DNA from: Collinsella aerofaciens
GTDB lineage: Bacteria > Actinomycetota > Coriobacteriia > Coriobacteriales > Coriobacteriaceae
DNA: 64,000 nt
Assembly (NCBI RefSeq): GCF_005844325.1
Contig: NZ_SPFY01000005.1
Span: 1 to 64,000, forward strand
Direction of reading: 5' to 3'
Below, piece by piece: positions 1 to 64,000 of the stretch (positions are counted from its first letter, which is position 1; the number at the start of each line of letters is the position of its first letter). A program made the position numbers and the translations under genes. The notes beneath the pieces are model-generated. The model saw only the letters and a list, made by a program, of their open reading frames with translations. It had not been told where the DNA came from and made no database searches.

Positions 1-341
1 CGCGATTGGCGAAAATGCGTTGGTGGAAATGGTGAAAATTATATTGACGCTAACACGAGGGAGGGGTGAACTCGCAGCTGAGGGCCGTCCTGCGCAACCA
101 CCGGGGGCTGACGTCGGTCAAGCGCGTGAAGGCGGTGTTCTGGTGGTGCCACGCGCACTCGGGGGACGCGAGGACGGCGCGCGAGAAGCTCGCCGCGATG
201 CCGACCGACGCGGACATCGACTTCCTGTTCAGCGTCTACTCCGCCTCGCCGTCGCGCGAGGACGGAGGGCCGGAGTGGGGCGACAGGGCAGTGTGGGAGG
301 ACCTCCACCACAGGGACCCGTACCCGTTCTGGCTTGATTAA
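1..341 (+). pseudogene. IS1249-type transposase, 3' remnant with a frameshift
   Basis: Positions 1-66 read in frame 1 as a peptide ending ENYIDANTREG and then stop; the continuation GGVNSQLRAVLRNHRG and onwards is in frame 3 up to the stop at 339-341. Joined, the two pieces look like the C-terminal end of IS1249-type (IS256-group) transposases, which end in a conserved stretch with HRGL, KAVFWW, MPTD and WGD..VW motifs, all visible here. The catalytic N-terminal part lies beyond the window or is lost, so the copy is probably inactive. An in-frame GTG at 66 could start a 91-residue fragment but has no convincing ribosome site. The sequence just downstream (about 355-400) may be the element's right end. 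Family assignment is from memory of the C-terminal motifs. Confidence 0.65.
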
Positions 342-446
342 TGGATGGAAACGGATGTTCTATCGGGACACACATTTTGTCCTATAAGCCCCGATTTATC
401 GCACAATGCCAATCCAAGCACAACGCCGCCGGCAACTCCCCTACTC

Positions 447-500
447 AACAAAAAGCCCCGCCAGCCGCAATCCCCAAAGGAACCGCGATCAGCGGGGCCT
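447..500 (-). terminator. Terminator after the YhcH-type gene
   Basis: GCCCCGC at 455-461 pairs with GCGGGGC at 492-498, with further internal pairing. On the minus strand the stem is followed by a run of T (complement of 450-454). It lies about 60 bp past the stop of the gene at 559-1032. Confidence 0.75.
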
Positions 501-558
501 AAGCGCGCTCCTCCAAAGGAAAACGCTCACAACACGAACAGCTCAGCCGAGCAGCGCG

Positions 559-1032
559 TTACTCTTCCCAGTAAGCATCTGCAAGCAGCTTAAAGCAGAT
601 CTTCTTGACCGGCTGCGCGCCATCGCCCGGGAACTCGAGCGTGGGCATATGAGGCTCGCCGGCAACGAACAGTGCAAACTTATCGTCAGCAAGATCGCCG
701 GCGATCGAGGCGTCGGAATCGACCAGATCGTAGTCGTCCTTCTCGTCAAACTCCTGGACCAGCGTCAAGCTGCCCGTAGCGACCTTAAAGGCCTCGCGAC
801 CCTCGACATCGATCTGCAGGTCGTGATAGCGCTGATGCGTCTCATAGTGAGCCTCGGCCTCGGGACGCGTCGTGGGAGCCATGACGTTCGCATAGACCTT
901 GTCGCCCAGAATCGGATGGCTGCCGACCTCGAGCTCCGCCGGGTCGTTCTCCTCGAGCCAGTCGATCAACACGTCGAGGCCCTTGAGCATTCCGCGATAC
1001 TCCTCGATATCGCCCAATGCACCGTAAATCAT
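559..1032 (-). CDS. YhcH/YjgK/YiaL family protein (DUF386)
   Basis: A 157-residue protein of the YhcH/YjgK/YiaL cupin-like family, small proteins found with sialic-acid, hexosamine and beta-galactoside utilisation genes and thought to act as sugar anomerases or isomerases. Family features visible are the N-terminal MIYG start, HPILGDKVYANV, HYETHQRYHDLQIDVEG near residues 82-98 with metal-ligand-type His, and FAGEPHMP-like FVAGEPHMP near residue 126. A GAGAGGGG ribosome site precedes the ATG. It is the last gene of the minus-strand set epimerase, LacC-like kinase, (nagA remnant), YhcH, so a role in handling the same amino sugar is likely. The exact substrate is not known. Confidence 0.85.
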   Translation of the reverse strand: MIYGALGDIEEYRGMLKGLDVLIDWLEENDPAELEVGSHPILGDKVYANVMAPTTRPEAEAHYETHQRYHDLQIDVEGREAFKVATGSLTLVQEFDEKDDYDLVDSDASIAGDLADDKFALFVAGEPHMPTLEFPGDGAQPVKKICFKLLADAYWEE

Positions 1033-1064
1033 CTAAATCCCCTCTCGGATCGCTTCTTTGGCGG

Positions 1065-1205
1065 CTACTCGGCAAACGCGTTACCGACGCTGTTGCCACC
1101 CACATACGCCTCGACCAGGGTAAGGTCGGGATTGAACACGACAAACTCGGCGTCGCGCCCCGGCATAATGCTACCGCACTTGTCGTCGACATGAGCTAGC
1201 AAGCG
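1065..1205 (-). pseudogene. Decayed nagA 3' end (second copy)
   Basis: Read on the minus strand, about 45 codons ending at the TAG at 1065-1067 give LAHVDDKCGSIMPGRDAEF and then VVFNPDLTLVEAYVGGNSV, closely matching the last residues of the intact NagA at 3923-5092. Counted by eye, the DNA is about 80 percent identical to that gene's end. Upstream in this frame there is a TGA only a few codons before the matching segment, and the neighbouring kinase gene stops at 1230, so no complete gene exists. It is a remnant of a diverged nagA paralogue lost between the kinase and YhcH genes. Confidence 0.85.
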
Positions 1206-1229
1206 ATGCCGGGGCCGTCACCCAAGCTC

Positions 1230-2165
1230 TTACAGCTCGGTCACGACAACGCCGTTGTAGACCTCGTCCCAACGGTCCATGACCAGATGGCCGGTCATGG
1301 GATCCATGGCATTGAGCTTGCCGCAGGTGTTGGCGGTACGCAGTACCGTCTCGTCGTCTGCGCCAGCAGCGATGGCATGCGCGAAGCCTGCGATAGTGGA
1401 GTCGCCAGAGCCCGTAGCGTTAACGGCGGGGATATCGGGAGTCTTGGCGCGGAACGCACGGCCATTGTGGAAGCCCACGGAACCGGCGGCACCCATGGAC
1501 ACGACGACCCAGGGGATATCGGAGAAGCGGGCGTCAGAGGCAAGTGCGGCGCGGAGCTCGTCCACATCGTCGGTGGTAAAGCTCGTGCCCAGAAGGCCGT
1601 TAATCTCGGTCAGATTAGGCTTGACCAGCTCGGGCTTAATTTCGGACTTAAGGGCGGCCTCGAGCGAAGCACCCGAGGTATCGAGCAGCACCTTGGCGCC
1701 GGCGTTCTCGGCAATGCCCGTGATCTTGGCATAGTAGTCCGCCTCGACGCCGCGGGGCAGCGAACCCGAGATGGTGACGACATCGGCCTTGCCTGCAAGC
1801 TCGGCGAACTTTGCAGTAAAGGCATCGAGCTCCTCGGGGGCAATTGTCGGGCCACTCTCGAGCAGCTCAGTCTGGTTGCCGGCGTGGAGGATGTTGAGGC
1901 AAATGCGAGTCTCGCCCTTGATGGGCACAAAGTCGTTTTTAATACCGTTGGCGTCCATGAGCTCAGCCATGTAGGCGCCCATGTGGCCGCCGAGCAGACC
2001 TGTTGCCACAACGTCGTCGCCCAGCTGACCCAGCACACGGGCCACGTTGAGGCCCTTGCCGCCAGCGGTCTTTTCGGGCGTCACACGGTTGACGTCGTCG
2101 ATAACGAGCTCATCGAGCTGATAGCGCGTATCGACAGACGGGTTCATCGTAACGGTGAGGATCAT
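1230..2165 (-). CDS. PfkB-family sugar-phosphate kinase (tagatose-6-phosphate / 1-phosphofructokinase type)
   Basis: A 311-residue kinase of the LacC/FruK branch of the PfkB ribokinase family, which phosphorylates tagatose 6-phosphate or fructose 1-phosphate to the bisphosphate. Visible signatures are the N-terminal TVTMNPSVDTRY, the substrate-binding GGKGLNVARVL around residues 35-45, SGSLPRG near 134, and the C-terminal ATP/anion-hole motif NATGSGDSTIAGF near 251-263 with the catalytic Asp. The start has an AAGGAG site. Its place with NagA, AgaS and a mannose-family PTS favours tagatose 6-phosphate, the product of AgaS in the galactosamine pathway; the partner aldolase is not in the window. 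FruK activity cannot be excluded from sequence. Confidence 0.85.
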   Translation of the reverse strand: MILTVTMNPSVDTRYQLDELVIDDVNRVTPEKTAGGKGLNVARVLGQLGDDVVATGLLGGHMGAYMAELMDANGIKNDFVPIKGETRICLNILHAGNQTELLESGPTIAPEELDAFTAKFAELAGKADVVTISGSLPRGVEADYYAKITGIAENAGAKVLLDTSGASLEAALKSEIKPELVKPNLTEINGLLGTSFTTDDVDELRAALASDARFSDIPWVVVSMGAAGSVGFHNGRAFRAKTPDIPAVNATGSGDSTIAGFAHAIAAGADDETVLRTANTCGKLNAMDPMTGHLVMDRWDEVYNGVVVTEL

Positions 2166-2224
2166 TTTTAGCTCCTTATCTCGCAGGCTCCTTGTGCCTC
2201 GCGATACGAGTCGACAAAACGGAA

Positions 2225-3106
2225 TTACAGAATCTCGATTGTGAACGAGCGCACGATGGTTTCTTTGGGCTTGGCGATAAGGCAGCCGCGCTTGTGCTCA
2301 AGCACGTCATCCTCATCGGAACAGGTCGAGAGGCCGCCCCAGGGTTCAACTGCCACAAAATCACCCTCGGGCTTGCTCCACACAATGAGGTACGGGAAGC
2401 CCTCAAAGCTCAGGCGAACGCCCTTGTCCTCGCCCTTTTTGGAAAGCGTGACCTGACGGCTCTCGAGCACGTCAAAGATGGTCTCCGCAAAATCGAAGAG
2501 CTCATGCGACAAAGGCAGCGTCTTTCCCACCATGGGGTTCTTGGAACGCCTGTCCACATCAATCAATCCGGTCGAGGGAACGGCGGTGCAGAGCTCCGCA
2601 GCCTCGTCTTTCTCAAAACGCAACTCGTAGTCCGTATAGGACTCACCCTCGTCGAGCGGACACCTAAAGCCGGGGTGTCCACCGATAAAGAAAGGCATGT
2701 CCTCGGTGCCCTCGTTGGTAACCTCATAGGAGACACGCACGGCGGCGTCCTCGAGCGTATAGCGGGCGACAAGTTTAAACGGATACGGATAATCGCTCAG
2801 CAGCGCAGCGTTATCCTCGGATGCCAGGCACATAGCCAACTCGTTTGTGCTTTGGCTCAACAGCTTCCACTCCTGCTTACGCGCAAAGCCGTGGCGGGCG
2901 AGCTTCACATGATGTCCGGCAAACGTCATGGCGCTGTTATCGCGCAAACCTCCGCAAATCGGGAAGCAAATCGGTGCCTGGCCGGACCACACGGCGGGAT
3001 CGCCCTGCCACAAGTACTCGCGACCTCCAGCCTCAATCGAGGTAAACGAGCCGCCGGCCGTGGAGACCTTGATAGAAATCGAATCGTTGGAGAGAGCGTA
3101 TTCCAT
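2225..3106 (-). CDS. Aldose 1-epimerase family protein (LacX-like)
   Basis: A 293-residue galactose-mutarotase-fold protein. The segment ICFPICGGLRDNS near residues 50-62, the HGFAR motif near 74, GGHPGFRCPL near 148 and the VAVEPWGG near 260 are those of aldose 1-epimerases of the LacX subgroup, which interconvert anomers of free sugars. I place the start at the ATG at 3106, preceded by GAAAGGA with good spacing; the frame is open 45 codons further upstream but without a ribosome site. It is the first gene of the minus-strand set leading into the LacC-like kinase and is divergent from the flavodoxin gene. Confidence 0.85.
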   Translation of the reverse strand: MEYALSNDSISIKVSTAGGSFTSIEAGGREYLWQGDPAVWSGQAPICFPICGGLRDNSAMTFAGHHVKLARHGFARKQEWKLLSQSTNELAMCLASEDNAALLSDYPYPFKLVARYTLEDAAVRVSYEVTNEGTEDMPFFIGGHPGFRCPLDEGESYTDYELRFEKDEAAELCTAVPSTGLIDVDRRSKNPMVGKTLPLSHELFDFAETIFDVLESRQVTLSKKGEDKGVRLSFEGFPYLIVWSKPEGDFVAVEPWGGLSTCSDEDDVLEHKRGCLIAKPKETIVRSFTIEIL

Positions 3107-3262
3107 TGTCCATCCTTTCGAACAACTGCTTTTTGCTCGCAAGAACCCGTCTCGGCCCTGACCAAAGGACAAACCCGCACGTTCATCGATGCGTCCGGTT
3201 TCCCAGGCATGCAACGGGGTACCATACAGACATTGATGCAATTACAGCTGAAAGGCCTTCTT

Positions 3263-3847
3263 ATGCGAACCATCATCCTTTATGCCTCACGCCACCACGG
3301 CAATACGAAAAAGCTCGTGGACGCCATCGTCGAGGCGCACCCCGAAATCGATACCCTCGACGTGAAGTCACTCGGTAAAAACGAGTACCCCGACCTGCAC
3401 GAATACCATCTGATCGGTGTCGCCACGGGCATCTATTACTCCGAGATCGACAAAGATATGGCGCGCGTGCTCACGAACGTGCTGCAGCCGCAGGACAAGG
3501 TGTTTGGCCTTATGACCTACGGTGGCAAAAACAAGTGGTACGGCAAGGATATCGATGGCATCTGCCGCATGAGGCAGGCCATCTTTATGGGTGTCTACGG
3601 CTGCCCCGGATTTGACACGTGGGGTCCGTTCAAGATTACCGGCGGCGTCCAGAAGGGACACCCGACCGCTGAGGAAATTAAGGGCGCCGTCGACTTCTTC
3701 GACAAGATCGAAGACGAGTATGGCGACATCATCGTCGAAGAGTACGCCAAGCGCGAGAAGCGTCTAGCATACGAAAAGGAGCATCCCGCGGGGGGTCTTG
3801 TGGCCGGCGTCAAGCGCACGGCAAAGAAGATCGCTAACAAGCTGTAA
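3263..3847 (+). CDS. Flavodoxin-domain protein
   Basis: A 194-residue protein starting at the ATG at 3263, 9 nt after an AAAGG site. The first residues MRTIILYASRHHGNTKKLVD carry the flavodoxin FMN-phosphate loop (a T/S-x-H-G-N-T pattern), and GVATGIYYSEIDKDM and MTYGGKNKWYG provide the remaining flavodoxin-fold loops. The C-terminal 40 residues are basic and extend past the usual fold. Probably a cytoplasmic FMN electron carrier or flavodoxin-like oxidoreductase; the partner is unknown. It stands alone between divergent sugar genes and is followed by a clear terminator. Confidence 0.85.
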   Translation: MRTIILYASRHHGNTKKLVDAIVEAHPEIDTLDVKSLGKNEYPDLHEYHLIGVATGIYYSEIDKDMARVLTNVLQPQDKVFGLMTYGGKNKWYGKDIDGICRMRQAIFMGVYGCPGFDTWGPFKITGGVQKGHPTAEEIKGAVDFFDKIEDEYGDIIVEEYAKREKRLAYEKEHPAGGLVAGVKRTAKKIANKL

Positions 3848-3878
3848 CTGTTAAGGTGCTTTTGAGCGTTTAACCCAT

Positions 3879-3917
3879 ACGGCGGGTCCGAGCAGATTCG
3901 GGCCCGCCGTCTTTTTC
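3879..3917 (+). terminator. Terminator after the flavodoxin gene
   Basis: ACGGCGGG at 3879-3886 pairs with CCCGCCGT at 3903-3910 and is followed by CTTTTTC on the plus strand. It separates the flavodoxin gene from the convergent nagA, whose stop is at 3923. Confidence 0.85.
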
Positions 3918-3922
3918 TATCG

Positions 3923-5092
3923 TTACTCGGTAAAGGCGTTGCCGACGCTCTGGCCGCCAACATACGTCTCGACGAGGGTGAGCTCATGGTCGAACACGAC
4001 AAAGTCGGCGTCGCGACCCGGCATGATGCTGCCGCACTTATCCTCGATGTGTGCAGAGCGAGCCGGCACCTCGGTTGCCATGCGGATGGCGATATCGGCG
4101 CTGGCGATGCCCCAGTCGACGATGTTCTTGACGCCCTGGGCAAGCGTGAGCACCGAGCCGGCAATGCTCTTGCCGTCGGCGAGCCAGCACAGGTTGTCCT
4201 TCATGATGACGTCCATGCCGCCGCTGGTGTAGCTGCCCTCGGGCATGCCGCCGCAGCCAAGGCAGTCGGTGATGAGCACCGTGTGCTGCCAGCCCTTTGC
4301 CTGCAGCAGCGCCTTGATGGCGGCAGGGTTCACGTGCTTGCCGTCACAGATGATCTCGGCATAGGTCTCGGGCGTGGACATGGCGGCACCCACGACACCG
4401 GGCTCACGGTGATGCAGCCCGCGCTGGCCGTTATAGGTATGCGTAAAGCAGCTGGCACCGGCGTTGATGGCGGCGATGCACTCATCGTAGGTGGCGTCGG
4501 AGTGACCGATGCTGGTCACCACACCCTTGGCGTTCAGAGCAGCCGCATAAGCAGCGGCACCGTCGCGCTCGGCCGCCATGGCGCTCTTAACGATGCGACC
4601 GCCCGCAGCCTCCTGCCACTGATCGAAGACCTCCTCGGAGGGATCGATAAGATAAGCGGGGTTCTGCGCGCCCACGTGCTTCATGGTAAAGAAGGGGCCC
4701 TCCAGATAGATGCCCTGAATGCGAGCACCGCAGAAGTCGGGGCCGCGGCCCTCGTCCGCCTGGGCGATGGCGGCGCAGGCATCCTTGATCTGCTCGACGC
4801 CATCGGTGAACGTCGTGGGCAGCCAGCTGGTGGTACCGCGACGGGCGAGCTCGGTCGAGCTGATATCGATACCCTCGGGGTCGTTGTCGGTAGTCGAGTG
4901 GTTATAGAAGCCATGGATGTGAGTATCGACCATACCCGGTGCGATCCACGATCCCGTGTAGTCCTTGATCTCGCAAGAGGGCTCGTCGGCCTGCCAGGCG
5001 CCAAAAACGCCATCCTCGACCATAAGATAGCCGCCCAGTTGCGGGCCTGCCGGCAAGAAGAACTTGTCAGCCTTAATTGCGTACGTGCTCAT
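3923..5092 (-). CDS. nagA: N-acetylhexosamine-6-phosphate deacetylase
   Basis: A 389-residue amidohydrolase that removes acetate from N-acetylglucosamine or N-acetylgalactosamine 6-phosphate. Family marks: APGMVDTHIHGF near residue 52 (metal-binding His pair), the acidic EGPFF near 130, SIGHSDATYDE and FTHTYNGQRGLHHREPG near 195-235, LITDCLGCGG near 277, and the closing segment DKCGSIMPGRDADFVVFD. I start at the ATG at 5092, 5 nt after AAGGAG, rather than the in-frame GTG at 5098, which overlaps that site. It lies downstream of agaS but behind a terminator, so it probably has its own promoter. Given AgaS, GalNAc 6-phosphate is the likely substrate (AgaA role). A decayed paralogue end is at 1065. 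Confidence 0.93.
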   Translation of the reverse strand: MSTYAIKADKFFLPAGPQLGGYLMVEDGVFGAWQADEPSCEIKDYTGSWIAPGMVDTHIHGFYNHSTTDNDPEGIDISSTELARRGTTSWLPTTFTDGVEQIKDACAAIAQADEGRGPDFCGARIQGIYLEGPFFTMKHVGAQNPAYLIDPSEEVFDQWQEAAGGRIVKSAMAAERDGAAAYAAALNAKGVVTSIGHSDATYDECIAAINAGASCFTHTYNGQRGLHHREPGVVGAAMSTPETYAEIICDGKHVNPAAIKALLQAKGWQHTVLITDCLGCGGMPEGSYTSGGMDVIMKDNLCWLADGKSIAGSVLTLAQGVKNIVDWGIASADIAIRMATEVPARSAHIEDKCGSIMPGRDADFVVFDHELTLVETYVGGQSVGNAFTE

Positions 5093-5149
5093 ATGCACTC
5101 CTTGCTTCTAAAGCAGTTGACTGTGGTAATGCTTATACCCGGTCCATGT

Positions 5150-5193
5150 AAAAACAAAAAGCGCCCGCCCGCCGTTATGAGCGGACGGGCGCC
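5150..5193 (-). terminator. Terminator after agaS
   Basis: A GC-rich hairpin between 5161 and 5192 (GCGCCCG with CGGGCGC, plus inner CCGC/GCGG) is followed on the minus strand by T-runs, complement of AAAAACAAAAA at 5150-5160. It sits between agaS and nagA. Confidence 0.85.
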
Positions 5194-5210
5194 CTTACAG
5201 GGGGACGCGA

Positions 5211-6377
5211 TTAAGCGGTGAAGGGGTGAATCGTCACGCCCTTAACCACGCGGTTGACCGTGCCGGTGGGGCTCGGCGTATCGGGCGTGTTGCCCACGCG
5301 CACGGAGTTGAGCAGGCTGATAGCCTGGGCAAACATCACGAACGGCAGGGCAAGGTAGCCCTCGGGAAGCGCCTCGTAGCCCTTAAAGGTGAAGGACTCG
5401 CCCTCGTAGACGGTAGCGCCATCCTGCTGAACGGCAACGGTGTGCTGAGCAATCTTGTCGCCACCGATCTCGTTGAGGATGTCGATGTCGTACTGACGGG
5501 TGTAGGCGTCGTTGTTGACGAACACGAAGACGAGCGTCTTATCGTCGACGAAGGACTTAGGTCCGTGACGATAGCCCATGGAGGTGTCGTAGGAAGTAGC
5601 AACCAGACCGTGAGCGAGCTCGAGGATCTTGAGCTGGCTCTCCTGGGCAAGGCCACCGAAGGAGCCAGAACCCAAGTAGGTCACGCGGTTGAAGTCGCCA
5701 GCCAGGTAATCGGCGATCTCAGGCTCACGGGAGATGACCTCCTCGCCCATCTTGGCAATCGTCTCGACCCACTCGGCCTTCTGCTCGTCAGAGGCAGTGT
5801 CGAAAATAAGGGTGGAGAGCAGGGTCATGCAGGTGTAGGAACCGGTCATGGCGAAGCCCTTGTCGTTGGCGCGCGGGATGAGTAGCGTCAGCGCATTGGG
5901 ATCATCGGCGGACTCGACGGCGAGCTTGCCCTCGGGAGCGCAGGTGATGTTGAGGAACTTGACGTTGTGGACGAGCTCCTTGGCAACGGCAACGGCGGCA
6001 AGGCTCTCGGGGCTGTTGCCAGAGCGGGCAAAGGAAACCACGAGCGTGGGATCCTCGGCGCGCAGGAAGTCGCGCGGGGCGCTCACGATGTCGGTCGTGG
6101 CGATGGGCTTAAAGTCGTAGAGATCAGTGTTGCCAGCGTGACGCAGGTACGGGGCGCAGGTATCGCCAACGTAGTCGGACGTACCGGCACCGGTGAAGAC
6201 AACGGACAGACGACCCTCGCCCATAGCGCGAGCCTCGGCCAGGAAGGCCTCGATGGCCTCCTTGTTCTCGCGATAGATGTTGAGCGTATCGCGCCAAAGC
6301 TCGGGCTGCTGAGCAATCTCGGCCGTGGTGATCTGGGCGCCGAGCTCGGTGAGCTCCTCGACACTCTTCTCGAACAT
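5211..6377 (-). CDS. agaS: AgaS-type SIS-domain sugar-phosphate deaminase/isomerase
   Basis: A 388-residue protein with two SIS (sugar isomerase) domains. FTGAGTSDYVGD near residue 61 and VVSFARSGNSPES near 113 are the phosphosugar-binding loops of the first domain; LGSGSFGGLAQES near 236 and TSYDTSMGYRHGPKSF near 260 belong to the second. This is the arrangement of AgaS, which converts galactosamine 6-phosphate to tagatose 6-phosphate and ammonia in GalNAc/GalN breakdown. It is transcribed alone: an operator-like palindrome lies upstream at 6439-6452 and a terminator follows. Related SIS proteins can act on other hexosamine phosphates, but PTS, NagA and LacC-like neighbours support the AgaS role. 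Confidence 0.88.
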   Translation of the reverse strand: MFEKSVEELTELGAQITTAEIAQQPELWRDTLNIYRENKEAIEAFLAEARAMGEGRLSVVFTGAGTSDYVGDTCAPYLRHAGNTDLYDFKPIATTDIVSAPRDFLRAEDPTLVVSFARSGNSPESLAAVAVAKELVHNVKFLNITCAPEGKLAVESADDPNALTLLIPRANDKGFAMTGSYTCMTLLSTLIFDTASDEQKAEWVETIAKMGEEVISREPEIADYLAGDFNRVTYLGSGSFGGLAQESQLKILELAHGLVATSYDTSMGYRHGPKSFVDDKTLVFVFVNNDAYTRQYDIDILNEIGGDKIAQHTVAVQQDGATVYEGESFTFKGYEALPEGYLALPFVMFAQAISLLNSVRVGNTPDTPSPTGTVNRVVKGVTIHPFTA

Positions 6378-6438
6378 TTCTAATACCTCTCTCTAGAAGT
6401 AATCCTCTGACGTGCAATTATACACTTCGGTTGGTTAT

Positions 6439-6452
6439 CTGGTAGTAACCAG
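6439..6452. promoter_or_regulatory. GntR-type operator upstream of agaS
   Basis: CTGGTAGTAACCAG has perfect 5-bp arms around a 4-bp centre, 62 bp upstream of the agaS start. A near-identical copy lies upstream of the PTS operon (10732-10745). Short TGGT/ACCA palindromes of this kind are typical targets of GntR/HutC regulators; the gene at 6492-7223 is the obvious candidate. Binding is inferred. Confidence 0.7.
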
Positions 6453-6491
6453 TTAAATGCAAAGAATCACCATATGGAAACGATGCGAGCA

Positions 6492-7223
6492 CTAGTTACT
6501 GCGCTGGTGGTAAACCTTGTATTTAAACTGATCGGCACGAGCAACCGAGAGTGTATACTCCACAACCTCGTTTGACTCGTTATACGTAGTCCTGACCAAG
6601 TCGAGCACAGGCGAGCCCTCGACAATTCCCAAAAGGTGAGCATCGGTGGGACGGGCTATGCTCGCATAGAACTCCTCTTCGGCCACGCGTATCTTTTGCT
6701 GAAAGTCTTGCTCAATCACATCGTAAAGCGGCTTACGCTCTAGCAGTGGTCGCTTTAGGGATAGAAATTGACGAACCGGTAGATAGCTGCGTTCGACCAT
6801 CATGGGCATGTTGTCGGCAGAACGAAGACGCTTGAGCTTAAAAATGCGATCACCGATACGCAATCCCATATGCTCAGCCAGATTCTTATCGGCCTCCATC
6901 TCGCAAAAATCGAGAATCGTGGTCTCGGGGTCGCGACCCATCGCGCGCATCTGCTCGGTAAAGCTGTAGGACTGCATAAGATTGGTTGCCTTTGCCGAGC
7001 GGTCGGTCACAAAGGTACCGCGACCGTGCTGCCGAACCACCAGTCCTAAACGCTCCAGTTCCTGCAGAGCCAGGCGTACCGTAGTGCGCGAGAGACCATA
7101 GCGCTCCGAAAGTTCGCGCTCGGAAGGAATCATGTCACCGGCGCGATATTCATGGTCAATCTTTTCGGTCAGAATATCGACCAGCTGATCGTACAGCGGT
7201 TGCTTATGCGCTCCGATCGCCAT
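6492..7223 (-). CDS. GntR family regulator with UTRA domain
   Basis: A 243-residue HutC-subfamily regulator. Residues about 10-75 form the winged helix (PLYDQLVDILTEKI, PSERELSERYGLSRTTVRLAL, RQHGRGTFV) and the remainder the UTRA ligand domain, ending in VVEYTLSVARADQFKYKVYH. Such proteins bind phosphorylated sugars and release their operators. It lies between agaS and the PTS operon on the same strand, and operator-like sites stand before both. It therefore probably represses the amino-sugar locus, with a hexosamine phosphate as inducer. The ATG follows GGGAGGA. Confidence 0.92.
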   Translation of the reverse strand: MAIGAHKQPLYDQLVDILTEKIDHEYRAGDMIPSERELSERYGLSRTTVRLALQELERLGLVVRQHGRGTFVTDRSAKATNLMQSYSFTEQMRAMGRDPETTILDFCEMEADKNLAEHMGLRIGDRIFKLKRLRSADNMPMMVERSYLPVRQFLSLKRPLLERKPLYDVIEQDFQQKIRVAEEEFYASIARPTDAHLLGIVEGSPVLDLVRTTYNESNEVVEYTLSVARADQFKYKVYHQRSN

Positions 7224-7307
7224 CCTATCCTCCCTTTTGCTCGAATTCGGCTAACTACCTAGGGTGTTATGCATTATCTGTCTGCCACACCCGAATCATT
7301 AAGAAAA

Positions 7308-7345
7308 CAAAAGCCGCGCGCTCTTTCGAGCACGCGGCTTTTAAC
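7308..7345 (-). terminator. Terminator after the mannose-family PTS operon
   Basis: AAAGCCGCG at 7310-7318 pairs with CGCGGCTTT at 7333-7341 with GCTC/GAGC extending the stem; T-runs flank it on both strands, so it could serve both directions. A second hairpin, GGGGTGTG with CACACCCC at about 7369-7394, lies between it and the IID stop. Confidence 0.85.
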
Positions 7346-7408
7346 ATACACATGGCTTAAGGGGTCGGGGTGTGAGCCGCGTAGGGACACACCCCTCAAG
7401 CTAGAGCC

Positions 7409-8491
7409 TTACCAGATGCTCGGCCAGAGACCAAGCGGGCCAGCGCCCAGGATGCCAAGGACGAAGAGCAGGAGAATGCCCTTGGTCGGGGTCCAGCTGT
7501 GCTTAGCGAACATGTAGTAAAGCAGCAGCGTAAGCATAAGCGGGACGAGCTTCGGGACGATGGTGTTGAGGGTGTCGGCAACAGAGAAGTTGACCGGATC
7601 CTCGGTAACGGTGCCGTAGGTCACGGACTCCATGCCGTTGCCCAGATCGGTGACGCCGCACTCGACAGCGTTGCCGTCGGCATCGGAAGCGGTAAGGGCG
7701 TTGCCGTCCTTATCGGTCATGGCGATGGTACCGGCCTCAGCGGTCTCGGTATCGATGCCCTCCATACCGGTGAAGTTCTCGGCCTCCTTCTCGGAGACGA
7801 TCACGGTAGTAGCGGAGAGACCACGGGTGGTGCCATTGGGGATCTGGAGGTTGATCTGGGTGCCACCCATGGTGACGACCAGGCAACCGACGACGAAGAC
7901 GCCCATGATGGAAGCGGCACGCGTGAAGGCCTGCATGTTGGCGGTCAGAGCGTCAATAGCGCTGGTGCCAAGCTTGTAGGACCAGTTCATGAGCCAGAAG
8001 CGCAGAGCGAACTGGACAGCGTTGAAGATCACCAGGAAGATGATCGGCGCAGCAGCGTTGCCGTTGATGGCCATGTTGGAGGTGATGCCGGCCGTGATAG
8101 GCACGAGCGTCAGCCAGAACAGGGCGTCACCGATACCACCGAGCGGGCCCATTGCGGCGACGCGGACGGCGCGGATCGTGGGGATGTCAACCTTGTTCTG
8201 CTCGAGCGAAAGCACGATGCCCATAACAAAGGTGACGAGGAACGGGTGGGTGTTGAAGAACTCCAGGTTGTGGCTCATGGAAGCCGCGAGGTCGTTCTTG
8301 TTGGTGTGGATCTTCTCCAGACCGGGAATGATGGAGTAGAGCCAGCCAGCGGCCTGCATACGCTCGTAGTTGAACGAGGCCTGCAGGAAGCAGGAGCGCC
8401 AAGCCATCTTGTTGAGGGTCTTCTGGTCGAGCTGCGGAGCAGGAGTGAGATCCTCGTAGTGCTCCGGGATCACATACTCATTAGATGCCAT
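7409..8491 (-). CDS. PTS mannose/fructose/sorbose-family IID component
   Basis: A 360-residue membrane component of a mannose-family phosphotransferase. The N-terminal LNKMAWRSCFLQASFNYERMQAAGW, the MSHNLEFFNTHP near residue 75 and the GGIGDALFWLTLVPI near 123 are family motifs, followed by membrane helices. The start is the ATG at 8491, overlapping the IIC stop by 11 nt, which suggests translational coupling. Residues about 220-300 form a hydrophilic Thr/Asp/Glu-rich stretch (for example TDKDGNALTASDADGNAVE) before the last helices. IID proteins are usually nearer 270-300 residues, so this looks like an extra loop domain. With IIC it forms the sugar channel. Confidence 0.93.
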   Translation of the reverse strand: MASNEYVIPEHYEDLTPAPQLDQKTLNKMAWRSCFLQASFNYERMQAAGWLYSIIPGLEKIHTNKNDLAASMSHNLEFFNTHPFLVTFVMGIVLSLEQNKVDIPTIRAVRVAAMGPLGGIGDALFWLTLVPITAGITSNMAINGNAAAPIIFLVIFNAVQFALRFWLMNWSYKLGTSAIDALTANMQAFTRAASIMGVFVVGCLVVTMGGTQINLQIPNGTTRGLSATTVIVSEKEAENFTGMEGIDTETAEAGTIAMTDKDGNALTASDADGNAVECGVTDLGNGMESVTYGTVTEDPVNFSVADTLNTIVPKLVPLMLTLLLYYMFAKHSWTPTKGILLLFVLGILGAGPLGLWPSIW

Positions 8492-9281
8492 CTTCGAAGT
8501 CACCTCCGTCAGAAACAGCTGCACCCTTCAGCTCGGTCTGCTGCTGGAAGTCCCAGAAAGCGATGCCGAAGCCGATGAGAGCGAGGATGAGCAGAGCAGG
8601 AGTTGCCAGAGAATCGTTGGCAACGGTGATGAGCGCGAGGCCAAAGCCCATGAGGAAGAAGCCCCACATATCGCGGTTCATCATAACCTTGAGCAGGACG
8701 GCGAAGCCGACGAAGCGCATCATGCCGCCTGCAGCGGACAGACCGGTCTGCAGCCAAGTCGGGATGGCGGAAGCGATGGTCTGACCAATGGTAGCGCCAG
8801 CGATGAAGAACAGGGTGACGACGACAGCGAAGATCAGGCCGAGCAGAGCCATGGCGAAGTAGTTCAGGCGCTCGATGCCCTTGGTGTCCGCGTTGTGAGC
8901 CATGTTATCGGCCGTGGACATAAGCGGGGACATAAGCGTGAAGACCAGGGTAACGCCGAGCTGGCCAAGCAGAGCGAACGGAATGGCGAGGCCGACTGCC
9001 GCGTTGGGCTCGAGGCCCGTGGCGATAGCGAGAATGGCTGCCATGATGCCGCCGATGACGGCGTTAGGCGGCTGAGCGCCTCCGATCGGCATGTTGCCGA
9101 TCGTCATGAGCTGATAGGTACCACCCACGAGAAGACCGGTGTTGAGGTCGCCAAGGATAAGACCGATGACGGCGCCGGTGACGATGGGCTGATAGAGAGA
9201 CTCGAGGAAGTCAAACTGGTCGATTGCCGCGATGAACGTGACGACGAAGACCAGAGCGATCTGGATGATCGAGTATTCCAT
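8481..9281 (-). CDS. PTS mannose/fructose/sorbose-family IIC component
   Basis: A 266-residue polytopic membrane protein. AAIDQFDFLESLYQPIVTGAVIGLILGDLNTGLLVGGTYQL near residues 18-58 and PIGGAQPPNAVIGGI near 65-80 are characteristic of mannose-family IIC permeases (AgaW/AgaC/ManY type), which with IID move the sugar across the membrane. A strong AAAGGAGGAG site precedes the ATG. The 3' end overlaps IID by 11 nt. The last 20 residues (ELKGAAVSDGGDFEDG) are acidic and cytoplasmic. Confidence 0.94.
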   Translation of the reverse strand: MEYSIIQIALVFVVTFIAAIDQFDFLESLYQPIVTGAVIGLILGDLNTGLLVGGTYQLMTIGNMPIGGAQPPNAVIGGIMAAILAIATGLEPNAAVGLAIPFALLGQLGVTLVFTLMSPLMSTADNMAHNADTKGIERLNYFAMALLGLIFAVVVTLFFIAGATIGQTIASAIPTWLQTGLSAAGGMMRFVGFAVLLKVMMNRDMWGFFLMGFGLALITVANDSLATPALLILALIGFGIAFWDFQQQTELKGAAVSDGGDFEDGI

Positions 9282-9371
9282 CTTGCTCCTCCTTTCAAAA
9301 TGAATGTACGCACTTTGGATTTCACGTACAGAATGTCAGGGTTTCATTCCTGACAACGTGGATCATGAGGA

Positions 9372-9854
9372 TTACGAGAAGAGCTTGCTCGTGTCCTCAA
9401 CAGGCGTGCTCGGAACGCGCCTGATCTCCAACTCCACCCCCAATTCCTGCAGCTCTTTAAACGCAGCGACATCCTCGTCGTTAACTGCGACGGAGGTGGC
9501 GACTTGGCGCTTTCCTTCCGACATGTGCATGTTGCCGATGTTTACCTTCTTTATAGGCACACCGCCCTTGACGAGCGTAAGCACGTCTTCCGGTGTTTCG
9601 GCCACGATGAAGATCTTCTGGCGCGGGCTCGCCTTGCCAATGACGTCGATGGTCTTCTGCAGAGAGAAGAAACGCGTAGCGACGCCGGCGGGAGCGGCCA
9701 TCTTCATGAGGTTCTGGCGCATGGTGTTGGACGCCACGTCGTCGTTGGCGACGAGGATGAGGTTGGAGCCCAGGGTGGAGTTCCACTGGGTGGCAACCTG
9801 ACCATGAACCAGTCGGTTATCGATGCGGGTAAGAAGAATGTTGGGTTCTGCCAT
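9372..9854 (-). CDS. PTS mannose/fructose/sorbose-family IIB component
   Basis: A 160-residue cytoplasmic phosphotransfer protein. The N-terminal LLTRIDNRLVHGQVATQW holds the phosphorylated His at about position 17 of the family motif RID-R-L-HGQV. It accepts phosphate from IIA (10172-10615) and passes it to the sugar in the IIC/IID channel. KKVNIGNMHMSEGKRQV near residue 98 is also typical. An AAGGAAG ribosome site precedes the ATG. The 90-nt gap to IIC carries the IIC ribosome site and no other gene. Confidence 0.94.
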   Translation of the reverse strand: MAEPNILLTRIDNRLVHGQVATQWNSTLGSNLILVANDDVASNTMRQNLMKMAAPAGVATRFFSLQKTIDVIGKASPRQKIFIVAETPEDVLTLVKGGVPIKKVNIGNMHMSEGKRQVATSVAVNDEDVAAFKELQELGVELEIRRVPSTPVEDTSKLFS

Positions 9855-9890
9855 GTTGATCAGCTTCCTTTCGTTATTTGCTGACGACAG

Positions 9891-10172
9891 TTACTTGATC
9901 TCCTGAATCGCGTAACGCGAAACATCTACGACGGCTCCGGATCGGACTTTGATCTGGACCTTCTCGCCTTCGATGCCTTTGACGGTTCCGTAGATACCGC
10001 CGGCGAAAAGAACCTCTTGACCCGGCTTGAGCTCGGTGTGCAGCTCCTTGAAGTACTTCTGCTTCTTCTTCATGTTGATTTGCGACCAGATGGTGTAAAT
10101 CAAGCCCATGATGACAAGCAGGCCTAAAAGAGCGACCGAGGAGCTCAGGACGTTGGCTCCGAAATCGGCCAT
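9891..10172 (-). CDS. YajC-like small membrane protein inside the PTS operon
   Basis: A 93-residue protein with one N-terminal membrane helix (residues about 8-28), a basic KKKQKYFKEL turn and the compact YajC domain with LKPGQEVLFAGGIYGTVKGIEGEKVQIKV. YajC is an accessory of the Sec translocase, normally next to secDF. Here the ATG overlaps the IIA stop by 1 nt, so it is co-translated with the PTS genes. Similar yajC-type genes occur in hexosamine or hyaluronate PTS operons of streptococci (from memory), so this is likely a PTS-linked paralogue whose function in uptake is unknown. Confidence 0.85.
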   Translation of the reverse strand: MADFGANVLSSSVALLGLLVIMGLIYTIWSQINMKKKQKYFKELHTELKPGQEVLFAGGIYGTVKGIEGEKVQIKVRSGAVVDVSRYAIQEIK

Positions 10173-10615
10173 TAGATGCCGTCCTCGTCGCCGAAGATAT
10201 CCTCTTCGTCGGAGCCGGCAACGGATGCGACCGTCTGGGCGGTGATGCCCGTCTGGCCAACGGTCACGGCCTGCTCGCCAAGCTCGGCGAGCGTGGCATT
10301 GCCGCGGAGGAACAGAAGCTCAATAACCATGGGAAGGTTGGTGCCAGTCAGAACCTCGACGTTGTCGACATCCTGGGCAATCATCATCGACTGGTTGAAC
10401 GGGGTGCCGCCAAGCAGGTCGGTAAAGACGAGCACGCCATCGCACTCCTCGCGCATGGCGGTAATAGCGGCGCGGAGATCCTCACCGTAGGAAGCAGCCT
10501 GGTCGCCCTCAAAAGGAACGACGGTAAAAGCAGGCTGGTCGCCGGCAACCATAGCGATAGCGCTTGCAAGGCCGGGTGCGAACTGTCCATGACCGGTAAG
10601 AATAAAGCCAACCAT
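10172..10615 (-). CDS. PTS mannose-family IIA component
   Basis: A 147-residue protein with the IIA(Man) fold. MVGFILTGHGQFAPGLASA carries the phosphorylated His at position 9, and VLVFTDLLGGTPFNQSM near residue 61 is the second family motif. It receives phosphate from HPr and hands it to IIB. First gene of the operon IIA-YajC-IIB-IIC-IID, with a GAAGGGA ribosome site. The stop shares one base with the YajC start. The last 15 residues are acidic. The 630-bp region upstream holds the operator-like repeats. Confidence 0.94.
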   Translation of the reverse strand: MVGFILTGHGQFAPGLASAIAMVAGDQPAFTVVPFEGDQAASYGEDLRAAITAMREECDGVLVFTDLLGGTPFNQSMMIAQDVDNVEVLTGTNLPMVIELLFLRGNATLAELGEQAVTVGQTGITAQTVASVAGSDEEDIFGDEDGI

Positions 10616-10731
10616 TCAAATTTCCCTTCCGAAGGTGCGTACGATCTGTGTCCGATGATTTTCGGAAGCCAGCGGGCGCTCGCCCTTAAAGCTTCTTAGA
10701 AAGCGTTCTTTGAAGACCAGTGGTTTCTAAA

Positions 10732-10745
10732 CTGGTAGTAACCAC
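10732..10745. promoter_or_regulatory. GntR-type operator upstream of the PTS operon
   Basis: CTGGTAGTAACCAC differs in one base from the palindrome before agaS. It lies just downstream of a TATAGT hexamer on the minus strand, a position suited to blocking transcription of the IIA gene 117 bp away. Confidence 0.65.
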
Positions 10746-11038
10746 GTGACGTGTTGTTGTCACTATATCACCCCAGAAGAGGTCGCTTTCGTTGATTCAT
10801 ACGGTAAAACGTTTTTGCACCGCTCACGGTGATATTTCGACCGTTTACCGGTCGTTAACACTTCTACCTGCGGTTTTGAAACCGTTTCGAAATGCTTTGG
10901 CAAAAGATCGGATCTTTTCCTGTGTCTAAACAACGCAGGGCGGCTAAAAATAGCGTGTAGAAAAATTGCAGGTCATTGTGAAGATATGTGAATTGGTCTT
11001 TTTGACTTAATACCAGTTAGAACCAGTTTTGAGATTAT

Positions 11039-11068
11039 CGGTGAACGGTAGTTTTCGACCGTTCACCG
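11039..11068. repeat. Perfect 11-bp inverted repeat in the PTS upstream region
   Basis: CGGTGAACGGT and ACCGTTCACCG enclose an 8-bp centre. The right part TTCGACCGTTCACCGGT repeats, with one change, the motif at about 10835-10851, and a third CGTTTTACCGT occurs inverted near 10800. It may be a binding site for a regulator other than the GntR protein, or an RNA hairpin. Confidence 0.6.
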
Positions 11069-11163
11069 GTTACTTGCAATCGTTTGCAGTTGTTTTCCCA
11101 GATGAATTAGGGGAACCCGATGGAGCATTGTGCGGGCTCGAGGCCTACCCCAGTGGTTTCGGT

Positions 11164-11204
11164 AACAAAAAGCCCGCTAGAACGTTGTCCGTTCTAGCGG
11201 GCTT
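11164..11204 (-). terminator. Terminator after the SurA-like gene
   Basis: A 15-bp near-perfect stem (11170-11184 with 11190-11204, core GCCCGCTAGAACG) is followed on the minus strand by TTTTTGTT. It lies 40 bp past the stop at 11246. Confidence 0.9.
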
Positions 11205-11245
11205 AATCAGGTAGATCGGTTAGCGCGCAGTAGTTCAGGCAAACC

Positions 11246-12331
11246 TTACGCAAACAGGCCGTAGATGCTGATGTTGGCCTTGGCGTACAGGCCGTTAGCG
11301 TACTCGGTCCACTTGGAGCTGGCGCTCGAAGCCTGCGAAGAGTACTGCTGGTAAGCAGTGTAGTAGGCGGTCATAGCCTGCTTATAGGTAGCGCTATCGG
11401 CCGTAAAGGCATCGTCGGCAAAGGCCTTAGCGTAGGTGCCGTTCTCGTCCTTCCAGGTACCCTTCGAGCTATCCCACTCGTCGCCGGCAAGGTTGATGAT
11501 GTAGTCGGCGTAATCCTTGCTCGCGGTGTCCTCATTGCCGTCAGAAGGCTCGGTCGGAGCGGTCGGCATGCTTGCGGAGCTATCGCCCACCTTCTTCTTG
11601 TAGAGCTTCTGCAGCGTCGCGGACTGGCGGACGATCTGCTTGGCCTGGTCCTTGGACACGCCATACTGCGTGGCCATGGTCTTGTAGTCCGAAGTGCCGA
11701 TGGAATCCTCGGCGTATTTCTTCATCTCCTTAGAAGAGACGGTGATGCCCTCGTCCTCGGCAGCATCGAGCAGGATCTTGTTGCGCACGTAGGACAGGAT
11801 GACGTCGGCAGACGGAGCGGTATAGTTGCCGTCGTCGTCCTTGACGGTGTCGAGGCTGTACTGGCTCTCGATGGCCTCGCGTGCGGTGATGTCACTCTTC
11901 TTGCCGTTGTAGCTGTAGCTTGCCACGGTCGAATCGAGCTGGTCCTCGGTCAGGGTCGACGAGCCGACACCCTTGCCGCCAAAACCACCATTGCCAATAA
12001 AGAAGCCAATCACGGCAGCAATCACGACTGCAACCACAAAGGCGGCAATCATCGTCTTCTTGTGCTTGCAAGTGTGGTCATCCACGTCGGAGTCGTCGTC
12101 CTCGTCCTGCTCCTCGGGCATCAGATCCTCGTCAGCGGCATCCGCGGCAATCTGAGCCTCCAGACGGGCGTCCTCCTCCTCGGCCGTCGTACCGGCAGCA
12201 ATGTGCTCGGCAGACGTACCGGTGACCAGGTCGATCTTCTCGTCCTCGTCACCGTCGGGGCCTTCGCCGCGCTCGATGATCTGGATGCCGTCGATCTCGT
12301 CCTTCTCGTCCTTCTTTTGAATCAGACCCAT
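11246..12331 (-). CDS. Membrane-anchored SurA-N-like chaperone protein
   Basis: A 361-residue protein. Residues 1-90 are strongly acidic (DEDEK, EEQDEDDDSDVDD) and cytoplasmic, residues about 93-113 (MIAAFVVAVVIAAVIGFFIG) are a membrane helix, and the outer part resembles the helical N-terminal domain of SurA/PrsA/trigger-factor-type folding factors: DVILSYVRNKILLDAAEDEGITV and VSKDQAKQIVRQSATLQKLYKKKVG. No parvulin catalytic domain is evident, so isomerase activity is unlikely. Probably an extracytoplasmic chaperone. It has its own leader gap after the isocitrate dehydrogenase gene and ends in a terminator. Confidence 0.65.
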   Translation of the reverse strand: MGLIQKKDEKDEIDGIQIIERGEGPDGDEDEKIDLVTGTSAEHIAAGTTAEEEDARLEAQIAADAADEDLMPEEQDEDDDSDVDDHTCKHKKTMIAAFVVAVVIAAVIGFFIGNGGFGGKGVGSSTLTEDQLDSTVASYSYNGKKSDITAREAIESQYSLDTVKDDDGNYTAPSADVILSYVRNKILLDAAEDEGITVSSKEMKKYAEDSIGTSDYKTMATQYGVSKDQAKQIVRQSATLQKLYKKKVGDSSASMPTAPTEPSDGNEDTASKDYADYIINLAGDEWDSSKGTWKDENGTYAKAFADDAFTADSATYKQAMTAYYTAYQQYSSQASSASSKWTEYANGLYAKANISIYGLFA

Positions 12332-12369
12332 ATCGGTTACTCCTTGTTAGGAAACATAGTCTTCAATAG

Positions 12370-12398
12370 AATACGCCCGACAGAGTGCCGGGCGTATT
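12370..12398 (-). terminator. Hairpin between the dehydrogenase and SurA-like genes
   Basis: AATACGCCCG (12370-12379) pairs perfectly with CGGGCGTATT (12389-12398). The T-run after it is weak, so it may be a poor terminator or a leader structure of the downstream gene. Confidence 0.5.
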
Positions 12399-12457
12399 GA
12401 TTCTTAGGTTATACGCAAACACTTAAGTACTATTTAGGCGTTTGCAGCGTGCATACC

Positions 12458-13543
12458 TTAGGCCAGGTGCGCGATAACGGCATCGGCAAAGGCCTGTGTG
12501 CCCACGGCGCCCTCGACGGAGCCGGTCTGGGCACGACGCACGTCACCGGTAACCTGCTCGCCCTCGTCGAGCGTGGCAGATACGGCGGCACGGATACGAT
12601 TGGCAGCGTCGTTCTCGCCCAGGTGATCGAGCATCATCGCAGCAGAGAGGATCTCGGCCGTGGGGTTGGCGATATCCTGACCGGCGATATCGGGCGCGGA
12701 GCCGTGCGTTGCCTCGAAGATGGCGCAGTCGGCACCGATGTTGGAGCCGGGGGCCATCCCTAAGCCGCCCACCAGGCCGGCGCACAGGTCGCTCACGATG
12801 TCACCGTACAGGTTGGGCAGCACCAGGACATCGAAGTCGTTGGGGTTTTGGACCAGGCCCATGCAGGTGGCGTCGACGATCTTGTCGTTGAACTCGATAT
12901 CGGGATAGTTGGCGGCCACCTCGCGCGCAACGCGCAGGAACAGGCCATCGGTCGCCTTCATGATGTTGGCCTTATGCACGGCCGTCACCTTTTTGCGGCC
13001 GCAGCGGCGGGCGTACTCAAAGGCGTACTCCACAATGCGGCGGCTCTTGGCGATGGAGATGGGCTTGATCGAGATAGCGGAATCGGCGGCGAAGGCCTTC
13101 TGACCCGAGCGCTCGACAAGCTGCGAGAGCTCCTCGACCTCGGCAGCCCCCTCATCGAACTCGATGCCGGCATAGAGGTCCTCGGTGTTCTCGCGCACGA
13201 TGACCAGGTCGACGTCGCGGAAGCGCGAGCCGTCGCCCGGCTGCGACAGGCAGGGGCGCACGCAGGCGTACAGGTCAAAGTGCTTGCGCAGGGCCACGTT
13301 GACGCTGCGGAAACCCGTGCCGACCGGCGTGGTGATGGGACCCTTGATGGCAACCTTGGTCTCGGCGACCGCATCGAGCACATGTTGGGGCAGCGGCGTG
13401 CCAAACTCGTCCATGACGCCGGCACCGGCCTCCTGGACGTTCCAATTGATCTGGACACCGGCAGCCTCGACCACGCGGCGCATGGCCTGCGTAATCTCGG
13501 GACCGATACCGTCACCGGGAATCAGGACTACATCGTGCGCCAT
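12458..13543 (-). CDS. Isocitrate/isopropylmalate dehydrogenase family protein, probably NAD-dependent isocitrate dehydrogenase
   Basis: A 361-residue beta-decarboxylating dehydrogenase. The N-terminal [13 protein letters not shown], the substrate loop [25 protein letters not shown] near residues 77-100, [14 protein letters not shown] near 115, [15 protein letters not shown] near 188, and [10 protein letters not shown] with [12 protein letters not shown] near 245-265 are all present. [15 protein letters not shown] resembles the homodimeric NAD-dependent isocitrate and homoisocitrate dehydrogenases more than LeuB. It oxidises isocitrate to 2-oxoglutarate for glutamate supply. The ATG is 6 nt after the HEAT gene stop, so it is in the same operon. 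Confidence 0.85.
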
Positions 13544-13549
13544 AATCTG

Positions 13550-14248
13550 TTACTCCTCGTCTTCGGCGTCGTCAGATTTTTTAACGGTAGCACGCTTCTT
13601 CTTTTTGGAGAGATCCAGGCCAAAACGTTTAACAAGCATTTCGCAAATCTCGCTCGAACGGGCCTTGAGATAGCTGCCCTTGCCGTTCTCGGCGTCGAAC
13701 TTAAGGCGCAGCGCGAGCTTCTCGGCGACCTCGGCGTCAATCTCGCCCTGGCCAAACTCGTACAGGCAACCGAGCATGTCGCGATACTCAAGGTCGCCGT
13801 GGTAGCACTGGATAGCCTCGTCCAGGATGGGCCAAGCCTCGCGCGAACGCTCGACACTCGCGGCGCCCCATACGCACAGCAGGCGGAAGGCGGCATAGCG
13901 CAGCGTGGAGGAGATCTCGTCGAACAGCGCGGTCTCGGCGCCCTCAAAGGCATCGCCCAGCTGCTCGGGGCAGGTGGTGGCGAGCGCCGTCAGGGCATCG
14001 AGGGCCTCCCAGCGGGTCTGCGCCTCGGGGCGGTCGAGCGCCTCGATCAGCGCGGGCACGCAGGGCACGACGCGCTGCGGATCGCGCTCGGCAAGCAGGT
14101 GCAGCACGCGGGCGGCAAACTGGCGGATGCGGCGCGTGGGGCAGCCGAGCTCCTTGACCAGACGGTCGACGGCGTTCTCGTTCTCCTCTGCCAGCTGAAG
14201 CTGTGCCAGCTCCTCGTCGGTGAGCTGTTCGTCTTTGTTTTCTGCCAT
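13550..14248 (-). CDS. HEAT-repeat protein
   Basis: A 232-residue soluble protein. Residues about 25-130 contain HEAT-like helical repeats (PTRRIRQFAARVLHLLAERDPQRVVPCVPALIEAL, then TRWEALDALTALATTCPEQL). The C-terminus is lysine-rich then acidic (KKKKRATVKKSDDAEDEE). No catalytic motif is seen; HEAT repeats usually mediate protein contacts. It lies in an operon between a small membrane protein (15-nt gap) and the isocitrate dehydrogenase gene (6-nt gap). Function unknown. Confidence 0.75.
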   Translation of the reverse strand: MAENKDEQLTDEELAQLQLAEENENAVDRLVKELGCPTRRIRQFAARVLHLLAERDPQRVVPCVPALIEALDRPEAQTRWEALDALTALATTCPEQLGDAFEGAETALFDEISSTLRYAAFRLLCVWGAASVERSREAWPILDEAIQCYHGDLEYRDMLGCLYEFGQGEIDAEVAEKLALRLKFDAENGKGSYLKARSSEICEMLVKRFGLDLSKKKKRATVKKSDDAEDEE

Positions 14249-14263
14249 AGTTACCTCTTCTTA

Positions 14264-14692
14264 CTATTTCTTAGCGTGCTTGCCAGCACCCTTGCTGTCA
14301 TCGGTGACCGAGATGAGCTGTCGGTCGGCCGCGCCATTGCGACGCGCACGGCGGCGTTCCTCAGCGTCGCCCGCGTCGGCGGCGGCGCGATGAGCCTTGT
14401 TGACGTTAAAGACCTCGTCGTGCTTGCGCCACGGACCGACGGACTCGCCAAAGCTCATCTTAAGACCGGCGATAAAGCCGCCGAGCCAGCCGATCGGCGC
14501 AAACTGCACCAGCGGGAACAGCGAGAACACCCAGGTCAGTAGGACGACTGCCGCCGCTCCTGCAAAATTGGCAATCCAGTAGTCGCGCTTGGTGATCACG
14601 CGCTTTTCGCACGCCCACTGGCCGCACAAAAAGCCAATATAGATCGCAAAGATAAAGAGCACCAGCGCGAGCACCACGAACGTCCAGCTCAT
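14264..14692 (-). CDS. Conserved membrane protein of unknown function
   Basis: A 142-residue protein from the ATG at 14692 (MSWTFVVLALVLFIFAIYIG). Two or three membrane helices lie in the first 75 residues; then a conserved-looking FGESVGPWRKHDEVFNVNKAHRAA and a basic tail (ERRRARRNG). No family recognised. It begins 5 nt after the oxidoreductase stop and precedes the HEAT gene by 15 nt, so the four genes 15777 to 12458 form one operon. Confidence 0.7.
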   Translation of the reverse strand: MSWTFVVLALVLFIFAIYIGFLCGQWACEKRVITKRDYWIANFAGAAAVVLLTWVFSLFPLVQFAPIGWLGGFIAGLKMSFGESVGPWRKHDEVFNVNKAHRAAADAGDAEERRRARRNGAADRQLISVTDDSKGAGKHAKK

Positions 14693-14697
14693 GGGCG

Positions 14698-15777
14698 CTA
14701 CTCCCCGTGATGGTGGCCGCAGCAGCACTCATGGCCGTCGTCATGGCCGTGGCCGCCGCAGCACTCGTGGTCCTCGCCATGGTGGTGGCCACAACCGCAC
14801 TCATGGTCGTCGCCGTGCTCGCCGCAACCGCAGCCGTCCTCGTGAGCGCCATGCTCCTCGGGACGATACTGCGACCAGTCCAGACCGGCGGCGATGGCGT
14901 CGGCCTCCTCCTTATAGAGGACCGTGATGGCCTGGGTGCCCAGCTTGGCGCCACCGATGGCGTCGAGCATGTCGTAGAGCGTAAAGGCCACGTCGGCGCC
15001 GGGCAGCGCAAGCTCGCGGTCGTCGGCATAGGCGAGTGCCAAGCGCAGGTCCTTGATGAAGTGCTCAACCATAAAGCCGGGCTTGTAGTCGCCGTCGAGC
15101 GCCTTGGGCGCCAGGCTCTCCATGGCGCCGGACTTGCCGGTACCGCCCAGGATCATCTGGCGGGTCTTCTCCAGGTCAAGGCCGCTCAGCTCGGCAAATG
15201 CCATGGCGTCTGCCATGCCGACCATGCAGGCGCCCAGCGACACCTGGTTGGCGAGCTTGGCAGCCTGGCCCTTGCCGGCGCCGTCGAAGCAGCAGATGTT
15301 GGCCGCAAAGGTGGCAAGGATGTCGCGGACCGGCGCGATGTCGTTCTCGGTAGCGCCCACGATAGCCGTGAGCGTGCCGGCGATAGCTCCCGACTCACCG
15401 CCGGTGACGGGGCAGTCAAACGCCATGCGGCCGGAAACCTGGGCGGCCTCGGCAATGTCGCGCGCCAGCTCGGGCGAGCTCGTGGTGAGGTCGATCAGGA
15501 CCGCGCCGGGCTTAGTGCACGCGAGCAGGCTGTCGCCCGCCAGGTAGAGCTCCTCGACCTCGGAGGGATAGCCCACCATGGTAAAGACGACATCGGCGTT
15601 AGCCACGGCATCGGCCGGCGTATCGGCCCAGGCGGCACCGCGCTCGATAAGCGCGACAGCCTTGGACTTGGTGCGGTTGTTGACCGTGACGGGATAGCCG
15701 GCATCCAGGATGTGACCGGCGATGGGGGCACCCATGATTCCGGTGCCGATAAATGCGACGGAGAGCTTGTTTGCCAT
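14698..15777 (-). CDS. 3-hydroxyisobutyrate dehydrogenase family oxidoreductase with His/Cys-rich tail
   Basis: A 359-residue NAD(P)-dependent beta-hydroxyacid dehydrogenase. Residues 1-300 are a complete enzyme: FIGTGIMGAPIAGHIL (Rossmann loop, 9-24), DLTTSSP near 96, CPVTGGESGA near 122, GKGQAAKLANQ with the catalytic Lys at 174, and GFMVEHFIKDLRLAL near 244. Relatives reduce tartronate semialdehyde, glyoxylate or succinate semialdehyde; the substrate here is unknown. Residues 307-359 are an added tail with 14 His and 9 Cys in blocks such as HHHGEDHECCGGHGH, a strong metal-binding sequence like those of nickel or zinc storage proteins. First gene of the operon leading to the isocitrate dehydrogenase gene. 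Confidence 0.9.
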   Translation of the reverse strand: MANKLSVAFIGTGIMGAPIAGHILDAGYPVTVNNRTKSKAVALIERGAAWADTPADAVANADVVFTMVGYPSEVEELYLAGDSLLACTKPGAVLIDLTTSSPELARDIAEAAQVSGRMAFDCPVTGGESGAIAGTLTAIVGATENDIAPVRDILATFAANICCFDGAGKGQAAKLANQVSLGACMVGMADAMAFAELSGLDLEKTRQMILGGTGKSGAMESLAPKALDGDYKPGFMVEHFIKDLRLALAYADDRELALPGADVAFTLYDMLDAIGGAKLGTQAITVLYKEEADAIAAGLDWSQYRPEEHGAHEDGCGCGEHGDDHECGCGHHHGEDHECCGGHGHDDGHECCCGHHHGE

Positions 15778-15875
15778 GAAACCTTTCCTTTTGGGTTGGG
15801 TGTTGTTACCAGGTTGAATACTCGATGCCAGCGTTTGGGCAGTGAGTTGGGATCGATTACGGCCGCGTTACTTGC

Positions 15876-16829
15876 CTACTGGCCGCGCACGCGGCAGGCG
15901 ATGCGGTCGGAAAGCGACGCCTTGTCGGCGCGGTTCTTACCCCAAAACGCGCAGGCCACCATGCCGGGGCCCACGTGCGAGCCGATGGTGGGGCCCACGG
16001 AGCTGCGAATGATCGTGACGTCGGCGCAACCCTCCTCCTTGCGGATGGCGGCTTCGAGCCAGTCGCCGTCCTTTTCGGCATCGGCCGTCATGATTGCGAT
16101 GGGCATGGTGCGGTCGGGCACGTAGTTCTCGCGGAACGACTTGAGAATGGACTTGAGCGCCTTCTTGCGGCCGCGGTTGACACCGATCAGCGACAGCGAG
16201 CCGGCAAGGTCGTAGGAGAGCTCGGGCTTGACATCGAGCTTTGCCGTGAGCTGCGCCGCCGCGGGCGGAATGCGGCCGCCGGCAGCCAGCGCGTCAAAGC
16301 TCTCGAGCGTAAAGTAGCCGTGGACGTAGGTCTTTGCCTCGTTTGCCCAATCGACCAGCTGCTTGGCGGTCAGTCCCGCCGAACGCTGGCGCACGGCCTC
16401 GAGCGCCAAGAGCGCGCCGGTCGCGCAGGGCAGAGCGTTGTCGACCACGTAGAGCTCAAAGTTGGGATACTCGGCGCGCACGGCGTCCGCCGCCTGGCAC
16501 GCGGAGTTGTAGCTCGACGACAGCGCCGAGGTAAAGCACAGGTAGACCGTGGGAGTACCTTCTTTGGCACACTCGGTAAAGAACTCGATATAGCGACCGA
16601 GCGACACGGCGGAGGTAGACACGCGAGCGCCGGCGCGCATGCGGTCGTAGAACTCCTTAGGGCTCATGCTCGACCAGATATCGTCCGTGCGCTCCTCGCC
16701 ATCGATGATAAAGGGGAAGCCCAAGATATCGACATCGAGGTTCGCGGCGACCTCGGGGCTAAAGTCGCAGCAGGTATCGACGACGATGCGGCAACGGTTC
16801 GAATGACCGGCGGATGCGGCCTTGTCCAT
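15876..16829 (-). CDS. DegV family fatty-acid-binding protein
   Basis: A 317-residue DegV/FakB-type protein that binds a fatty acid in a two-domain fold. RIVVDTCCDFSPEVA near residue 15 (with CC in place of the usual SDL-type start), ARVSTSAVSLGRYIEFF near 69, YLCFTSALSSSYNSACQAA near 95 with the fatty-acid-carboxylate Ser/Thr, and GSHVGPGMVACAFWG near 285 are family motifs. FakB proteins supply exogenous fatty acids to the kinase FakA, which is not in the window. MM at the start gives two possible ATGs, 16832 or 16829. A terminator-like hairpin of hpf lies just upstream. Confidence 0.88.
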   Translation of the reverse strand: MDKAASAGHSNRCRIVVDTCCDFSPEVAANLDVDILGFPFIIDGEERTDDIWSSMSPKEFYDRMRAGARVSTSAVSLGRYIEFFTECAKEGTPTVYLCFTSALSSSYNSACQAADAVRAEYPNFELYVVDNALPCATGALLALEAVRQRSAGLTAKQLVDWANEAKTYVHGYFTLESFDALAAGGRIPPAAAQLTAKLDVKPELSYDLAGSLSLIGVNRGRKKALKSILKSFRENYVPDRTMPIAIMTADAEKDGDWLEAAIRKEEGCADVTIIRSSVGPTIGSHVGPGMVACAFWGKNRADKASLSDRIACRVRGQ

Positions 16830-16846
16830 CAAAGCGACTCCTTACG

Positions 16847-16880
16847 TAAAAAAGGCGACCACCCGCATGGGATGGCCGCC
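16847..16880 (-). terminator. Terminator after hpf
   Basis: GGCGACCACCC (16854-16864) pairs with GGGATGGCCGCC (16869-16880), with two mismatches, and is followed on the minus strand by TTTTTT. It lies 30 bp after the hpf stop. Confidence 0.85.
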
Positions 16881-16909
16881 AACCGTTAACTCATGCAAGT
16901 TAACGTATT

Positions 16910-17494
16910 TTACTCGTCAAGTGTTTCGATACGGGGCTTGATGATGCCATATCCACCATTCTTACGGTGATATACCACATTGATGAGACCAGTCGTCGCG
17001 TTCTCGAACACGTAGAAGTCGTGGCCCAGCAGATCGGTCTGCACCAGCGCCTGCTCCTCAGTCATCGGGGTGACGTCGATAACCTTCTCGCGGACGAGCA
17101 GGTCATCCTCCTCCTCGGGCAGCAGCAGGTCGGCCAGATCCTCGACGCGCTCGACCGGTGCGACATCCGCTGCACTGGCACCGCCCTGGCGGTTGTCCAC
17201 GACCTTGGTCTTGAACTTGCGCAGCTGGCGGGTGACCTTATCGGCTGAGAGGTCGATGGCGGCGTACATATCTGCACCGTGCTCGGCAACGCGAATCACC
17301 GAACCGCGGGCACGAACCGTAACCTCGACGATTGCCGGGTTGGGGTTCGAGGGGTTCTTCTCATAGCGAAGTACAACGTCGACCGTCATGGGCTCGATAT
17401 CGAAAACCTTGAGCGCCTCGCCGATCTTCTCATCCACATGCGCACGCAGAGCATCGGTTACCGTCGTCTTGCGTCCAGAAACCTTGATATCCAT
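16910..17494 (-). CDS. hpf: Long-form ribosome hibernation-promoting factor
   Basis: A 194-residue protein from the ATG at 17494 (preceded by TTGGAG). Residues 1-100 are the HPF/RaiA domain (MDIKVSGRKTTVTDALRAHVDEKI, AIVEVTVRARGSVIRVAEHGADMYAAIDLSADKV), which blocks the decoding and P sites. A flexible linker rich in acidic residues follows, and residues about 140-194 are the C-terminal dimerisation domain (VIDVTPMTEEQALVQTDLLGHDFYVFENATTGLINVVYHRKNGGYGII). The long form pairs 70S ribosomes into 100S dimers in stationary phase. The gene stands alone. Confidence 0.95.
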   Translation of the reverse strand: MDIKVSGRKTTVTDALRAHVDEKIGEALKVFDIEPMTVDVVLRYEKNPSNPNPAIVEVTVRARGSVIRVAEHGADMYAAIDLSADKVTRQLRKFKTKVVDNRQGGASAADVAPVERVEDLADLLLPEEEDDLLVREKVIDVTPMTEEQALVQTDLLGHDFYVFENATTGLINVVYHRKNGGYGIIKPRIETLDE

Positions 17495-17711
17495 ACGTGG
17501 CTCCAATCTGCCTCGGGGACTTACTGTACTGGCTATGTACCCATTGCCGTGCATTTAATCACGCGGATTCCTAAAGACCCGAATAACGATTGCTTGATAC
17601 CGCATACCGAAGTCTCGCACTTTTCCATGGCAAAGTGCGCTATAGGAGGGGGCCGGCGGCTTTGTATTTGGTCCCGAAAATTGGCTTTGACCTGCTAGTT
17701 TTATTGGGATG
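17495..17711. other. Intergenic region upstream of hpf
   Basis: No gene seen. It contains a perfect 8-bp inverted repeat CGCACTTT/AAAGTGCG at 17616-17639 about 120 bp before the hpf start, which could be a regulatory site; its role is unknown. Confidence 0.4.
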
Positions 17712-17745
17712 AAAAAGCCGGACTCCCCCATCGGGGAAGCCCGGC
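17712..17745 (-). terminator. Terminator after the lipoprotein gene
   Basis: GCCGGACTCCCC (17717-17728) pairs with GGGGAAGCCCGGC (17733-17745); T-run on the minus strand from AAAAA at 17712-17716. Confidence 0.85.
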
Positions 17746-17811
17746 AGTGCGTGTTGAAACCGTGAAGAAGTGTCCTTTCCAACGTATAGGAGACACCACC
17801 CCTAGCAATAA

Positions 17812-18819
17812 CTAGCTATTGAGTTTGTTAATGTCGTCGTCGGTGATGGCGCCTTCCTGGCTGGACGATTTGTCCTCGGAGGATGCGGTCTCATTGTTGG
17901 AATCGGAGGACTCGCTGCCGGAGGACGTGGTCTCACTGGACTCAGAGTCGCCCGGCTGCACGTTAGCGCCCGAAACCGTCTTAGTGGTGAGGTCGTAGGG
18001 CATCGTGCCATACCAGACAGAGTGGACCGCCTCGAGCGTACCGTCGACCGTGATGTCGTCGAGGGCATCGCTCACGGCACGGCACAGTTCGTCATTGGAC
18101 GAGAGGCCCGCAACACCAAGCGTCGAGGGCGCCTCGAGCGCACCGACATAGGAGACCTCGCTCATCAGACGTGCAAGGTAGCCGCCGGCCGTGGAGTCGC
18201 AGATTACATAGTCGACCTCGCCGGACTCGAGCGCCTCAAAGCACTCGTTGATGTTGGAGTAGGTCTTTTGGTTGGCGGTAATGCTCTGCTTAGCAAGCGC
18301 CTCCTGCGAGGCCGAGGACATCTGAACGCCCAGGGTGGACGTGTTAAGGGTATCGGTGGAAACGCTTAGCGACCCACCATCGCTAGTTTTACCAAACACG
18401 GAAGTGGCATCGTACAGGCAGGTGCCGAGCGAGCTAATGTCCCCGTCCGTGGAATTAATCTCGCCGATAAAGATATCGGCCTTTTTGTCGCCGAGCGCGG
18501 AACCTGCCGAGGACGCATCGACAAAGGCGACCTTAAGGCCCATGCGGCTTGCGAGGGCGCGGGCGGCGTCAACCGCATACCCCGTGAGCTCGCCGTCGGC
18601 GTCCTGCATGGCCTGCGGCGCATCGGAAGTATCGAGGGCGACTGTCAGGGTTCCGGGAGTGACCAGGGCATCGTCCGACACCGCCGGCGTGACGGTCTCG
18701 TACTCGATCTGGTCGATCGTGGGAGTCGTGAACGTAGACAGCGGGTTGAACGCGCATCCGCTCAGGCCCAAAACGGCGATGACCGCTGCGGTCCCAGCAC
18801 CTAACCGAGCCGCGTGCAT
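17812..18819 (-). CDS. Solute-binding lipoprotein (amino-acid ABC type)
   Basis: A 335-residue extracellular lipoprotein. The start at ATG 18819, 7 nt after GAGGGG, gives a signal peptide MHAARLGAGTAAVIAVLGLSGC with a lipobox ending LSGC. The mature part follows the periplasmic-binding-protein type 3 pattern: TPGTLTVALDTSDAPQAMQDADGELTGYAVDAARALASRMGL, DIFIGEINSTDG, LGVQMSSASQEAL and VDYVICDSTAGGYLARL. The last 60 residues are Ser/Glu-rich and disordered. No permease or ATPase genes lie beside it, so it is an orphan binding protein or a sensor component. An ATG at 18837 is an alternative start; the frame is open much further upstream (see the leader entry). Confidence 0.85.
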   Translation of the reverse strand: MHAARLGAGTAAVIAVLGLSGCAFNPLSTFTTPTIDQIEYETVTPAVSDDALVTPGTLTVALDTSDAPQAMQDADGELTGYAVDAARALASRMGLKVAFVDASSAGSALGDKKADIFIGEINSTDGDISSLGTCLYDATSVFGKTSDGGSLSVSTDTLNTSTLGVQMSSASQEALAKQSITANQKTYSNINECFEALESGEVDYVICDSTAGGYLARLMSEVSYVGALEAPSTLGVAGLSSNDELCRAVSDALDDITVDGTLEAVHSVWYGTMPYDLTTKTVSGANVQPGDSESSETTSSGSESSDSNNETASSEDKSSSQEGAITDDDINKLNS

Positions 18820-19168
18820 CAAGCTGCCCCTCACCATGTCCACTACCCTGCCTTCTGTGTCGTATACGATCCGTGCGTTGCGCGGAATATCAGGTTGTTC
18901 CCACCAGCTGACCTGGTATTTGACCCCACACTTGCGCACCGGGGTGTTTGCTCGGGAGGCCGCAGCCACCTTCACGACTGACCCGCTCGCCCGCGAGGCG
19001 GTATTGCCCCAAAGAAAGTAGAACGGACGGTGCGGCTTACATCTAGGACGCGCCATGATCGCGCCGCGCGCACGCGGTCGCTTACGTGGATCCCTTTGAC
19101 CGCGTCTGTCTTGGACTAGGACGGGCATTTCGTCCGTCCGCAACCACAGCCTGGTAGGAACGAAGCGC
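18820..19168 (-). promoter_or_regulatory. Long structured 5' leader of the lipoprotein gene
   Basis: About 340 nt separate the promoter at 19169-19197 from the lipoprotein start. The transcript has local hairpins, for example GGACGG/CCGTCC and ACGCGGTC/GACCGCGT within its first 110 nt. The lipoprotein frame stays open through the leader and could encode an N-terminal extension from an ATG near 19056, but a lipobox 90 residues inside a protein would be abnormal. It may be a riboswitch-like leader or a separate small RNA; I could not match it to a known class. Confidence 0.45.
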
Positions 19169-19197
19169 ATTATAGCTAAGTTCAAGCTAAAGTTTAA
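19169..19197 (-). promoter_or_regulatory. Sigma70-type promoter, minus strand
   Basis: On the minus strand TTAAAC (19192-19197) and TATAAT (19169-19174) are separated by exactly 17 bp. This consensus -10 with correct spacing in an AT-rich patch is the clearest promoter of the window. Confidence 0.7.
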
Positions 19198-19266
19198 GGT
19201 TAGGGGCGTCATTCGCATCTCGAGTACAGATTTTGCGGGTCGGAGCGGACCATTCGTGCCCCTATG

Positions 19267-19317
19267 AAGCCCGGAGCTCCCCTACGGGGAGCTCCGGGGC
19301 ACCCGTCTCAGGGTGCC
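19267..19317. terminator. Tandem strong hairpins
   Basis: CCCGGAGCTCCCC (19270-19282) pairs perfectly with GGGGAGCTCCGGG (19286-19298), followed by GGCACCC (19298-19304) with GGGTGCC (19311-19317). No good T-run is present. They lie between the lipoprotein promoter and the MITE-like element and could insulate the two. Confidence 0.55.
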
Positions 19318-19318
19318 G

Positions 19319-19535
19319 TGTGCAAAAAACGGCAAATATGAGTACTGTTACCAATTTAGTAGCAGCGTATTACCGCCTCACGAGCCCTTTTTGAGTTCCG
19401 CACAGCCTGCTTGGCGCCAAGATATTCCACATTCGTTTATTATCTCTTCGCTGAATCCAGATTATCGGCCCAAGTTTCTTTGTTTTTGCTGTCACTAATC
19501 TAGTAACAGTACTCATATTTGCCGTTTTTTGCACA
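19319..19535. mobile_element. MITE-like element with 33-bp perfect terminal inverted repeats
   Basis: Positions 19319-19351 and 19503-19535 are perfect inverted copies of each other (33 bp; the outer part reads TGTGCAAAAAACGGC). Partial complementarity continues another 10-12 bp inward. The 150 bp between them is AT-rich, unlike its surroundings, and encodes nothing. No clear target duplication is visible. Size, perfect ends and lack of coding capacity fit a miniature inverted-repeat transposable element moved by a transposase encoded elsewhere. It sits directly downstream of the gene at 19571-20680. Confidence 0.75.
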
Positions 19536-19570
19536 GAGCATATAAACAGACCCCCTATAAAGCCATAGTT

Positions 19571-20680
19571 TTACGCTGGTTTGAGCCCAAAGCACGCTCG
19601 GAGCGTATTCAGCAGAGCATCTTGCCTCTTTCGACGAGCCTCTACGCGATTCTGATATCGCTTACCCATACGCTGGTGGATGCGCCATGCGAGTGCTTCC
19701 ATCGCTTCCATGTCACAGAGCATTTCGTTGTTGACCGTCGCGACCTCGATTCCCATAGTAATCAAGCCCGTGTTGCGCTTTTCATCATGGATACGTCCCC
19801 TCCGAGAAGAATGGCCCAGCTCACCGTTGTATTCCAAGTCAAACCGGGCTGCTTCCTGAAAGGCATCGCAAACCGCATGCGGCATCCCCGAGATCGCCTG
19901 TGCACGGTCGTTGAACTCGATCTTGTAGTCGGTCTTAAAGGGACCACAGGCAAATCCGCCATAGGAAAACGGAAGCGAAAACATGGCAAGCATGATGCAC
20001 TCCATGGGTGAACGCAGGTTTTCCGACAGATAGGGACACAGCCGCCGCAGCTGCTTGGCCGCGCTCCCCTTGCATGCCGCGAGGTAATCTACCAGGCAAT
20101 CGGGTGTCAGCACGGACTCGACCTCAAAGTAACCGACATCTGGCGGCTGGTCTTTGTCCTTTGCCAATTTGTTCACGACAGGCGAGGTGTAGGGAGGCAG
20201 ATACTTCCCGCGGTCACTCAGTGAAATCTTAGAGCACAGCTCCTGGGCCAGGGCAAACGCCTGGATACAGCCGACCTCGCGGGCGACGACAACACAAAGG
20301 GCCTCGGGAGATAGACTGTACACCCCCGGTTCCACCTCTAGAATCGAGCCGGCGGGCAACCCGGAGCATACGGACCAGCTCACGCCAAGAATGCGGCGGC
20401 GCTGCGCTGCAGACCCTACCAGCAAGCACAGATCCTCTTGTACCTCGCTGCTTGCGGCCCCAATCCGCACCAAGTCGGGAAGATAGATGTCCTCGGTCGA
20501 GGGCGACGACGTGCGCAGCACACGGCGCTCTTCATCGGGACTGAGGTCCCTCCAGCCGATATAGCCCATCTGCCGGCGCTCGGCGCGCATCATGCGCAGC
20601 GCCGAGGCGCCGGTCAGGATTATGGAAGCCGCTAGCTGTTCGCCTGTCGGCTCGTTGCGCCGCTCAATCTTTACTGACAC
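19571..20680 (-). CDS. Conserved hypothetical with a possible PD-(D/E)XK-like nuclease domain
   Basis: A 369-residue protein from the GTG at 20680, which follows an AGGGG site overlapping the end of comF. No known full-length family recognised. The middle (residues about 75-250) contains a segment rich in hydrophobics and Cys. Near residue 290-340, ARFDLEYNGELGHSSRRGRI followed by HDEKRNTGLITMGIEVATV resembles the D-x-EYDG-x-H ... D-x-x-R ... L-x-x-x-G-x-x-V pattern of Vsr/DUF559-type endonuclease folds. The C-terminus is basic. The frame is open upstream into comF, but that part is not coding. Possibly a lineage-specific nuclease-like or DNA-linked protein; function unproven. Confidence 0.6.
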   Translation of the reverse strand: MSVKIERRNEPTGEQLAASIILTGASALRMMRAERRQMGYIGWRDLSPDEERRVLRTSSPSTEDIYLPDLVRIGAASSEVQEDLCLLVGSAAQRRRILGVSWSVCSGLPAGSILEVEPGVYSLSPEALCVVVAREVGCIQAFALAQELCSKISLSDRGKYLPPYTSPVVNKLAKDKDQPPDVGYFEVESVLTPDCLVDYLAACKGSAAKQLRRLCPYLSENLRSPMECIMLAMFSLPFSYGGFACGPFKTDYKIEFNDRAQAISGMPHAVCDAFQEAARFDLEYNGELGHSSRRGRIHDEKRNTGLITMGIEVATVNNEMLCDMEAMEALAWRIHQRMGKRYQNRVEARRKRQDALLNTLRACFGLKPA

Positions 20681-20690
20681 AAAACCACCC

Positions 20691-21497
20691 CTACCAAACG
20701 CGTGCGATAGCGAGGCCACCGACCGCTGCGGCGCCGGCGCGCTTGAGTTCCGCCGAAGCCGCGGCCATCGTCGCGCCCGTGGTGATAACGTCATCGATAA
20801 GCAGCAGGCGGCGGCCATGCACATCCTCAACCGTCTCGTACATGCCTCGGGCACGCTCGCGGCGCTCCTCACGACCGAGTTCGCGCTGGTCGCCATGCCC
20901 GTACTTGACGAGAGCATCGAGCAGGGGAACACCCGACAGCTCGCAAAATGGGCGCGCAATGGCCTCCATATGATCAAAACCACGCCGCCGAAACGCTGCC
21001 GCCGTCGCAGGCACAAACACCACCGCATCCGCACCGGACAGCACACCTCCGTAGCGATCGGGCGCTACGACCTGGGCATGCAGGGCGGTGTCGTAGAGCA
21101 GCTCTGCCAGATACGGAGCCAGACGTCGCTCGCCCGCATCCTTGTACGCTTTAATGATGCGCGGCAGCGGATGCGCATAGACGGCGCACGCCAGGCAGCG
21201 GTCGAGCGCCTCCGCCATTGCCGAGGACGTGCCCTCGACCGAACACTCAGTGCACAGCAAATCCCCAAACGGGGCGCCGCATCGGGTGCAGCTATGACGT
21301 GGGTCGATGAGCGTGAGCGCAGCCAGGCAGTCTTGGCAAATAAGCGTACCGGCGCGCTCGCAGCCGGCACATCGTGTTGGCGACAATGCCTCGAGCGTCT
21401 CGCGTGCCACCCGCTCGGCAAACGGTAGCAATTCGTCCGCAAACGGTAGGGCACCGGCACCCTGCAGACGGCTCAATATGTTCAGATGGCTCTTCAA
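20691..21497 (-). CDS. comF: ComF family phosphoribosyltransferase-like protein
   Basis: A 268-residue ComF protein. Residues about 40-80 form a double zinc ribbon (CAGCERAGTLICQDCL, CTRCGAPFGDLLCTEC), and the C-terminal half is a PRTase-type domain with FVPATAAAFRRRGFDHMEAIA and the PRPP-loop LLLIDDVITTGATM. ComF works in DNA uptake by competent Gram-positives and in ssDNA handling. The likely start is TTG at 21497, 8 nt after AGGGAGG; that site lies in the right arm of a 12-bp perfect hairpin (21501-21536). It follows the RicT gene on the same strand. Confidence 0.9.
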   Translation of the reverse strand: MKSHLNILSRLQGAGALPFADELLPFAERVARETLEALSPTRCAGCERAGTLICQDCLAALTLIDPRHSCTRCGAPFGDLLCTECSVEGTSSAMAEALDRCLACAVYAHPLPRIIKAYKDAGERRLAPYLAELLYDTALHAQVVAPDRYGGVLSGADAVVFVPATAAAFRRRGFDHMEAIARPFCELSGVPLLDALVKYGHGDQRELGREERRERARGMYETVEDVHGRRLLLIDDVITTGATMAAASAELKRAGAAAVGGLAIARVW

Positions 21498-21500
21498 GAC

Positions 21501-21536
21501 ACAACCCTCCCTACGCTCGGTCGCAGGGAGGGTTGT
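21501..21536 (-). promoter_or_regulatory. Hairpin covering the comF ribosome site
   Basis: ACAACCCTCCCT (21501-21512) and AGGGAGGGTTGT (21525-21536) are perfect 12-bp arms. On the minus strand the 3' arm carries AGGGAGG, the ribosome site of the TTG-started comF. No T-run follows, so translational control is more likely than termination. Confidence 0.6.
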
Positions 21537-21599
21537 TGATTCGGCGCTATGATACCCCGATGCGCTCGGGGCAAGGCGGGCTAAATCCGCTCGCGGGCG

Positions 21600-23300
21600 T
21601 TATTCGCCGGCGGGCGGTTGCGGTGCGGGCGAAGACGGGGTCGAGCCCTCGCCACCATCCTGGCGAGGCTTGCGGGAACGGCGACGGCGACGGCGCTTTT
21701 GACCCTGGTCGGCCGAGCCCTCGCCACCGCGATCCTCGCGCGGCTCGCGCTCGTCGCGAGCGGCGCCACGCGAAGCCTTGGCAGCCGCTCCCCCGCCATC
21801 TCCGGGACGACGGCGCGTGACCTTGACCTCGCCATCCGAGACCTGATCGGCCACGGAGGGCACTGAGGGCTTCTGCTGCGCGCCCGAGGAATGGCGACGG
21901 CGCGGACGCGGCGCGCGCTCCTCCTCGCCACGTGACTTGCCGCTCTTGTCGACAGGCGCATCGGAGGCCGAGGCGCCCTTGGAAGCGGCACCAGCCTCGC
22001 GAGCAGCTGCGGCGCGGAAGGCGTCCTCGCGCTCCTCGCTCGACAGATGACGGCGGCGGCGACGTGTGGGGTTCATGCCACCGCCGCGATTCTGCTGCTG
22101 GGGCTGCTGAACCTCGCGCTCGCGAGAGGCGTTCTTGCCCGCGGCTGCAGCCTCGGTAGCATCGCCCGAGCCCGCACGCTTGCGGCGGCGACGGCCACCG
22201 GCGGCCTCCTCGGCCTCGGGCGCCTCGGCCTTGCCGCGGCCCTTTCCGCGGCCACGGCCCTCGCCCTGACCCTGACCGGCGCGAGCATCGGATTCAGCAT
22301 CGCGACGACGGCGCTTAGGCATCGACGTGCCGGCCAGGCGGTCGGCACTCGACAGGCCATCGCCCACGTCGACGCCATTCTCGCGATCGAGTTCCATGAG
22401 CGCCAGGCGCATCTCGGGCGACTCGATGCGCTCGAGCACGTCGCGCGTCACGCAGTCGGGGCGGCAGCTGCAGCCCTGCTCGGCGGCCTTCTTTTTGCAG
22501 CCCTCCGAGCACGTCATATCGGCCAGGTTGACCTTAAAGACTTTACCGTTCTCCAAGCGCAGCACCAGCTGCTCACGCGGCGTGTCATACTCCTGAATAC
22601 GCGCCTTGCCAAGCGGCGTATCGATGAGCGTCTTCTTTTTGGGCGCACGGCTCTTAAAGTCCTTGTACGCCTCGAACTCATAACGCAGGCAGCACATCAG
22701 ACGACCGCACACGCCGCTGATCTTGGAGGAATTGAGCGGCAGGTCTTGCTCTTTTGCCATGCGAATCGAGACGGGTTCAAACTGTCCGCCAAAGCGCGTG
22801 CAGCAGAGCTCCTGTCCGCACTGGGCATAGCCGCCCACCAGGCGGGTCTCGTCGCGCACGCCGATCTGGCGCATATCGACGCGAATGTGCAGCGTCGAGG
22901 ACAGATCCTTGACGAGCTGGCGAAAATCGACGCGCTCCTCGGCCGCAAAGTAGAACACGGCCTTCTCGCCGCCAAACAGGTACTCGACGCCCACCGGCTT
23001 CATCTCGAGGTCGAGCTCCTTGACCAGGCGGCGGAAGTCGACCATGGCCTCGTCGCCCTGGATGGCCAGGTCGTCGGCAAGCTGGAGGTCGATGTCGCTC
23101 GCCACGCGCAGCACGGGCTTGAGCGGCTGACCGATCTCGTCTTGCGGCACCTCAAAGGGATCGGCCGTGACCAGGCCAATCTCGGTTCCGCGCTCGGTGG
23201 AGCAAATGGCATAATCGGCCTCGAGGATATCCAGATCCTGCGGATCGAACCACAGGTCGCGCGAGGCGTAGGTAAACTTAACGGGTACGACTAACGGCAT
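21600..23300 (-). CDS. PSP1/RicT family protein with long basic disordered tail
   Basis: A 566-residue protein. Residues 1-310 are the PSP1 (YaaT/RicT) domain, with the Cys motifs YAQCGQELCCTRFGGQFEPVSI and ISGVCGRLMCCLRYE near 160-215 that in RicT hold Fe-S clusters in the RicAFT complex, which works with RNase Y in mRNA maturation. Residues about 330-566 are an extra low-complexity tail full of Arg/Lys clusters (RRRRR, KRRRRRRSRK), Gly and Glu, probably disordered and RNA-binding. The start overlaps holB by 10 nt, so tmk-holB-ricT are one operon, the usual Gram-positive order. Confidence 0.9.
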   Translation of the reverse strand: MPLVVPVKFTYASRDLWFDPQDLDILEADYAICSTERGTEIGLVTADPFEVPQDEIGQPLKPVLRVASDIDLQLADDLAIQGDEAMVDFRRLVKELDLEMKPVGVEYLFGGEKAVFYFAAEERVDFRQLVKDLSSTLHIRVDMRQIGVRDETRLVGGYAQCGQELCCTRFGGQFEPVSIRMAKEQDLPLNSSKISGVCGRLMCCLRYEFEAYKDFKSRAPKKKTLIDTPLGKARIQEYDTPREQLVLRLENGKVFKVNLADMTCSEGCKKKAAEQGCSCRPDCVTRDVLERIESPEMRLALMELDRENGVDVGDGLSSADRLAGTSMPKRRRRDAESDARAGQGQGEGRGRGKGRGKAEAPEAEEAAGGRRRRKRAGSGDATEAAAAGKNASREREVQQPQQQNRGGGMNPTRRRRRHLSSEEREDAFRAAAAREAGAASKGASASDAPVDKSGKSRGEEERAPRPRRRHSSGAQQKPSVPSVADQVSDGEVKVTRRRPGDGGGAAAKASRGAARDEREPREDRGGEGSADQGQKRRRRRRSRKPRQDGGEGSTPSSPAPQPPAGE

Positions 23301-24418
23301 TTCAGTGCCTTCCTGATATCGAGCAGCATGACCTCGATGGCCAGCTGAGGAGTAACGTTTCTGGCGATGTTGCGCTCGGCGGTTGCGACCGCCTCGAGCG
23401 CCCGCGTGGCACCCGCAACATTCGTCGCGGCGGCAAGCCGCCCGATCGTGTCGCGCACGTCCTCGTTCACAACGTCTGCCGCCTCGTCCTGAAGCGTCAG
23501 CAGCACGTCGCGCATGAGCGTCCGCGCGCTCGCCAGCGCTTCCATAATACCCGAACGCTCGCGCGCGTTGAGTTCGCGCTTGTTGCGGTCCTCAAGCTGC
23601 TTCAATGCTCCACGCGACAGGTAGTCGGCGTTTTGCTCGAGCACCTTTTCCTGCGTGGACTTGACCTCGGCGAGCGGCGCCTTAACGGCGACGATGAGCG
23701 ACTTGGCGCGGCTGAGCACGTCGGCCTCGTCGGCGGCAATGAGTGAGTCGATGGCACGGACCATCTGACGGCGGGCGTCCTGGCGCTCGGCACTCTTAAG
23801 GAACTCGATGCCGCGCGTGGGGCTGCCCGCCACGGCGACGGCCATGCGACAACGCGCGATATCCTGACCAGTGGCACGGCTCACGGCGTGCGCGGCGACG
23901 GCGGGCGACACCAGCCGAAACGGCACGCACTGGCAGCGGCTCACGATGGTGGGCAACATCACGTCTGCCGAGGTGCCCAGCAAGATAAACATAACGCCCT
24001 CGGGCGGCTCCTCGAGTGTTTTGAGCAGTGCGTTGGCGGTGTTGGCGCGCAGCTGCTCGGCACGGTCAATGATGTAGACCTTGGCCTTGGCGCGGATGGG
24101 CGCCAGGGGTACGTCGTCGAGTAGCTCGCGCGTCTGGGCGATGAGGTAGCCCGTGGCGCTCTCGGGCGTGTAATAGTGCACGTCGGGGTGCGTATGACGG
24201 GCGACGCGCACGCAGCTATCGCATGAGCCGCAGCCATCCTGCTCGCACAGGAATGCCTGGGCAAGCGCCCATGCGGCGTCGAGCTTACCGGCACCGGGCG
24301 CGCCCAAAAACAGGTAGGCGTGCGATGCGCGGCCGTTTGCGATGGCGTTGGTCAAAAAGTCGCGCACGCGCTGTTGGGTGTCGAGCTTGGCGAGCAGGCT
24401 TGCCTGAGCGGGGGCCAT
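23291..24418 (-). CDS. holB: DNA polymerase III delta' subunit
   Basis: A 375-residue clamp-loader subunit starting at the ATG at 24418, one base after the tmk stop. The AAA+ fold shows ASHAYLFLGAPGAGKLDAAWALAQ (P-loop GxxGxGK followed by Leu, so a degenerate Walker A), a zinc module CEQDGCGSCDSCVRVARHTHPDVH, KVYIIDRAEQL (Walker B region) and the sensor/arginine-finger GTSADVMLPTIVSRCQ. It sits with the gamma/tau and delta subunits in the clamp loader. The 3' end overlaps the RicT gene by 10 nt. Confidence 0.92.
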   Translation of the reverse strand: MAPAQASLLAKLDTQQRVRDFLTNAIANGRASHAYLFLGAPGAGKLDAAWALAQAFLCEQDGCGSCDSCVRVARHTHPDVHYYTPESATGYLIAQTRELLDDVPLAPIRAKAKVYIIDRAEQLRANTANALLKTLEEPPEGVMFILLGTSADVMLPTIVSRCQCVPFRLVSPAVAAHAVSRATGQDIARCRMAVAVAGSPTRGIEFLKSAERQDARRQMVRAIDSLIAADEADVLSRAKSLIVAVKAPLAEVKSTQEKVLEQNADYLSRGALKQLEDRNKRELNARERSGIMEALASARTLMRDVLLTLQDEAADVVNEDVRDTIGRLAAATNVAGATRALEAVATAERNIARNVTPQLAIEVMLLDIRKALKCR

Positions 24419-24419
24419 G

Positions 24420-25103
24420 TTACTCGGCCTCCTTGGCAAGCGCGGAGGCGACGGCGTCTTGGGGAATGTCGAGACCGTACGCGCGAACCTGTTCGGCCGT
24501 CTTCTCGAAGACTTCCTCGACGGTCGCAGTGGCGTCGATGAGCTTTACGCGGTTTGGCTCCTCGGCAGCAATTGCGCAAAAACCCTGGTAGACACGATCT
24601 TGGAAGGCCATGCCCTTAGCCTCCATGCGATCTGCCGCGCCACGGGCTGCCATGCGCAGCGCCGCCTGCTCGGGCGTGATGTGATAGACGAGTGTGAGCG
24701 CCGGGTGCGTCCCCGCGACGGCCAGGTTGTTGGCATCGCGCACTATCTGGCGATCGAGGCCATCGGCAAACGCCTGGTAGCAGGTCGTGGAATCGTAGAA
24801 GCGGTCGCACAGGACCACCTTGCCGGCAGCGAGGGCGGGCGCGATGGCCTCGTGCACCAGCTGGGCACGGGCGGCCTCATACAGCAGCAGCTCGCAAGTG
24901 TCGCCCATCGCCGTATTGGCGGGGTCGAGCAGCAGAGCACGGATCTTTTCGCTGATGGCGGTACCGCCCGGCTCGCGCAGGCTCACAACCTGGTAGCCGG
25001 CAAGGTCGAGCGCGCGGGCAAGCAAGCGCGCCTGCGTGGACTTGCCGGCGCCATCGACGCCCTCGAGCGTAATGAAGCTATGTTGAGCGGGCTCAAAAGC
25101 CAT
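24420..25103 (-). CDS. tmk: dTMP kinase
   Basis: A 227-residue thymidylate kinase: ITLEGVDGAGKSTQARLLA (P-loop, residues 11-29), SLREPGGTAISEKIR (DRX/substrate loop, 41-55), VVLCDRFYDSTTCYQAFADGLD near 95-115, and the lid segment with AADRMEAKGMAFQDRVYQGF. It makes dTDP for DNA synthesis. First gene of tmk-holB-ricT-comF. The upstream 110 bp hold the palindromic repeat at 25213-25281. Confidence 0.95.
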   Translation of the reverse strand: MAFEPAQHSFITLEGVDGAGKSTQARLLARALDLAGYQVVSLREPGGTAISEKIRALLLDPANTAMGDTCELLLYEAARAQLVHEAIAPALAAGKVVLCDRFYDSTTCYQAFADGLDRQIVRDANNLAVAGTHPALTLVYHITPEQAALRMAARGAADRMEAKGMAFQDRVYQGFCAIAAEEPNRVKLIDATATVEEVFEKTAEQVRAYGLDIPQDAVASALAKEAE

Positions 25104-25212
25104 GGGCGCAGCCCCTTCCTACAAGGCGCGTAAATGCAGATATATCAACCAAACCATGATACCCCAGTGCTCGGCGCGTCCCAAATCCAACCTAGCCATC
25201 GAGGCATCCCCG

Positions 25213-25281
25213 AAGTTGCGGTGAAATAGGGACTGATTAAAGCTCTGAGACCGCCAAACAGTCCCTATTTCACCGCAACTT
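25213..25281. repeat. Palindromic intergenic repeat, copy 1
   Basis: Perfect 23-bp arms (25213-25235 and 25259-25281; core TTGCGGTGAAATAGGGAC) enclose 23 bp. A second copy with 17-bp matching arms lies at 26354-26417, so two copies flank the zinc-ribbon gene. The form fits REP/REPIN-type elements; either copy could also act as a bidirectional terminator. Confidence 0.8.
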
Positions 25282-25349
25282 ATGAAGGGGAATTTTGGAC
25301 GCTGGGTATAATCGTCGTATTGCATTGAAATGTGGCGAAAGGAGTGGCA

Positions 25350-26333
25350 ATGTCTCGGTATTGCGCCTCGTGCGGCAAGCTTCTTGCAGATAATGCCAAG
25401 TTCTGCACCTCGTGCGGTGCACCCGTTGAGCAAACAACCGCGAGCGATAGCCAGCCCGCTTTTGAGCAGACCGGCTCCCTTGATACGCCGCAAGCCAAGG
25501 CGGACGACCCCCTCGTCTATCGCCACGACCCCGCCGCAAGCCCTGCGGCCGTCGAGACCACGCAGCGCATACCCGTCGCGAGCGGCTCGCCCCAACAGGA
25601 GCCGGCTCCCGCATACACGCCCGCTTCGCCACAGACCCCCGCTCCCAAAAAGAGCGGCACCGGGCCGCTTATCGCCGTTATTGTTGTGCTGGTGGCGATC
25701 ATCATCGCCCTGGTCGTTTTCTTTGTGATCAAGCCTTTCGACAACGCCGCCACGCAGACGACTGCCGAGGTAGCTAAGCTGCACCATGACGTCGACGACG
25801 ATGACCTAAAGCCTCTCGGCGATCCCAACAGCCTGTACGACGATGACGACGATGACGACGAGGATGGCAGCGAAGCAACGCTCTCCGAGCAGAACCTCTA
25901 CCGCCGACTGAGCGAATACTACGACTTGCTCGAAGACCTCGACAACTACGTCCGTGGCTGCGCGCAGAACTTCAACGGCAGCTATCTGGAAGAGGATCGA
26001 ACCACCCGCCAAAATCTCGCCGACGTCGCCGAGCGCACAGAGGACACCATCGAGCAGTATTACGACATCGTCGAGGACCTGGACGTCCCGACGAGCTCCA
26101 AGAACTACAGCTCCTGGAAGGACATCATCGCCCTGTACGACGACCTGGATCACCGCATTGACGCAATCTGTGATGCCTGGGAGATCAGCCTGAAATACGC
26201 CAAGCCTGCGGACCACAAGAATGAGATCGTGGCGCCGCTGTCGCGCGACAACGTGGCGGGCACCAATGACAATAAGTACCGCCTAGACTTTGAGGAACGC
26301 TATCCCGGCGCCAAGCCTGTCGAGGTGAAGTAA
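25350..26333 (+). CDS. Zinc-ribbon membrane protein with acidic outer domain
   Basis: A 327-residue protein from the ATG at 25350, preceded by GAAAGGAG. The first 25 residues are a zinc ribbon (YCASCGKLLADNAKFCTSCGAPV, four Cys). A Pro/Ala-rich linker, a membrane helix near residues 107-130 (LIAVIVVLVAIIIALVVFFVI), an Asp run (DDDDDDDED near 165) and a helical, acidic outer domain with Tyr-rich segments (YDLLEDLDNYVRG, EQYYDIVEDLDV) follow. Such zinc-ribbon TM proteins are common in Gram-positives and of unknown role. It is the only plus-strand gene between tmk and the topoisomerase and is bracketed by a palindromic repeat. Confidence 0.85.
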   Translation: MSRYCASCGKLLADNAKFCTSCGAPVEQTTASDSQPAFEQTGSLDTPQAKADDPLVYRHDPAASPAAVETTQRIPVASGSPQQEPAPAYTPASPQTPAPKKSGTGPLIAVIVVLVAIIIALVVFFVIKPFDNAATQTTAEVAKLHHDVDDDDLKPLGDPNSLYDDDDDDDEDGSEATLSEQNLYRRLSEYYDLLEDLDNYVRGCAQNFNGSYLEEDRTTRQNLADVAERTEDTIEQYYDIVEDLDVPTSSKNYSSWKDIIALYDDLDHRIDAICDAWEISLKYAKPADHKNEIVAPLSRDNVAGTNDNKYRLDFEERYPGAKPVEVK

Positions 26334-26353
26334 TCCCAACAACTGATCAAATC

Positions 26354-26417
26354 TTGCGGTGAAATAGGGATTAATTAGGCCTTTTGCCAGCAAAAACAGT
26401 CCCTATTTCACCGCAAC
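26354..26417. repeat. Palindromic intergenic repeat, copy 2
   Basis: TTGCGGTGAAATAGGGA (26354-26370) pairs with TCCCTATTTCACCGCAA (26400-26416) around a 29-bp centre. Same family as 25213-25281; the right arm with CAGTCCC and AACTT matches that copy most fully. Confidence 0.8.
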
Positions 26418-26484
26418 TTAGAAGTGGGGCCGGGCGCGCATTTGCATTTGCGCGCCCGGCCCCGCCGCGTCTATATGTGCTCGG

Positions 26485-29076
26485 TTACTTGTCGGCGGCC
26501 TTCTTGGTGGTCGTCTTTTTTGCGGTCGTCTTCTTGGCGGCAGTTGCTTTCTTAGCCGTGGTCTTCTTTGCCGCCGTCGTCTTCTTTGCCGCGCTCGCCT
26601 TGGTCGTGGTCTTGCGGCCGCGGGCCGGCTTTTTCTCCTTGGTCGGGCAGTCCATGTTCACGCAGATGCGCCACGGACCGCGCGCCGTGTTGACCACCAC
26701 GATGGGGGCGCCGCACTCGGGGCATGTCTCACCCGTCGCCTCGAGCTTACCGCGCGCCGGCAGAGGATAGCTCACGCCGCAGTCATCGTAGTTGGTGCAG
26801 CGGATAAAGCGCTTGCCGCTCTTCTCGCTCTTGTGCGCGATCAGGTCGCCATGGCGTCCGGCCTCGGCGCACACCTTGCACTCGCCCACCTTAAGGTCAG
26901 GCTCGTAGTTGGTGGGGCACGTGGGGTTCACGCAAATCTCGAAGGCCTTCTGGCGGAACGGCTGGCACTTAATGCGCGGCGCGCCGCACTCGGGGCACAC
27001 GGCTGCCTCGCCCTCGAGCGGGCTTACCTTGACGCCGCTCGGCACCGGATAGGTCACATCGCAGTCGGGCCAGCCCATGCAGCCAATGAAGCTGCCACGG
27101 GTCTTGGCGCTCGTCTTCATAACCAGGTCCTTGCCGCACTTGGGGCAAGCGCCCACGCGCGCATCGGCCGTGACGGCGTCGCTGATGGCGTCGCCCAACT
27201 CCTGCGTGTGCTTGAGCAGCTCGTCGAGCACACCAGCCAGCAGCGCGCGCGAGTGCGTCACTACATGCTCTTCGGTATCCTCGCCGCGCTCCACACGGGT
27301 CATGTCGCCATCGAGCTCGCTGGTCATATCGGGGCTCGTGATGCGCGGGGCAAACTGCGTCAGTGCATCGATGATGGCGATGCCCAGCTGACTCGGCTCC
27401 ACGGGATCGTTTTTGAGGTAGCGCACGGCGTACAGGCGCTCAATGATGCTCGCGCGCGTGGACTTGGTGCCCAGGCCGCGCTTTTCCATCTCCTGCACGA
27501 GCTTGCCCTGGCTGTAGCGCGCGGGCGGCTCGGTCTGCTTGGCCTCGAGTTTAATGTCGAACACGTCGACCGTATCGCCCTGCTCCAGCGGCGGCATCTG
27601 CTCGTCGCGCTTGAGTCCGTACGGGTACGCCTCGCGGAAACCCGGGGTCACGAGCACATCGCCCGAAGCCACGAACGGCTCACCGTTCACGTCGAGCTCG
27701 AGCTTAGTGTTTTCGATGGTCGCGGGACCCATAAGCGTCGCTAGGAAGCGGCGGGCGATGAGGTCGTAGAGCTTGCGTTGGCCGCCGTCGAGCGTGGACG
27801 GATCGCCCTCGCCCGTGGGATAGATAGGCGGGTGGTCGGTGGTCTCGACTTTGCCGCGCGTGGGCTTCATAGGGCCGGCGAGCACCTTTTTGCACACGGG
27901 CGCCAGCGCCGGGTTGATCTTTGCCAGGTCGCTCACCACGGCGCCCAGATCGAGCGTCGCGGGGTACACGGTGTTGTCGACACGCGGGTAGCTGATGAGG
28001 CCCGCCATGTAGAGGGACTCGGCGATGCGCATGGTACGCGCAGGCGAGATGCCCTCGGCTGCGGCGGCAGCCTGCAGCGAGGTGGTCGCAAACGGCGTGG
28101 GCGGCTGCTGCTTGCGCGAGCGCTTGGTCACCGCGGCGACGGTTGCCGTCTTGGCACCGTCAACGTGACCGTACGCCGTCTCAGCAGCATCCTTGTCGGT
28201 AAAGCGCGCCGTCTTGTGCGCGATCTTAAAGCGATCGTCCTCGGCAGCGCCTTGCGCGGCGCCCATGCCGCGAATCTGCCAATAGTCCTCGGGCACAAAC
28301 GCCATGCGCTCGCGTTCGCGCTCGACCACCAGGGCAAGCGTCGGCGTCTGCACGCGGCCGGCGGAACGCACGTTGCCAAAGCCGCCAAACTTGGCGAGCG
28401 TCAGGTAGCGCGTGAGCACCGCACCCCAAATGAGGTCGATGTGCTGACGGCTCTCGCCGGCGTCGGCCAGGTTCTGGTCGAGCGAGACGAGGTTATCGAA
28501 GGCCTGCGTGATCTCGGCCTTGGTAAACGAAGAATACTGGGCGCGGGCGACCGGCAAGTCGGGCGCCACCTCGCGCACCTTGTTGAGGGCGTCCGAACCG
28601 ATCAGCTCGCCCTCGCGATCGAAGTCCGTGGCAATGATGACGCTGTCGGACTTTTTGGCGAGGTTCTTAAGCGAGCGAATGAGCTCTTTCTCAGCCGGCA
28701 ACTTAATGACGGGCGCCCAGGTGAGGTAAGGCAGACTCTCGAGCTTCCAGCCCTTAATGGAGATGCCATCGGCAAGGAACGGCTTACGCTTGGTGTCGTA
28801 AGGCGGACGCGCCAGGCCATCGGGCATGTCGGCCGGCAGTATCTCGCCGTCCTCGGTGACCGAATACCAGCCCAGCTTTTTATCGAACAGCACGCTGTCG
28901 CAAAAATCAGGCGCAAGGATGTGACCGGCAAGGCCGATCGTCACGCACTCCTCGCCCTTCCACTCAAAGCGGTAGATGGCGGTGTTGTACACCTTGTCCT
29001 TTTTGGGTTTGCCCGTGGACAGACGCTCGGCGATCTGACGCGCGGCGTCATTTTTCTCGGCGATGATGAGCTTCAA
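26485..29076 (-). CDS. Archaeal-type DNA topoisomerase I (type IA) with histone H1-like tail
   Basis: An 863-residue type IA topoisomerase. MKLIIAEKNDAARQIAERLS starts the Toprim domain; VTIGLAGHILAPDF (residues about 45-58) and ATDFDREGELIG (149-160) complete it; RSAGRVQTPTLALVVERE (237-254) and GLISYPRVDNT with catalytic Tyr363 form the core. At least two CPKCGKD/CPECGAP-type zinc fingers follow, and the last 50 residues are KKTTAKK-type repeats. The GLSGHI-like loop and overall layout match archaeal TopA more than bacterial TopA or TopB. It relaxes negative supercoils. Whether the cell also has a standard TopA cannot be seen here. Confidence 0.85.
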   Translation of the reverse strand: MKLIIAEKNDAARQIAERLSTGKPKKDKVYNTAIYRFEWKGEECVTIGLAGHILAPDFCDSVLFDKKLGWYSVTEDGEILPADMPDGLARPPYDTKRKPFLADGISIKGWKLESLPYLTWAPVIKLPAEKELIRSLKNLAKKSDSVIIATDFDREGELIGSDALNKVREVAPDLPVARAQYSSFTKAEITQAFDNLVSLDQNLADAGESRQHIDLIWGAVLTRYLTLAKFGGFGNVRSAGRVQTPTLALVVERERERMAFVPEDYWQIRGMGAAQGAAEDDRFKIAHKTARFTDKDAAETAYGHVDGAKTATVAAVTKRSRKQQPPTPFATTSLQAAAAAEGISPARTMRIAESLYMAGLISYPRVDNTVYPATLDLGAVVSDLAKINPALAPVCKKVLAGPMKPTRGKVETTDHPPIYPTGEGDPSTLDGGQRKLYDLIARRFLATLMGPATIENTKLELDVNGEPFVASGDVLVTPGFREAYPYGLKRDEQMPPLEQGDTVDVFDIKLEAKQTEPPARYSQGKLVQEMEKRGLGTKSTRASIIERLYAVRYLKNDPVEPSQLGIAIIDALTQFAPRITSPDMTSELDGDMTRVERGEDTEEHVVTHSRALLAGVLDELLKHTQELGDAISDAVTADARVGACPKCGKDLVMKTSAKTRGSFIGCMGWPDCDVTYPVPSGVKVSPLEGEAAVCPECGAPRIKCQPFRQKAFEICVNPTCPTNYEPDLKVGECKVCAEAGRHGDLIAHKSEKSGKRFIRCTNYDDCGVSYPLPARGKLEATGETCPECGAPIVVVNTARGPWRICVNMDCPTKEKKPARGRKTTTKASAAKKTTAAKKTTAKKATAAKKTTAKKTTTKKAADK

Positions 29077-29130
29077 AAGAGGCTCCTATCTCGTGTCTCT
29101 GCGGCTACGCCCGCCCGTATGGCGGCCGAT

Positions 29131-29814
29131 TTACGCCCTTGCTTGCTCGATCTGCCCGATGAGCCAATCGCACCAGGCATCCATGCCCTCGCCCTTGCGC
29201 GCGCTCACGGCAAACCGCGGCGCCTGCGGATTGAGGTCATCGAGTGTCTTAGTATACCTATCCATGTCAAAATCGAAAGCCGGAGCCACGTCAACCTTGT
29301 TGAGCAGCTGTGCGCCGGCGTGCTGGAAGATGCCCGGGTACTTGATAGGCTTGTCGTCGCCCTCGGGCACCGAGAGAATCATGATGGACAGGTTCTCGCC
29401 CAGGTCAAAGTCGACCGGGCAGACCAGGTTGCCCACGTTTTCGATAAAGATGACGTCGATGTTCTCCAGACCGACGGCCTGGTCGAACGCGTCAACGGCC
29501 TCCATGATCATGTTGCCCTCGAGGTGGCACAGGCCACCCGTGTTGATCTGGATGGCGGGCATGCCGGCTTCCTTCATGGTGATGGCGTCGACATCCGAGG
29601 CAATATCGCCCTCGATGACGGCACAGCGCAGGCCAGCCTTGTCGCGCAGGCGCTCGTTGGTGCCCAGGATCGTGGTGGTCTTGCCCGAACCGGGGCTCGA
29701 CAGCACATTGATCACATAGGTGTTTGTCTCTTTAAATCGCTGTCGCAGCTGATCTGCCAGGCGCTCGTTGCGCGACAGGATCGGCGACGCGATATCAATC
29801 GTTTTCTCAGCCAT
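29131..29814 (-). CDS. hypB: Hydrogenase nickel-insertion GTPase HypB
   Basis: A 227-residue SIMIBI-class GTPase: INVLSSPGSGKTTTI (P-loop, residues 35-49), AVIEGDIASDVDA near 65, INTGGLCHLEGNMI (conserved Cys-His metal site) near 89-102, IFIENVGNLVCP near 121-132, and LLNKVDVAP near 168. It loads nickel into [NiFe] hydrogenase together with HypA. The His-rich N-terminus of some HypB proteins is absent. It lies 55 nt after hypA. The hydrogenase structural genes are not in the window. Confidence 0.95.
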   Translation of the reverse strand: MAEKTIDIASPILSRNERLADQLRQRFKETNTYVINVLSSPGSGKTTTILGTNERLRDKAGLRCAVIEGDIASDVDAITMKEAGMPAIQINTGGLCHLEGNMIMEAVDAFDQAVGLENIDVIFIENVGNLVCPVDFDLGENLSIMILSVPEGDDKPIKYPGIFQHAGAQLLNKVDVAPAFDFDMDRYTKTLDDLNPQAPRFAVSARKGEGMDAWCDWLIGQIEQARA

Positions 29815-29869
29815 ACTCAGCGCTCCTTACTTTTGCCCCTTTATACCCCGTCCCCAGGTGGCTGATGGG

Positions 29870-30226
29870 CTAATCGTCGGGGGTTTCGATTTCGATACTT
29901 GCGATGTCGAGTTCGCGGCCGTGCAGCAGGCGCACGTTGGCGCCGCCACATTGGGGACAGCGGCAATGGAAGCGATCGTGCTCAAAGACCTCCCCGCAGT
30001 CCAGACACTCGCTTTGTGGATGGACTTCCTCCACGGCAAGCTCGCAGCCTCGCGTGAGCGAGTCCTCATCGCGAAATGTCTCCCACGCAAAGTCGAGCGC
30101 CTCGCGCACAACTTCGGTCATATCCCCGATACGCAGCGTTACCAAAACGGCGCGCGAGGCCCCCGCCCCACGCGCCGCGCGAATCACTGTATCGAGTATG
30201 CCGTTGACAATGCCAACCTCGTGCAT
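29870..30226 (-). CDS. hypA: Hydrogenase nickel-insertion protein HypA
   Basis: A 118-residue HypA with the N-terminal nickel site MHEVGIV (His2), and a C-terminal zinc site CLDCGEVF ... CRCPQCGG. It passes nickel to the hydrogenase large subunit with HypB. The ATG lies 6 nt after the tatC stop, so tatA/B-tatC-hypA-hypB form one operon, linking Tat export with hydrogenase maturation. Confidence 0.95.
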   Translation of the reverse strand: MHEVGIVNGILDTVIRAARGAGASRAVLVTLRIGDMTEVVREALDFAWETFRDEDSLTRGCELAVEEVHPQSECLDCGEVFEHDRFHCRCPQCGGANVRLLHGRELDIASIEIETPDD

Positions 30227-30232
30227 ACCGAT

Positions 30233-31024
30233 TTACTCCTCGTCGTCCTCATCGTCCGAGAACAGGTCCAGACGGCTCACAAACAAGCCCTCCTTGCCCT
30301 CGCGCGCGGTAATGACCACGCGGGCAATGGCGAGCGAAATCTCGTAGAGCGAGAGCAGGGCACCATACATGAGGCCCAGCGTAACGGGCGAGCCGTCGGG
30401 CGTAATCACAGCCGAGCCCACAAGCAGGCCCACGTACACGTAGCGCCAGGCGCCGCGGAAGGCCGCGTAGGACACGATGTGGAAGACGGACAGGTAGAAG
30501 ATGATAAGCGGCAGCTCAAACGCCACGCCAAAGCCGATCATAAAGAGCAGCTCCATGTTGACGTAGTTCTCCAGGTCGGGCAGCGCCGTGGCGACGGCCG
30601 AGGTCTCGCCGATAAGCCACTCAAAGCCCGCCGGGATGATGATGAAATAGCAGAAGATGGCGCCCAGGAAGAACAGCACCGTCGAGGCGAGCACCGTGGG
30701 CACGACCCATTTGCGCTCGTTGGGACGCAGTGCCGGCAGGAAAAATGCCAGAATCTGCCAGATGATCATGGGCGTGCACATGACCACGGCCATCTTGATG
30801 GCCAGCGAGAAGCGCAGGCCAAAGCCGCCGAGCGTGGTGGTGATGTAGAACTTACCGTCCGGCACAAAGGAGCGGATGGGGTCTTCCAGGATGTCGAGCA
30901 CCACGGGCGTGGCGAAATACAGCACGATGGCGGCGGCAAACACCGACACGACCACGATAGTCAGGCGGCGACGGAGCTCTCCCAGGTGATCGAAGAGCGG
31001 CATGCGCGCAGGTCCGATAGGCAT
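30233..31024 (-). CDS. tatC: Sec-independent protein translocase TatC
   Basis: A 263-residue six-helix membrane protein. MPLFDHLGELRRRL (residues 8-21) is the conserved TatC start that binds twin-arginine signals; FYITTTLGGFGLRFSLAIKMAVVMCTPMIIWQI, FYLSVFHIV and the AVITPDGSPVTLGLM near 210 are also typical. The C-terminus is acidic. The ATG overlaps the tatA/B stop by one base. Confidence 0.95.
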   Translation of the reverse strand: MPIGPARMPLFDHLGELRRRLTIVVVSVFAAAIVLYFATPVVLDILEDPIRSFVPDGKFYITTTLGGFGLRFSLAIKMAVVMCTPMIIWQILAFFLPALRPNERKWVVPTVLASTVLFFLGAIFCYFIIIPAGFEWLIGETSAVATALPDLENYVNMELLFMIGFGVAFELPLIIFYLSVFHIVSYAAFRGAWRYVYVGLLVGSAVITPDGSPVTLGLMYGALLSLYEISLAIARVVITAREGKEGLFVSRLDLFSDDEDDEE

Positions 31025-31599
31025 TACTCATCGCCTCCCTTCGAGGCGTCGGCGGCAGCGGCGTCGTCCTCGGCCTCGAGCTCGCGGGCGAGCTGGTCGA
31101 CGACGGCCTTGCGCTTGCGGGGACGACGGGCGTAGAGGTCGGCCGTCGTGGGCTCTACCGGCTCGGGCTCGGGCTCCGGTTCTGCAGCAGGCTCGGGCTC
31201 GACGACAGGCTCGGCGGCAGCGGCAGGCTCGGCCTCGGCGGGCTCGGCGCCCTCGCCCTCAGCAGCAGCCTCGCTCGCGGCCTTCTCGGCAGCAAGGCGG
31301 GCACGGCGCTCGGCAAAGGTCTCCTTCTTGGCGGGCGCTGCCGCCTCGGCGGCATCCTCGTCCGCATCGGAATCGTCATCGACGGCAGCCTTCTTGGGCT
31401 TGACCGGAGCCGAAGCGGCCTCACTCACCGGATCGATAATCTCGGACTGAACAACGGCCGTCATCTTTTCCTGCGTCTCGCGGAACTGACGGATGGCACG
31501 GCCGATCGTGCGGCCCATCTGCGGGAGCTTATCCGGGCCAAACAGCAAAAAGCCGAAGACCACGATGATCGCGAGCTCACCCTCTCCAATACCAAACAC
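31024..31599 (-). CDS. TatA/TatB family translocase subunit with long acidic tail
   Basis: A 191-residue protein starting at GTG 31599, 5 nt after GGAGG. VFGIGEGELAIIVVFGFLLFGPDKLPQMGRTIGRAIRQFRE is the TatA/B membrane helix, the FGP hinge and the amphipathic helix. Residues about 60-191 are an extended Ala/Glu/Pro-rich region (EPEPAAEPEPEPEPVEP) with a mixed-charge end. TatA and TatB cannot be separated with certainty; length favours TatB, the FGPDKLP hinge fits either. Promoter of the tat-hyp operon should lie in 31600-31750. Confidence 0.88.
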   Translation of the reverse strand: MFGIGEGELAIIVVFGFLLFGPDKLPQMGRTIGRAIRQFRETQEKMTAVVQSEIIDPVSEAASAPVKPKKAAVDDDSDADEDAAEAAAPAKKETFAERRARLAAEKAASEAAAEGEGAEPAEAEPAAAAEPVVEPEPAAEPEPEPEPVEPTTADLYARRPRKRKAVVDQLARELEAEDDAAAADASKGGDE

Positions 31600-31752
31600 A
31601 CATACCTCCAAGGCTCGATGTGAGTCGAGCCCGCACCGCGCCATTCGGCCGGAACTCGTCTATTCATTCGGTCAAGTATAGCGCCCGGACGCCAAAACGT
31701 CCGAGCGCATCACAAACATATGCCAAACGGCACGCCCTTTTGGGGGCAAAGA

Positions 31753-32067
31753 TTATGCAGCGGTGATCGAAATCTCCTGGTCGACACCCAACAGCTGAAC
31801 CACGCGCATTACCGGGGGCTGCACATTGGTGCAGCTAAAACGCTTGCCGTGGTCGACCGCGTGGTGCGCGGCGCCCACGAGCACGCCAATGCCCGTTGAA
31901 TCGATGTAGCTCACCTGGGCAAAATCGAGCTCAACGGCCTCAGTGGGCTGCTCGAGCGCCAGGTCGATGGCATTGCGCAGGCTATCGGCGTTAGAGATGT
32001 CGATCTCGCCGGTTACCTTAATGGTGTAGAGCTCTGGCGTGGGGTTGGTGGAAATACCCAAATCCAT
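31753..32067 (-). CDS. STAS-domain anti-sigma factor antagonist
   Basis: A 104-residue single STAS domain of the SpoIIAA/RsbV type: TIKVTGEIDISNADSLRNAI near residues 15-35 and VSYIDSTGIGVLVGAAHHA near 52-70, where the Ser of DSTG is the phosphorylated residue in relatives. It would bind a serine-kinase anti-sigma factor in its unphosphorylated form. No kinase or sigma gene is adjacent. It lies 51 nt after the aminotransferase gene and could be co-transcribed. Confidence 0.9.
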   Translation of the reverse strand: MDLGISTNPTPELYTIKVTGEIDISNADSLRNAIDLALEQPTEAVELDFAQVSYIDSTGIGVLVGAAHHAVDHGKRFSCTNVQPPVMRVVQLLGVDQEISITAA

Positions 32068-32118
32068 GTATATGCTCCTTTACGTATCGAAGGTGCGGAT
32101 AGTACGGGAAGCCGCGCG

Positions 32119-33423
32119 TTAGGCGCGCTCGGCACGCGCGAGCTCGGCAGCGACAAGCTTAACGGCCAGCACCAGCACATCGAGCGCGGCCTCCAGGTCC
32201 TCGACCGTGGGATAGCTCGGCGCGATGCGGATGTTGGTATCGCGCGGGTCCTTGCCATAGGGCCAGGTAGCACCGGCCGGCGTGAGCTTGACGCCCAGGT
32301 CAGCACAAAGCGCAGCGACCTTTTGGGCCGAGCCCTCGGGACCATCAAAGCTCACAAAGTAGCCGCCGCGGGGATGCGTCCAAGTGGCGCAACCCGTATC
32401 GCCCAGGACCTCGGTGAGCTTGCGCTCAACGGCCTCAAAGCGCGGGCGCAAGAACTCGGCGTGCTTTTTCATGTGCTCCCTGACCGCCTCGATGGTGGGA
32501 AGGAAACGCACGTGGCGCAGCTGGTTGAGCTTGTCGGCGCTGATAAGGCCTGCCTTCAGGCGCTTGGAGAACTCGGCGATGACCGCGGGGCTCGCACCGA
32601 TAAAGCCGATACCGGCGCCCGGGAAGGTGATCTTGGACGTCGAGGCGAAGGCCACCACGCGATCCTCGGTGCCCGCCGCGCGAGCGAGGTCGAAGATATT
32701 GGCGAGCTCGTCGGTCTCGTCGTACAGGTCGTGCACGCAGTAGGCGTTGTCCCAGAAGATGCGGAAATCGGGCGCGGCCGTGGGCATCTCGACCAGGCGA
32801 CGCACGGTGTCCTCGCTAAAGGTAATGCCCGTGGGGTTGGAATACTTGGGCACGCACCAGATACCCTTGATGGAGTCGTCGGCGGCAACCAGGCGCTCGA
32901 CCTCGTCCATGTCGGGGCCGTTGTCGGTCATCGCGACGGGGACGTTCTCGATACCCAGATCGGCGGTGATGCCAAAGTGGCGGTCGTAGCCGGGAACGGG
33001 GCACAGGAACTTGACCTTCTTGCCGTCGTGCGCGGCCTCATAAGCCTCCCAGGGCTCGCTGCCGCACGAGCCGCAACGCCAGAACATACCGGCAATATCG
33101 TGCTCGATCAGCAAGCTCGACGAACCCAGCACGAGCGTCTGCTCGGCGGGGCAACCCAGGAACTCCCCCGCCAGCTTGCGTGCCGAGGGAATGCCCTCAA
33201 AGCAGCCGTAGTTGGAGCAGTCGACATTGCCGTCGTGCAGATCGGCATCGGCATTGAGGATATCGAGCATGGGTCGAGAGATGTCCACCTGGGAGGGCGA
33301 CGGCTTGCCGCGGGCCATGTCGAGCGCCAGGCCCTTGGCCTTGACCTCGGCGACCTCGGCTTTGAGCGCCTCGATGGCGGCATCGAGTTCGGTGGTTTCC
33401 ATCTTCTGGTAGATCGTCTGCAT
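32119..33423 (-). CDS. Class I aminotransferase, aspartate aminotransferase Ic type
   Basis: A 434-residue PLP enzyme of the PF12897-type (MocR-related) group. The N-terminal ALDMARGKPSPSQVDISRPML, GSSSLLIEHDIAGMF near 100, PVPGYDRHFGI near 143, VPKYSNPTGITFSEDTV near 191, NAYCVHDLYDE near 225 and the PLP-lysine region AFASTSKITFPGAGIGF near 256 are visible. Members make aspartate or alanine from 2-oxo acids. The ATG follows GAAAGG. Substrate assignment is from the family. Confidence 0.88.
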   Translation of the reverse strand: MQTIYQKMETTELDAAIEALKAEVAEVKAKGLALDMARGKPSPSQVDISRPMLDILNADADLHDGNVDCSNYGCFEGIPSARKLAGEFLGCPAEQTLVLGSSSLLIEHDIAGMFWRCGSCGSEPWEAYEAAHDGKKVKFLCPVPGYDRHFGITADLGIENVPVAMTDNGPDMDEVERLVAADDSIKGIWCVPKYSNPTGITFSEDTVRRLVEMPTAAPDFRIFWDNAYCVHDLYDETDELANIFDLARAAGTEDRVVAFASTSKITFPGAGIGFIGASPAVIAEFSKRLKAGLISADKLNQLRHVRFLPTIEAVREHMKKHAEFLRPRFEAVERKLTEVLGDTGCATWTHPRGGYFVSFDGPEGSAQKVAALCADLGVKLTPAGATWPYGKDPRDTNIRIAPSYPTVEDLEAALDVLVLAVKLVAAELARAERA

Positions 33424-33572
33424 GGGTGCGACCTTTCACGAAGCGGTACGTTGCAATTCTTCTAAGTATAGACCGCCACCGTCGCAACGTTATGAAGCCG
33501 TGATAGATTAAGTCCATCGCAATGAATTACGAATCGCCGCGCATGCCGGCATGAAGCGCCCAAGGAGGCACT

Positions 33573-33827
33573 ATGGAGTACGGATCGTTCCAGGCCGAGG
33601 AATTCGGCGACCTGCAGCGCCTGGTCGACGGACTGTTTTATGACCGCCGCGCCATCGACCGCCTGGATCTCATCGTGCAGGCCGAGATCTTGGACCTCGC
33701 GCCCGACCTCATGGAAATCGTCAACCTTTTGCCGCCCGGCTACTACGACCGCCAATCGCTTTGCGACCAGCTCAACTCCGCCTTGGCCGCCCACGGCTGG
33801 GGCGCCGTCTACGGCACCGTGGAATAA
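33573..33827 (+). CDS. Small acidic conserved hypothetical protein
   Basis: An 84-residue protein with a GGAGG ribosome site (CAAGGAGGCACTATG). Sequence is regular: DLQRLVDGLFYDRRAIDRLDLIVQAEILDLAPDLMEIVNLLPPGYYDRQSLCDQLNSALAAHGWG, mostly helical, acidic. No family recognised. It stands alone between divergent aminotransferase and convergent nhaA, followed by a repeat and a bidirectional terminator. Confidence 0.7.
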   Translation: MEYGSFQAEEFGDLQRLVDGLFYDRRAIDRLDLIVQAEILDLAPDLMEIVNLLPPGYYDRQSLCDQLNSALAAHGWGAVYGTVE

Positions 33828-33830
33828 ACC

Positions 33831-33859
33831 TAGTCATTTAAGAACGTCCCCAATGACTA
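33831..33859. repeat. GTCATT/GTCCCC palindromic repeat, copy 1
   Basis: TAGTCATT and AATGACTA enclose TAAGAACGTCCCC. Related copies are at 55870-55898 and 58057-58111. Directly abuts the terminator downstream. Confidence 0.7.
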
Positions 33860-33896
33860 AAACGCCGCTTGTGACGGTGTTCACGGGCGGCGTTTT
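33859..33896. terminator. Bidirectional terminator between the small gene and nhaA
   Basis: AAAACGCCGC (33859-33868) pairs with GCGGCGTTTT (33887-33896); T-run on both strands, serving the convergent genes on each side. Confidence 0.85.
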
Positions 33897-33913
33897 CAAA
33901 CTTGTTTGTGCTT

Positions 33914-35272
33914 TTACTCGTTCTTGGGCGCGGGGTGTTTGCAGACCACACTCATGTAGATCATGCCGAGCACGGCCGCGGTGACCGAACCGGCAAGAAT
34001 GGCAGCCTTGGCGGCAAGAACCTCAAACTCGGCCGTCGGGAAAGCGAGGCCGCTGATGAGGATCGACATCGTAAAGCCGATGCCGCCCAGAATGCCCACA
34101 CCGGCGATCATGTGCCAGTTGACGTTGTGCGGCAGCTCGCAGGCCTTGAGCTTAACCAGGGCGAACGTCATGCCAAAGATGCCGATCGGCTTGCCCAGCA
34201 GCATGCCAAAGTACACGCCGAGCGTCACCGGGTCGGTGAGCAACGTGCTCATATCCACGCCCACCAGGCGAACCTGTGCGTTGACGAACGCGAAGATCGG
34301 CAGGATCACAAAGTTGACCGGCGTGGAAATCAGACGCTCCATGCGGATGAGCGGCGGGGTCACGCGGTGCATGACGCGCTCGACCTTAGTGGTCGAGACG
34401 GTAAAGTCATGCTGGCCCAGGATGTGCGCCTCGTCATCGTAGCGGTCGTCGAGCAACGGCAGGCATTCGCCCAGCCAATCGGTAAGGCTATCGAGCTTAA
34501 CACCGCACTTGGCCGGAATGGTGAAGGCCAGGATGACGCCGGCGAGCGTGGCATGCACGCCGCTCTTGAACATGCAGAACCACAGCAGCAAGCCCAGCAC
34601 CGAGTACGGGGCGAGGCGGTAGTGCTGCGTCTTGTTGAGCCACACGAGTGCGCAGGTCACAACCGCGGCGGCACCCAGCCAAAACGGATTGGGGCTCTGA
34701 CCGTAGAAGATGGCGATGGCGGCGATAGAGATCAGGTCGTCGGCGATGGCGAGCGTCGAGAAGAACACGCGCACGCCGTTGGGCACGCGATTGCCCAAAA
34801 GCGACAGCACGCCCAGCGCAAAGGCAATATCGGTTGCCATGGGGATAGCCCAACCGTTGTGCGCGCCGGCATGGTTAAAGATGAGGTAGATGCACGCAGG
34901 AACGACGACGCCGCCCACGGCCGCCAGCATGGGAAGCATGGCCTGACGCGGGTTCTTGAGCTCGCCGACCGTCATCTCATACTTAAGCTCAATGCCCACG
35001 AGCAAAAAGAAAATCGCCATGAGGAAGTCGTTGACGAAAAGCTCAACGGTGAGACCGGCCGTAAGGTTGCCCAGGCCCACATACAGCGGGGTCTCCAAAA
35101 AGTGATGGATGGCCTCGTAGGCATCGGTGTTGGCACAGATAACGGCGGCGATGGCAGCGATCACCATGACGGCGGCGGAAATCGTGCCATTCTCGGCAAT
35201 GCGCCCCCAAATGTCGTGACGCTCAAAACGCTTGCGTTCACGAACGTTAAACAGCTGCTCGGGTGCTGCCAT
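33914..35272 (-). CDS. nhaA: Na+/H+ antiporter NhaA
   Basis: A 452-residue membrane antiporter. VNDFLMAIFFLLVGIELKYEMTVGEL near residues 83-108 and AIPMATDIAFALGVLSLLGNRVP near 141-163 (with the ATDIAF ion-binding aspartate pair region, followed by LAIADDLISI near 173) are NhaA signatures. It exports sodium for protons and controls cytoplasmic pH. The C-terminal 60 residues hold further helices (IGGIGFTMSILISGLAF). AAAGGAG precedes the ATG. The gene is monocistronic. Confidence 0.94.
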   Translation of the reverse strand: MAAPEQLFNVRERKRFERHDIWGRIAENGTISAAVMVIAAIAAVICANTDAYEAIHHFLETPLYVGLGNLTAGLTVELFVNDFLMAIFFLLVGIELKYEMTVGELKNPRQAMLPMLAAVGGVVVPACIYLIFNHAGAHNGWAIPMATDIAFALGVLSLLGNRVPNGVRVFFSTLAIADDLISIAAIAIFYGQSPNPFWLGAAAVVTCALVWLNKTQHYRLAPYSVLGLLLWFCMFKSGVHATLAGVILAFTIPAKCGVKLDSLTDWLGECLPLLDDRYDDEAHILGQHDFTVSTTKVERVMHRVTPPLIRMERLISTPVNFVILPIFAFVNAQVRLVGVDMSTLLTDPVTLGVYFGMLLGKPIGIFGMTFALVKLKACELPHNVNWHMIAGVGILGGIGFTMSILISGLAFPTAEFEVLAAKAAILAGSVTAAVLGMIYMSVVCKHPAPKNE

Positions 35273-35480
35273 GGGCGGCTCCTTTCACGGGAAGGTTCCC
35301 GTCTTAAAAAAGCACGGCCCGCCCAGATGGCGGCGCCGCGCTCCGACGTATTACGCTTGCATCTAGCCTACCCTGCGCGACAAGCGCGCGAGCGCGGCCG
35401 AAAAGCGGAACCACAGGTTGAACATTATTTGCTCAACGGCACAGGAGCCCCTGTCCAAGAAAAGACGCGGCTCCATGCAC

Positions 35481-35520
35481 AAAAAACGACCGGACCGCGG
35501 GGCTTCCGCGATCCGGTCGT
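35481..35520 (-). terminator. Terminator after the pyrophosphatase gene
   Basis: ACGACCGGA (35486-35494) with TCCGGTCGT (35512-35520), inner CGCGG/CCGCG; T-run on the minus strand. Confidence 0.9.
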
Positions 35521-35539
35521 GGCGTTTGGTCAACTAAAC

Positions 35540-36463
35540 CTAGCAGGCGGCCATGATGGGGGCAGCGACCTGCTTCTTACGGGAGAGGACGCCCGGCATC
35601 CAGACGCCGTCGTGCTCGTCGGCGATGCCCAGGCCCTTCTGAGCGGCCTCGGTCTCGCCCTCGAGCAGGACCTGCGAGCCCTCCTCCATGATGTCGGTAA
35701 TGCACAGGACAATGCCGTCGGCACCCTTCTCGGCGGCGTAGGCGCGCATGGCCTCGCGGATCTCGTCGATCATGCCGAGCGCACGGCTCTTGTCGACGGT
35801 CTCGTACTGGCCGATGAGCAGCTTCTTGCCGGCGGGCTCGAACATCTTGATGTCGTTGCCGACCATCTCGGCTGCGGTGAAGGAGCCGGACGGACGGGTA
35901 AGGAAGACCTCCATGCCAAACTTGACCGGATCGACGCCCACCTGCTCGCCGAGCTTAGCAGCGACGGCGCGGTCGACATCGGTGGTGGTGGGGCTCTTGA
36001 GCATGAGCGTGTCGGTCATCATGGCCGAGAGCAGCAGCTTGGCCTGGACGTCGGAAAGCTCAACGCCGAGCACGTCGGCGAGCTTAGTGACGATGGTGCA
36101 GCTGGAGCCCCAGGGCAGGCAGATGTAGTGCAGCGGGCCGGCGGTCTCGAAGTCGCCGATGCGATGATGGTCGACGACGCCAAAGACCGTGGCGTCCTTA
36201 AGGCCGGCGACGGACTGGGCGGACTCGTTGTGGTCGGTGAGAACGACGAGCTGGCCGGCCTCGACGGACTCGATCACGCGGGGCTCGGCGATGCCGGCGT
36301 CGGCGAGCAGCTTGGCGGACTCAGCCGGAAGCTGACCAAGGGCGCAGGCCTCGTAGGTGTTGCCAGCATACTCAACCTGATTGAGCAGCTGGGACAGGAC
36401 GACGGCGCTCATGATGGCGTCGTTATCGGGGTTCTGGTGACCAAAGACAAGAACGTTTGCCAT
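35540..36463 (-). CDS. ppaC: Manganese-dependent inorganic pyrophosphatase (family II)
   Basis: A 307-residue DHH-family enzyme: VLVFGHQNPDNDAIMSAVV (metal-binding His/Asp, residues 4-22), VVLTDHNE near 73, FGVVDHHRIGDFETAGPLHY (DHH motif near 97), SSCTIVTKL near 119 and the C-terminal substrate motif SRKKQVAAPI. It hydrolyses pyrophosphate to drive biosynthesis. Length is usual for the family. GGAGG precedes the ATG. Confidence 0.95.
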   Translation of the reverse strand: MANVLVFGHQNPDNDAIMSAVVLSQLLNQVEYAGNTYEACALGQLPAESAKLLADAGIAEPRVIESVEAGQLVVLTDHNESAQSVAGLKDATVFGVVDHHRIGDFETAGPLHYICLPWGSSCTIVTKLADVLGVELSDVQAKLLLSAMMTDTLMLKSPTTTDVDRAVAAKLGEQVGVDPVKFGMEVFLTRPSGSFTAAEMVGNDIKMFEPAGKKLLIGQYETVDKSRALGMIDEIREAMRAYAAEKGADGIVLCITDIMEEGSQVLLEGETEAAQKGLGIADEHDGVWMPGVLSRKKQVAAPIMAAC

Positions 36464-36554
36464 GGATATCCTCCACTTGATATGTGTACTTGGACGTAGC
36501 TATGGTAGCACGCTGGCGCCGAGCCTTCTGAGACGGAAGGGCCGCGGCACAATT

Positions 36555-36626
36555 TGGGGCAAGTGCCGGGGCGAAGTCTGCCCCCTTGCACTATGTTGGC
36601 GCAAACTAACCTGTCCCCCTTGCACC
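36555..36626. repeat. GTCCCC-containing intergenic repeat
   Basis: Contains CCCCCTTGCAC twice and AACTAACCTGTCCCC, close to AAGTAACCTGACCCC at about 46897-46910. GTGC/GCAC and GGGGC/GCCCC give a local hairpin. Lies just after the glk stop. Part of the GGGAC-type repeats of the window. Confidence 0.55.
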
Positions 36627-36628
36627 AG

Positions 36629-37582
36629 CTATTTGCCGGCGGCGCGCAGGGCTACGTAGGCGGCACCGATGATGCCTGCGTCATTGCCGAGCGAAGCGAC
36701 CTTAATGGGCGTCTCGCGCGAGGCAGAAAGCGCGTAGCGCTGGAAGTACTCGCGAGCCTTGTCGAGGTAGACATCGGCCGAGGCGGAGGCGCCGCCGCCG
36801 ATCAGGAACATCTCGGGATCGACCACGTTGGCAATAAGCGCCAGGGCGCGGCCGAGATAGTCGGCCATGGTATCGGCCGCGGCCAGCGCGAGCTTGTCGC
36901 CCTCGCGGCAGGCCTGGAACACGTCCTTGGAATCGGAGGGGCCGGTGAGCTCGATGGGCTCGACGCCCGCTTTCTCGCACTCGGCAAGGTAGTTGCTCAC
37001 CACGCCGGTGGCGCTGGAATACTGCTCCAGGTGGCCATGGCCGCCGCAGCCGCAGGTGCGCTCCTCAGCCGGGTTCAGGCACATGTGGCCAATCTCGCCG
37101 CCAGCACCCACAACGCCCGATACCACGTCGCCGTTGACGATAACGCCGCCGCCCACGCCGGTACCGATGGTGACCATCACCACGTTTTGCACGCCCTTGG
37201 CAGAACCGAGCCAGGCCTCGCCCATGGCGGCGGCGTTGGCGTCGTTCTCGTACTTTACGACCGCGTCGGGGCAGTGCTCCTGAATGGCAATCTTAAGCTC
37301 GGGCAGGTTGATGGAGATGTTCGCCTTGACCTTGGCATCGCCCGCAGCCGGAATGGGGCACGGAACGGCCAGGCCGATGCCCGCCACAAAGGCGCGCGGA
37401 ATCTGAGCCTTGGCGACCACCTGGTCGATAGCCTCGGTTACCGCGGCAAAGCCCGCAGCGTCGACGATGGGAGGCGTGGGCACGCTGGCCTTGGCAAGCA
37501 GGTTGCCGTCCTCGTCGAACAGGCCCTCCTTAACCGAAGTGCCGCCGACGTCAATGCCGATGTAGTACTGCTTAGGTTCCAT
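36629..37582 (-). CDS. ROK family glucokinase
   Basis: A 317-residue ROK kinase from the ATG at 37582 (AAAGGTGGG site). YYIGIDVGGTSVKEGLF (ATP phosphate loop), ENDANAAAMGE near 112-122 with catalytic Asp, GTGVGGGVIVNG near 140, GGEIGHM near 151 and TCGCGGHGHLEQYSS near 166-180 are present. The ROK zinc motif is normally CxCGxxGC; here the last Cys is His (position 174). It phosphorylates glucose, fitting release of glucose by the GH1 enzyme nearby. A specific sugar other than glucose cannot be excluded. Confidence 0.88.
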   Translation of the reverse strand: MEPKQYYIGIDVGGTSVKEGLFDEDGNLLAKASVPTPPIVDAAGFAAVTEAIDQVVAKAQIPRAFVAGIGLAVPCPIPAAGDAKVKANISINLPELKIAIQEHCPDAVVKYENDANAAAMGEAWLGSAKGVQNVVMVTIGTGVGGGVIVNGDVVSGVVGAGGEIGHMCLNPAEERTCGCGGHGHLEQYSSATGVVSNYLAECEKAGVEPIELTGPSDSKDVFQACREGDKLALAAADTMADYLGRALALIANVVDPEMFLIGGGASASADVYLDKAREYFQRYALSASRETPIKVASLGNDAGIIGAAYVALRAAGK

Positions 37583-37636
37583 GAGAGCCCACCTTTCTCG
37601 TTTAAACATTGCCTGTATGGTACCGCTCTCAAGACA

Positions 37637-37677
37637 AAAACCCGCCAAAAAGGGACAGGTTTGTTTTGGCAGGTTTT
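37637..37677. repeat. Palindrome with GGGACAGG core upstream of the glucokinase gene
   Basis: AAAACCCGCCAAAA (37637-37650) pairs with TTTTGGCAGGTTTT (37664-37677), one mismatch, around AGGGACAGGTTTG. Could work as a terminator on either strand; shares GGGACAGGTT with other repeats of the window. Confidence 0.6.
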
Positions 37678-37733
37678 ATCTGGGGAAACGTCCGCCCGCT
37701 CAACGAGCAATGACGCTCAGCAACTCGCCAAAC

Positions 37734-37765
37734 AAAAAGCGCCGGGAGAGGGAGACTCCCGGCGC
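37734..37765 (-). terminator. Terminator after the cellobiose-type PTS operon
   Basis: GCGCCGGGAG (37739-37748) pairs with CTCCCGGCGC (37756-37765), followed on the minus strand by TTTTTG. Confidence 0.9.
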
Positions 37766-37823
37766 CTGCAAAAGGGACTGGATTGTATGCGAACCGCACG
37801 ATCCGTCGCGGCGAAAACGCCAG

Positions 37824-38156
37824 CTAGGCCTTGAGTGCCTGTAGCTGTTTGTGGACCTCAATGAGCTCCGTGGCCATGACGCGCATGGTCTCGGTGCCGG
37901 CCATCTGGTCCTCGGCGTGCAGCAGAATCAGCGGGGCCTCGCCGTTGCGCTCGCCATTGGCCTCCTTCTTAAGAAGTCCCATGTGAACATCGTGGCCGCC
38001 GTTATAGGCCTCGTCGCCCTGCTTAATGAGCTCCTCGGCGGCGTCGAAATCGCCCTCCTTGGCCTTCTGCACGGCGTTGATGTACATGCTCTTGGCGGTA
38101 CCGACGTAGCTGATGATCTCGAAGCAGGTCATCTGCAGTTCGTTCATATCCTCCAT
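37824..38156 (-). CDS. PTS lactose/cellobiose-family IIA component
   Basis: A 110-residue helical IIA(Lac/Cel) protein: MEDMNELQMTCFEIISYVGTAKSMYINAVQKAKEGDFDAAEELI, HDVHMGLL and LILLHAEDQMAGTETM, where the His of LLHAEDQMA is the phosphorylated residue. It transfers phosphate from HPr to IIB. I start at ATG 38156, 7 nt after AGGTG; a GTG three codons earlier and an ATG three codons later are alternatives. Last gene of bglA-IIC-IIB-IIA. Confidence 0.92.
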   Translation of the reverse strand: MEDMNELQMTCFEIISYVGTAKSMYINAVQKAKEGDFDAAEELIKQGDEAYNGGHDVHMGLLKKEANGERNGEAPLILLHAEDQMAGTETMRVMATELIEVHKQLQALKA

Positions 38157-38165
38157 GCGCTGCAC

Positions 38166-38468
38166 CTAGCCCATCACGCTGACGCAGTGGTCGATGATGC
38201 CGGCGGCGTTCATGCGGCCATAGTCGACCATGTTGATGACCTCGACCGGGAAACGGCCGGCGGCCTCCTTCTCAAAGTCGCCCTTGGTGTAGCCGATCTG
38301 CGGGCCGAGCAGCAGGATGTCGCACTCGTCCAGGTGATCGTGGGCCTCATTCATAGGACGGGCTTCGACCTCGATGTCCAGACCACGGCTCGCGACCTCG
38401 GACTGCATCTTCTGGACCAGCAGACTCGTGGACATGCCGGCATTGCAGCAAAGCATGATCTTCTTCAT
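38166..38468 (-). CDS. PTS lactose/cellobiose-family IIB component
   Basis: A 100-residue IIB(Cel) protein, MKKIMLCCNAGMSTSLLVQKM, with the phosphorylated Cys in the CNAGMST loop (Cys8), and ILLLGPQIGYTKGDFEK near residue 51. It passes phosphate to the sugar bound by IIC. AAGGAGG precedes the ATG. IIA follows after about 10 nt. Confidence 0.94.
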   Translation of the reverse strand: MKKIMLCCNAGMSTSLLVQKMQSEVASRGLDIEVEARPMNEAHDHLDECDILLLGPQIGYTKGDFEKEAAGRFPVEVINMVDYGRMNAAGIIDHCVSVMG

Positions 38469-38568
38469 GGTTTCCTCCTTATAACTGCGCGGCGCGCAGA
38501 CGACAAACTGGATAAATCCTTGTGGTTATCTTTCCCCTGTTTTGCACGTTTAGGCAAAAAAGGAGATA

Positions 38569-38597
38569 CGGGTACCGGTACCAAGCATCGGTACCCG
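38569..38597. other. Hairpin between PTS IIC and IIB genes
   Basis: CGGGTACC (38569-38576) pairs with GGTACCCG (38590-38597). No T-run; may trim or stabilise operon mRNA so that soluble components are made in different amounts from IIC. Confidence 0.5.
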
Positions 38598-38618
38598 CAA
38601 GGGTGGAATGGACAAACG

Positions 38619-39971
38619 CTAGGCGTTCTGCTCGGCGAGGGCCTCCTGCTTAGCAATGGCCTTCTCGGAGATCCTCATAAAGGGCAGGTAGACAGCCATG
38701 CCGATGACCAGCTCCAGAGCCTGCCACACGCCGGCGCGCCAGTCAAAGCCCGTAGCAAGCAGGGCGTTGATGACGGGCGGCATGGTCCAAGGCACCTGAG
38801 CGATGCAGGGGCTGATGATGCCAGCGCAGGTCAGGCCATAGGTGACACCGATGAACAGGTCGGGAAGAAGCACGAACGGAATCATGAGCGGCAGGTTGTA
38901 CACGATGGGGTAACCGTAGATGACCGGCTCGTTGATGTTGAACAGGCCAGGCAGAATGGCCATCTTGGCAACGGTCTTGGAGGCCTTGTTCTTGGAGAAC
39001 AGGAAGGTGTCGAGCAGCAGCATGAGGGTGCAGCCCGAGCCGCCGATGAGGGCGAAGCTGTTGACGATCTGCATGTTCATGTAGTGATCGGGCTGGATGG
39101 TACCGCCGGCGGCAAAGGTAGCCATGTTGTCGACGATGAGCATGGTCAGGATCGGCTCGACGGTAGCGCCCGAGATGGTGGACTGGTGAATACCAACGCA
39201 GAACAGCAGGTTGGCGAGGGTGTAGATGAGGATGACAGCCCACGGACCGGCGTTCATGATGCTCTTGAGCGGGTTGGAGATGCAGGTGGAGATGATGGTG
39301 CACAGGTCGGTGCCGGCGCAGACGGCGAGCAGGGCCGAGGCGATAGCGAAGATCGAGAGGTTGAGCAGCATTGGGATCATGACGTTGAAGGAGTTGGAGA
39401 CCGCAGGAGGTACGCCCTCGCCCAGCTTGACCTTGAGCTTCTCGACGCCCGAGATCTTGATGAAGAGCGTCGTGGAGAGCAGGGCGATGATGATGGCCGA
39501 GAACAGGCCGTTGGTACCGGTGTTGGCGGTCGAAAGGGCACCGGTGACCTCGGCGGAGGTGATCTTGTCGGTGAGAAGCGGGCTCGTGGCGGCAAGGGTG
39601 GCGGTGATCTGCTGCGGCATCATGATGACGAAGGCAGAGATAGCGACAACCACGCAGGCAAGCGGGTTATCGAAACGCTCGTTCTTGGCGAGGCTGTAGC
39701 CAATCAGACCGGCCAGGATAATGGCGGACACGTTAAGGGTGCCCAGGGTGATTGCCGAGCCCCAGGTCTGGAGGTTGGCGAGGCCCGCCGCATCGAGCGG
39801 GAACAGAGGGAACACGACGTTGTTGATAAGAACCGCGATACCCGCAAGGATATAGAGCGGCGTGATGGTCGCGAAGGCATCGCGCAGGGAACGCAGATGA
39901 ACCTGGTTTCCCACCTTCGCAGAGACCTCGGCAAATTTGTCGAGGAAGCTCTTTCCGTTGTCACTGGCCAT
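38619..39971 (-). CDS. PTS cellobiose/aryl-beta-glucoside-family IIC component
   Basis: A 450-residue permease with about ten membrane helices. ITPLYILAGIAVLINNVVF near residues 36-55, FCVGIHQSTISGATVEPIL near 255-275 (substrate-binding region with conserved His), LPGLFNINEPVIYGYPIVYNLPLMIPF near 340-366 (the NINEPVIFG motif of CelB) and a basic C-terminus identify the CelB/LicC group. It imports cellobiose, chitobiose or aryl-beta-glucosides with phosphorylation. 90 nt upstream of the ATG the glucosidase gene ends. Confidence 0.94.
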   Translation of the reverse strand: MASDNGKSFLDKFAEVSAKVGNQVHLRSLRDAFATITPLYILAGIAVLINNVVFPLFPLDAAGLANLQTWGSAITLGTLNVSAIILAGLIGYSLAKNERFDNPLACVVVAISAFVIMMPQQITATLAATSPLLTDKITSAEVTGALSTANTGTNGLFSAIIIALLSTTLFIKISGVEKLKVKLGEGVPPAVSNSFNVMIPMLLNLSIFAIASALLAVCAGTDLCTIISTCISNPLKSIMNAGPWAVILIYTLANLLFCVGIHQSTISGATVEPILTMLIVDNMATFAAGGTIQPDHYMNMQIVNSFALIGGSGCTLMLLLDTFLFSKNKASKTVAKMAILPGLFNINEPVIYGYPIVYNLPLMIPFVLLPDLFIGVTYGLTCAGIISPCIAQVPWTMPPVINALLATGFDWRAGVWQALELVIGMAVYLPFMRISEKAIAKQEALAEQNA

Positions 39972-40068
39972 GATTGCTCCTAACTTTCAAATCCGGCCTT
40001 TTCCTATGCGCACGGTGGTCTGTCGCCCTCTGCCACCAGATGTGCCAATGTTATTGCGCGTTTGCGCA

Positions 40069-40102
40069 GGGGCTGAGCGCCCGTTTTGGGGCTGAGCGCC
40101 CG
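40069..40102. repeat. Tandem 15-bp repeat between bglA and PTS IIC
   Basis: GGGGCTGAGCGCCCG occurs at 40069-40083 and 40088-40102, each with a small GGGC/GCCC stem. Lies just after the glucosidase stop; possibly an mRNA-processing or attenuating structure. Confidence 0.6.
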
Positions 40103-40106
40103 ATCG

Positions 40107-41507
40107 CTAATCCACCACGTGGGTCGTGGCGACCTGCTTGAGCCAAGCTGCCGATTTCTTAAGACGGCGCTGATAGCCGTCCATGAGGTCGACCTCGACA
40201 AAGCCATAACGGTTCTTGAAGGCATTTGCCCAGGACCAGTTGTCAATGACGGCCCAGTAGTGGTAGCCGCGGCACTTGGCCCCTTCGTCAATGGCCTTGG
40301 CGACCCACTCAAGGTGCTGGCGCACAAAGTCGACGCGATAGTCGTCCTGAATGGTTCCCTCGGCGTCACGATTCTTGTACTCGTCCATGATGCCGATGCC
40401 GTTCTCGGAGACGAACCACTCAAGATCGGGATAGTTCTTGGCGCAGTCCATGCCAAAGTCGTAGAGGCCCTTCGGGTAAATCTCCCAGCCGCGGCTCTTG
40501 TTCATGACGGCATCGGGCCACACGTACTCGTCGGCAAAGTGCGGCAGACCGTACTGGTCGATCTTGCTCGCCGGCGCCTGGACGCGCGTGGGATGGTAGT
40601 AGTTGCAGCCAAGCCAGTCAACGACGCCCTGCTTGAGGATCTCCTGGTCACCGGCGCGGAACGGAAGCTTGACGCCGCCCTCGGCCAGGCTGTCGAGCAC
40701 GTCGGCGGGAAGCTCGCCCTTGGTGATAAGGTCGAGCCACCAGCGATTGTTGATGCCGCTGGTCATACGCACGGCCTCGAGGTCTGCCTCGCTGGGGTTC
40801 TCCTTGGTGTAGACCGGGGTGAAGCAGTTGATCATGCCGATCTTGGCATCGGCGCGAACGGCGCCCTTGTCATAGGCCTTGCGATAGTTGGCAACAGCCA
40901 GCGCGTGCGCCAGCGAAATGTGGTACTGCACGGTGCGAGCACGGTTGAAGTCGTGGAGCTGCGGGAACCACACGCCCTCCTGGTAGCGCTGCTCGGGCTC
41001 GACGATGGGCTCGTTAAAGGTAAACCAGTACTTGATCTCTTGACCGAACTCGCGGAAGGCGACGTCGGCGTAATGCGCGTAGGCCTCGACGACCTCGCGG
41101 CTCTCCCAACCGCCACGGTCAAAGAGATAGGTGGGCATATCGAAGTGGTAAAGGTTGACGAACGGCTCCAGGCCTGCCTCGCGGGAAGCGCGGAACAGCT
41201 CGTGGTACCACGCAGCACCCTCCTCGTTGAGGTTGCCGTCGGCATCGAGCAGGCGGCTCCACTGGATGGAGGTGCGATAGGTATCCAGGCCCAGGTCCTT
41301 CATGATGCGAAGGTCGTCCTTGTACTTGGCCATAAAGTCGTTACCGGCATAGGAACCCACGCGGTTATAGAACGAGCCCAGATCCTGCATGGACCAGGTG
41401 TCCCACAGGTTCTCGAGCTTGCCGCCCTGGTTCCACTGGCCCTCGGTCTGCGGACCGGACATGGCCGCGCCAAAGAAAAAGTCGCTGGGCAGCTGATACT
41501 GTGCCAT
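40107..41507 (-). CDS. 6-phospho-beta-glucosidase (GH1)
   Basis: A 466-residue family 1 glycoside hydrolase from ATG 41507 (GAGGA site). LPSDFFFGAAMSGPQTEG starts the barrel; TYRTSIQWSRLLDADG near 78, KYWFTFNEPIVEPEQRY near 165 (acid/base Glu in NEP), and EWFVSENGIGIMDE near 365 (nucleophile Glu in ENG) are the active-site motifs. KSRGWEIYPKGL precedes the nucleophile. It cleaves phosphorylated beta-glucosides brought in by the downstream PTS, giving glucose 6-phosphate and glucose or an aglycone. First gene of the operon; promoter at 41673-41700. Confidence 0.93.
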   Translation of the reverse strand: MAQYQLPSDFFFGAAMSGPQTEGQWNQGGKLENLWDTWSMQDLGSFYNRVGSYAGNDFMAKYKDDLRIMKDLGLDTYRTSIQWSRLLDADGNLNEEGAAWYHELFRASREAGLEPFVNLYHFDMPTYLFDRGGWESREVVEAYAHYADVAFREFGQEIKYWFTFNEPIVEPEQRYQEGVWFPQLHDFNRARTVQYHISLAHALAVANYRKAYDKGAVRADAKIGMINCFTPVYTKENPSEADLEAVRMTSGINNRWWLDLITKGELPADVLDSLAEGGVKLPFRAGDQEILKQGVVDWLGCNYYHPTRVQAPASKIDQYGLPHFADEYVWPDAVMNKSRGWEIYPKGLYDFGMDCAKNYPDLEWFVSENGIGIMDEYKNRDAEGTIQDDYRVDFVRQHLEWVAKAIDEGAKCRGYHYWAVIDNWSWANAFKNRYGFVEVDLMDGYQRRLKKSAAWLKQVATTHVVD

Positions 41508-41667
41508 CGAAGTCCTCGCTTTCGTGTCTTTGAGCCTCCGATTGGAGGCGGGTTTGCTTTGGCGGGTAATCCGGCGCGGGCGCGCACCGGTTATCCGGAT
41601 ATCCGACCCACCAAAACAAATCCGTCTCCAAGCGGTACAGGCGATGCTCATGCATCTCGCTTGTTAT

Positions 41668-41700
41668 CTATAACTATAGCGCTCTAATTTTTTATGTAAA
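41668..41700 (-). promoter_or_regulatory. Promoter with overlapping operator for the beta-glucoside operon
   Basis: On the minus strand TTTACA (41695-41700) and TATAGT (41673-41678) are 16 bp apart. The -10 is inside the palindrome CTATAACTATAG (41668-41679), whose 5-bp arms are perfect, a good place for repression by the divergent GntR protein. Further TATAG/CTATA-like boxes occur near 41747-41770. Confidence 0.6.
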
Positions 41701-41808
41701 GCGTCTTTTTTGTTTTTCTTTCTCGAACTTCTTTGATTAAAGCCATATAGATGCTTTTATAGTAGGTATACTTTCTTTTACAGGCATTCATGTTAGAAAG
41801 GGGGTTCC

Positions 41809-42528
41809 ATGATTCCCAAATATGAGTCAATAGCTGCGGATATTCGTCGCAGTATCGAGGATGGCGCCCTTAAGCCCGGCGACAAGCTACCCACTGTCGT
41901 TGAGTTCTGCGAGCTGTATGGCGTTTCCAAGATCACCGTCAAACGAGCAATTGAGCAAATTACCGAGGAAGGCTTGGTCACGAGCCGTCGCGGATCGGGC
42001 ACCTACGTCAAGGACACCGCGGGGCTTCCCGGCAAAGCGTTTTTCCAAGGCAGAAACGACCGCGCGCAGGGCTTTACCTACGAGCATCGCGGTGAGAAGG
42101 TTGCCTCGGTGGTCTACGATTTCTCGATCGTCAATCCGCCGGCAGAGGTTGCCTCCCAGCTGGGAATGGCCGAAGACGACTTTGCCTATCACATCGTGCG
42201 CGTACGCGAGGTCGATGGCCTGCCCATCGTTATCGAGTACACCTATATGCCGCTCGAGCTGATCCCGGGCCTGAAGAAAAAGGACCTGTACGCGTCGGTC
42301 TACAGCTATATCCGCGAGCAATGCGGGCTTAAGATCTCGAGCTTCCACCGCACCATTCGTGCCGTGGCGGCAACCGAGGAAGAGGCCAAGCGCCTGAACA
42401 CCAAGCCCGGCTCTCCCCTGCTCGAGCTCAACCAGATTGGCTTTTTGGACAGCGGCGCCGCGTTTGAGTACTCGATTTCGCGCAACGTGGGCGACCGCTT
42501 TGAGCTGCACAACGTAACGTTGGCTTAA
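41809..42528 (+). CDS. GntR family regulator with UTRA domain, divergent from the beta-glucoside operon
   Basis: A 239-residue HutC-type regulator. Residues 1-70 are the winged helix (IPKYESIAADIRRSIEDGALKPGDKLPTVVEFCELYGVSKITVKRAI, RRGSGTYV), and the rest is the UTRA domain, ending FEYSISRNVGDRFELHNVTLA. AAAGGGGGT precedes the ATG. It probably represses the divergent bglA-PTS operon until a phosphorylated beta-glucoside binds. The AT-rich 300-bp intergenic region holds both promoters. Confidence 0.92.
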   Translation: MIPKYESIAADIRRSIEDGALKPGDKLPTVVEFCELYGVSKITVKRAIEQITEEGLVTSRRGSGTYVKDTAGLPGKAFFQGRNDRAQGFTYEHRGEKVASVVYDFSIVNPPAEVASQLGMAEDDFAYHIVRVREVDGLPIVIEYTYMPLELIPGLKKKDLYASVYSYIREQCGLKISSFHRTIRAVAATEEEAKRLNTKPGSPLLELNQIGFLDSGAAFEYSISRNVGDRFELHNVTLA

Positions 42529-42602
42529 GTTTGTAATCCGGCAGGCGCTCGCTTTGAGCCGTTTTTCGCGAGGTGCCTGCACAACCTGATGGGGGTATGC
42601 AC

Positions 42603-43535
42603 ATGTCCGATTTGATTAAACTCACGCCGATCTTCCACGAGAAGATTTGGGGCGGCCGCCAGCTGGAGACCGTCTTTGGCTATGACATTCCCGAGGGTCC
42701 CATCGGTGAGTGCTGGGCCATCTCGGCGCACCCCAACGGCGATTGCCAGATTGCCGAGGGTCCGTACGCCGGCCACACGCTGTCGTGGCTGTGGGCCGAG
42801 CATCGCGAGCTCTTTGGCAACTGCGAGGGCAAGGAGTTCCCGCTGCTCATTAAGATTCTGGACGCCAAGGACGACCTGTCGATCCAGATCCACCCCAACG
42901 ACGAGTACGCCGCCGAGCATGAGAACGGTAGCCTGGGCAAGACCGAGTGCTGGTACGTGCTGGATTGCGAGCCCGGCGCCACGATCATCGTCGGCCAGCG
43001 CGCACATGACCGTGCCGAGGCCGCGCAGATGATCGAAGAGGGTCGCTGGGACGACATGCTCAACGTGCTGCCGATCCACAAGGGCGACTTTTTCCAAATC
43101 GACTCCGGCACCGTTCACGCCATCAAGACCGGCACGCTGATTCTGGAGACGCAGCAGTCGAGCGACGTGACGTATCGCCTGTACGACTACGACCGTCCCG
43201 GCACCGACGGCAAACTGCGCCCGCTGCACATTGAGCAGAGCCTGGACTGTATCAACTTTAACGCGCAGGCCCCGACCGACGGCACCGTGACCGCACCCGA
43301 AGTCAATGGCGTGACCGAGCTCGAGTCCAACCCCTGCTACACCGTCGACCGCGTTCGCGTGGACGGCAGCAAGACCCTCGACCAGCGCTGGCCTTTCATG
43401 TGCCTGTCAGTCATCGACGGCGAAGGCACCATCTGCGGCGACCCCGTCCACAAGGGAAGCCACCTGCTGGCCCCGAGCACCGTCAGCTCCATCGACCTCG
43501 AAGGCAAGATGGAACTGATCATCAGCCACCTCTAG
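42603..43535 (+). CDS. manA: Mannose-6-phosphate isomerase, class I
   Basis: A 310-residue cupin isomerase interconverting mannose 6-phosphate and fructose 6-phosphate. LTPIFHEKIWGGRQLETVFG starts it; PIGECWAISAHPNGDCQIAEG, FPLLIKILDAKDDLSIQIHPNDEYAAEHENG (zinc ligands Gln/His near 98-103) and IDSGTVHAIKTGTLILETQQSSDVTYRLYDYDR near 172-205 are the active-site segments. It starts at ATG 42603 after GGGGG, 74 nt after the GntR gene on the same strand, and ends in an 18-bp terminator. Confidence 0.94.
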   Translation: MSDLIKLTPIFHEKIWGGRQLETVFGYDIPEGPIGECWAISAHPNGDCQIAEGPYAGHTLSWLWAEHRELFGNCEGKEFPLLIKILDAKDDLSIQIHPNDEYAAEHENGSLGKTECWYVLDCEPGATIIVGQRAHDRAEAAQMIEEGRWDDMLNVLPIHKGDFFQIDSGTVHAIKTGTLILETQQSSDVTYRLYDYDRPGTDGKLRPLHIEQSLDCINFNAQAPTDGTVTAPEVNGVTELESNPCYTVDRVRVDGSKTLDQRWPFMCLSVIDGEGTICGDPVHKGSHLLAPSTVSSIDLEGKMELIISHL

Positions 43536-43558
43536 TTCGCACCAACAACCCAAACGCA

Positions 43559-43598
43559 ACAAGGGGCTCCCCCGTTCACCAACGGGGGAGCCCCTTGT
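43559..43598 (+). terminator. Terminator after manA
   Basis: An 18-bp perfect inverted repeat (43559-43576 with 43581-43598, core GGGGCTCCCCCGTT) with a 4-nt loop and a weak T-run. Strong hairpin between convergent manA and pcrA. Confidence 0.8.
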
Positions 43599-43677
43599 CC
43601 ATATATATCAGCCCACCCGGCTCTCCAGACCAAAAAGCGAACGAGCAAAGCAACGCTCGTCTAGCAACGTTACCCAA

Positions 43678-43807
43678 GGACCTGGGCGGGCGTATAGGGC
43701 AACATCGATCGCGAGTTCCGCACGCAAAGGAGGCCACTTAATGTGGCCTCCGTCTTGCGCAGGACTGCCCGAGCAGGCGATGTTGCCCTATACGCCCGCC
43801 CAGGTCC
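43678..43807. repeat. Nested stem-loop element A (30-bp perfect outer arms)
   Basis: Positions 43678-43707 and 43778-43807 are perfect 30-bp inverted repeats (outer bases GGACCTGGGCGGGCG). The 70-bp loop holds a second hairpin GGAGGCCAC/GTGGCCTCC (43729-43737 and 43743-43751) which on the minus strand is followed by TTTG. The element begins 8 nt after the pcrA stop. Comparable nested structures follow uppP and purH. Confidence 0.8.
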
Positions 43808-43814
43808 GCCGGGA

Positions 43815-46715
43815 TCACTGCAGCTTGACGATTGGCGCAAAACCTTTCATCAGCTTTTTGGTCTGGCCGGTCTTTTCGAATTGAACCTCGATCATGTCTC
43901 CGGCGACCGAGATCACGGTACCCGTACCAAAGGTCTTGTGGCTCACGGTATCGCCCGCGGCAAAGTCCTGCGATGCGCTGGCGCGATCGACCTTGCGCTC
44001 CACCGTCGGCGACACCTTGGACGACGGCTTTTTGGCTCGCGGCGCGCCCGAACCAAAGGTCGAGGCAACACGGCCGGCATCGGGCGAGACCCCACGATGG
44101 CGTTCGGCCCCGTAGCTGCTGCCGCCAAAGAAATCGTCAAAGCTCGATCCGCCGCGCGAACCGGAACCGCCGGTCGAGCGCGTATGCGAGCCGAACACCT
44201 TGCCGCCATACATATCCGAGCCCATGCCCGAGCCAAAGGTGCCGTGACGGTCGCCGCGCTTCTCCCAGCCCGTGCCTTCAAAGCCGGCAGAACCGATACC
44301 GCTAAACTCGATATCCTCAAACGGAATCTCGTTGAGGAAGCGCGAACGCGGGTTGGCAGAGGTCGAGCCGTAGGTGCGACGCGTGGCCGCATAGGTCAAG
44401 AACAGGCGCTTACGGGCGCGCGTGATGGCGACGTAGGCCAGGCGACGCTCCTCCTCGAGCTTACCCGGGTCATCGCTGCCGCCAAAGTCGTGCACGTGCG
44501 GGAAGATACCCTCCTCCATGCCGGCCACGAACACCGCCGGGAACTCCAGGCCCTTGGCGGAGTGGATGGTCATCATGGTAATGGCATGCGTCTCGCCGGC
44601 TAGGGAATCCAAGTCGGAGCGCAGGGCCAGCCACTCCATGAGCGCCGGCAGCGCCTTACAGGTGAGCGGACCGTAGGTGCGCTCGATCTCGTCGGCATGC
44701 ACGGCACCCGCCGGCATCTCCGTCGACGCGGCATATGCGTTGCCCGCGATGGCGGCGGCCAGAGCATCCTGCGGCGAGAGCGCCGGGGCGGCTAGGCTAT
44801 CGAGCGGATTGGAACCTGCGGCATCGCGCGCGCCGACCAGCGCCTCAAACGAGGACGCGGGCGCGGACGGTCCCGGCTCGGGCGCAGGCGCGCTCACCAC
44901 AACGGGCTCGGGCTCAGCGTCGGCAGGCACATCGGCAACGCCAGCCGCGCGCAGCTCTTCCAAGCTCTCAAGCGTACCCTCGATATCCTCGTGTGTCTCT
45001 TCAAATTCGGCCGCAACGCCCAGGAATTCCTGGATGTTCTCGGCGCGGCTCTCGGACTCCATGGTGCCCTCGGCGCGGAATGCCTGCAGCAGGCCCGTCT
45101 TGTCGACAATCATCTCGACGACGTCCTTGAGCTCGCCATCCATGCGACGGCCCTCGCGCACCAGCGACACAAAGCTCGACAGGCCATTGCGCACCTTGGC
45201 GCTAAACATGCCGGTTTCGGCGCACGCGATCTCACAAGCCTGGAAGAACGAGCAACGGTTGTCGCGCGCCAGCTGTTCGATCTTTTGGATCGAGGTGGAA
45301 CCGATGCCGCGGCGCGGTGTGTTGATGACGCGCTTGACGCTCATCTCGTCGGCCGGGTTCACGATCATCTTGAGGTAAGCCATGACGTCGCGGATCTCGG
45401 CGCGGTCGAAGAATCGCGTGCCACCCACGATCTTGTAGGGCACGCCCGCACGCAGGAACATATCTTCGAGAATACGCGACTGGGCGTTGGTACGATAGAA
45501 CACGGCGATATCGTCGTAGCTCGTGCCCTTGGAGTGCAGCTTCTCGATCTCGCCGGCAATCCAGCGGCCCTCGTCGCGCTCGTCGCTCGCCTGGAAGGCC
45601 TGGATCTTCTCGCCATCGCCCTCGGCCGTAAACAGGCGCTTGTCCTTGCGCTGCGAGTTATGGCGCACCACGGCGTTGGCGGCACTCAGGATATGACCAG
45701 TAGAGCGGTAGTTCTGCTCCAGCTTAACGGTCTTGCAGTCTTTAAAGTCCTTCTCAAAGTCCAGGATATTGGTGATGTCGGCACCACGCCAGCTATAAAT
45801 GGACTGGTCGTCGTCGCCCACGACCATGAGGTTTTGGTACTTGGCGGCCAGCAGGTTGGCGATCTCGTACTGGACGTGGTTGGTGTCCTGATACTCGTCG
45901 ACGCTAATGTAGCGGAAGCGCTCTTGGTACTTATCGAGCACCTCGGGGCGGGTGCGCAGCAGCTCGAGCGTGCGCACGAGCAGGTCATCAAAGTCCATCG
46001 CATTGGCAGCGCGTAGGCGGCGCTCCAGCTCCAAGTAGACCTGCGCGGCCTTTTTGTCGTTGGGGCTATCGGCACTCTTGAGCATGTCCTCGGGGCCGAT
46101 CATGGCGTTTTTGGCCGAGCTGATCTTGCTGCGGATCATGTTGATGGGGAACTGCTTTTGCTCAATGCCGAGCGCCTGCATAATGTCACGCACCATGCGC
46201 TTTGAGTCATCGTCGTCGTAGATGGTGAACTGACCGGTGTAGCCCAGCAGGTCGGCGTCCTCGCGCAGCATGCGCACACACATGGCATGGAAGGTGCACA
46301 CCCACATGCCGCGGGTACCGCTGGGAATGAGCGCCGCCAAACGCTCGCGCATCTCGGCCGCGGCCTTGTTGGTAAACGTAATGGCAAGAACCTGCCAAGG
46401 CTTAACGCCCAGGTCGCCGAGCATATGTGCGATGCGGAAGGTCAGGACGCGGGTCTTGCCCGAGCCGGCGCCGGCGAGCACCAGCAACGGGCCCTCGGTG
46501 GTCAGAACCGCCTCGCGCTGGGCGGGATTCAGGCTGTCGATGTCGACGAGCGGCTTGGCGGGTTTGGGTGCCAGCGCAGGAGCGTCGTAGATGTCGAGCG
46601 GGACGAGCTCGGGCTCCGGCGCTGCAGGGGCGGTGTATGCATCGAGCGGCACGGGTTCCGGCGCGGGCGGCACGGATACCGTGGCGTTCTTTTCCCAGGG
46701 CAAGGGCTGGGTCAT
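43815..46715 (-). CDS. pcrA: ATP-dependent DNA helicase PcrA/UvrD
   Basis: A 966-residue superfamily 1A helicase from ATG 46715 (GAGGAG site). LNPAQREAVLTTEGPLLVLAGAGSGKTRVLTFRIAHML (Q motif and Walker A), VDEYQDTNHVQYEI (Walker B), VVGDDDQSIYSWRGAD (motif III), LEQNYRS (IV), TIHSAKGLEFPAVFVAGMEEGIFP (V), and EEERRLAYVAITRARKRL (VI) are present. An Ala/Pro-rich insert (residues about 620-680) and a Ser/Gly-rich stretch precede the C-terminal FGTGTVISVAGDMIEVQFEKTGQTKKLMKGFAPIVKL, a Tudor-like domain that in PcrA binds RNA polymerase. It unwinds DNA in repair and removes stalled complexes. Confidence 0.94.
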   Translation of the reverse strand: MTQPLPWEKNATVSVPPAPEPVPLDAYTAPAAPEPELVPLDIYDAPALAPKPAKPLVDIDSLNPAQREAVLTTEGPLLVLAGAGSGKTRVLTFRIAHMLGDLGVKPWQVLAITFTNKAAAEMRERLAALIPSGTRGMWVCTFHAMCVRMLREDADLLGYTGQFTIYDDDDSKRMVRDIMQALGIEQKQFPINMIRSKISSAKNAMIGPEDMLKSADSPNDKKAAQVYLELERRLRAANAMDFDDLLVRTLELLRTRPEVLDKYQERFRYISVDEYQDTNHVQYEIANLLAAKYQNLMVVGDDDQSIYSWRGADITNILDFEKDFKDCKTVKLEQNYRSTGHILSAANAVVRHNSQRKDKRLFTAEGDGEKIQAFQASDERDEGRWIAGEIEKLHSKGTSYDDIAVFYRTNAQSRILEDMFLRAGVPYKIVGGTRFFDRAEIRDVMAYLKMIVNPADEMSVKRVINTPRRGIGSTSIQKIEQLARDNRCSFFQACEIACAETGMFSAKVRNGLSSFVSLVREGRRMDGELKDVVEMIVDKTGLLQAFRAEGTMESESRAENIQEFLGVAAEFEETHEDIEGTLESLEELRAAGVADVPADAEPEPVVVSAPAPEPGPSAPASSFEALVGARDAAGSNPLDSLAAPALSPQDALAAAIAGNAYAASTEMPAGAVHADEIERTYGPLTCKALPALMEWLALRSDLDSLAGETHAITMMTIHSAKGLEFPAVFVAGMEEGIFPHVHDFGGSDDPGKLEEERRLAYVAITRARKRLFLTYAATRRTYGSTSANPRSRFLNEIPFEDIEFSGIGSAGFEGTGWEKRGDRHGTFGSGMGSDMYGGKVFGSHTRSTGGSGSRGGSSFDDFFGGSSYGAERHRGVSPDAGRVASTFGSGAPRAKKPSSKVSPTVERKVDRASASQDFAAGDTVSHKTFGTGTVISVAGDMIEVQFEKTGQTKKLMKGFAPIVKLQ

Positions 46716-46856
46716 GGGCGACTCCTCATCTGACGGACGGCGCGCCTGCGGGCGGCGCCATAGTTTGAGCCGTACCAGTATACCGAGCCGCGCGGACACC
46801 GACGCAAATCACACCACGACTCCGTGCGCCACCGTCAGGCCCACCCCAGCGGATTA

Positions 46857-46919
46857 GGCGCAATGGGGTCAGATTTGTCTGCACCAAGCTGGTGCAAAGT
46901 AACCTGACCCCATTGCGCC
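46857..46919. repeat. Nested palindrome with GGGGTCAG arms
   Basis: GGCGCAATGGGGTCAG (46857-46872) and CTGACCCCATTGCGCC (46904-46919) are perfect 16-bp arms; the loop contains TGCACC/GGTGCA (46880-46896). AAGTAACCTGACCCC matches the repeat at 36604-36616. REP-like. Confidence 0.7.
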
Positions 46920-46956
46920 AATCACAGAGCCACCGATGTCACGGTAGCAGCAGCGA

Positions 46957-47056
46957 GCGGCGGCCAGAGCGAACAAATTGGCATGAAAAGAGGGCGGCAT
47001 AGACCTTTTGGTCATGCCGCCCTCTTTGAATGACAAGTTGTCGCTCTGGCCGCCGC
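46957..47056. repeat. Nested stem-loop element B
   Basis: GCGGCGGCCAGAGCGA (46957-46972) pairs perfectly with TCGCTCTGGCCGCCGC (47041-47056). Inside, AAAGAGGGCGGCAT (46987-47000) pairs with ATGCCGCCCTCTTT (47014-47027), with ACC/GGT at the tip. On the minus strand the inner hairpin is followed by TTTT, so it can terminate uppP, whose stop is 16 nt away. Same layout as elements A and C, different sequence. Confidence 0.8.
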
Positions 47057-47071
47057 GCAGCGTCAACCAAG

Positions 47072-48052
47072 TTACAGGCCGAGCATAGGCTCCAGAACGA
47101 AGAAGTATGCGAGCACTACGACGCCCAGGATGATGCGGTAAACACCGAAGCACTTGAAGTCGTGACGGCGGACGAAGCCCATGAGCCACTTGATGGCGAT
47201 GAGCGAAACCACAAAGGCCACAACGCAGCCCACGCCCAAGATAGCGACCTCGTTGGCGCCGAACGTGCCGCCCTTGATGAAGTATTTGACCAGCTTGAGT
47301 GCACTCGCGCCAAACATGACAGGGATGGCCAGGAAGAACGTAAACTTGGACGCCACCGAACGCGTACAGCCCAAAAGCAGGCCGCCGATGATGGTAGAAC
47401 CGGAGCGAGACGTACCAGGCACCAGCGAAAGCACCTGGAAGCAGCCGATACCCAGCGCAGTCTTCCAGCTCAGGTCCTCGAGCGTGGCGATGGAGCCAAA
47501 GTCCAGATTCTCGTCATCGTCCTCATCCTCAGCGGTAGCCGCGGCGGGCGCCGCAAAGTGCGCACCGGCGGGACGTCCACCCGACACCACAGCACGCGAG
47601 CCAAACGAACCGGCAACGGCCATTTCCTCGCGCTTGCTCGCGCGCCAGTTCTCGATCACGATAAACAGCACGCCGTACACAATGAGCGCCAGCGCCACGA
47701 CGGGAGCATTGTAGAAATGCTCCTCCATCCAGTCGTTAAGCGGCAGACCGATCGCCGCGGCGGGAATGCAGCCGAGCACAATCTTGCCCCACAGCACCCA
47801 GGTGTCGCGACGGCCCTCCTTGCCCTTGCTGGGCGAGAACGGATTGAGCTCATGGAAGAACAGCACACAGACGGCCAGAATGGCGCCGAGCTGAATCACG
47901 ACCAGGAACATATTCCAGAACGTCTCGCTCACGTTCATCTTGACGAACTCGTCCACCAAGATCATGTGACCGGTCGACGAAACAGGCAGCCATTCGGTGA
48001 TGCCCTCGACCAGGCCCATGAAGGCAGATTTTAGAAGCTCGATAATATCCAA
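47072..48052 (-). CDS. uppP: Undecaprenyl-diphosphatase UppP
   Basis: A 326-residue BacA/UppP membrane phosphatase that recycles undecaprenyl phosphate for cell-wall synthesis and gives bacitracin resistance. LDIIELLKSAFMGLVEGITEWLPVSSTGHMILVDEF with the catalytic E-x-x-x-E and PVSSTGH, and SLVPGTSRSGSTIIGGLLLG near 225 are the two signatures. I favour the TTG at 48052 (6 nt after AGGGGG) because it gives the family's usual N-terminus; a GTG at 48073 is possible. A cytoplasmic loop (residues about 150-195) has a longer than usual Ala-rich and acidic insertion (EDEDDDENLD). Confidence 0.92.
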   Translation of the reverse strand: MDIIELLKSAFMGLVEGITEWLPVSSTGHMILVDEFVKMNVSETFWNMFLVVIQLGAILAVCVLFFHELNPFSPSKGKEGRRDTWVLWGKIVLGCIPAAAIGLPLNDWMEEHFYNAPVVALALIVYGVLFIVIENWRASKREEMAVAGSFGSRAVVSGGRPAGAHFAAPAAATAEDEDDDENLDFGSIATLEDLSWKTALGIGCFQVLSLVPGTSRSGSTIIGGLLLGCTRSVASKFTFFLAIPVMFGASALKLVKYFIKGGTFGANEVAILGVGCVVAFVVSLIAIKWLMGFVRRHDFKCFGVYRIILGVVVLAYFFVLEPMLGL

Positions 48053-48299
48053 AGGGACCCCCTCGTTAGACACCCGCCGATATTGTTCTGCGGACGGTGC
48101 GGGCGATGTCCCATTATCAACCGTTCGGGCGCGTCTACGCCTACCCTTACCAAAAAACTCGCCCGTTCACAGAATTGCGAGCGGTCAAACCCAAATCCTT
48201 GGGTATAACTGCAACAAGATAAAGTGTCCGGCGGCCAACGCGCCCGCGCCCGCCCGATGCACGAGCCCCGCGCCCGTGCGATAGACCAAGGAGGAAACC

Positions 48300-48737
48300 A
48301 TGAACGAGGGCTACACCAAGGTATTTGTTTCACTCGACGGTACTGAGCAGCAGGATTTTGTGCTCGCACGCGCCATCAAGGTCGCCGCGAACAACGGCGC
48401 CAAGCTAATCATCGGCCACGTTATCGATTCCACGGCGCTCGAGAGCGCCGGTTCCTATCCGGTCGATCTGGTCAACGGCCTAGAGGAGGCATTTAAGAAC
48501 TCCATCGCCAAGCAGCTCGAAGAGGCCAAGGCCAATCCCGATATTCCCGAGGTCGAGGTCATGATTCGCGCCGGCCGTATTCGCGAGACGCTCAAGGACG
48601 AGATGCTCGACGTGGTTAAGCCCGACCTGGTGCTCTGCGGCGCCCGCGGCCTGTCCTCGATCAAGTATGCGCTGCTGGGTTCGATTTCGACGTTCCTGCT
48701 GCGCAATACGGACTGCGACATCTTGGTCGTGAAGTAG
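48300..48737 (+). CDS. Universal stress protein (UspA family)
   Basis: A 145-residue single Usp domain: YTKVFVSLDGTEQQDFVLARAI starts it and LVLCGARGLSSIKYALLGSISTFLLRNTDCDILVVK ends it, with the ATP-binding G-x-x-G-x(9)-G-S pattern slightly altered (GARGLSSIKYALLGSIS). AAGGAGG precedes the ATG. Stands alone, divergent from uppP. Confidence 0.93.
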   Translation: MNEGYTKVFVSLDGTEQQDFVLARAIKVAANNGAKLIIGHVIDSTALESAGSYPVDLVNGLEEAFKNSIAKQLEEAKANPDIPEVEVMIRAGRIRETLKDEMLDVVKPDLVLCGARGLSSIKYALLGSISTFLLRNTDCDILVVK

Positions 48738-48792
48738 CAAACGTACGCCTAACGCATCGCGGAGCGCAAGCCCACGTGCCCAAGTCTTCCAA

Positions 48793-48822
48793 GAGCGGGA
48801 CCACCATTACGGTGGCCCCGCT
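48793..48822. terminator. Terminator between the Usp gene and hipA
   Basis: AGCGGGACCACC pairs with GGTGGCCCCGCT around ATTAC, followed by TTGCTTT on the plus strand. Serves convergent genes. Confidence 0.8.
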
Positions 48823-48827
48823 TTGCT

Positions 48828-50117
48828 TTAGGCTGAGAATTGCTCCAGAACCCTCATTCTCTCAACGGAATCCGTCTGAATTTTCAGAGCGACCCGACCC
48901 AAATCTCCGGTTGCAGAGGCAAGTTCTGCAAGCTGGGCAGACACCTCTTCAGCCACTTCCGCCGCGATGTTCTTGATCATCTTGAGTGGCAGATGCAAAT
49001 CTTGAGACATGAATTCGAAATCTTCAGGAGTCACCCCATCGATCACCCGGTGATCCCCAATATCAATCCCAAGATTATGGTCGTATCCCATTATCGTCGT
49101 GCAAACAATATCGTATGCAGGGGCCAACCTCTTTTCCCGCCAACTCGGACTATAAAGAAACGAATGGTTCTTGAGATGCGAGTCGCAATTCCCCAACGCA
49201 TAATCGACCATTACCTGACGAGCGAACATTTGAGTATCAGCAATTACGTTAGACGATTGCTCTCTTATCAATCGGCCGCAAAGAGCCATATAGCAGCTAT
49301 CGGGACGTGTCTCGTATTTCATATACGAAGGCCAGCCAACCGCTTGGCAAAAATCCTCCTGATGCAGCCTCAGAGGCACATCGAATCCGCTCATCGACGG
49401 CGGCTCATTGCTCCAGATTCTGTCATAACGCTCGGAAAAGAACGCACCAGGAATCGTATCCGAAGCTTCTGAACGGGCAATTTCAAGCCCAGCAGCAGAC
49501 GCTGCCGTCATGCAAATTAATTCGTTGAACGGCAAATCCGGATGTTTAGTTGAAGCAATCTTGACTATGTGAGTCGAGGGGGCAGAGCCGAGCGGCAGCA
49601 TCCAATCCCCCGACCCGGCCTTTTTTGCATCTTTACCGCGCGGTAAAAACCAACCGGTTTTAGACTGAGCGCCCGCCAACGACAGCCTCGAATCCTGCAT
49701 ATCATTTGCAATCTCAAACACTTCCGCCTTAGAAAGTGCCTCAAAATCCTCGTCTTGCAGAGGACGATAGCCCGGATCGTAGCTCGATTTCTCATCGCCG
49801 AGAAACCTCAAGGCACCAACGCACTCATCGCCCAAACGCTCGAGCATCGATAAATAGTCTGACTGGGGGATTTGAAAACGCATCGACAGCTCATGCCGAA
49901 CCGGGCCCTCGGGAAGCATGCCCGAAAAAAAGGCCGAAAACTCATTGCTGGCATATGGCTCATGTCGCAAGGGAAGAGAAGCTGAGAGTGCGGCAGCATC
50001 GTCGCGTTCAAGATATCCCTCATCATATGCAAACGTCTCGTTTACGGGGTCGGCCCTCTCAAATTCTCCGACCAGCTCAAACGTTCCCCGATACTCACGA
50101 TAAACCTTTAATGCCAT
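48828..50117 (-). CDS. hipA: HipA-type serine/threonine kinase toxin
   Basis: A 429-residue HipA protein. The N-terminal LKVYREYRGTFELVGEFER, DEGYLERDDAAALSASLPL is the Couple_hipA domain; LSLAGAQSKTGWFLPRGKD near 143-160 is the glycine-rich ATP loop; FFSERYDR near 228; VMVDYALGNCDSHLKNHSFLY near 305-325 is the catalytic loop (D-x-H-x-K-N) and LAPAYDIVCTTIMG the metal-binding end. HipA kinases phosphorylate GltX or other targets and slow growth. All catalytic residues appear intact. It overlaps hipB by 10 nt. Base composition is clearly less GC-rich than neighbours, suggesting transfer. Confidence 0.93.
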   Translation of the reverse strand: MALKVYREYRGTFELVGEFERADPVNETFAYDEGYLERDDAAALSASLPLRHEPYASNEFSAFFSGMLPEGPVRHELSMRFQIPQSDYLSMLERLGDECVGALRFLGDEKSSYDPGYRPLQDEDFEALSKAEVFEIANDMQDSRLSLAGAQSKTGWFLPRGKDAKKAGSGDWMLPLGSAPSTHIVKIASTKHPDLPFNELICMTAASAAGLEIARSEASDTIPGAFFSERYDRIWSNEPPSMSGFDVPLRLHQEDFCQAVGWPSYMKYETRPDSCYMALCGRLIREQSSNVIADTQMFARQVMVDYALGNCDSHLKNHSFLYSPSWREKRLAPAYDIVCTTIMGYDHNLGIDIGDHRVIDGVTPEDFEFMSQDLHLPLKMIKNIAAEVAEEVSAQLAELASATGDLGRVALKIQTDSVERMRVLEQFSA

Positions 50118-50353
50118 GAGCCGTCGCCCCTCTCCCTCAGGATCAAATCGACCCCCAAGCTGTTAGCGATTTGAAGGGTTTGGCGAAGATTGGCACCCGC
50201 CTTTCCACGCTCAAGCTCGCTCACAAAGCGCAAACTGCACTGGTTGAAATCAGCCACATCGCGTTGGGTATAACCGAGCTTCTTCCGGCGCTCACGCAAA
50301 TATGCACCGAGTTCAGCTGGGTCAAAAATCGTTCGCTCATTCCAGTCTTGCAT
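50108..50353 (-). CDS. hipB: HipB-type antitoxin, XRE family regulator
   Basis: An 81-residue helix-turn-helix protein: AELGAYLRERRKKLGYTQRDVADFNQCSLRFVSELERGKAGANLRQTLQIANSLGVDLILRERG is a Cro/CI-type domain. It would bind the HipA kinase and the two palindromes upstream (50365-50390, 50406-50427). First gene of the hipBA operon; hipA starts before its stop. Confidence 0.92.
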   Translation of the reverse strand: MQDWNERTIFDPAELGAYLRERRKKLGYTQRDVADFNQCSLRFVSELERGKAGANLRQTLQIANSLGVDLILRERGDGSWH

Positions 50354-50364
50354 GCTAATCCCCT

Positions 50365-50390
50365 ATGATTATCCCAAACGGGATAATCAT
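50365..50390. promoter_or_regulatory. HipB operator 1
   Basis: ATGATTATCCC and GGGATAATCAT are perfect 11-bp arms around AAAC, ending 12 bp before the hipB start. It contains TATCC-N6-GGATA; the E. coli HipB site is TATCC-N8-GGATA. Confidence 0.85.
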
Positions 50391-50405
50391 AGCACATCAT
50401 GATGG

Positions 50406-50427
50406 AATTATCCCGTTTGGGATAATT
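50406..50427. promoter_or_regulatory. HipB operator 2
   Basis: AATTATCCC and GGGATAATT around GTTT, again TATCC-N6-GGATA. Its centre lies 39 bp from that of operator 1. Confidence 0.85.
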
Positions 50428-50469
50428 GTCTTAACGTGAATGACGCTCCGGGACGTTACACCGCGACGA

Positions 50470-51513
50470 CTACTCAAAGTATTGGAATTTGTTGGTCGAG
50501 AAGGCAAACGTGACGACGAAGCCTTCGCCGGGCTCGGATGCCGCGGTGACATCGATACCCATCTTGGAGCACAGACGCGCCACCAGGTAGAGGCCAATGC
50601 CCGTTGCGCGCTTGGTGGTGCGGCCGTTATCGCCGGTAAAGCCCTTCTCGAACACGCGCGGCAGGTCGGCCGCGCTCACGCCGCAGCCGTTGTCCGCGAC
50701 GGTGAGCTCGATGCGTTCGCTCGCCAGGCCCTCGTCCAGCAACGCGCCCGAAAACACGATCTTTGCGCCGTCCTCGCGCGCATATTTAATGCTGTTCTGA
50801 ATGAGCTGGCCCAGAATAAACTCGAGCCACTTCTCGTCGGTAAAGACCTCAAAGTCGAGGTTCTCGCACACCGGGGCCACGTGCGCCGCGATGAGCTCGC
50901 GCGCGTTGGCCTTAATCGCGCCCGTCACCAAGGTCTTGAGATCCCAGCGGCGAATCAGGTAGTCGCGCTCCACGACTTCCGAACGCGCGTAGTACAGCGC
51001 CTGGTCGATATAGCGCTCCACGCGAGCCAACTCACGGCCCAGGTCATCCACACGAGACAGGTCGTCTTCGCTGCCATCCAGGTTTTCCAAAATTAGATGA
51101 GCCGCCGCCAGGGGCAGTTTGGCCTCGTGGACCCAGCTCTCGATATAGTCGCGATAGTCATCGGTCTGACGCCGGCCTTCGGCAACCTCGTCGCAAGCGG
51201 CTTTGCCCACCCGGCGCAAGACCTCGTACTCGAGCTCGCCCTCGGCATAGGTCGGGCATTGCACCATCTCCTGCACCCATGCGGGGCTCTCGAGCTCCTC
51301 GGCCGCGCGCTCCAGCTGACGCAGAAAACGGCGGCGACGCGCGTACTCGACCACGATGCCGAGCATACCAAAGATAAAGGACACGCCGACCGCCACGACC
51401 ACGATAGAGACGGGTGCACCGGCAACCGTCAGCACAAAGCAGCTCAGCAGCACACCGCACGTCCACACGGCGACGGGAAGCAGCGCATCTTTAAAGAACT
51501 TGCCAAACGACAT
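50470..51513 (-). CDS. BceS-like intramembrane-sensing histidine kinase
   Basis: A 347-residue kinase. Two helices (residues about 11-33 and 36-56) with almost no loop between them form the membrane part, typical of BceS-type sensors. YIESWVHEAKLPLAAAHLILENL near 123-145 is the phosphoacceptor region (His in WVHEAKLP), and LGQLIQNSIKYA, VADNGCGVSAADLPRVFEKGFTG, TGIGLYLVARLCSKMG are the ATP-binding boxes. Such kinases usually work with a BceAB peptide-antibiotic transporter, not present here. Lies 9 nt after its response regulator gene. Confidence 0.9.
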   Translation of the reverse strand: MSFGKFFKDALLPVAVWTCGVLLSCFVLTVAGAPVSIVVVAVGVSFIFGMLGIVVEYARRRRFLRQLERAAEELESPAWVQEMVQCPTYAEGELEYEVLRRVGKAACDEVAEGRRQTDDYRDYIESWVHEAKLPLAAAHLILENLDGSEDDLSRVDDLGRELARVERYIDQALYYARSEVVERDYLIRRWDLKTLVTGAIKANARELIAAHVAPVCENLDFEVFTDEKWLEFILGQLIQNSIKYAREDGAKIVFSGALLDEGLASERIELTVADNGCGVSAADLPRVFEKGFTGDNGRTTKRATGIGLYLVARLCSKMGIDVTAASEPGEGFVVTFAFSTNKFQYFE

Positions 51514-51522
51514 AGCCGGCCC

Positions 51523-52194
51523 CTAGACCGAATAGCCTTGGCCGCGATGCGTGGTCAAATACCCCTTGATGCCGATTTTTTCGAGCGTGGTGCGCAGGCG
51601 GTTGATGTTGACGGTGAGCGTATTGTCGTCCACGAAGGCGTCGGAGTCCCACAGGTCCTGCATGATGGCCGAGCGCGAAACGATCTTGCCCGCGCGGCTC
51701 AGAAGCAGCGAGAGGATACGCAGCTCGTTTTTGGTGAGCTCGGTGCTGGTGCCCGTTTGCGTGTTGGTGACCATTGAGCGGGCGAGGTCGAGCTCCAGCC
51801 CCTTGTGGACAAGTGTGCTGCGCTCGCCTGACGCCGCGGTGCGACGCAGCAGTGCGTTGATGCGCGCCACAAGCACACGGGCGCTGTAAGGCTTGGGAAC
51901 AAAGTCGTCCGCGCCGAGCGTCATGGCCATAACCTCGTCGATCTCGGTCGTGCGCGACGTGAGAACGATGATGGGAACCTCGGATTCGCGGCGAACCTCG
52001 TGGCAGATATGCTGGCCGTCCTTGACGGGAAGCGTGAGGTCGAGCAGCACCAGGTCGGGCACGGCGGCGAGAATATCGCGCGAGACATGCTCAAACGATT
52101 CGCAGGCCTCGACTTCAAACCCGGCGCGGGCAAGGATGTCGACAAGCTCACGACGAATGGGCTCGTCGTCCTCAACGATATAGATCAGCGCCAT
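51523..52194 (-). CDS. OmpR-family response regulator (BceR-like)
   Basis: A 223-residue regulator. Receiver: IYIVEDDEPIRREL, LVLLDLTLPVKDG with phosphoacceptor Asp52, VLTSRTTEIDEVM, and FVPKPYS with Lys102. DNA-binding winged helix: LTKNELRILSLLLSRAGKIVSRSAIMQDLWDSDAFVDDNTLTVNINRLRTTLEKIG, ending YLTTHRGQGYSV. First gene of the pair; AGGGGAG precedes the ATG. Confidence 0.93.
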   Translation of the reverse strand: MALIYIVEDDEPIRRELVDILARAGFEVEACESFEHVSRDILAAVPDLVLLDLTLPVKDGQHICHEVRRESEVPIIVLTSRTTEIDEVMAMTLGADDFVPKPYSARVLVARINALLRRTAASGERSTLVHKGLELDLARSMVTNTQTGTSTELTKNELRILSLLLSRAGKIVSRSAIMQDLWDSDAFVDDNTLTVNINRLRTTLEKIGIKGYLTTHRGQGYSV

Positions 52195-52311
52195 TGATTC
52201 CGCTCCCCTCTTGGTTGTCTTGTCCCATTATGACCGCAAAGCTGCAGGTACACGCCTCGCGCGGTGCCAGGTGACAGAACTGTTCGCGAGCGGGGGCGTT
52301 TTGTCCGCCTC

Positions 52312-52372
52312 GCACTCGCAGCGGTGGCGGGGACCAAAATGATTCTTTAATCCCCGTCCCAGAAAAATCATT
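52312..52372. repeat. AATGATT/AATCATT and GGGAC/GTCCC repeat
   Basis: GGCGGGGACC...AAATGATT and then CCCCGTCCC...AATCATTT form interlocked inverted repeats between the hypothetical gene stop and the two-component operon. It resembles the GTCATT/GTCCCC repeats elsewhere in the window. It slightly overlaps the end of the gene at 52372. Confidence 0.5.
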
Positions 52373-53079
52373 TAGCGGCGGGCGCGGAGCTTTTCGTAGC
52401 CTTCGGCGAAGAAGGCGACCGTGGCGGCGTCGGCCTCGGCGGCGTCCGTCTCGGTTGCGGGGACCACGCCGTGCTCGTCACTCACCAGGAACAGCGCGCC
52501 CTTGAGCTGCGCGGGAATGTCCACGCGCGTGACCGGGATGCCCTTGGTCTGGGCCAGCTGCTCAATGAGCGTCGCCGTGCCGCACAGACACTCGTCCGCT
52601 GGCGCCACAAAGGCCAGCTCGCCGTTATCGACGGCGGCGAGCAGCTCGGGCGCCACGCCGGTTTCGTCGGCCTCGGAGCGGGCCTCGGCGGAGCGGGCAC
52701 GTAGCGCCTTGGCCGACGTATCGGCCAGCGGCTCGTACTCGCCCACCGTCATGGCGGCGTTGCCGTTGATGTCGATCACCAGCATGAGCACGCCGTCGTG
52801 TGCGGTGTAATCACCCTCGGCAAGCGACCACTCAACGTGTTGTTTGGCCCAGCTGAGCATGTTGTGGGTAAGCGGCTCGCCCTGCACCAGGCGCTCGGAC
52901 AGCGCGCGAATGTGGCGGTTGAGCATGGGCACCTTTTTGTTGGACATGCGCCAACGGCAGACAAGCGCGGGCTTGTCGAGCGTAAACTTCTCGACCGCCT
53001 CCTGATTGGCGCAAAAGTCCTCGTACGCACGCTGATCCTCGGCATTGCCAAACAGCTCGGCATCATCAATCTGGGGCAT
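52372..53079 (-). CDS. Conserved hypothetical protein
   Basis: A 235-residue soluble acidic protein. I choose ATG 53079 because AAAGG lies 7 nt upstream; two ATGs up to eight codons earlier are less well placed. It has no membrane segment and no motif I recognise. The middle (MLSWAKQHVEWSLAEGDYTAHDGVLMLVIDINGNAAMTVGEYEPL) and the end (ECLCGTATLIEQLAQTKGIPVTRVDIPAQLKGALFLVSDEHGVVP) look conserved and folded. It is monocistronic between purH and the two-component operon. Confidence 0.65.
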   Translation of the reverse strand: MPQIDDAELFGNAEDQRAYEDFCANQEAVEKFTLDKPALVCRWRMSNKKVPMLNRHIRALSERLVQGEPLTHNMLSWAKQHVEWSLAEGDYTAHDGVLMLVIDINGNAAMTVGEYEPLADTSAKALRARSAEARSEADETGVAPELLAAVDNGELAFVAPADECLCGTATLIEQLAQTKGIPVTRVDIPAQLKGALFLVSDEHGVVPATETDAAEADAATVAFFAEGYEKLRARR

Positions 53080-53195
53080 GGTCATACCTTTCGTGTTAGT
53101 CATTCCGTCCTCTTATACCAAAAAGACGGCCCTCCAAACGGAGCAGCCGTCTTTTGCAGAGATTATTTTGACGATACGGTCAGGCGACCGATCGG

Positions 53196-53225
53196 CTTAA
53201 TGGGATAGAACAACATCCCATTAAG
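53196..53225. repeat. 11-bp perfect hairpin beside element C
   Basis: CTTAATGGGAT (53196-53206) pairs with ATCCCATTAAG (53215-53225) around AGAACAAC. It directly adjoins nested element C on the purH-downstream side. Confidence 0.7.
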
Positions 53226-53322
53226 GGTTTTCCAAGTGCCCGAGATTGCCCCGAAAGAGGAGCGCCGCGTACTAAATGTACGCAAGCGACGGTTTGAGGG
53301 GCAAGGTCGGGTGCTTGGGAAA
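53226..53322. repeat. Nested stem-loop element C
   Basis: TTTTCCAAGTGCCCGAGATTGCCCC (from 53228) pairs, with a few mismatches, with GGGGCAAGGTCGGGTGC and TTGGGAAAG up to 53322. The loop contains GCGTAC/GTACGC around TAAAT (about 53267-53283). It starts 5 nt after the purH stop. Same layout as A and B. Confidence 0.75.
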
Positions 53323-53326
53323 GCCT

Positions 53327-54934
53327 CTAGTGCCTAAAATGCCTGGCCCCTGTGAAGACCATCGCAATACCATGCTCGTTGCAGGCCTGGACGCTCTCGT
53401 CGTCGCGCTTGGAGCCGCCGGGCTGGATGATGCAGGTCACGCCGTGCGCGGCGAGCACGTCGACGTTGTCGCGGAACGGGAAGAACGCGTCGCTTGCACA
53501 GGCAAAGCCGCCCTTCTCCACGCCCTCGCGCTCGCAGAAGTCCTCGGCGCGCTCGCAGGCAAGCAGCGCAGAGTCAACGCGGTTGGGCTGACCCGGGCCC
53601 ATGCCAATGCCGGCCTTACCCTTGGAAACCAGGATGGCGTTGGACTTGACGCCCTTGCAGACCTTCCAGGCAAACTCGAGCTCGGCCATCTCGGCGTCGG
53701 TGGGCTTGCGGTCGGTGGGGAACGTAAAGGTCGCAGGATCCTCGGTCACGTGGTCGACCTCCTGCACCAGCATGCCGCCGTCGACGGAGCGCAGCTCCAC
53801 CTGGGCGCCGTGGTCCACGCCGCCGGTGGCCAGCACGCGCAGGTTGGGGCGCTTGGCCATGCGCTCGAGCGCCTCGGCAGTGTAGCTCGGAGCGATGATA
53901 ACCTCGACGAACTGCTTGTTCTGATCGGCAAAGTGCTCAACCAGCTCATAGGGAACCTCGCGGTTGCAGGCGATGATGCCGCCGAAGGCGCTCTTGGGAT
54001 CGCAGGCGAAGGCGCGGTCGTAGGCGGCCGTGATGTCCTCGGCCACGGCGGAGCCGCAGGGGTTCTGATGCTTGAGGATCACGCAGGCCGGCTCGTCGAA
54101 CTCGCGGACTAGGTTCCAAGCGGCGTCGGCATCCAGATAGTTGTTGTAGCTGAGCGGCTTGCCCTGGATCTGCTCGGAGCCCACGAGCGGGAACTGCGAG
54201 CTCGCGGTATTCTCGCAGCCCTCGGCAAAGCGATAGACCGTGGCCTTCTGCTGAGGATTCTCGCCATAGCGCAGGTCGTCGACCTTCTCCAGCGAGATCT
54301 CGAGCTTGGCAGAGGTGTCCGCCACGTCGCTTGCGTGGGCGGCGAGCCAACGGGAGATAGCCGTGTCGTAGGCGGCGGTGGTCTGGTAGACCTTCACCTG
54401 CAGGCGACGACGGGTGGAAAGCGTGGTGCAGCCACCGGTCTCGCGCATCTCGGCCAGGACGGCATCATAGTCGGCCGGGTCGGAGATGACGGTAACGCTC
54501 GCGGCGTTCTTGGCGGCAGAGCGCAGCATGGAAGGACCGCCGATGTCGATGTGCTCGATGGCATCCGCGAAGGTGACCTCGGGGTTGGCGACGGTCTTCT
54601 CGAACTCGTACAGGTTGACGACGACCAGGTCGATCAGCTTAATGCCGTGCTGTGCCGCCTCCTGCATGTGCTGCTCGGAATCGCGGCGGGCCAGCAGCGC
54701 GCCGTGAACCTTGGGGTGCAGGGTCTTAACGCGGCCGTCCATCATCTCGGGATAGCCCGTGAACTCCTCGATGGGGGTTACGGGGACGCCCGCGTCCTCG
54801 ATGGCACGAGCCGTGCCGCCCGTAGAGATGATCTCGACGCCAAAGTCATCGACCAGCGTCCGTGCGAAATCGACGACGCCCGTCTTATCGGTAACCGAAA
54901 TCAACGCGCGTGCGATCTTCACATCAGATCCCAT
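53327..54934 (-). CDS. purH: Bifunctional AICAR transformylase / IMP cyclohydrolase
   Basis: A 535-residue enzyme for the last two steps of IMP synthesis. The N-terminal IMP cyclohydrolase (MGS-like) domain has ALISVTDKTGVVDFARTL, IISTGGTARAIEDAGVPVTPIEEFTGYPEMMDGRVKTLHPKVHGALLARR; the AICARFT domain shows LRYGENPQQKATVYR near 217, ILKHQNPCGSAVAEDITAAYDRAFACDPKSAFGGIIACN near 286-325 (catalytic Lys-His) and a C-terminus ending VFTGARHFRH. Length matches the family. Confidence 0.96.
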   Translation of the reverse strand: MGSDVKIARALISVTDKTGVVDFARTLVDDFGVEIISTGGTARAIEDAGVPVTPIEEFTGYPEMMDGRVKTLHPKVHGALLARRDSEQHMQEAAQHGIKLIDLVVVNLYEFEKTVANPEVTFADAIEHIDIGGPSMLRSAAKNAASVTVISDPADYDAVLAEMRETGGCTTLSTRRRLQVKVYQTTAAYDTAISRWLAAHASDVADTSAKLEISLEKVDDLRYGENPQQKATVYRFAEGCENTASSQFPLVGSEQIQGKPLSYNNYLDADAAWNLVREFDEPACVILKHQNPCGSAVAEDITAAYDRAFACDPKSAFGGIIACNREVPYELVEHFADQNKQFVEVIIAPSYTAEALERMAKRPNLRVLATGGVDHGAQVELRSVDGGMLVQEVDHVTEDPATFTFPTDRKPTDAEMAELEFAWKVCKGVKSNAILVSKGKAGIGMGPGQPNRVDSALLACERAEDFCEREGVEKGGFACASDAFFPFRDNVDVLAAHGVTCIIQPGGSKRDDESVQACNEHGIAMVFTGARHFRH

Positions 54935-55211
54935 GCAGTCCTCCTGTCTGGTACGCCGCCGTGCTCTGTGAGTCGGTGATACGTCGATCTGCAGCGCTCG
55001 CGCAGCGGCATTGAAAATACTGATTCAATGTAGCGCATCGAGCGCATCGATGCACCCCGCAACGGGCGCATATGCAGAAAAAGTTTGCGAGCGGAGGGGA
55101 TGGGCACGGCACCGGGCACGGTGAGTTCATGGAACACAGGGGCACCATAATTAGATGCCAATAGCGTGGTAGAACTGTGCTCGATATGCATCCGCAAAAG
55201 AAAGAGGCACC
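54935..55211. other. Intergenic region between purH and the GNAT gene
   Basis: Divergent promoter region; nothing gene-like. GGGCACGGCACCGGGCACGGT near 55100 is a small direct repeat. No purine riboswitch core is apparent. Confidence 0.4.
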
Positions 55212-55853
55212 ATGGTCTCGCGGGTTCTCTACCGACCGTTTGATACCGAAGACTTCGACGCCATCGCGTTGATTCTGCAGCAGCTTTGGCATAACAATTC
55301 GGATAACGATGAGTACAACCGCCTCGAGGCCGCATGCGACCTCGCCTATTGCCTTTCGTCTTCGACGTTTTCGCAGGTTGCCGTAATCGACGGCCATGCA
55401 CGCGGCATTGCGCTTGCACGCGCAGGACAGAGCTCCGGCGCCACCGTTAAGGAACATTGGATGGATACCGAACGCGCGCTGCTATCGCAGATGCGTGAGC
55501 TGGAGCCCGATGCCTGCGCCGAGTATCTCTCGTTTGTGCGCGCAACCATCCGGACCAACAACCGCCTGCTCGAGAGCAGCCCGTTGCCGCACGACAACGA
55601 GGTCACGCTGCTTGCCGTGGATCGCGATGTCCATGGCCTGGGCGTTGGCACGGTTCTGCTCGATGCCGCGGTCTCACACCTATCCTCGCTTGGAGCGACG
55701 AGGGCGCACCTGTACACCGACTCCAACTGCTCGTGGAAGTTCTACGAGCTGCACGGCTTTAAGCGCACGGCCACGCACCGCGCCAACCGCGAAGAGCGTC
55801 GCCACGACATGCCGCGCGAAAGCTTCCTCTACGAACTCGATCTAACAGCCTAA
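55212..55853 (+). CDS. GNAT family N-acetyltransferase
   Basis: A 213-residue acetyltransferase: RPFDTEDFDAIALILQQLW starts the fold, and VTLLAVDRDVHGLGVGTVLLDAAVSHLSSLGATRAHLYTDSNCSWKFYELHGFKRTATH holds the acetyl-CoA loop (R/Q-x-x-G-x-G pattern as DVHGLGVG) and the NxxxxxFYExxGF-type motif. Substrate unknown. AAAGAGG precedes the ATG. Alone, plus strand, followed by a repeat at 55870. Confidence 0.88.
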   Translation: MVSRVLYRPFDTEDFDAIALILQQLWHNNSDNDEYNRLEAACDLAYCLSSSTFSQVAVIDGHARGIALARAGQSSGATVKEHWMDTERALLSQMRELEPDACAEYLSFVRATIRTNNRLLESSPLPHDNEVTLLAVDRDVHGLGVGTVLLDAAVSHLSSLGATRAHLYTDSNCSWKFYELHGFKRTATHRANREERRHDMPRESFLYELDLTA

Positions 55854-55869
55854 ACCCAGCAGCCATACC

Positions 55870-55898
55870 TAGTCATTTAGGGATGTTCCCAGTGATTA
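55870..55898. repeat. GTCATT/GTCCCC palindromic repeat, copy 2
   Basis: TAGTCATTTAGGGATGTTCCC then AGTGATTA: a diverged copy of 33831-33859, followed by GTCGTTGGGGAC, a partial further unit. Confidence 0.6.
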
Positions 55899-55935
55899 GT
55901 CGTTGGGGACAGCCTTCGTAGGTAGCGCATGAAAA

Positions 55936-55977
55936 TGGGATGGATCCGTCGGCAGTCGCCGGAGAAGATCCATCCCA
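55936..55977 (-). terminator. Terminator after the DUF2207 gene
   Basis: TGGGATGGATC (55936-55946) pairs with GATCCATCCCA (55967-55977), inner CGGC/GCCG; TTTT follows on the side opposite the gene. Confidence 0.75.
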
Positions 55978-55991
55978 AAAATCAGAGCGCG

Positions 55992-57935
55992 CTAGAACGT
56001 TCCGCCGCCGCCTCCGCCGACGCCGCCACCACCGCCGCCAGAGAAGCCGCCGCCGCTGCCGCCGCTCGAGCTATCGGAGCTCGAAGCCAGCTCGCGGATG
56101 GTCTCGTGATACACATCGTTGAACGAATCGAGCGGAGACTCGTTGCCGTAGTGATGGTAATACCACCAGTAGCAGGGGTAGTTGTCGTAGAAATCGTCGC
56201 TGTTGCGCAGGTCCGCAGGCACGGCCTCGGCCAGCTGTCGCAGCACTTCTTTCGAAACGCCCAGGGCAACGCCCATCACCAGCAGCTTGTTCCACAGCAC
56301 CAAATCGCCCGGGACGGCTTCCTTTAGGCGTGTGAAATCCTCGAGCCAATGCTTGAGTGCCTTGCAGCGAGCCGCCACCTCGGCGCCCTCCGGCGTAAAG
56401 CGGCGGAACGTAAGGCCCACGCCGATACCCACCAGCACAATCGGCACCGAGATAACCGCGGCGGTAATGTTCGCCTGTGCGCCATCGGTAAAGAAGATGG
56501 ATCCCACGGGAACAAAGGCAATCAGGATACCAAGAACCAGGCAAAACACCATTGCAACAATGCCGTCTGAGGCAACGTACTCGCTATCGGCCAGCTTGCC
56601 CTTAACGGTGTTCTGATAGTCCTCGAGCTTGTCGCCCACGGGTGTAGCGTGCTGCTTGACGTAGTGCTGCAGCTCGTCGAACGTGCGCGAGCGATCGCCG
56701 TTCTCGTCAGGCTTAGTACCGGCAAAGAAGACCTTGAGCACCATGTGGTCAATGCCCTTGGCCGACTTCCAGCCCGCATCACTCACCGTCACGCGATACG
56801 TCTGCTCTTCTTTTTCACGCCCCAACAGACCCTTCTTGGCCTTGGTCACGGTCGCCTGCTCCAGCTTGATCACACGGTCGTCAGTGAGCTTCATGAGCGT
56901 GGCGATATATGCCTGATCGGGCACCTCGTTCCAGCTCATGAGGGCCGAAAGCACGGCGGGATGGTCGGCCGAAGGCACATCGCGGAAATATTCGTCCTGG
57001 AAAAGCGGCTTGGGCTTGCGCTTGCGCAGCTTGAGCATAACGATTGTGCCGGTAAAGGCCACCGCCGCAACAACACTTAGCACGGCAAGTGCATTGGCAA
57101 TCATGCGAGCGTGAGCGCGGCGGGCGTTAGCTTCGTCGGCCCATTCCTTCTCTTCGCTCAGGATCGTTGACATGCGCTCTTCGCCCGAAGCGGCAAGCTG
57201 CGGCACCCAGTCGCTAGGGAAGGCGATGCGTGCCTCGGCGAATTCGCCCTGGTGCACGCAGGGAATGGTATAGGTGACCATGGGCTCGTCCTCATCGAGC
57301 GACACGTCGCCCGTCAGCGGACCATGGCCCCATGCGCGGAAGTTATCGCCCTTGACGGCCGCCGTCCCGGCAGCGGCATTCGCGAAGCACACTTCCATCT
57401 CGACGTCATCGGAATCCGCAGACCAGCCGTCACCTACGAACTTCCAGTAGAGCTCGGCGGTATCGGCCCAGTTCATAACCGCACCGGTCATGGTGTAGCT
57501 CACGTAGTAGATTGCGCTGTCGCCGCTCTCGTGAGGGCTGAACACCTTAATCCTTACGCCGTCACCGGTCTGCTCGACCGTGTAGACGCCAGAGTCGCCC
57601 TTGTTCGCGCTATCGACTTTGTTAAACGCGGTGTCCTCTTCCTCGACACTCAGCACGTCGACGCCCGCCGTGCCGCCCTGCTGGTTGGAGCCCGTATTGA
57701 TCTCCCAAAACACGCCGTTGATGTCGTCGTCGAAATCAAACTGGCGTCCCTCGACAACGGTCAGCGATCCATCGGCCTCGACCGTGGCACTGATATAGGT
57801 CTGGGTCATGGAGTAGCCGTCGGCGTGCGCGGCGACAGGCAGCAGCAACAACGCAAGCGCGACGAGCACGCAGACGGAAGCGAATCGCGCAAACAGGTGG
57901 CGCTGCCGGCTGACTTTGGCGGCGAGGGTGTTCAT
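55992..57935 (-). CDS. DUF2207 family membrane protein
   Basis: A 647-residue protein from ATG 57935 (AAAGGATG site). A signal peptide (residues 1-39, ending VAAHA) is followed by an outer domain of DUF2207 type (QTYISATVEADGSLTVVEGRQFDFDDDINGVFWEI), a helix near residues 290-312, a cytoplasmic winged-helix-like part (YIATLMKLTDDRVIKLEQATVTK), two helices near 460-510 and a last helical segment. It ends in a Gly-rich tail (GGSGGGFSGGGGGG). Such proteins are widespread in Gram-positives; role unknown. Confidence 0.9.
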   Translation of the reverse strand: MNTLAAKVSRQRHLFARFASVCVLVALALLLLPVAAHADGYSMTQTYISATVEADGSLTVVEGRQFDFDDDINGVFWEINTGSNQQGGTAGVDVLSVEEEDTAFNKVDSANKGDSGVYTVEQTGDGVRIKVFSPHESGDSAIYYVSYTMTGAVMNWADTAELYWKFVGDGWSADSDDVEMEVCFANAAAGTAAVKGDNFRAWGHGPLTGDVSLDEDEPMVTYTIPCVHQGEFAEARIAFPSDWVPQLAASGEERMSTILSEEKEWADEANARRAHARMIANALAVLSVVAAVAFTGTIVMLKLRKRKPKPLFQDEYFRDVPSADHPAVLSALMSWNEVPDQAYIATLMKLTDDRVIKLEQATVTKAKKGLLGREKEEQTYRVTVSDAGWKSAKGIDHMVLKVFFAGTKPDENGDRSRTFDELQHYVKQHATPVGDKLEDYQNTVKGKLADSEYVASDGIVAMVFCLVLGILIAFVPVGSIFFTDGAQANITAAVISVPIVLVGIGVGLTFRRFTPEGAEVAARCKALKHWLEDFTRLKEAVPGDLVLWNKLLVMGVALGVSKEVLRQLAEAVPADLRNSDDFYDNYPCYWWYYHHYGNESPLDSFNDVYHETIRELASSSDSSSGGSGGGFSGGGGGGVGGGGGGTF

Positions 57936-58056
57936 AGGCACATCCTTTGTCTGTAAAACCAACAGCGCCATTGTCCCACGTTTGCGGGTACGCATGACGA
58001 ACATCTAGGCGACCGGAGCGCCAAACGGGATGAAAGTCACACCCGCACCCCAACAG

Positions 58057-58111
58057 CCAGTCATTGGGGACGTTCTTAAATGACCAGTCATTAGGGACAC
58101 CCTTGGCATGG
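58057..58111. repeat. GTCATT/GTCCCC palindromic repeat, copy 3 (double unit)
   Basis: CCAGTCATTGGGGACGTTC then TTAAATGACCAGTCATTAGGGACACCC: inverted relative to copy 1 and with a second half-unit attached. Confidence 0.7.
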
Positions 58112-58279
58112 CCTGCGCCAGCAATAGATACCACTTCACAGCTCCGTCACAGGTGTAGCGGCTTTGTGTGGGCGCGGCATGCGCTGACTGAGCCGCCAGC
58201 CGAGGGGCATAAAGTAGTTGAGCGAAAACGGTTTGCCCCTTTGCCGTTCGCTCGAGGACCATGTCCCCCTTTTCCGCGG

Positions 58280-58313
58280 AAACCCCGGCAGTTGCGAAGA
58301 GCTGCCGGGGTTT
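58280..58313. terminator. Hairpin upstream of gluQ-RS
   Basis: AAACCCCGGCAG (58280-58291) pairs perfectly with CTGCCGGGGTTT (58302-58313). T-rich on the plus strand side (TTTCTGTCGTTT), yet no plus-strand gene ends before it; it may end a small RNA or insulate gluQ-RS. Confidence 0.6.
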
Positions 58314-58450
58314 CTGTCGTTTGTGAGGCTAAGTCGGTACGCAGCGATCGAGACCTTGAGCCGCAAACCCACCGTGCGCAATGCGCACCGCCGCCAACTT
58401 GTGAGCGCGGCAACGCCTTCCCTGCCAAGCCCCGCGCTATACTCATCCGC

Positions 58451-59452
58451 ATGGATATCAAAACACGCAACATAGCAACGCCCGCCGCGGACGCACCAGC
58501 AACGGCAGTGCCCACCCCCGTCGTGGGCCGCTTTGCCCCGTCGCCCTCGGGCCGCATGCACTTGGGCAACGTGTTCAGCTGCCTGTGCGCATGGCTTTCG
58601 GCCCGCAGCCAGGGCGGCAGCATCGTGTTGCGTATCGAGGACCTGGACGATCGCTGCAAGCGCCCGGAACTTGCCGCTCAACTGATTGACGATCTGACCT
58701 GGCTGGGGCTCGAGTGGGACGAAGGCCCCTACTACCAGCACGATCGCCTGGATCTGTACGAGGACGCCCTGCGCCAGCTGCAAGACGCCGGCCTCACCTA
58801 TCCCTGTTTTTGCACGCGTGCCGAACTCCACGCCGCGAGCGCGCCGCACGCCAGCGACGGCACGCCCATCTACCGCGGCGCCTGCAGAGGTCTTTCTGCT
58901 GATGAAATCACCCGCCGCAGTGCCCTGCGTGCTCCGGCCACGCGCCTGCGCGTGCCCACCGTCGACGACCTCGCCAGCGACGTGATCGAATTCGTGGACC
59001 GCACGTACGGAGCCCAATGCGAAGCACTCGCCACCGAGTGCGGTGACTTTTTGGTGCGCCGCAGCGACGGCGTGTTTGCCTATCAGCTGGCCGTGGTGGT
59101 CGACGACGCTGCCATGGGCGTCACCGAGATCGTACGCGGATGCGACCTGCTTGGTTCCACGCCGCGCCAGATCTATCTGCAACATCTGCTGGGACTGCCC
59201 ACGCCGCACTACGCGCACATTCCGCTGCTCATGTCACCGGACGGCCGCCGCCTTTCCAAGCGCGATCGCGATCTGGACCTGGGCGAGCTCCGCACCCGCT
59301 TTGGCACACCCGAGGCACTGTTGGGATGGCTCGCCGGGCAAACAGGCATCGCGCCGGACACCACGCCGCGTACCGCCGAGCAGCTGGTCGAGCACTTTAG
59401 CTGGGACGTCATCCGCGCGCATCGGGAGAACATCACTGTAACGGTCGAGTAG
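58451..59452 (+). CDS. gluQRS: Glutamyl-Q tRNA(Asp) synthetase
   Basis: A 333-residue GluRS-like enzyme without anticodon domain; it attaches glutamate to queuosine in tRNA(Asp). VVGRFAPSPSGRMHLGNVFSCLCAWLSAR is the HIGH region, VLRIEDLDDRCKRPELAAQLIDDLTWLGLEWDEGPYYQ follows, zinc ligands come from YPCFCTRAEL and downstream YRGACRG, and PLLMSPDGRRLSKRDRDLDL is the KMSKS region. No ribosome site precedes the ATG; TATACT lies 7 nt before it, so the transcript may be leaderless. Confidence 0.92.
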   Translation: MDIKTRNIATPAADAPATAVPTPVVGRFAPSPSGRMHLGNVFSCLCAWLSARSQGGSIVLRIEDLDDRCKRPELAAQLIDDLTWLGLEWDEGPYYQHDRLDLYEDALRQLQDAGLTYPCFCTRAELHAASAPHASDGTPIYRGACRGLSADEITRRSALRAPATRLRVPTVDDLASDVIEFVDRTYGAQCEALATECGDFLVRRSDGVFAYQLAVVVDDAAMGVTEIVRGCDLLGSTPRQIYLQHLLGLPTPHYAHIPLLMSPDGRRLSKRDRDLDLGELRTRFGTPEALLGWLAGQTGIAPDTTPRTAEQLVEHFSWDVIRAHRENITVTVE

Positions 59453-59467
59453 CCAGCCACCCCGCCT

Positions 59468-60193
59468 CTACGCAACATCCCAGGGCTGGAGTTCGTCGCC
59501 CAAGCGAACGATGCAGTCGTAGAGCACGGTGTGACGCTCGGCCGGGTTGGTATCCCGATGAAAATGCCCGTAGTACCAGCGCTTGTAGTCCAAGCGGTCT
59601 TCCAGCTCATCGAAAAATGCCGTAAGCCGATCAACGGAGGGGCAATTCCAGCCGGACGCTGGATAAAGCGTGGACGAAAGCATGCGCGTAGAGCAGGTGT
59701 GAGTGATCACGTAGTCGACCGTCCAGCCCACGCTGTCGAGCTTTGCCCGCGCCTCCTCAAAGTTGCGCTCGTCCGGCAGCTCCTGCGGCCACCAGCTGGA
59801 ATACGGAATGCGGTATTCCTTGTCCACGCTCGTGGCGCCGCCCATGGTAAAGACCGTTGAGCCGTCGAGCTCAAAAACCTCGCCGCGCGTCAGGCGCCGT
59901 ATGGGCGAGGTATCCGACAGGCGCTGCGTCAGCCCACCGTGCCACAACTCCATGGGGCGTTCCGCCCAGTGATCGAAACGCTCGTGGTTGCCGTCGACAA
60001 ACAGCACGGTGTAGGGGCGCGACTCCAGCCAAGCAATATCGGCACATTCCTCGGTAGAAAAGTCCCAGGGAAAGCCAAAGTCGCCCGCGATGATGAGATA
60101 GTCGTCGCTCGCCAGGCTATCCCCAAGCTCCCAATCGCGGAGCTTTTGCATGTCAGCGCCGCCATGAATATCGCCTGTTACATAGACCGTCAT
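59468..60193 (-). CDS. Metallophosphoesterase
   Basis: A 241-residue calcineurin-like phosphoesterase: VTGDIHGGADM (metal site 1), IIAGDFGFPWDF, LFVDGNHERFD (GNHE), ITHTCST and WYYGHFHRD (GHxH) are the five motif blocks. Substrate unknown. I start at ATG 60193 (MTVYVTGDIHGG); an ATG at 60229 is open in frame but adds an unconserved leader. Confidence 0.9.
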   Translation of the reverse strand: MTVYVTGDIHGGADMQKLRDWELGDSLASDDYLIIAGDFGFPWDFSTEECADIAWLESRPYTVLFVDGNHERFDHWAERPMELWHGGLTQRLSDTSPIRRLTRGEVFELDGSTVFTMGGATSVDKEYRIPYSSWWPQELPDERNFEEARAKLDSVGWTVDYVITHTCSTRMLSSTLYPASGWNCPSVDRLTAFFDELEDRLDYKRWYYGHFHRDTNPAERHTVLYDCIVRLGDELQPWDVA

Positions 60194-60278
60194 CGGATTA
60201 CCACTTCCCTGTAAGTCGCTAGCCCACATTCTGCACGATCACTAAGTCAACCGTTCCAGCCCTTCCATCCTTTGGGAC

Positions 60279-60518
60279 CTACCCCTCGCTCTTCCATCCA
60301 AACGGGTCAAACACCCAAAAGATCAGATCGAGCACGCCGCCGGTCATCGTGGCGCCGGCAAGAGCCATGCAAACATGCAGAAAGCTGGCACTTCGGAGCA
60401 CGTCGAACGGCCCCAGAACAGCCAACAGCGCGACCGCTGCGCCGGCTACGCACAGCGCGAGGCACGGCCCCGCGTCCTTAACGCACTTCTTTGCGAGATG
60501 CTTTGCGTTGTCACTCAT
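60279..60518 (-). CDS. Small two-helix membrane protein
   Basis: A 79-residue protein from ATG 60518 (AAGGAG site): a basic start MSDNAKHLAKKCVKDAGP, a helix (CLALCVAGAAVALLAVLGPF), a second helix (FLHVCMALAGATMTGGVLDLIFWVF) and a DPFGWKSEG end. No family recognised. Alone between convergent genes. Confidence 0.65.
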   Translation of the reverse strand: MSDNAKHLAKKCVKDAGPCLALCVAGAAVALLAVLGPFDVLRSASFLHVCMALAGATMTGGVLDLIFWVFDPFGWKSEG

Positions 60519-60876
60519 CGGTATCGAACTCCTTAGAGGGTCGTTGTTCAGACGCATGCCGCCGCGGCAGAGCGGGGCGGCAGGGTAAGTGTCACATGCT
60601 GTGCGGACATCAATGGAGAAACCGCCTGCTCGACCAACCTTTGACGCCGTTTTGCACCGGCACCACATCCCCCGCTATCGAGGTCTAATACTTTTCCCAC
60701 CGCCACCCAAAAACTCATCCAACGTTAATCTTGGCTCAAGAATCGCTTAATCTATAACCTGCACTATAGAGTTCGACCAAGGGCGGGGCGGCGCCGCGCA
60801 ACGCAGACCGCCGAACGCAACGCTCGCGCCCGGGCAAATCGTCCGGCGTCGCGCCCATCGAACGAAAGGACAGGTC
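60519..60876 (+). promoter_or_regulatory. Intergenic region with a promoter before the DUF4342 gene
   Basis: TTGGCT (60731-60736) and TATAAC (60753-60758) with a 16-bp spacer form a plausible plus-strand promoter about 115 bp before the DUF4342 start. Nothing else is seen. Confidence 0.5.
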
Positions 60877-61419
60877 ATGGACGACCTCGAAAAAGTTGAA
60901 ACCATCCGCACCAAGTGCAACGTGAGCTACACCGATGCCAAGGCCGCGCTCGACGCCGCCGACGGCAACGTTTTGGACGCCATCATTTGGCTCGAGTCGC
61001 AGGGCAAGACGCAGACCACGTCGGCGCACGCCGCCACCGAGTCCGCGCCAGTCGATGAGCCCTCAGCCGAGATGGTCGCCGCGCAGGCCGCCTACGAGAA
61101 GTCGAGCGAAAAGACCGACTTCTCCAAGAAGATGGACAGCGTATGGGAGTACCTCAAAAAGCTCTTCCGCCTGAGCCTGGACACCAAGTTTATCGCCACG
61201 CGCCGCGATGCGATCATCCTCAACATCCCCATCCTGATCCCCATCATCGCCCTGTTTGCCTGGGGCGCTACGATTTGGCTGATGCTGATTGGCCTGTTCT
61301 TTGGCATGCGCTACCGCATCGACAGCGACGGCGACGTGCCCGGCAGCATCAACAACCTTATGAATCACGCCGCTGATGCCGCGGACGACATCAAGCAAAA
61401 TCTGAACGACGACAAGTAA
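60877..61419 (+). CDS. DUF4342 domain protein
   Basis: A 180-residue protein. Residues 1-45 are UBA-like (VETIRTKCNVSYTDAKAALDAADGNVLDAIIWLES), followed by a flexible stretch and the DUF4342 part with two membrane helices (AIILNIPILIPIIALFAWGATIWLMLIGLFFGMRYRI). Role unknown. GAAAGGAC precedes the ATG. It is 18 nt before the response regulator gene and probably co-transcribed. Confidence 0.88.
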   Translation: MDDLEKVETIRTKCNVSYTDAKAALDAADGNVLDAIIWLESQGKTQTTSAHAATESAPVDEPSAEMVAAQAAYEKSSEKTDFSKKMDSVWEYLKKLFRLSLDTKFIATRRDAIILNIPILIPIIALFAWGATIWLMLIGLFFGMRYRIDSDGDVPGSINNLMNHAADAADDIKQNLNDDK

Positions 61420-61437
61420 TCGCAGACGGGGGCACGC

Positions 61438-62208
61438 ATGGCACGGATCCTGATCGTAGAGGACGAGGAGAAAATCGCCCGCTTTGTGACGCTCGAGCTG
61501 GAGCACGAGGGCTACCAGGTGGAGCACGCCGCCGACGGCCGCACCGCCGTGGACCTGGCGCTGGAGCGCGACTACGATCTGATTCTGCTCGACGTGTTGT
61601 TGCCGCAGCTCAACGGCATGGAGGTCCTGCGGCGCGTACGCAAGCACAAGGATGTGCCGGTGATTATGGTCACCGCGCGAGATGCCGTGATGGACAAGGT
61701 GGCCGGGCTCGATGCCGGCGCCGACGATTACCTGACCAAGCCGTTTGCGATTGAGGAGTTGTTCGCACGGATCCGCGTTGCGCTGAAGCGCTCGGAGGCC
61801 GTGCGGGCGGCTTCGGGCGTTGGCGGCGTTGGGGCCGGGGAGGGCGCTACGGGTGCCGCTGCGATACCCCCGGCTGGAGACTCGGCCAAGACCTCAGCCG
61901 CGCCCTCCCCCGCCACACTCACCGTGGGCTCGGTTGCGCTCGACCCTGACCGCCGCGAAGTCACGGTCGATGGCTCGCCCATCGCACTCACGGCTCGCGA
62001 GTTCGACGTCCTCGCCCTGCTTATGGCGCATGCCGAGACCGTGCTCACGCGCGAGCGCATCGCGCACGAAGCGCTGGGCTACGAATACGTGGGCGACACC
62101 AACAACGTCGACGTGCACATTGCGCACCTGCGCGCCAAGATCGAGGACGCCGGCAGCGCCCGCATCATCCAGACCGTGCGCGGGGTGGGCTATGTCTGCC
62201 GCGCGTAA
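61438..62208 (+). CDS. OmpR-family response regulator
   Basis: A 256-residue regulator. Receiver ILIVEDEEKIARFV, LILLDVLLPQLNG with Asp52, VTARDAVMDKV, YLTKPFA. A long Gly/Ala/Pro linker (residues about 125-160) joins it to the winged helix (LTAREFDVLALLMAHAETVLTRERIAHEALGYEYVGDTNNVDVHIAHLRAKIED, ending TVRGVGYVCRA). Overlaps the kinase gene by 17 nt. Confidence 0.94.
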   Translation: MARILIVEDEEKIARFVTLELEHEGYQVEHAADGRTAVDLALERDYDLILLDVLLPQLNGMEVLRRVRKHKDVPVIMVTARDAVMDKVAGLDAGADDYLTKPFAIEELFARIRVALKRSEAVRAASGVGGVGAGEGATGAAAIPPAGDSAKTSAAPSPATLTVGSVALDPDRREVTVDGSPIALTAREFDVLALLMAHAETVLTRERIAHEALGYEYVGDTNNVDVHIAHLRAKIEDAGSARIIQTVRGVGYVCRA

Positions 62209-63487
62209 CGCCGAAGCCAAGCGCGTCACCTCCATCGCCCGCGCCATCAACTGGAGCTACATGTGGCGCCGCCTGATGAGCTACGTCTGGCTCGATCTGT
62301 TGCTGCTGGTGATTGCGGCGGCGATCCTCGTCTATGGATACAACCAGACGCTGCCCGACGGCGCGTTTACCGCAGGATGGATCCCCAACGCCACCGTTCG
62401 CGGCATGTCGCTGACGCCCGCACGCGGCTGGGACCTGACAACGCTCACCTATACCGTTGAGCTTGCGCGTACCAGCAAGACCTTCCCCCTTGCACAGGAT
62501 CTCGTCACGCTATGGCCTCTCTACCTTGTCGTTGTGGGATGGCAGGTCATCAGCGTGCTCAACATGCTCGGCGGTGCCCGCCGCGTACGCCGTACTATGG
62601 CGCCGCTCAACGACCTGGCCTTGCGCGTGGACGAGCTCGGCCGCATGCAGCTCTCCGGCGGCAAGATGGAAACACTGGAGCAGGCCATCGAGCGCGCAAG
62701 CGTCGACTCGCCGAGCGTCACCACCGGCGACGCCGACCTGGCGAGCATCGAGGTCGCGCTCAACCGCCTGCTGCGCCAGATGCAAGAGGCCAAGTTGCAG
62801 CAGATGCGCTTTGTCAACGATGCAAGTCACGAGCTGCGCACGCCCATCGCGGTGATTCAGGGCTACGTAAACATGCTCGACCGCTGGGGCAAAGACGACC
62901 CAGACGTGCTGGCAGAATCCATCGCGTCCCTCAAGGCCGAAAGCGAGCACATGCAAGAGCTCGTGGAGCAGCTGCTGTTTTTGGCGCGCGGCGATGCCGG
63001 GCGCACGGTCCTGCGGCGTGCGCATACCAACCTGGCCGCACTGGTCGGCGAGGTATGCGAGGAATCGCAGATGATCGATACCGAGCACACGTATCGGCTG
63101 GTGTACGACACCACGCTTGCCAGCGACCCGCGCTGCGACGCGCCCGTCGACGTGGCGCTCGTGAAGCAGGCTCTGCGCGTGATCGTGCAAAACGCCGCCA
63201 AGTATTCGGACGCGGGAACGACCGTCACATTTGGCATAACGCCCGATGCGGGCATGGGCACGATCGACATAAGTGTTGAGGACGAGGGCATCGGCATGAA
63301 CCAGGAATCCGCAGCTCACGCGTTCGAGCGGTTCTACCGTGCCGACAACGCGCGCGATGCCGGCGCGCAGGGCTCGGGTCTGGGGCTCGCCATCGCCAAG
63401 TGGATCGTCGACAGCCACGGCGGCGTCATCGGTGTGACCTCGGTCGAAGGGGTCGGCAGCCGCTTTACGATTCGCCTGCCACGGTAG
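62192..63487 (+). CDS. Sensor histidine kinase
   Basis: A 431-residue HAMP-type kinase starting at ATG 62192 inside the regulator gene. Two helices (residues about 28-48 and 100-125) bracket a short outer domain. RFVNDASHELRTPIAVIQGYVNML has the phosphoacceptor His; VKQALRVIVQNAAKYSDAGT (N box), VEDEGIGMNQESAAHAFERFYRADNARD (G1, F) and GSGLGLAIAKWIVDSHGG (G2) complete the ATPase. Stimulus unknown. Confidence 0.93.
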   Translation: MSAARNAEAKRVTSIARAINWSYMWRRLMSYVWLDLLLLVIAAAILVYGYNQTLPDGAFTAGWIPNATVRGMSLTPARGWDLTTLTYTVELARTSKTFPLAQDLVTLWPLYLVVVGWQVISVLNMLGGARRVRRTMAPLNDLALRVDELGRMQLSGGKMETLEQAIERASVDSPSVTTGDADLASIEVALNRLLRQMQEAKLQQMRFVNDASHELRTPIAVIQGYVNMLDRWGKDDPDVLAESIASLKAESEHMQELVEQLLFLARGDAGRTVLRRAHTNLAALVGEVCEESQMIDTEHTYRLVYDTTLASDPRCDAPVDVALVKQALRVIVQNAAKYSDAGTTVTFGITPDAGMGTIDISVEDEGIGMNQESAAHAFERFYRADNARDAGAQGSGLGLAIAKWIVDSHGGVIGVTSVEGVGSRFTIRLPR

Positions 63488-63504
63488 GAAGCCCCCTCGT
63501 GAAT

Positions 63505-63686
63505 CGAAGGTGAATGCTTTTCCGCGAAGTGAACGACCTATTTTGGACCCCCGAAGCATCCGCACTTTTTGGCGCCAAACCCGCAGGAAATACCTGACAA
63601 AACCGCAGGAAAGAGCGACGTAAAAGTGTCGATGCTCCAGGGGTTCGATTTCACTCGTTCACTTCGCGGAAAACCATTCACCTTCG
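63505..63686. repeat. Long interrupted inverted-repeat element
   Basis: Positions 63505-63536 and 63654-63686 are near-perfect inverted arms (CGAAGGTGAATG ... CCGCGAAGTGAACGA). A second inner pair (CCCC...AGCATC...ACTTTT with AAAAGT...GATGCT...GGGG) extends the fold, and CCGCAGGAAA is directly repeated in the loop (63581, 63603). Looks like a MITE or a large RNA fold; nothing is encoded. Confidence 0.65.
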
Positions 63687-63721
63687 TTTTACGGCAGCCC
63701 GTCAGTCACCCTCTCGGCATT

Positions 63722-63758
63722 AAAAATGGGGCAAGGCCACGCGCCTTACCCCATTTTT
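63722..63758. terminator. Bidirectional terminator
   Basis: AAAAATGGGG pairs with CCCCATTTTT, inner AAGG/CCTT; T-run on both strands. Serves the kinase gene and the convergent VOC gene. Confidence 0.9.
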
Positions 63759-63781
63759 CGTTAGCCATAGCAGCTTGTGCG

Positions 63782-64000
63782 CTACTCGCGGCACAGGTGC
63801 ACGGCGAAGCCGGCGAACTCGCGCTTAAAGTACACGAGCTTGGTGCCGCCGTCGGGCAGCAGCACGCGCGACTCCTCGTTGACCTCGAGCCCGCGCTCGG
63901 CAAACCACTTCTCGGCCGCATCAATGTCGTTGACGGCAAAGCCAATGTGGCCCTTGGCGCCACGACCGTTCTGCTTCATGATCTCGACCAGCGAATCGTT
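63782..64000 (-). CDS. VOC-domain protein, 3' part (probably KDPG aldolase-VOC fusion)
   Basis: The last 72 residues of a gene that starts beyond the window. EIMKQNGRGAKGHIGFAVND and then IDAAEKWFAERGLEVNEES, VLLPDGGTKLVYFKREFAGFAVHLCRE form the second half of a vicinal-oxygen-chelate (glyoxalase-like) domain. This tail resembles the C-terminal VOC domain attached to 2-keto-3-deoxy-6-phosphogluconate aldolase in some anaerobes (from memory). Only the VOC assignment is seen directly. Confidence 0.7.
   Translation of the reverse strand, partial: NDSLVEIMKQNGRGAKGHIGFAVNDIDAAEKWFAERGLEVNEESRVLLPDGGTKLVYFKREFAGFAVHLCRE

Follow-up and report, generated by a model that had tools for sequence, protein, structure and literature searches.

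The nested stem-loop that directly follows purH in Collinsella aerofaciens is regarded here, with a probability of about 0.5, as one copy of a small, non-autonomous family of mobile palindromes in Coriobacteriia, which strongly prefers the 3' ends of genes and probably acts as folded single-stranded DNA. The observations behind this reading are the dispersal of numerous copies, orthologous sites that either hold or lack the element, a co-varying hairpin that is strand-polar, and a start at stop codons in antisense to the host gene.

The element behind purH

The initial annotation of the window, which is the whole stretch of 64,000 nt analysed in the present study, had placed a nested stem-loop 5 nt after the purH stop codon. 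The stem-loop was confirmed at 53224-53326, with a fold of -78.7 kcal/mol for 53180-53340 against a shuffled mean of -47.9 (z -7.13, equalled by 0 of 200 shuffles), and the covariance model matched this copy at 53222-53328 with 118 bits. The gap to the gene is in fact 0 nt, the outermost pair (53326) lying immediately before the stop codon at 53327-53329. The features are as follows, with the evidence in brackets.

53224-53326, plus (better-folding) strand: main element, type I, a three-level imperfect hairpin (fold, covariance model, covariation)
53224-53243, plus strand: outer 5' arm, partner of 53307-53326, with a conserved tandem G.U/U.G wobble, GTGCC / GGTGC (fold, alignment)
53244-53245, plus strand: conserved purine mismatch, GA opposite GG at 53305-53306 (alignment, sequence)
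53246-53252, plus strand: inner arm, paired with the other inner arm at 53298-53304 (fold)
53253-53262, plus strand: conserved GAAAGAGGAG, opposite CGACGGTTTGA at 53287-53297 (alignment)
about 53263-53288, plus strand: central hairpin (fold)
53307-53326, plus strand: outer 3' arm, touching the purH stop codon (fold, sequence)
53327-54934, minus strand: purH, the host gene, 535 aa, with its TAG stop at 53327-53329 (30 orthologous loci compared)
53196-53225, no strand assigned: perfect hairpin beside the element, 11 bp with an 8-nt loop (sequence, fold)
53121-53156, minus strand: intrinsic terminator-like hairpin with a U-run, downstream of purH (read from the sequence)
46954-47059, plus strand: the window's other family copy, of type III and 12 nt away from the stop of a minus-strand gene ending at 47072 (covariance model)

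In many copies, the region of GAAAGAGGAG and CGACGGTTTGA consists of tandem G.A mismatches split by Watson-Crick pairs. The extra perfect hairpin that had been described beside the stem-loop is present at 53196-53225, and a similar adjacent hairpin occurs in other type I purH alleles and is missing from element-free ones, but it lies outside the conserved element and is no part of it. Three like elements had been listed in the window; the element is indeed recurrent, but the only other nested stem to match the family was that at 46954-47059, which was found in 12 of 12 orthologous loci read, truncated in some.

Two long inverted repeats of the window, 19314-19540 and 63498-63693, gave no model match and fall to other repeat families. 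The former has 53-nt arms (87%), and these arms, TGCCGTTTTTTGCACA...GAGTACTGTTAC, recur as pairs at about five places in the genome at least, which from their sequence suggests another repeat or MITE-like family. The latter lies behind a gene, has 72-nt arms (81%) and has one relative elsewhere in the genome with 77% identity. The window also holds a raiA RNA family match on the minus strand at 18899-19159 (149.5 bits) and a match to Rfam Ref55 at 43557-43609, a strong terminator-type hairpin.

Copies, types and distribution

A DNA search of the same genome with the element returned ten strong matches, and the covariance model gave about 28 sites in the C. aerofaciens genome studied, which is put at about 30 dispersed copies, and roughly 15-38 in most congeners and 0-7 in others, the relatives being species representatives. 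The family was matched in 74 of the 199 Coriobacteriia genomes searched; in a pattern scan of named genomes, only Collinsella, Atopobiaceae, Olsenella, an uncultured Coriobacteriaceae and Candidatus Limicola appeared among the matches listed. No covariance model of Rfam 15 exceeded its gathering score on the element, phage records and viral contigs held no family copy, and the sole match in plasmid records was a C. aerofaciens replicon of 900 kb.

Type I, to which the purH copy belongs, consists of just the main hairpin; in type II this is joined by a short hairpin on the 5' side and by a tail of AGCGTCGAGCCGTTACGCGG, a hairpin and CGTAAC, and type III is distinguished by a long, nearly perfect inner stem. 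Three genomes (G126, G130 and G143) are called Eggerthellaceae-like by guess, the assignment given being the same order, family f2, and copies in such genomes are full units of the form GTCAGCGAG-main-CGCAGCGTCG-GTTCCG..CGGAAC. At one locus (L028 1501-1606), the outer stem takes in the final 15 nt of the host gene with its stop codon, and the far arm is a near complement of them, which suggests, as far as the sequence can be read, either that the stem was lengthened by copying or that the element inserted into a hairpin.

Conserved fold and strand polarity

In a consensus alignment of twelve copies from the same genome, 22 of the 35 pairs of the consensus fold showed compensatory changes. All covariation measures lay beyond 500 shuffles (0/500 as good) and well above slid controls, and arm-to-arm correction at quasi-palindromes may account for part of this covariation.

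Both strands of the element still fold strongly. Among 84 distinct copies, the modelled strand has 725 mismatches of the purine-purine kind and 14 of the pyrimidine-pyrimidine kind, 242 G.T against 83 A.C, and 137 tandem GA/AG steps. Mismatches of the stable type are thus a feature of one strand only, which because of this polarity is taken to be the folding strand. The apparent conserved loops are largely runs of tandem G.A mismatches (5'-GA AA GA G GA G / C GA C GA TT GA), and in one copy (L008, identical to L026) this pattern, read by eye, is kept while the surrounding pairs have changed. Strand-polar mismatches say that one folded strand is seen by selection or by a mobilising enzyme.

Placement and orientation relative to stop codons

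In the C. aerofaciens genome studied, nearly every copy begins at a stop codon with its folding strand antisense to the gene, at 0-4 nt for type I, 12-13 nt for some copies and 38-41 nt for type II, the last gap being the length of the tail hairpin. Since orthologous copies are not independent, host genes were reduced to 26 distinct ones. By simple gene calls, 14 of them have the main edge no more than 7 nt from the stop (P 3e-12), where 5% would be expected from the share of intergenic positions at most 7 nt behind a stop in the same genus, and it lies 35-41 nt away in seven; in the copies of this second class that were read by hand within this genome, the tail hairpin itself begins at the stop. 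The association with stop codons, which the initial annotation had proposed to compare with chance, is thus well above it. Avoidance of TGA stops at host genes was also considered and was not significant (2/26, P 0.26).

On named contigs, an antisense gene lies in front of 63 of 71 copies, again by simple gene calls, and at least some of the eight copies in the opposite orientation come from one orthologous site. The orientation was antisense at 30/30 in two Eggerthellaceae-like genomes by a Markov frame call. One RefSeq record has the cysS stop codon 7 nt from an unannotated copy, and another copy in the same record is oppositely oriented.

A new mRNA 3' structure was one of the readings initially offered, and a functional RNA that stabilises mRNA 3' ends or acts as a bidirectional terminator or insulator, selected at gene ends and spread by recombination or gene conversion, would agree with copies lying directly behind stop codons, mostly between same-strand genes, with the strong fold of both strands, with a central loop for which C[TTCG]G is the commonest form across the mixed copy set, and with one copy (L035) behind an RNA gene read as rnpB. 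In most copies, nevertheless, the better-folding, mismatch-bearing strand runs antisense to the host gene, i.e. it is not the mRNA strand, and an mRNA role is disfavoured for this reason. Copies also range from 0 to about 40 between species, and no T-run follows the element, as an intrinsic terminator, a GC stem with a U-run after it in the gene's RNA, would require. Moreover, the separate terminator-like hairpin of purH is retained in alleles both with and without the element. We consider a functional RNA unlikely as the explanation of the family.

Replication direction

In the three Eggerthellaceae-like genomes, each of which is a single contig, the leading-strand template carries the folding strand at 103 of 109 sites, with the origin side taken from dnaA at the contig start for G126 and from GC skew for G130 and G143. 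Coding bias in these genomes is about 80% by the Markov frame call, which replaced a first estimate from long ORFs for GC-rich genomes, and the polarity therefore follows mostly from gene orientation, the excess over this bias having a P of 2e-5. In a Collinsella genome (G060), 17 of 20 sites are replichore-polar and the three exceptions still obey gene orientation. Replication direction was rejected as the main cause of orientation in view of these exceptions, and because the genes obey as well in the Eggerthellaceae-like genomes (30/30), it is a second factor at most. The bias towards the leading-strand template beyond gene orientation is possibly an extra retention effect; the attC bottom strands of chromosomal integrons have the same preference, and in most sedentary integrons the folding strand is likewise placed on the leading-strand template, which limits excision (PMC5371416).

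This last parallel would also suit an explanation by selection only, in which insertion is random and survival is limited to copies that directly follow a stop codon and keep the stronger hairpin out of the mRNA. The gaps between bacterial genes are small, with a median of 92 nt, and strong hairpins in the mRNA between operon genes may be harmful. However, insertions 10-80 nt behind a stop would be equally tolerable and yet are rarer, the observed distances being grouped near 0 and near 38 nt; selection as the sole cause is accordingly given a low probability.

Turnover at orthologous sites

The initial proposal of a mobile palindrome family is supported by dispersed copies and element-free orthologous sites, which indicate mobility over evolutionary time. 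At the purH 3' site, a short spacer replaces the element in 10 of the 30 genomes read, while the present allele occurs in six, another element allele in five and a third in two; in one case (L128), two copies lie in tandem behind purH. Element-free orthologous sites were also found for three further genes (the L018 gene in L136/138-140/142, the L036 gene in L166-171 and the L024 gene in L177/179). Either gain or loss of the element may lie behind such differences.

One element-free site is the CTAG overlap of two convergent genes, and the filled allele has both stop codons; read from these alleles, a CTA(G) duplication is possible, and loss by slippage would look identical. This was the only locus with a possible duplication when a clear one was sought at orthologous loci, and insertion ends at other loci were not crisp, with 10-20 nt of replaced sequence. 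The proposal that the family targets terminators did not gain support, because the purH terminator lies further downstream and is kept without the element, and because the empty site just described is a CTAG overlap. At the orthologous site of another gene (L019; L144-L151), another element, oppositely oriented and enclosed in a terminator-like hairpin, is found in several genomes, and a single genome (L144) has two elements.

Comparison with known systems

Like REP and BIME sequences (GTAG and CGTC superfamilies; PMC2817692, PMC3733652), the element is a dispersed extragenic palindrome found mostly downstream of genes; CGTC REPs also occur without a known transposase, and type II units have CGTC near the tail hairpin. 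REPs are defined, however, as palindromes 20-40 bp long that end in a GTAG or CGTC tag (PMC3733652), whereas the element is a multi-level hairpin of 100-200 nt with polar purine mismatches, located at a stop codon in one orientation, and the type I main hairpin, of about 103 nt and with no terminal tag, was rejected as a REP by its form. Mobilisation of a REP/BIME-type repeat by a RAYT (Y1 tyrosine transposase) would be consistent with a palindromic, dispersed and extragenic element and with Y1 genes being present in most many-copy Collinsella and absent from several few-copy ones. It is made very improbable by the finding of 0 model matches within 3 kb of 20 Y1 genes, by two genomes (G126 and G130) with about 34-40 matches and no Y1_Tnp gene (PF01797), and by two Collinsella RAYTs that have GTAG-type REPs of their own. 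These RAYT-like genes, at L083 2745-3890 and L085 2730-3940, are flanked by the REPs (GTAGCTAATTTGGGACGGGGC...); in PMC2817692, RAYTs accompanied by REPs are reported from gammaproteobacteria alone.

Integron attC sites (PMC2727003, PMC5371416) resemble the element in that structure is conserved over sequence, one strand is apparently favoured by stem imperfections, the sites lie behind genes and the folding strand is mostly on the leading-strand template. The element differs in being dispersed behind core genes rather than arrayed with cassettes. Strand choice in attC is set by unpaired or extrahelical bases within a hairpin of conserved structure; in the element, strand-polar mismatches are present, and no R-box pair or extrahelical-base pattern was identified. 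A search of seven genomes for the integron integrase (TIGR02249) gave no match over the curated cut-off, the weak matches resembling ordinary tyrosine recombinases.

Hairpin ends and an orientation that follows replication are shared with IS200/IS605 (PMC5371812). In contrast to these insertion sequences, the element encodes no transposase, is present without Y1 genes and has its folding strand on the leading-strand template, whereas the transposed strand of IS200/IS605 is on the lagging-strand one; the folding strand of the element need not be its active strand. MITEs of the ERIC/NEMIS type are about 100-200 bp, foldable, non-coding and intergenic, as is the element, which differs from them by its fixed position and orientation at stop codons and by its strand-polar mismatches. 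A MITE would be expected to have a target-site duplication and to share terminal repeats with an autonomous transposon; one locus has the possible CTA(G) duplication, and no autonomous partner was found.

Proposed mechanism and implications

No transposase or recombinase linked to the element was found. Since the RAYT and integron routes fail their tests, we favour a palindrome mobilised in trans that acts as folded single-stranded DNA. The unit would move in this form and be recognised by its shape, the tandem G.A mismatches would mark the active strand, and the mobilising enzyme would be supplied in trans. Placement at gene 3' ends may result from single-stranded DNA that becomes exposed at the stop codon as ribosomes come off the transcript there or, alternatively, from stop-containing YTAR sequences serving as the target. 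The broader proposal of a class of shape-recognised, single-stranded mobile DNA that targets stop codons in one orientation, is coupled to the end of translation or transcription and is mobilised by a recombinase across Coriobacteriia is advanced tentatively, at odds well short of even.

Small palindromic repeats are common in general; to our knowledge, none has been described that sits so exactly at stop codons, keeps one orientation to the gene and has purine mismatches of a strand-polar kind, and the open-access literature on Collinsella and Eggerthella repeats and on insertion after stop codons held no description of the element. Its repeated settling at stop codons, almost always in one direction, suggests a previously undescribed kind of small mobile DNA. 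If this siting reflects insertion and not selection, the family would represent a natural case of mobile DNA that reads where a gene ends, and it would become testable what leaves the DNA after stop codons exposed. Closely related Collinsella species vary in their copies, which may therefore be relevant to the typing of strains and to regulation at 3' ends in these common gut bacteria.
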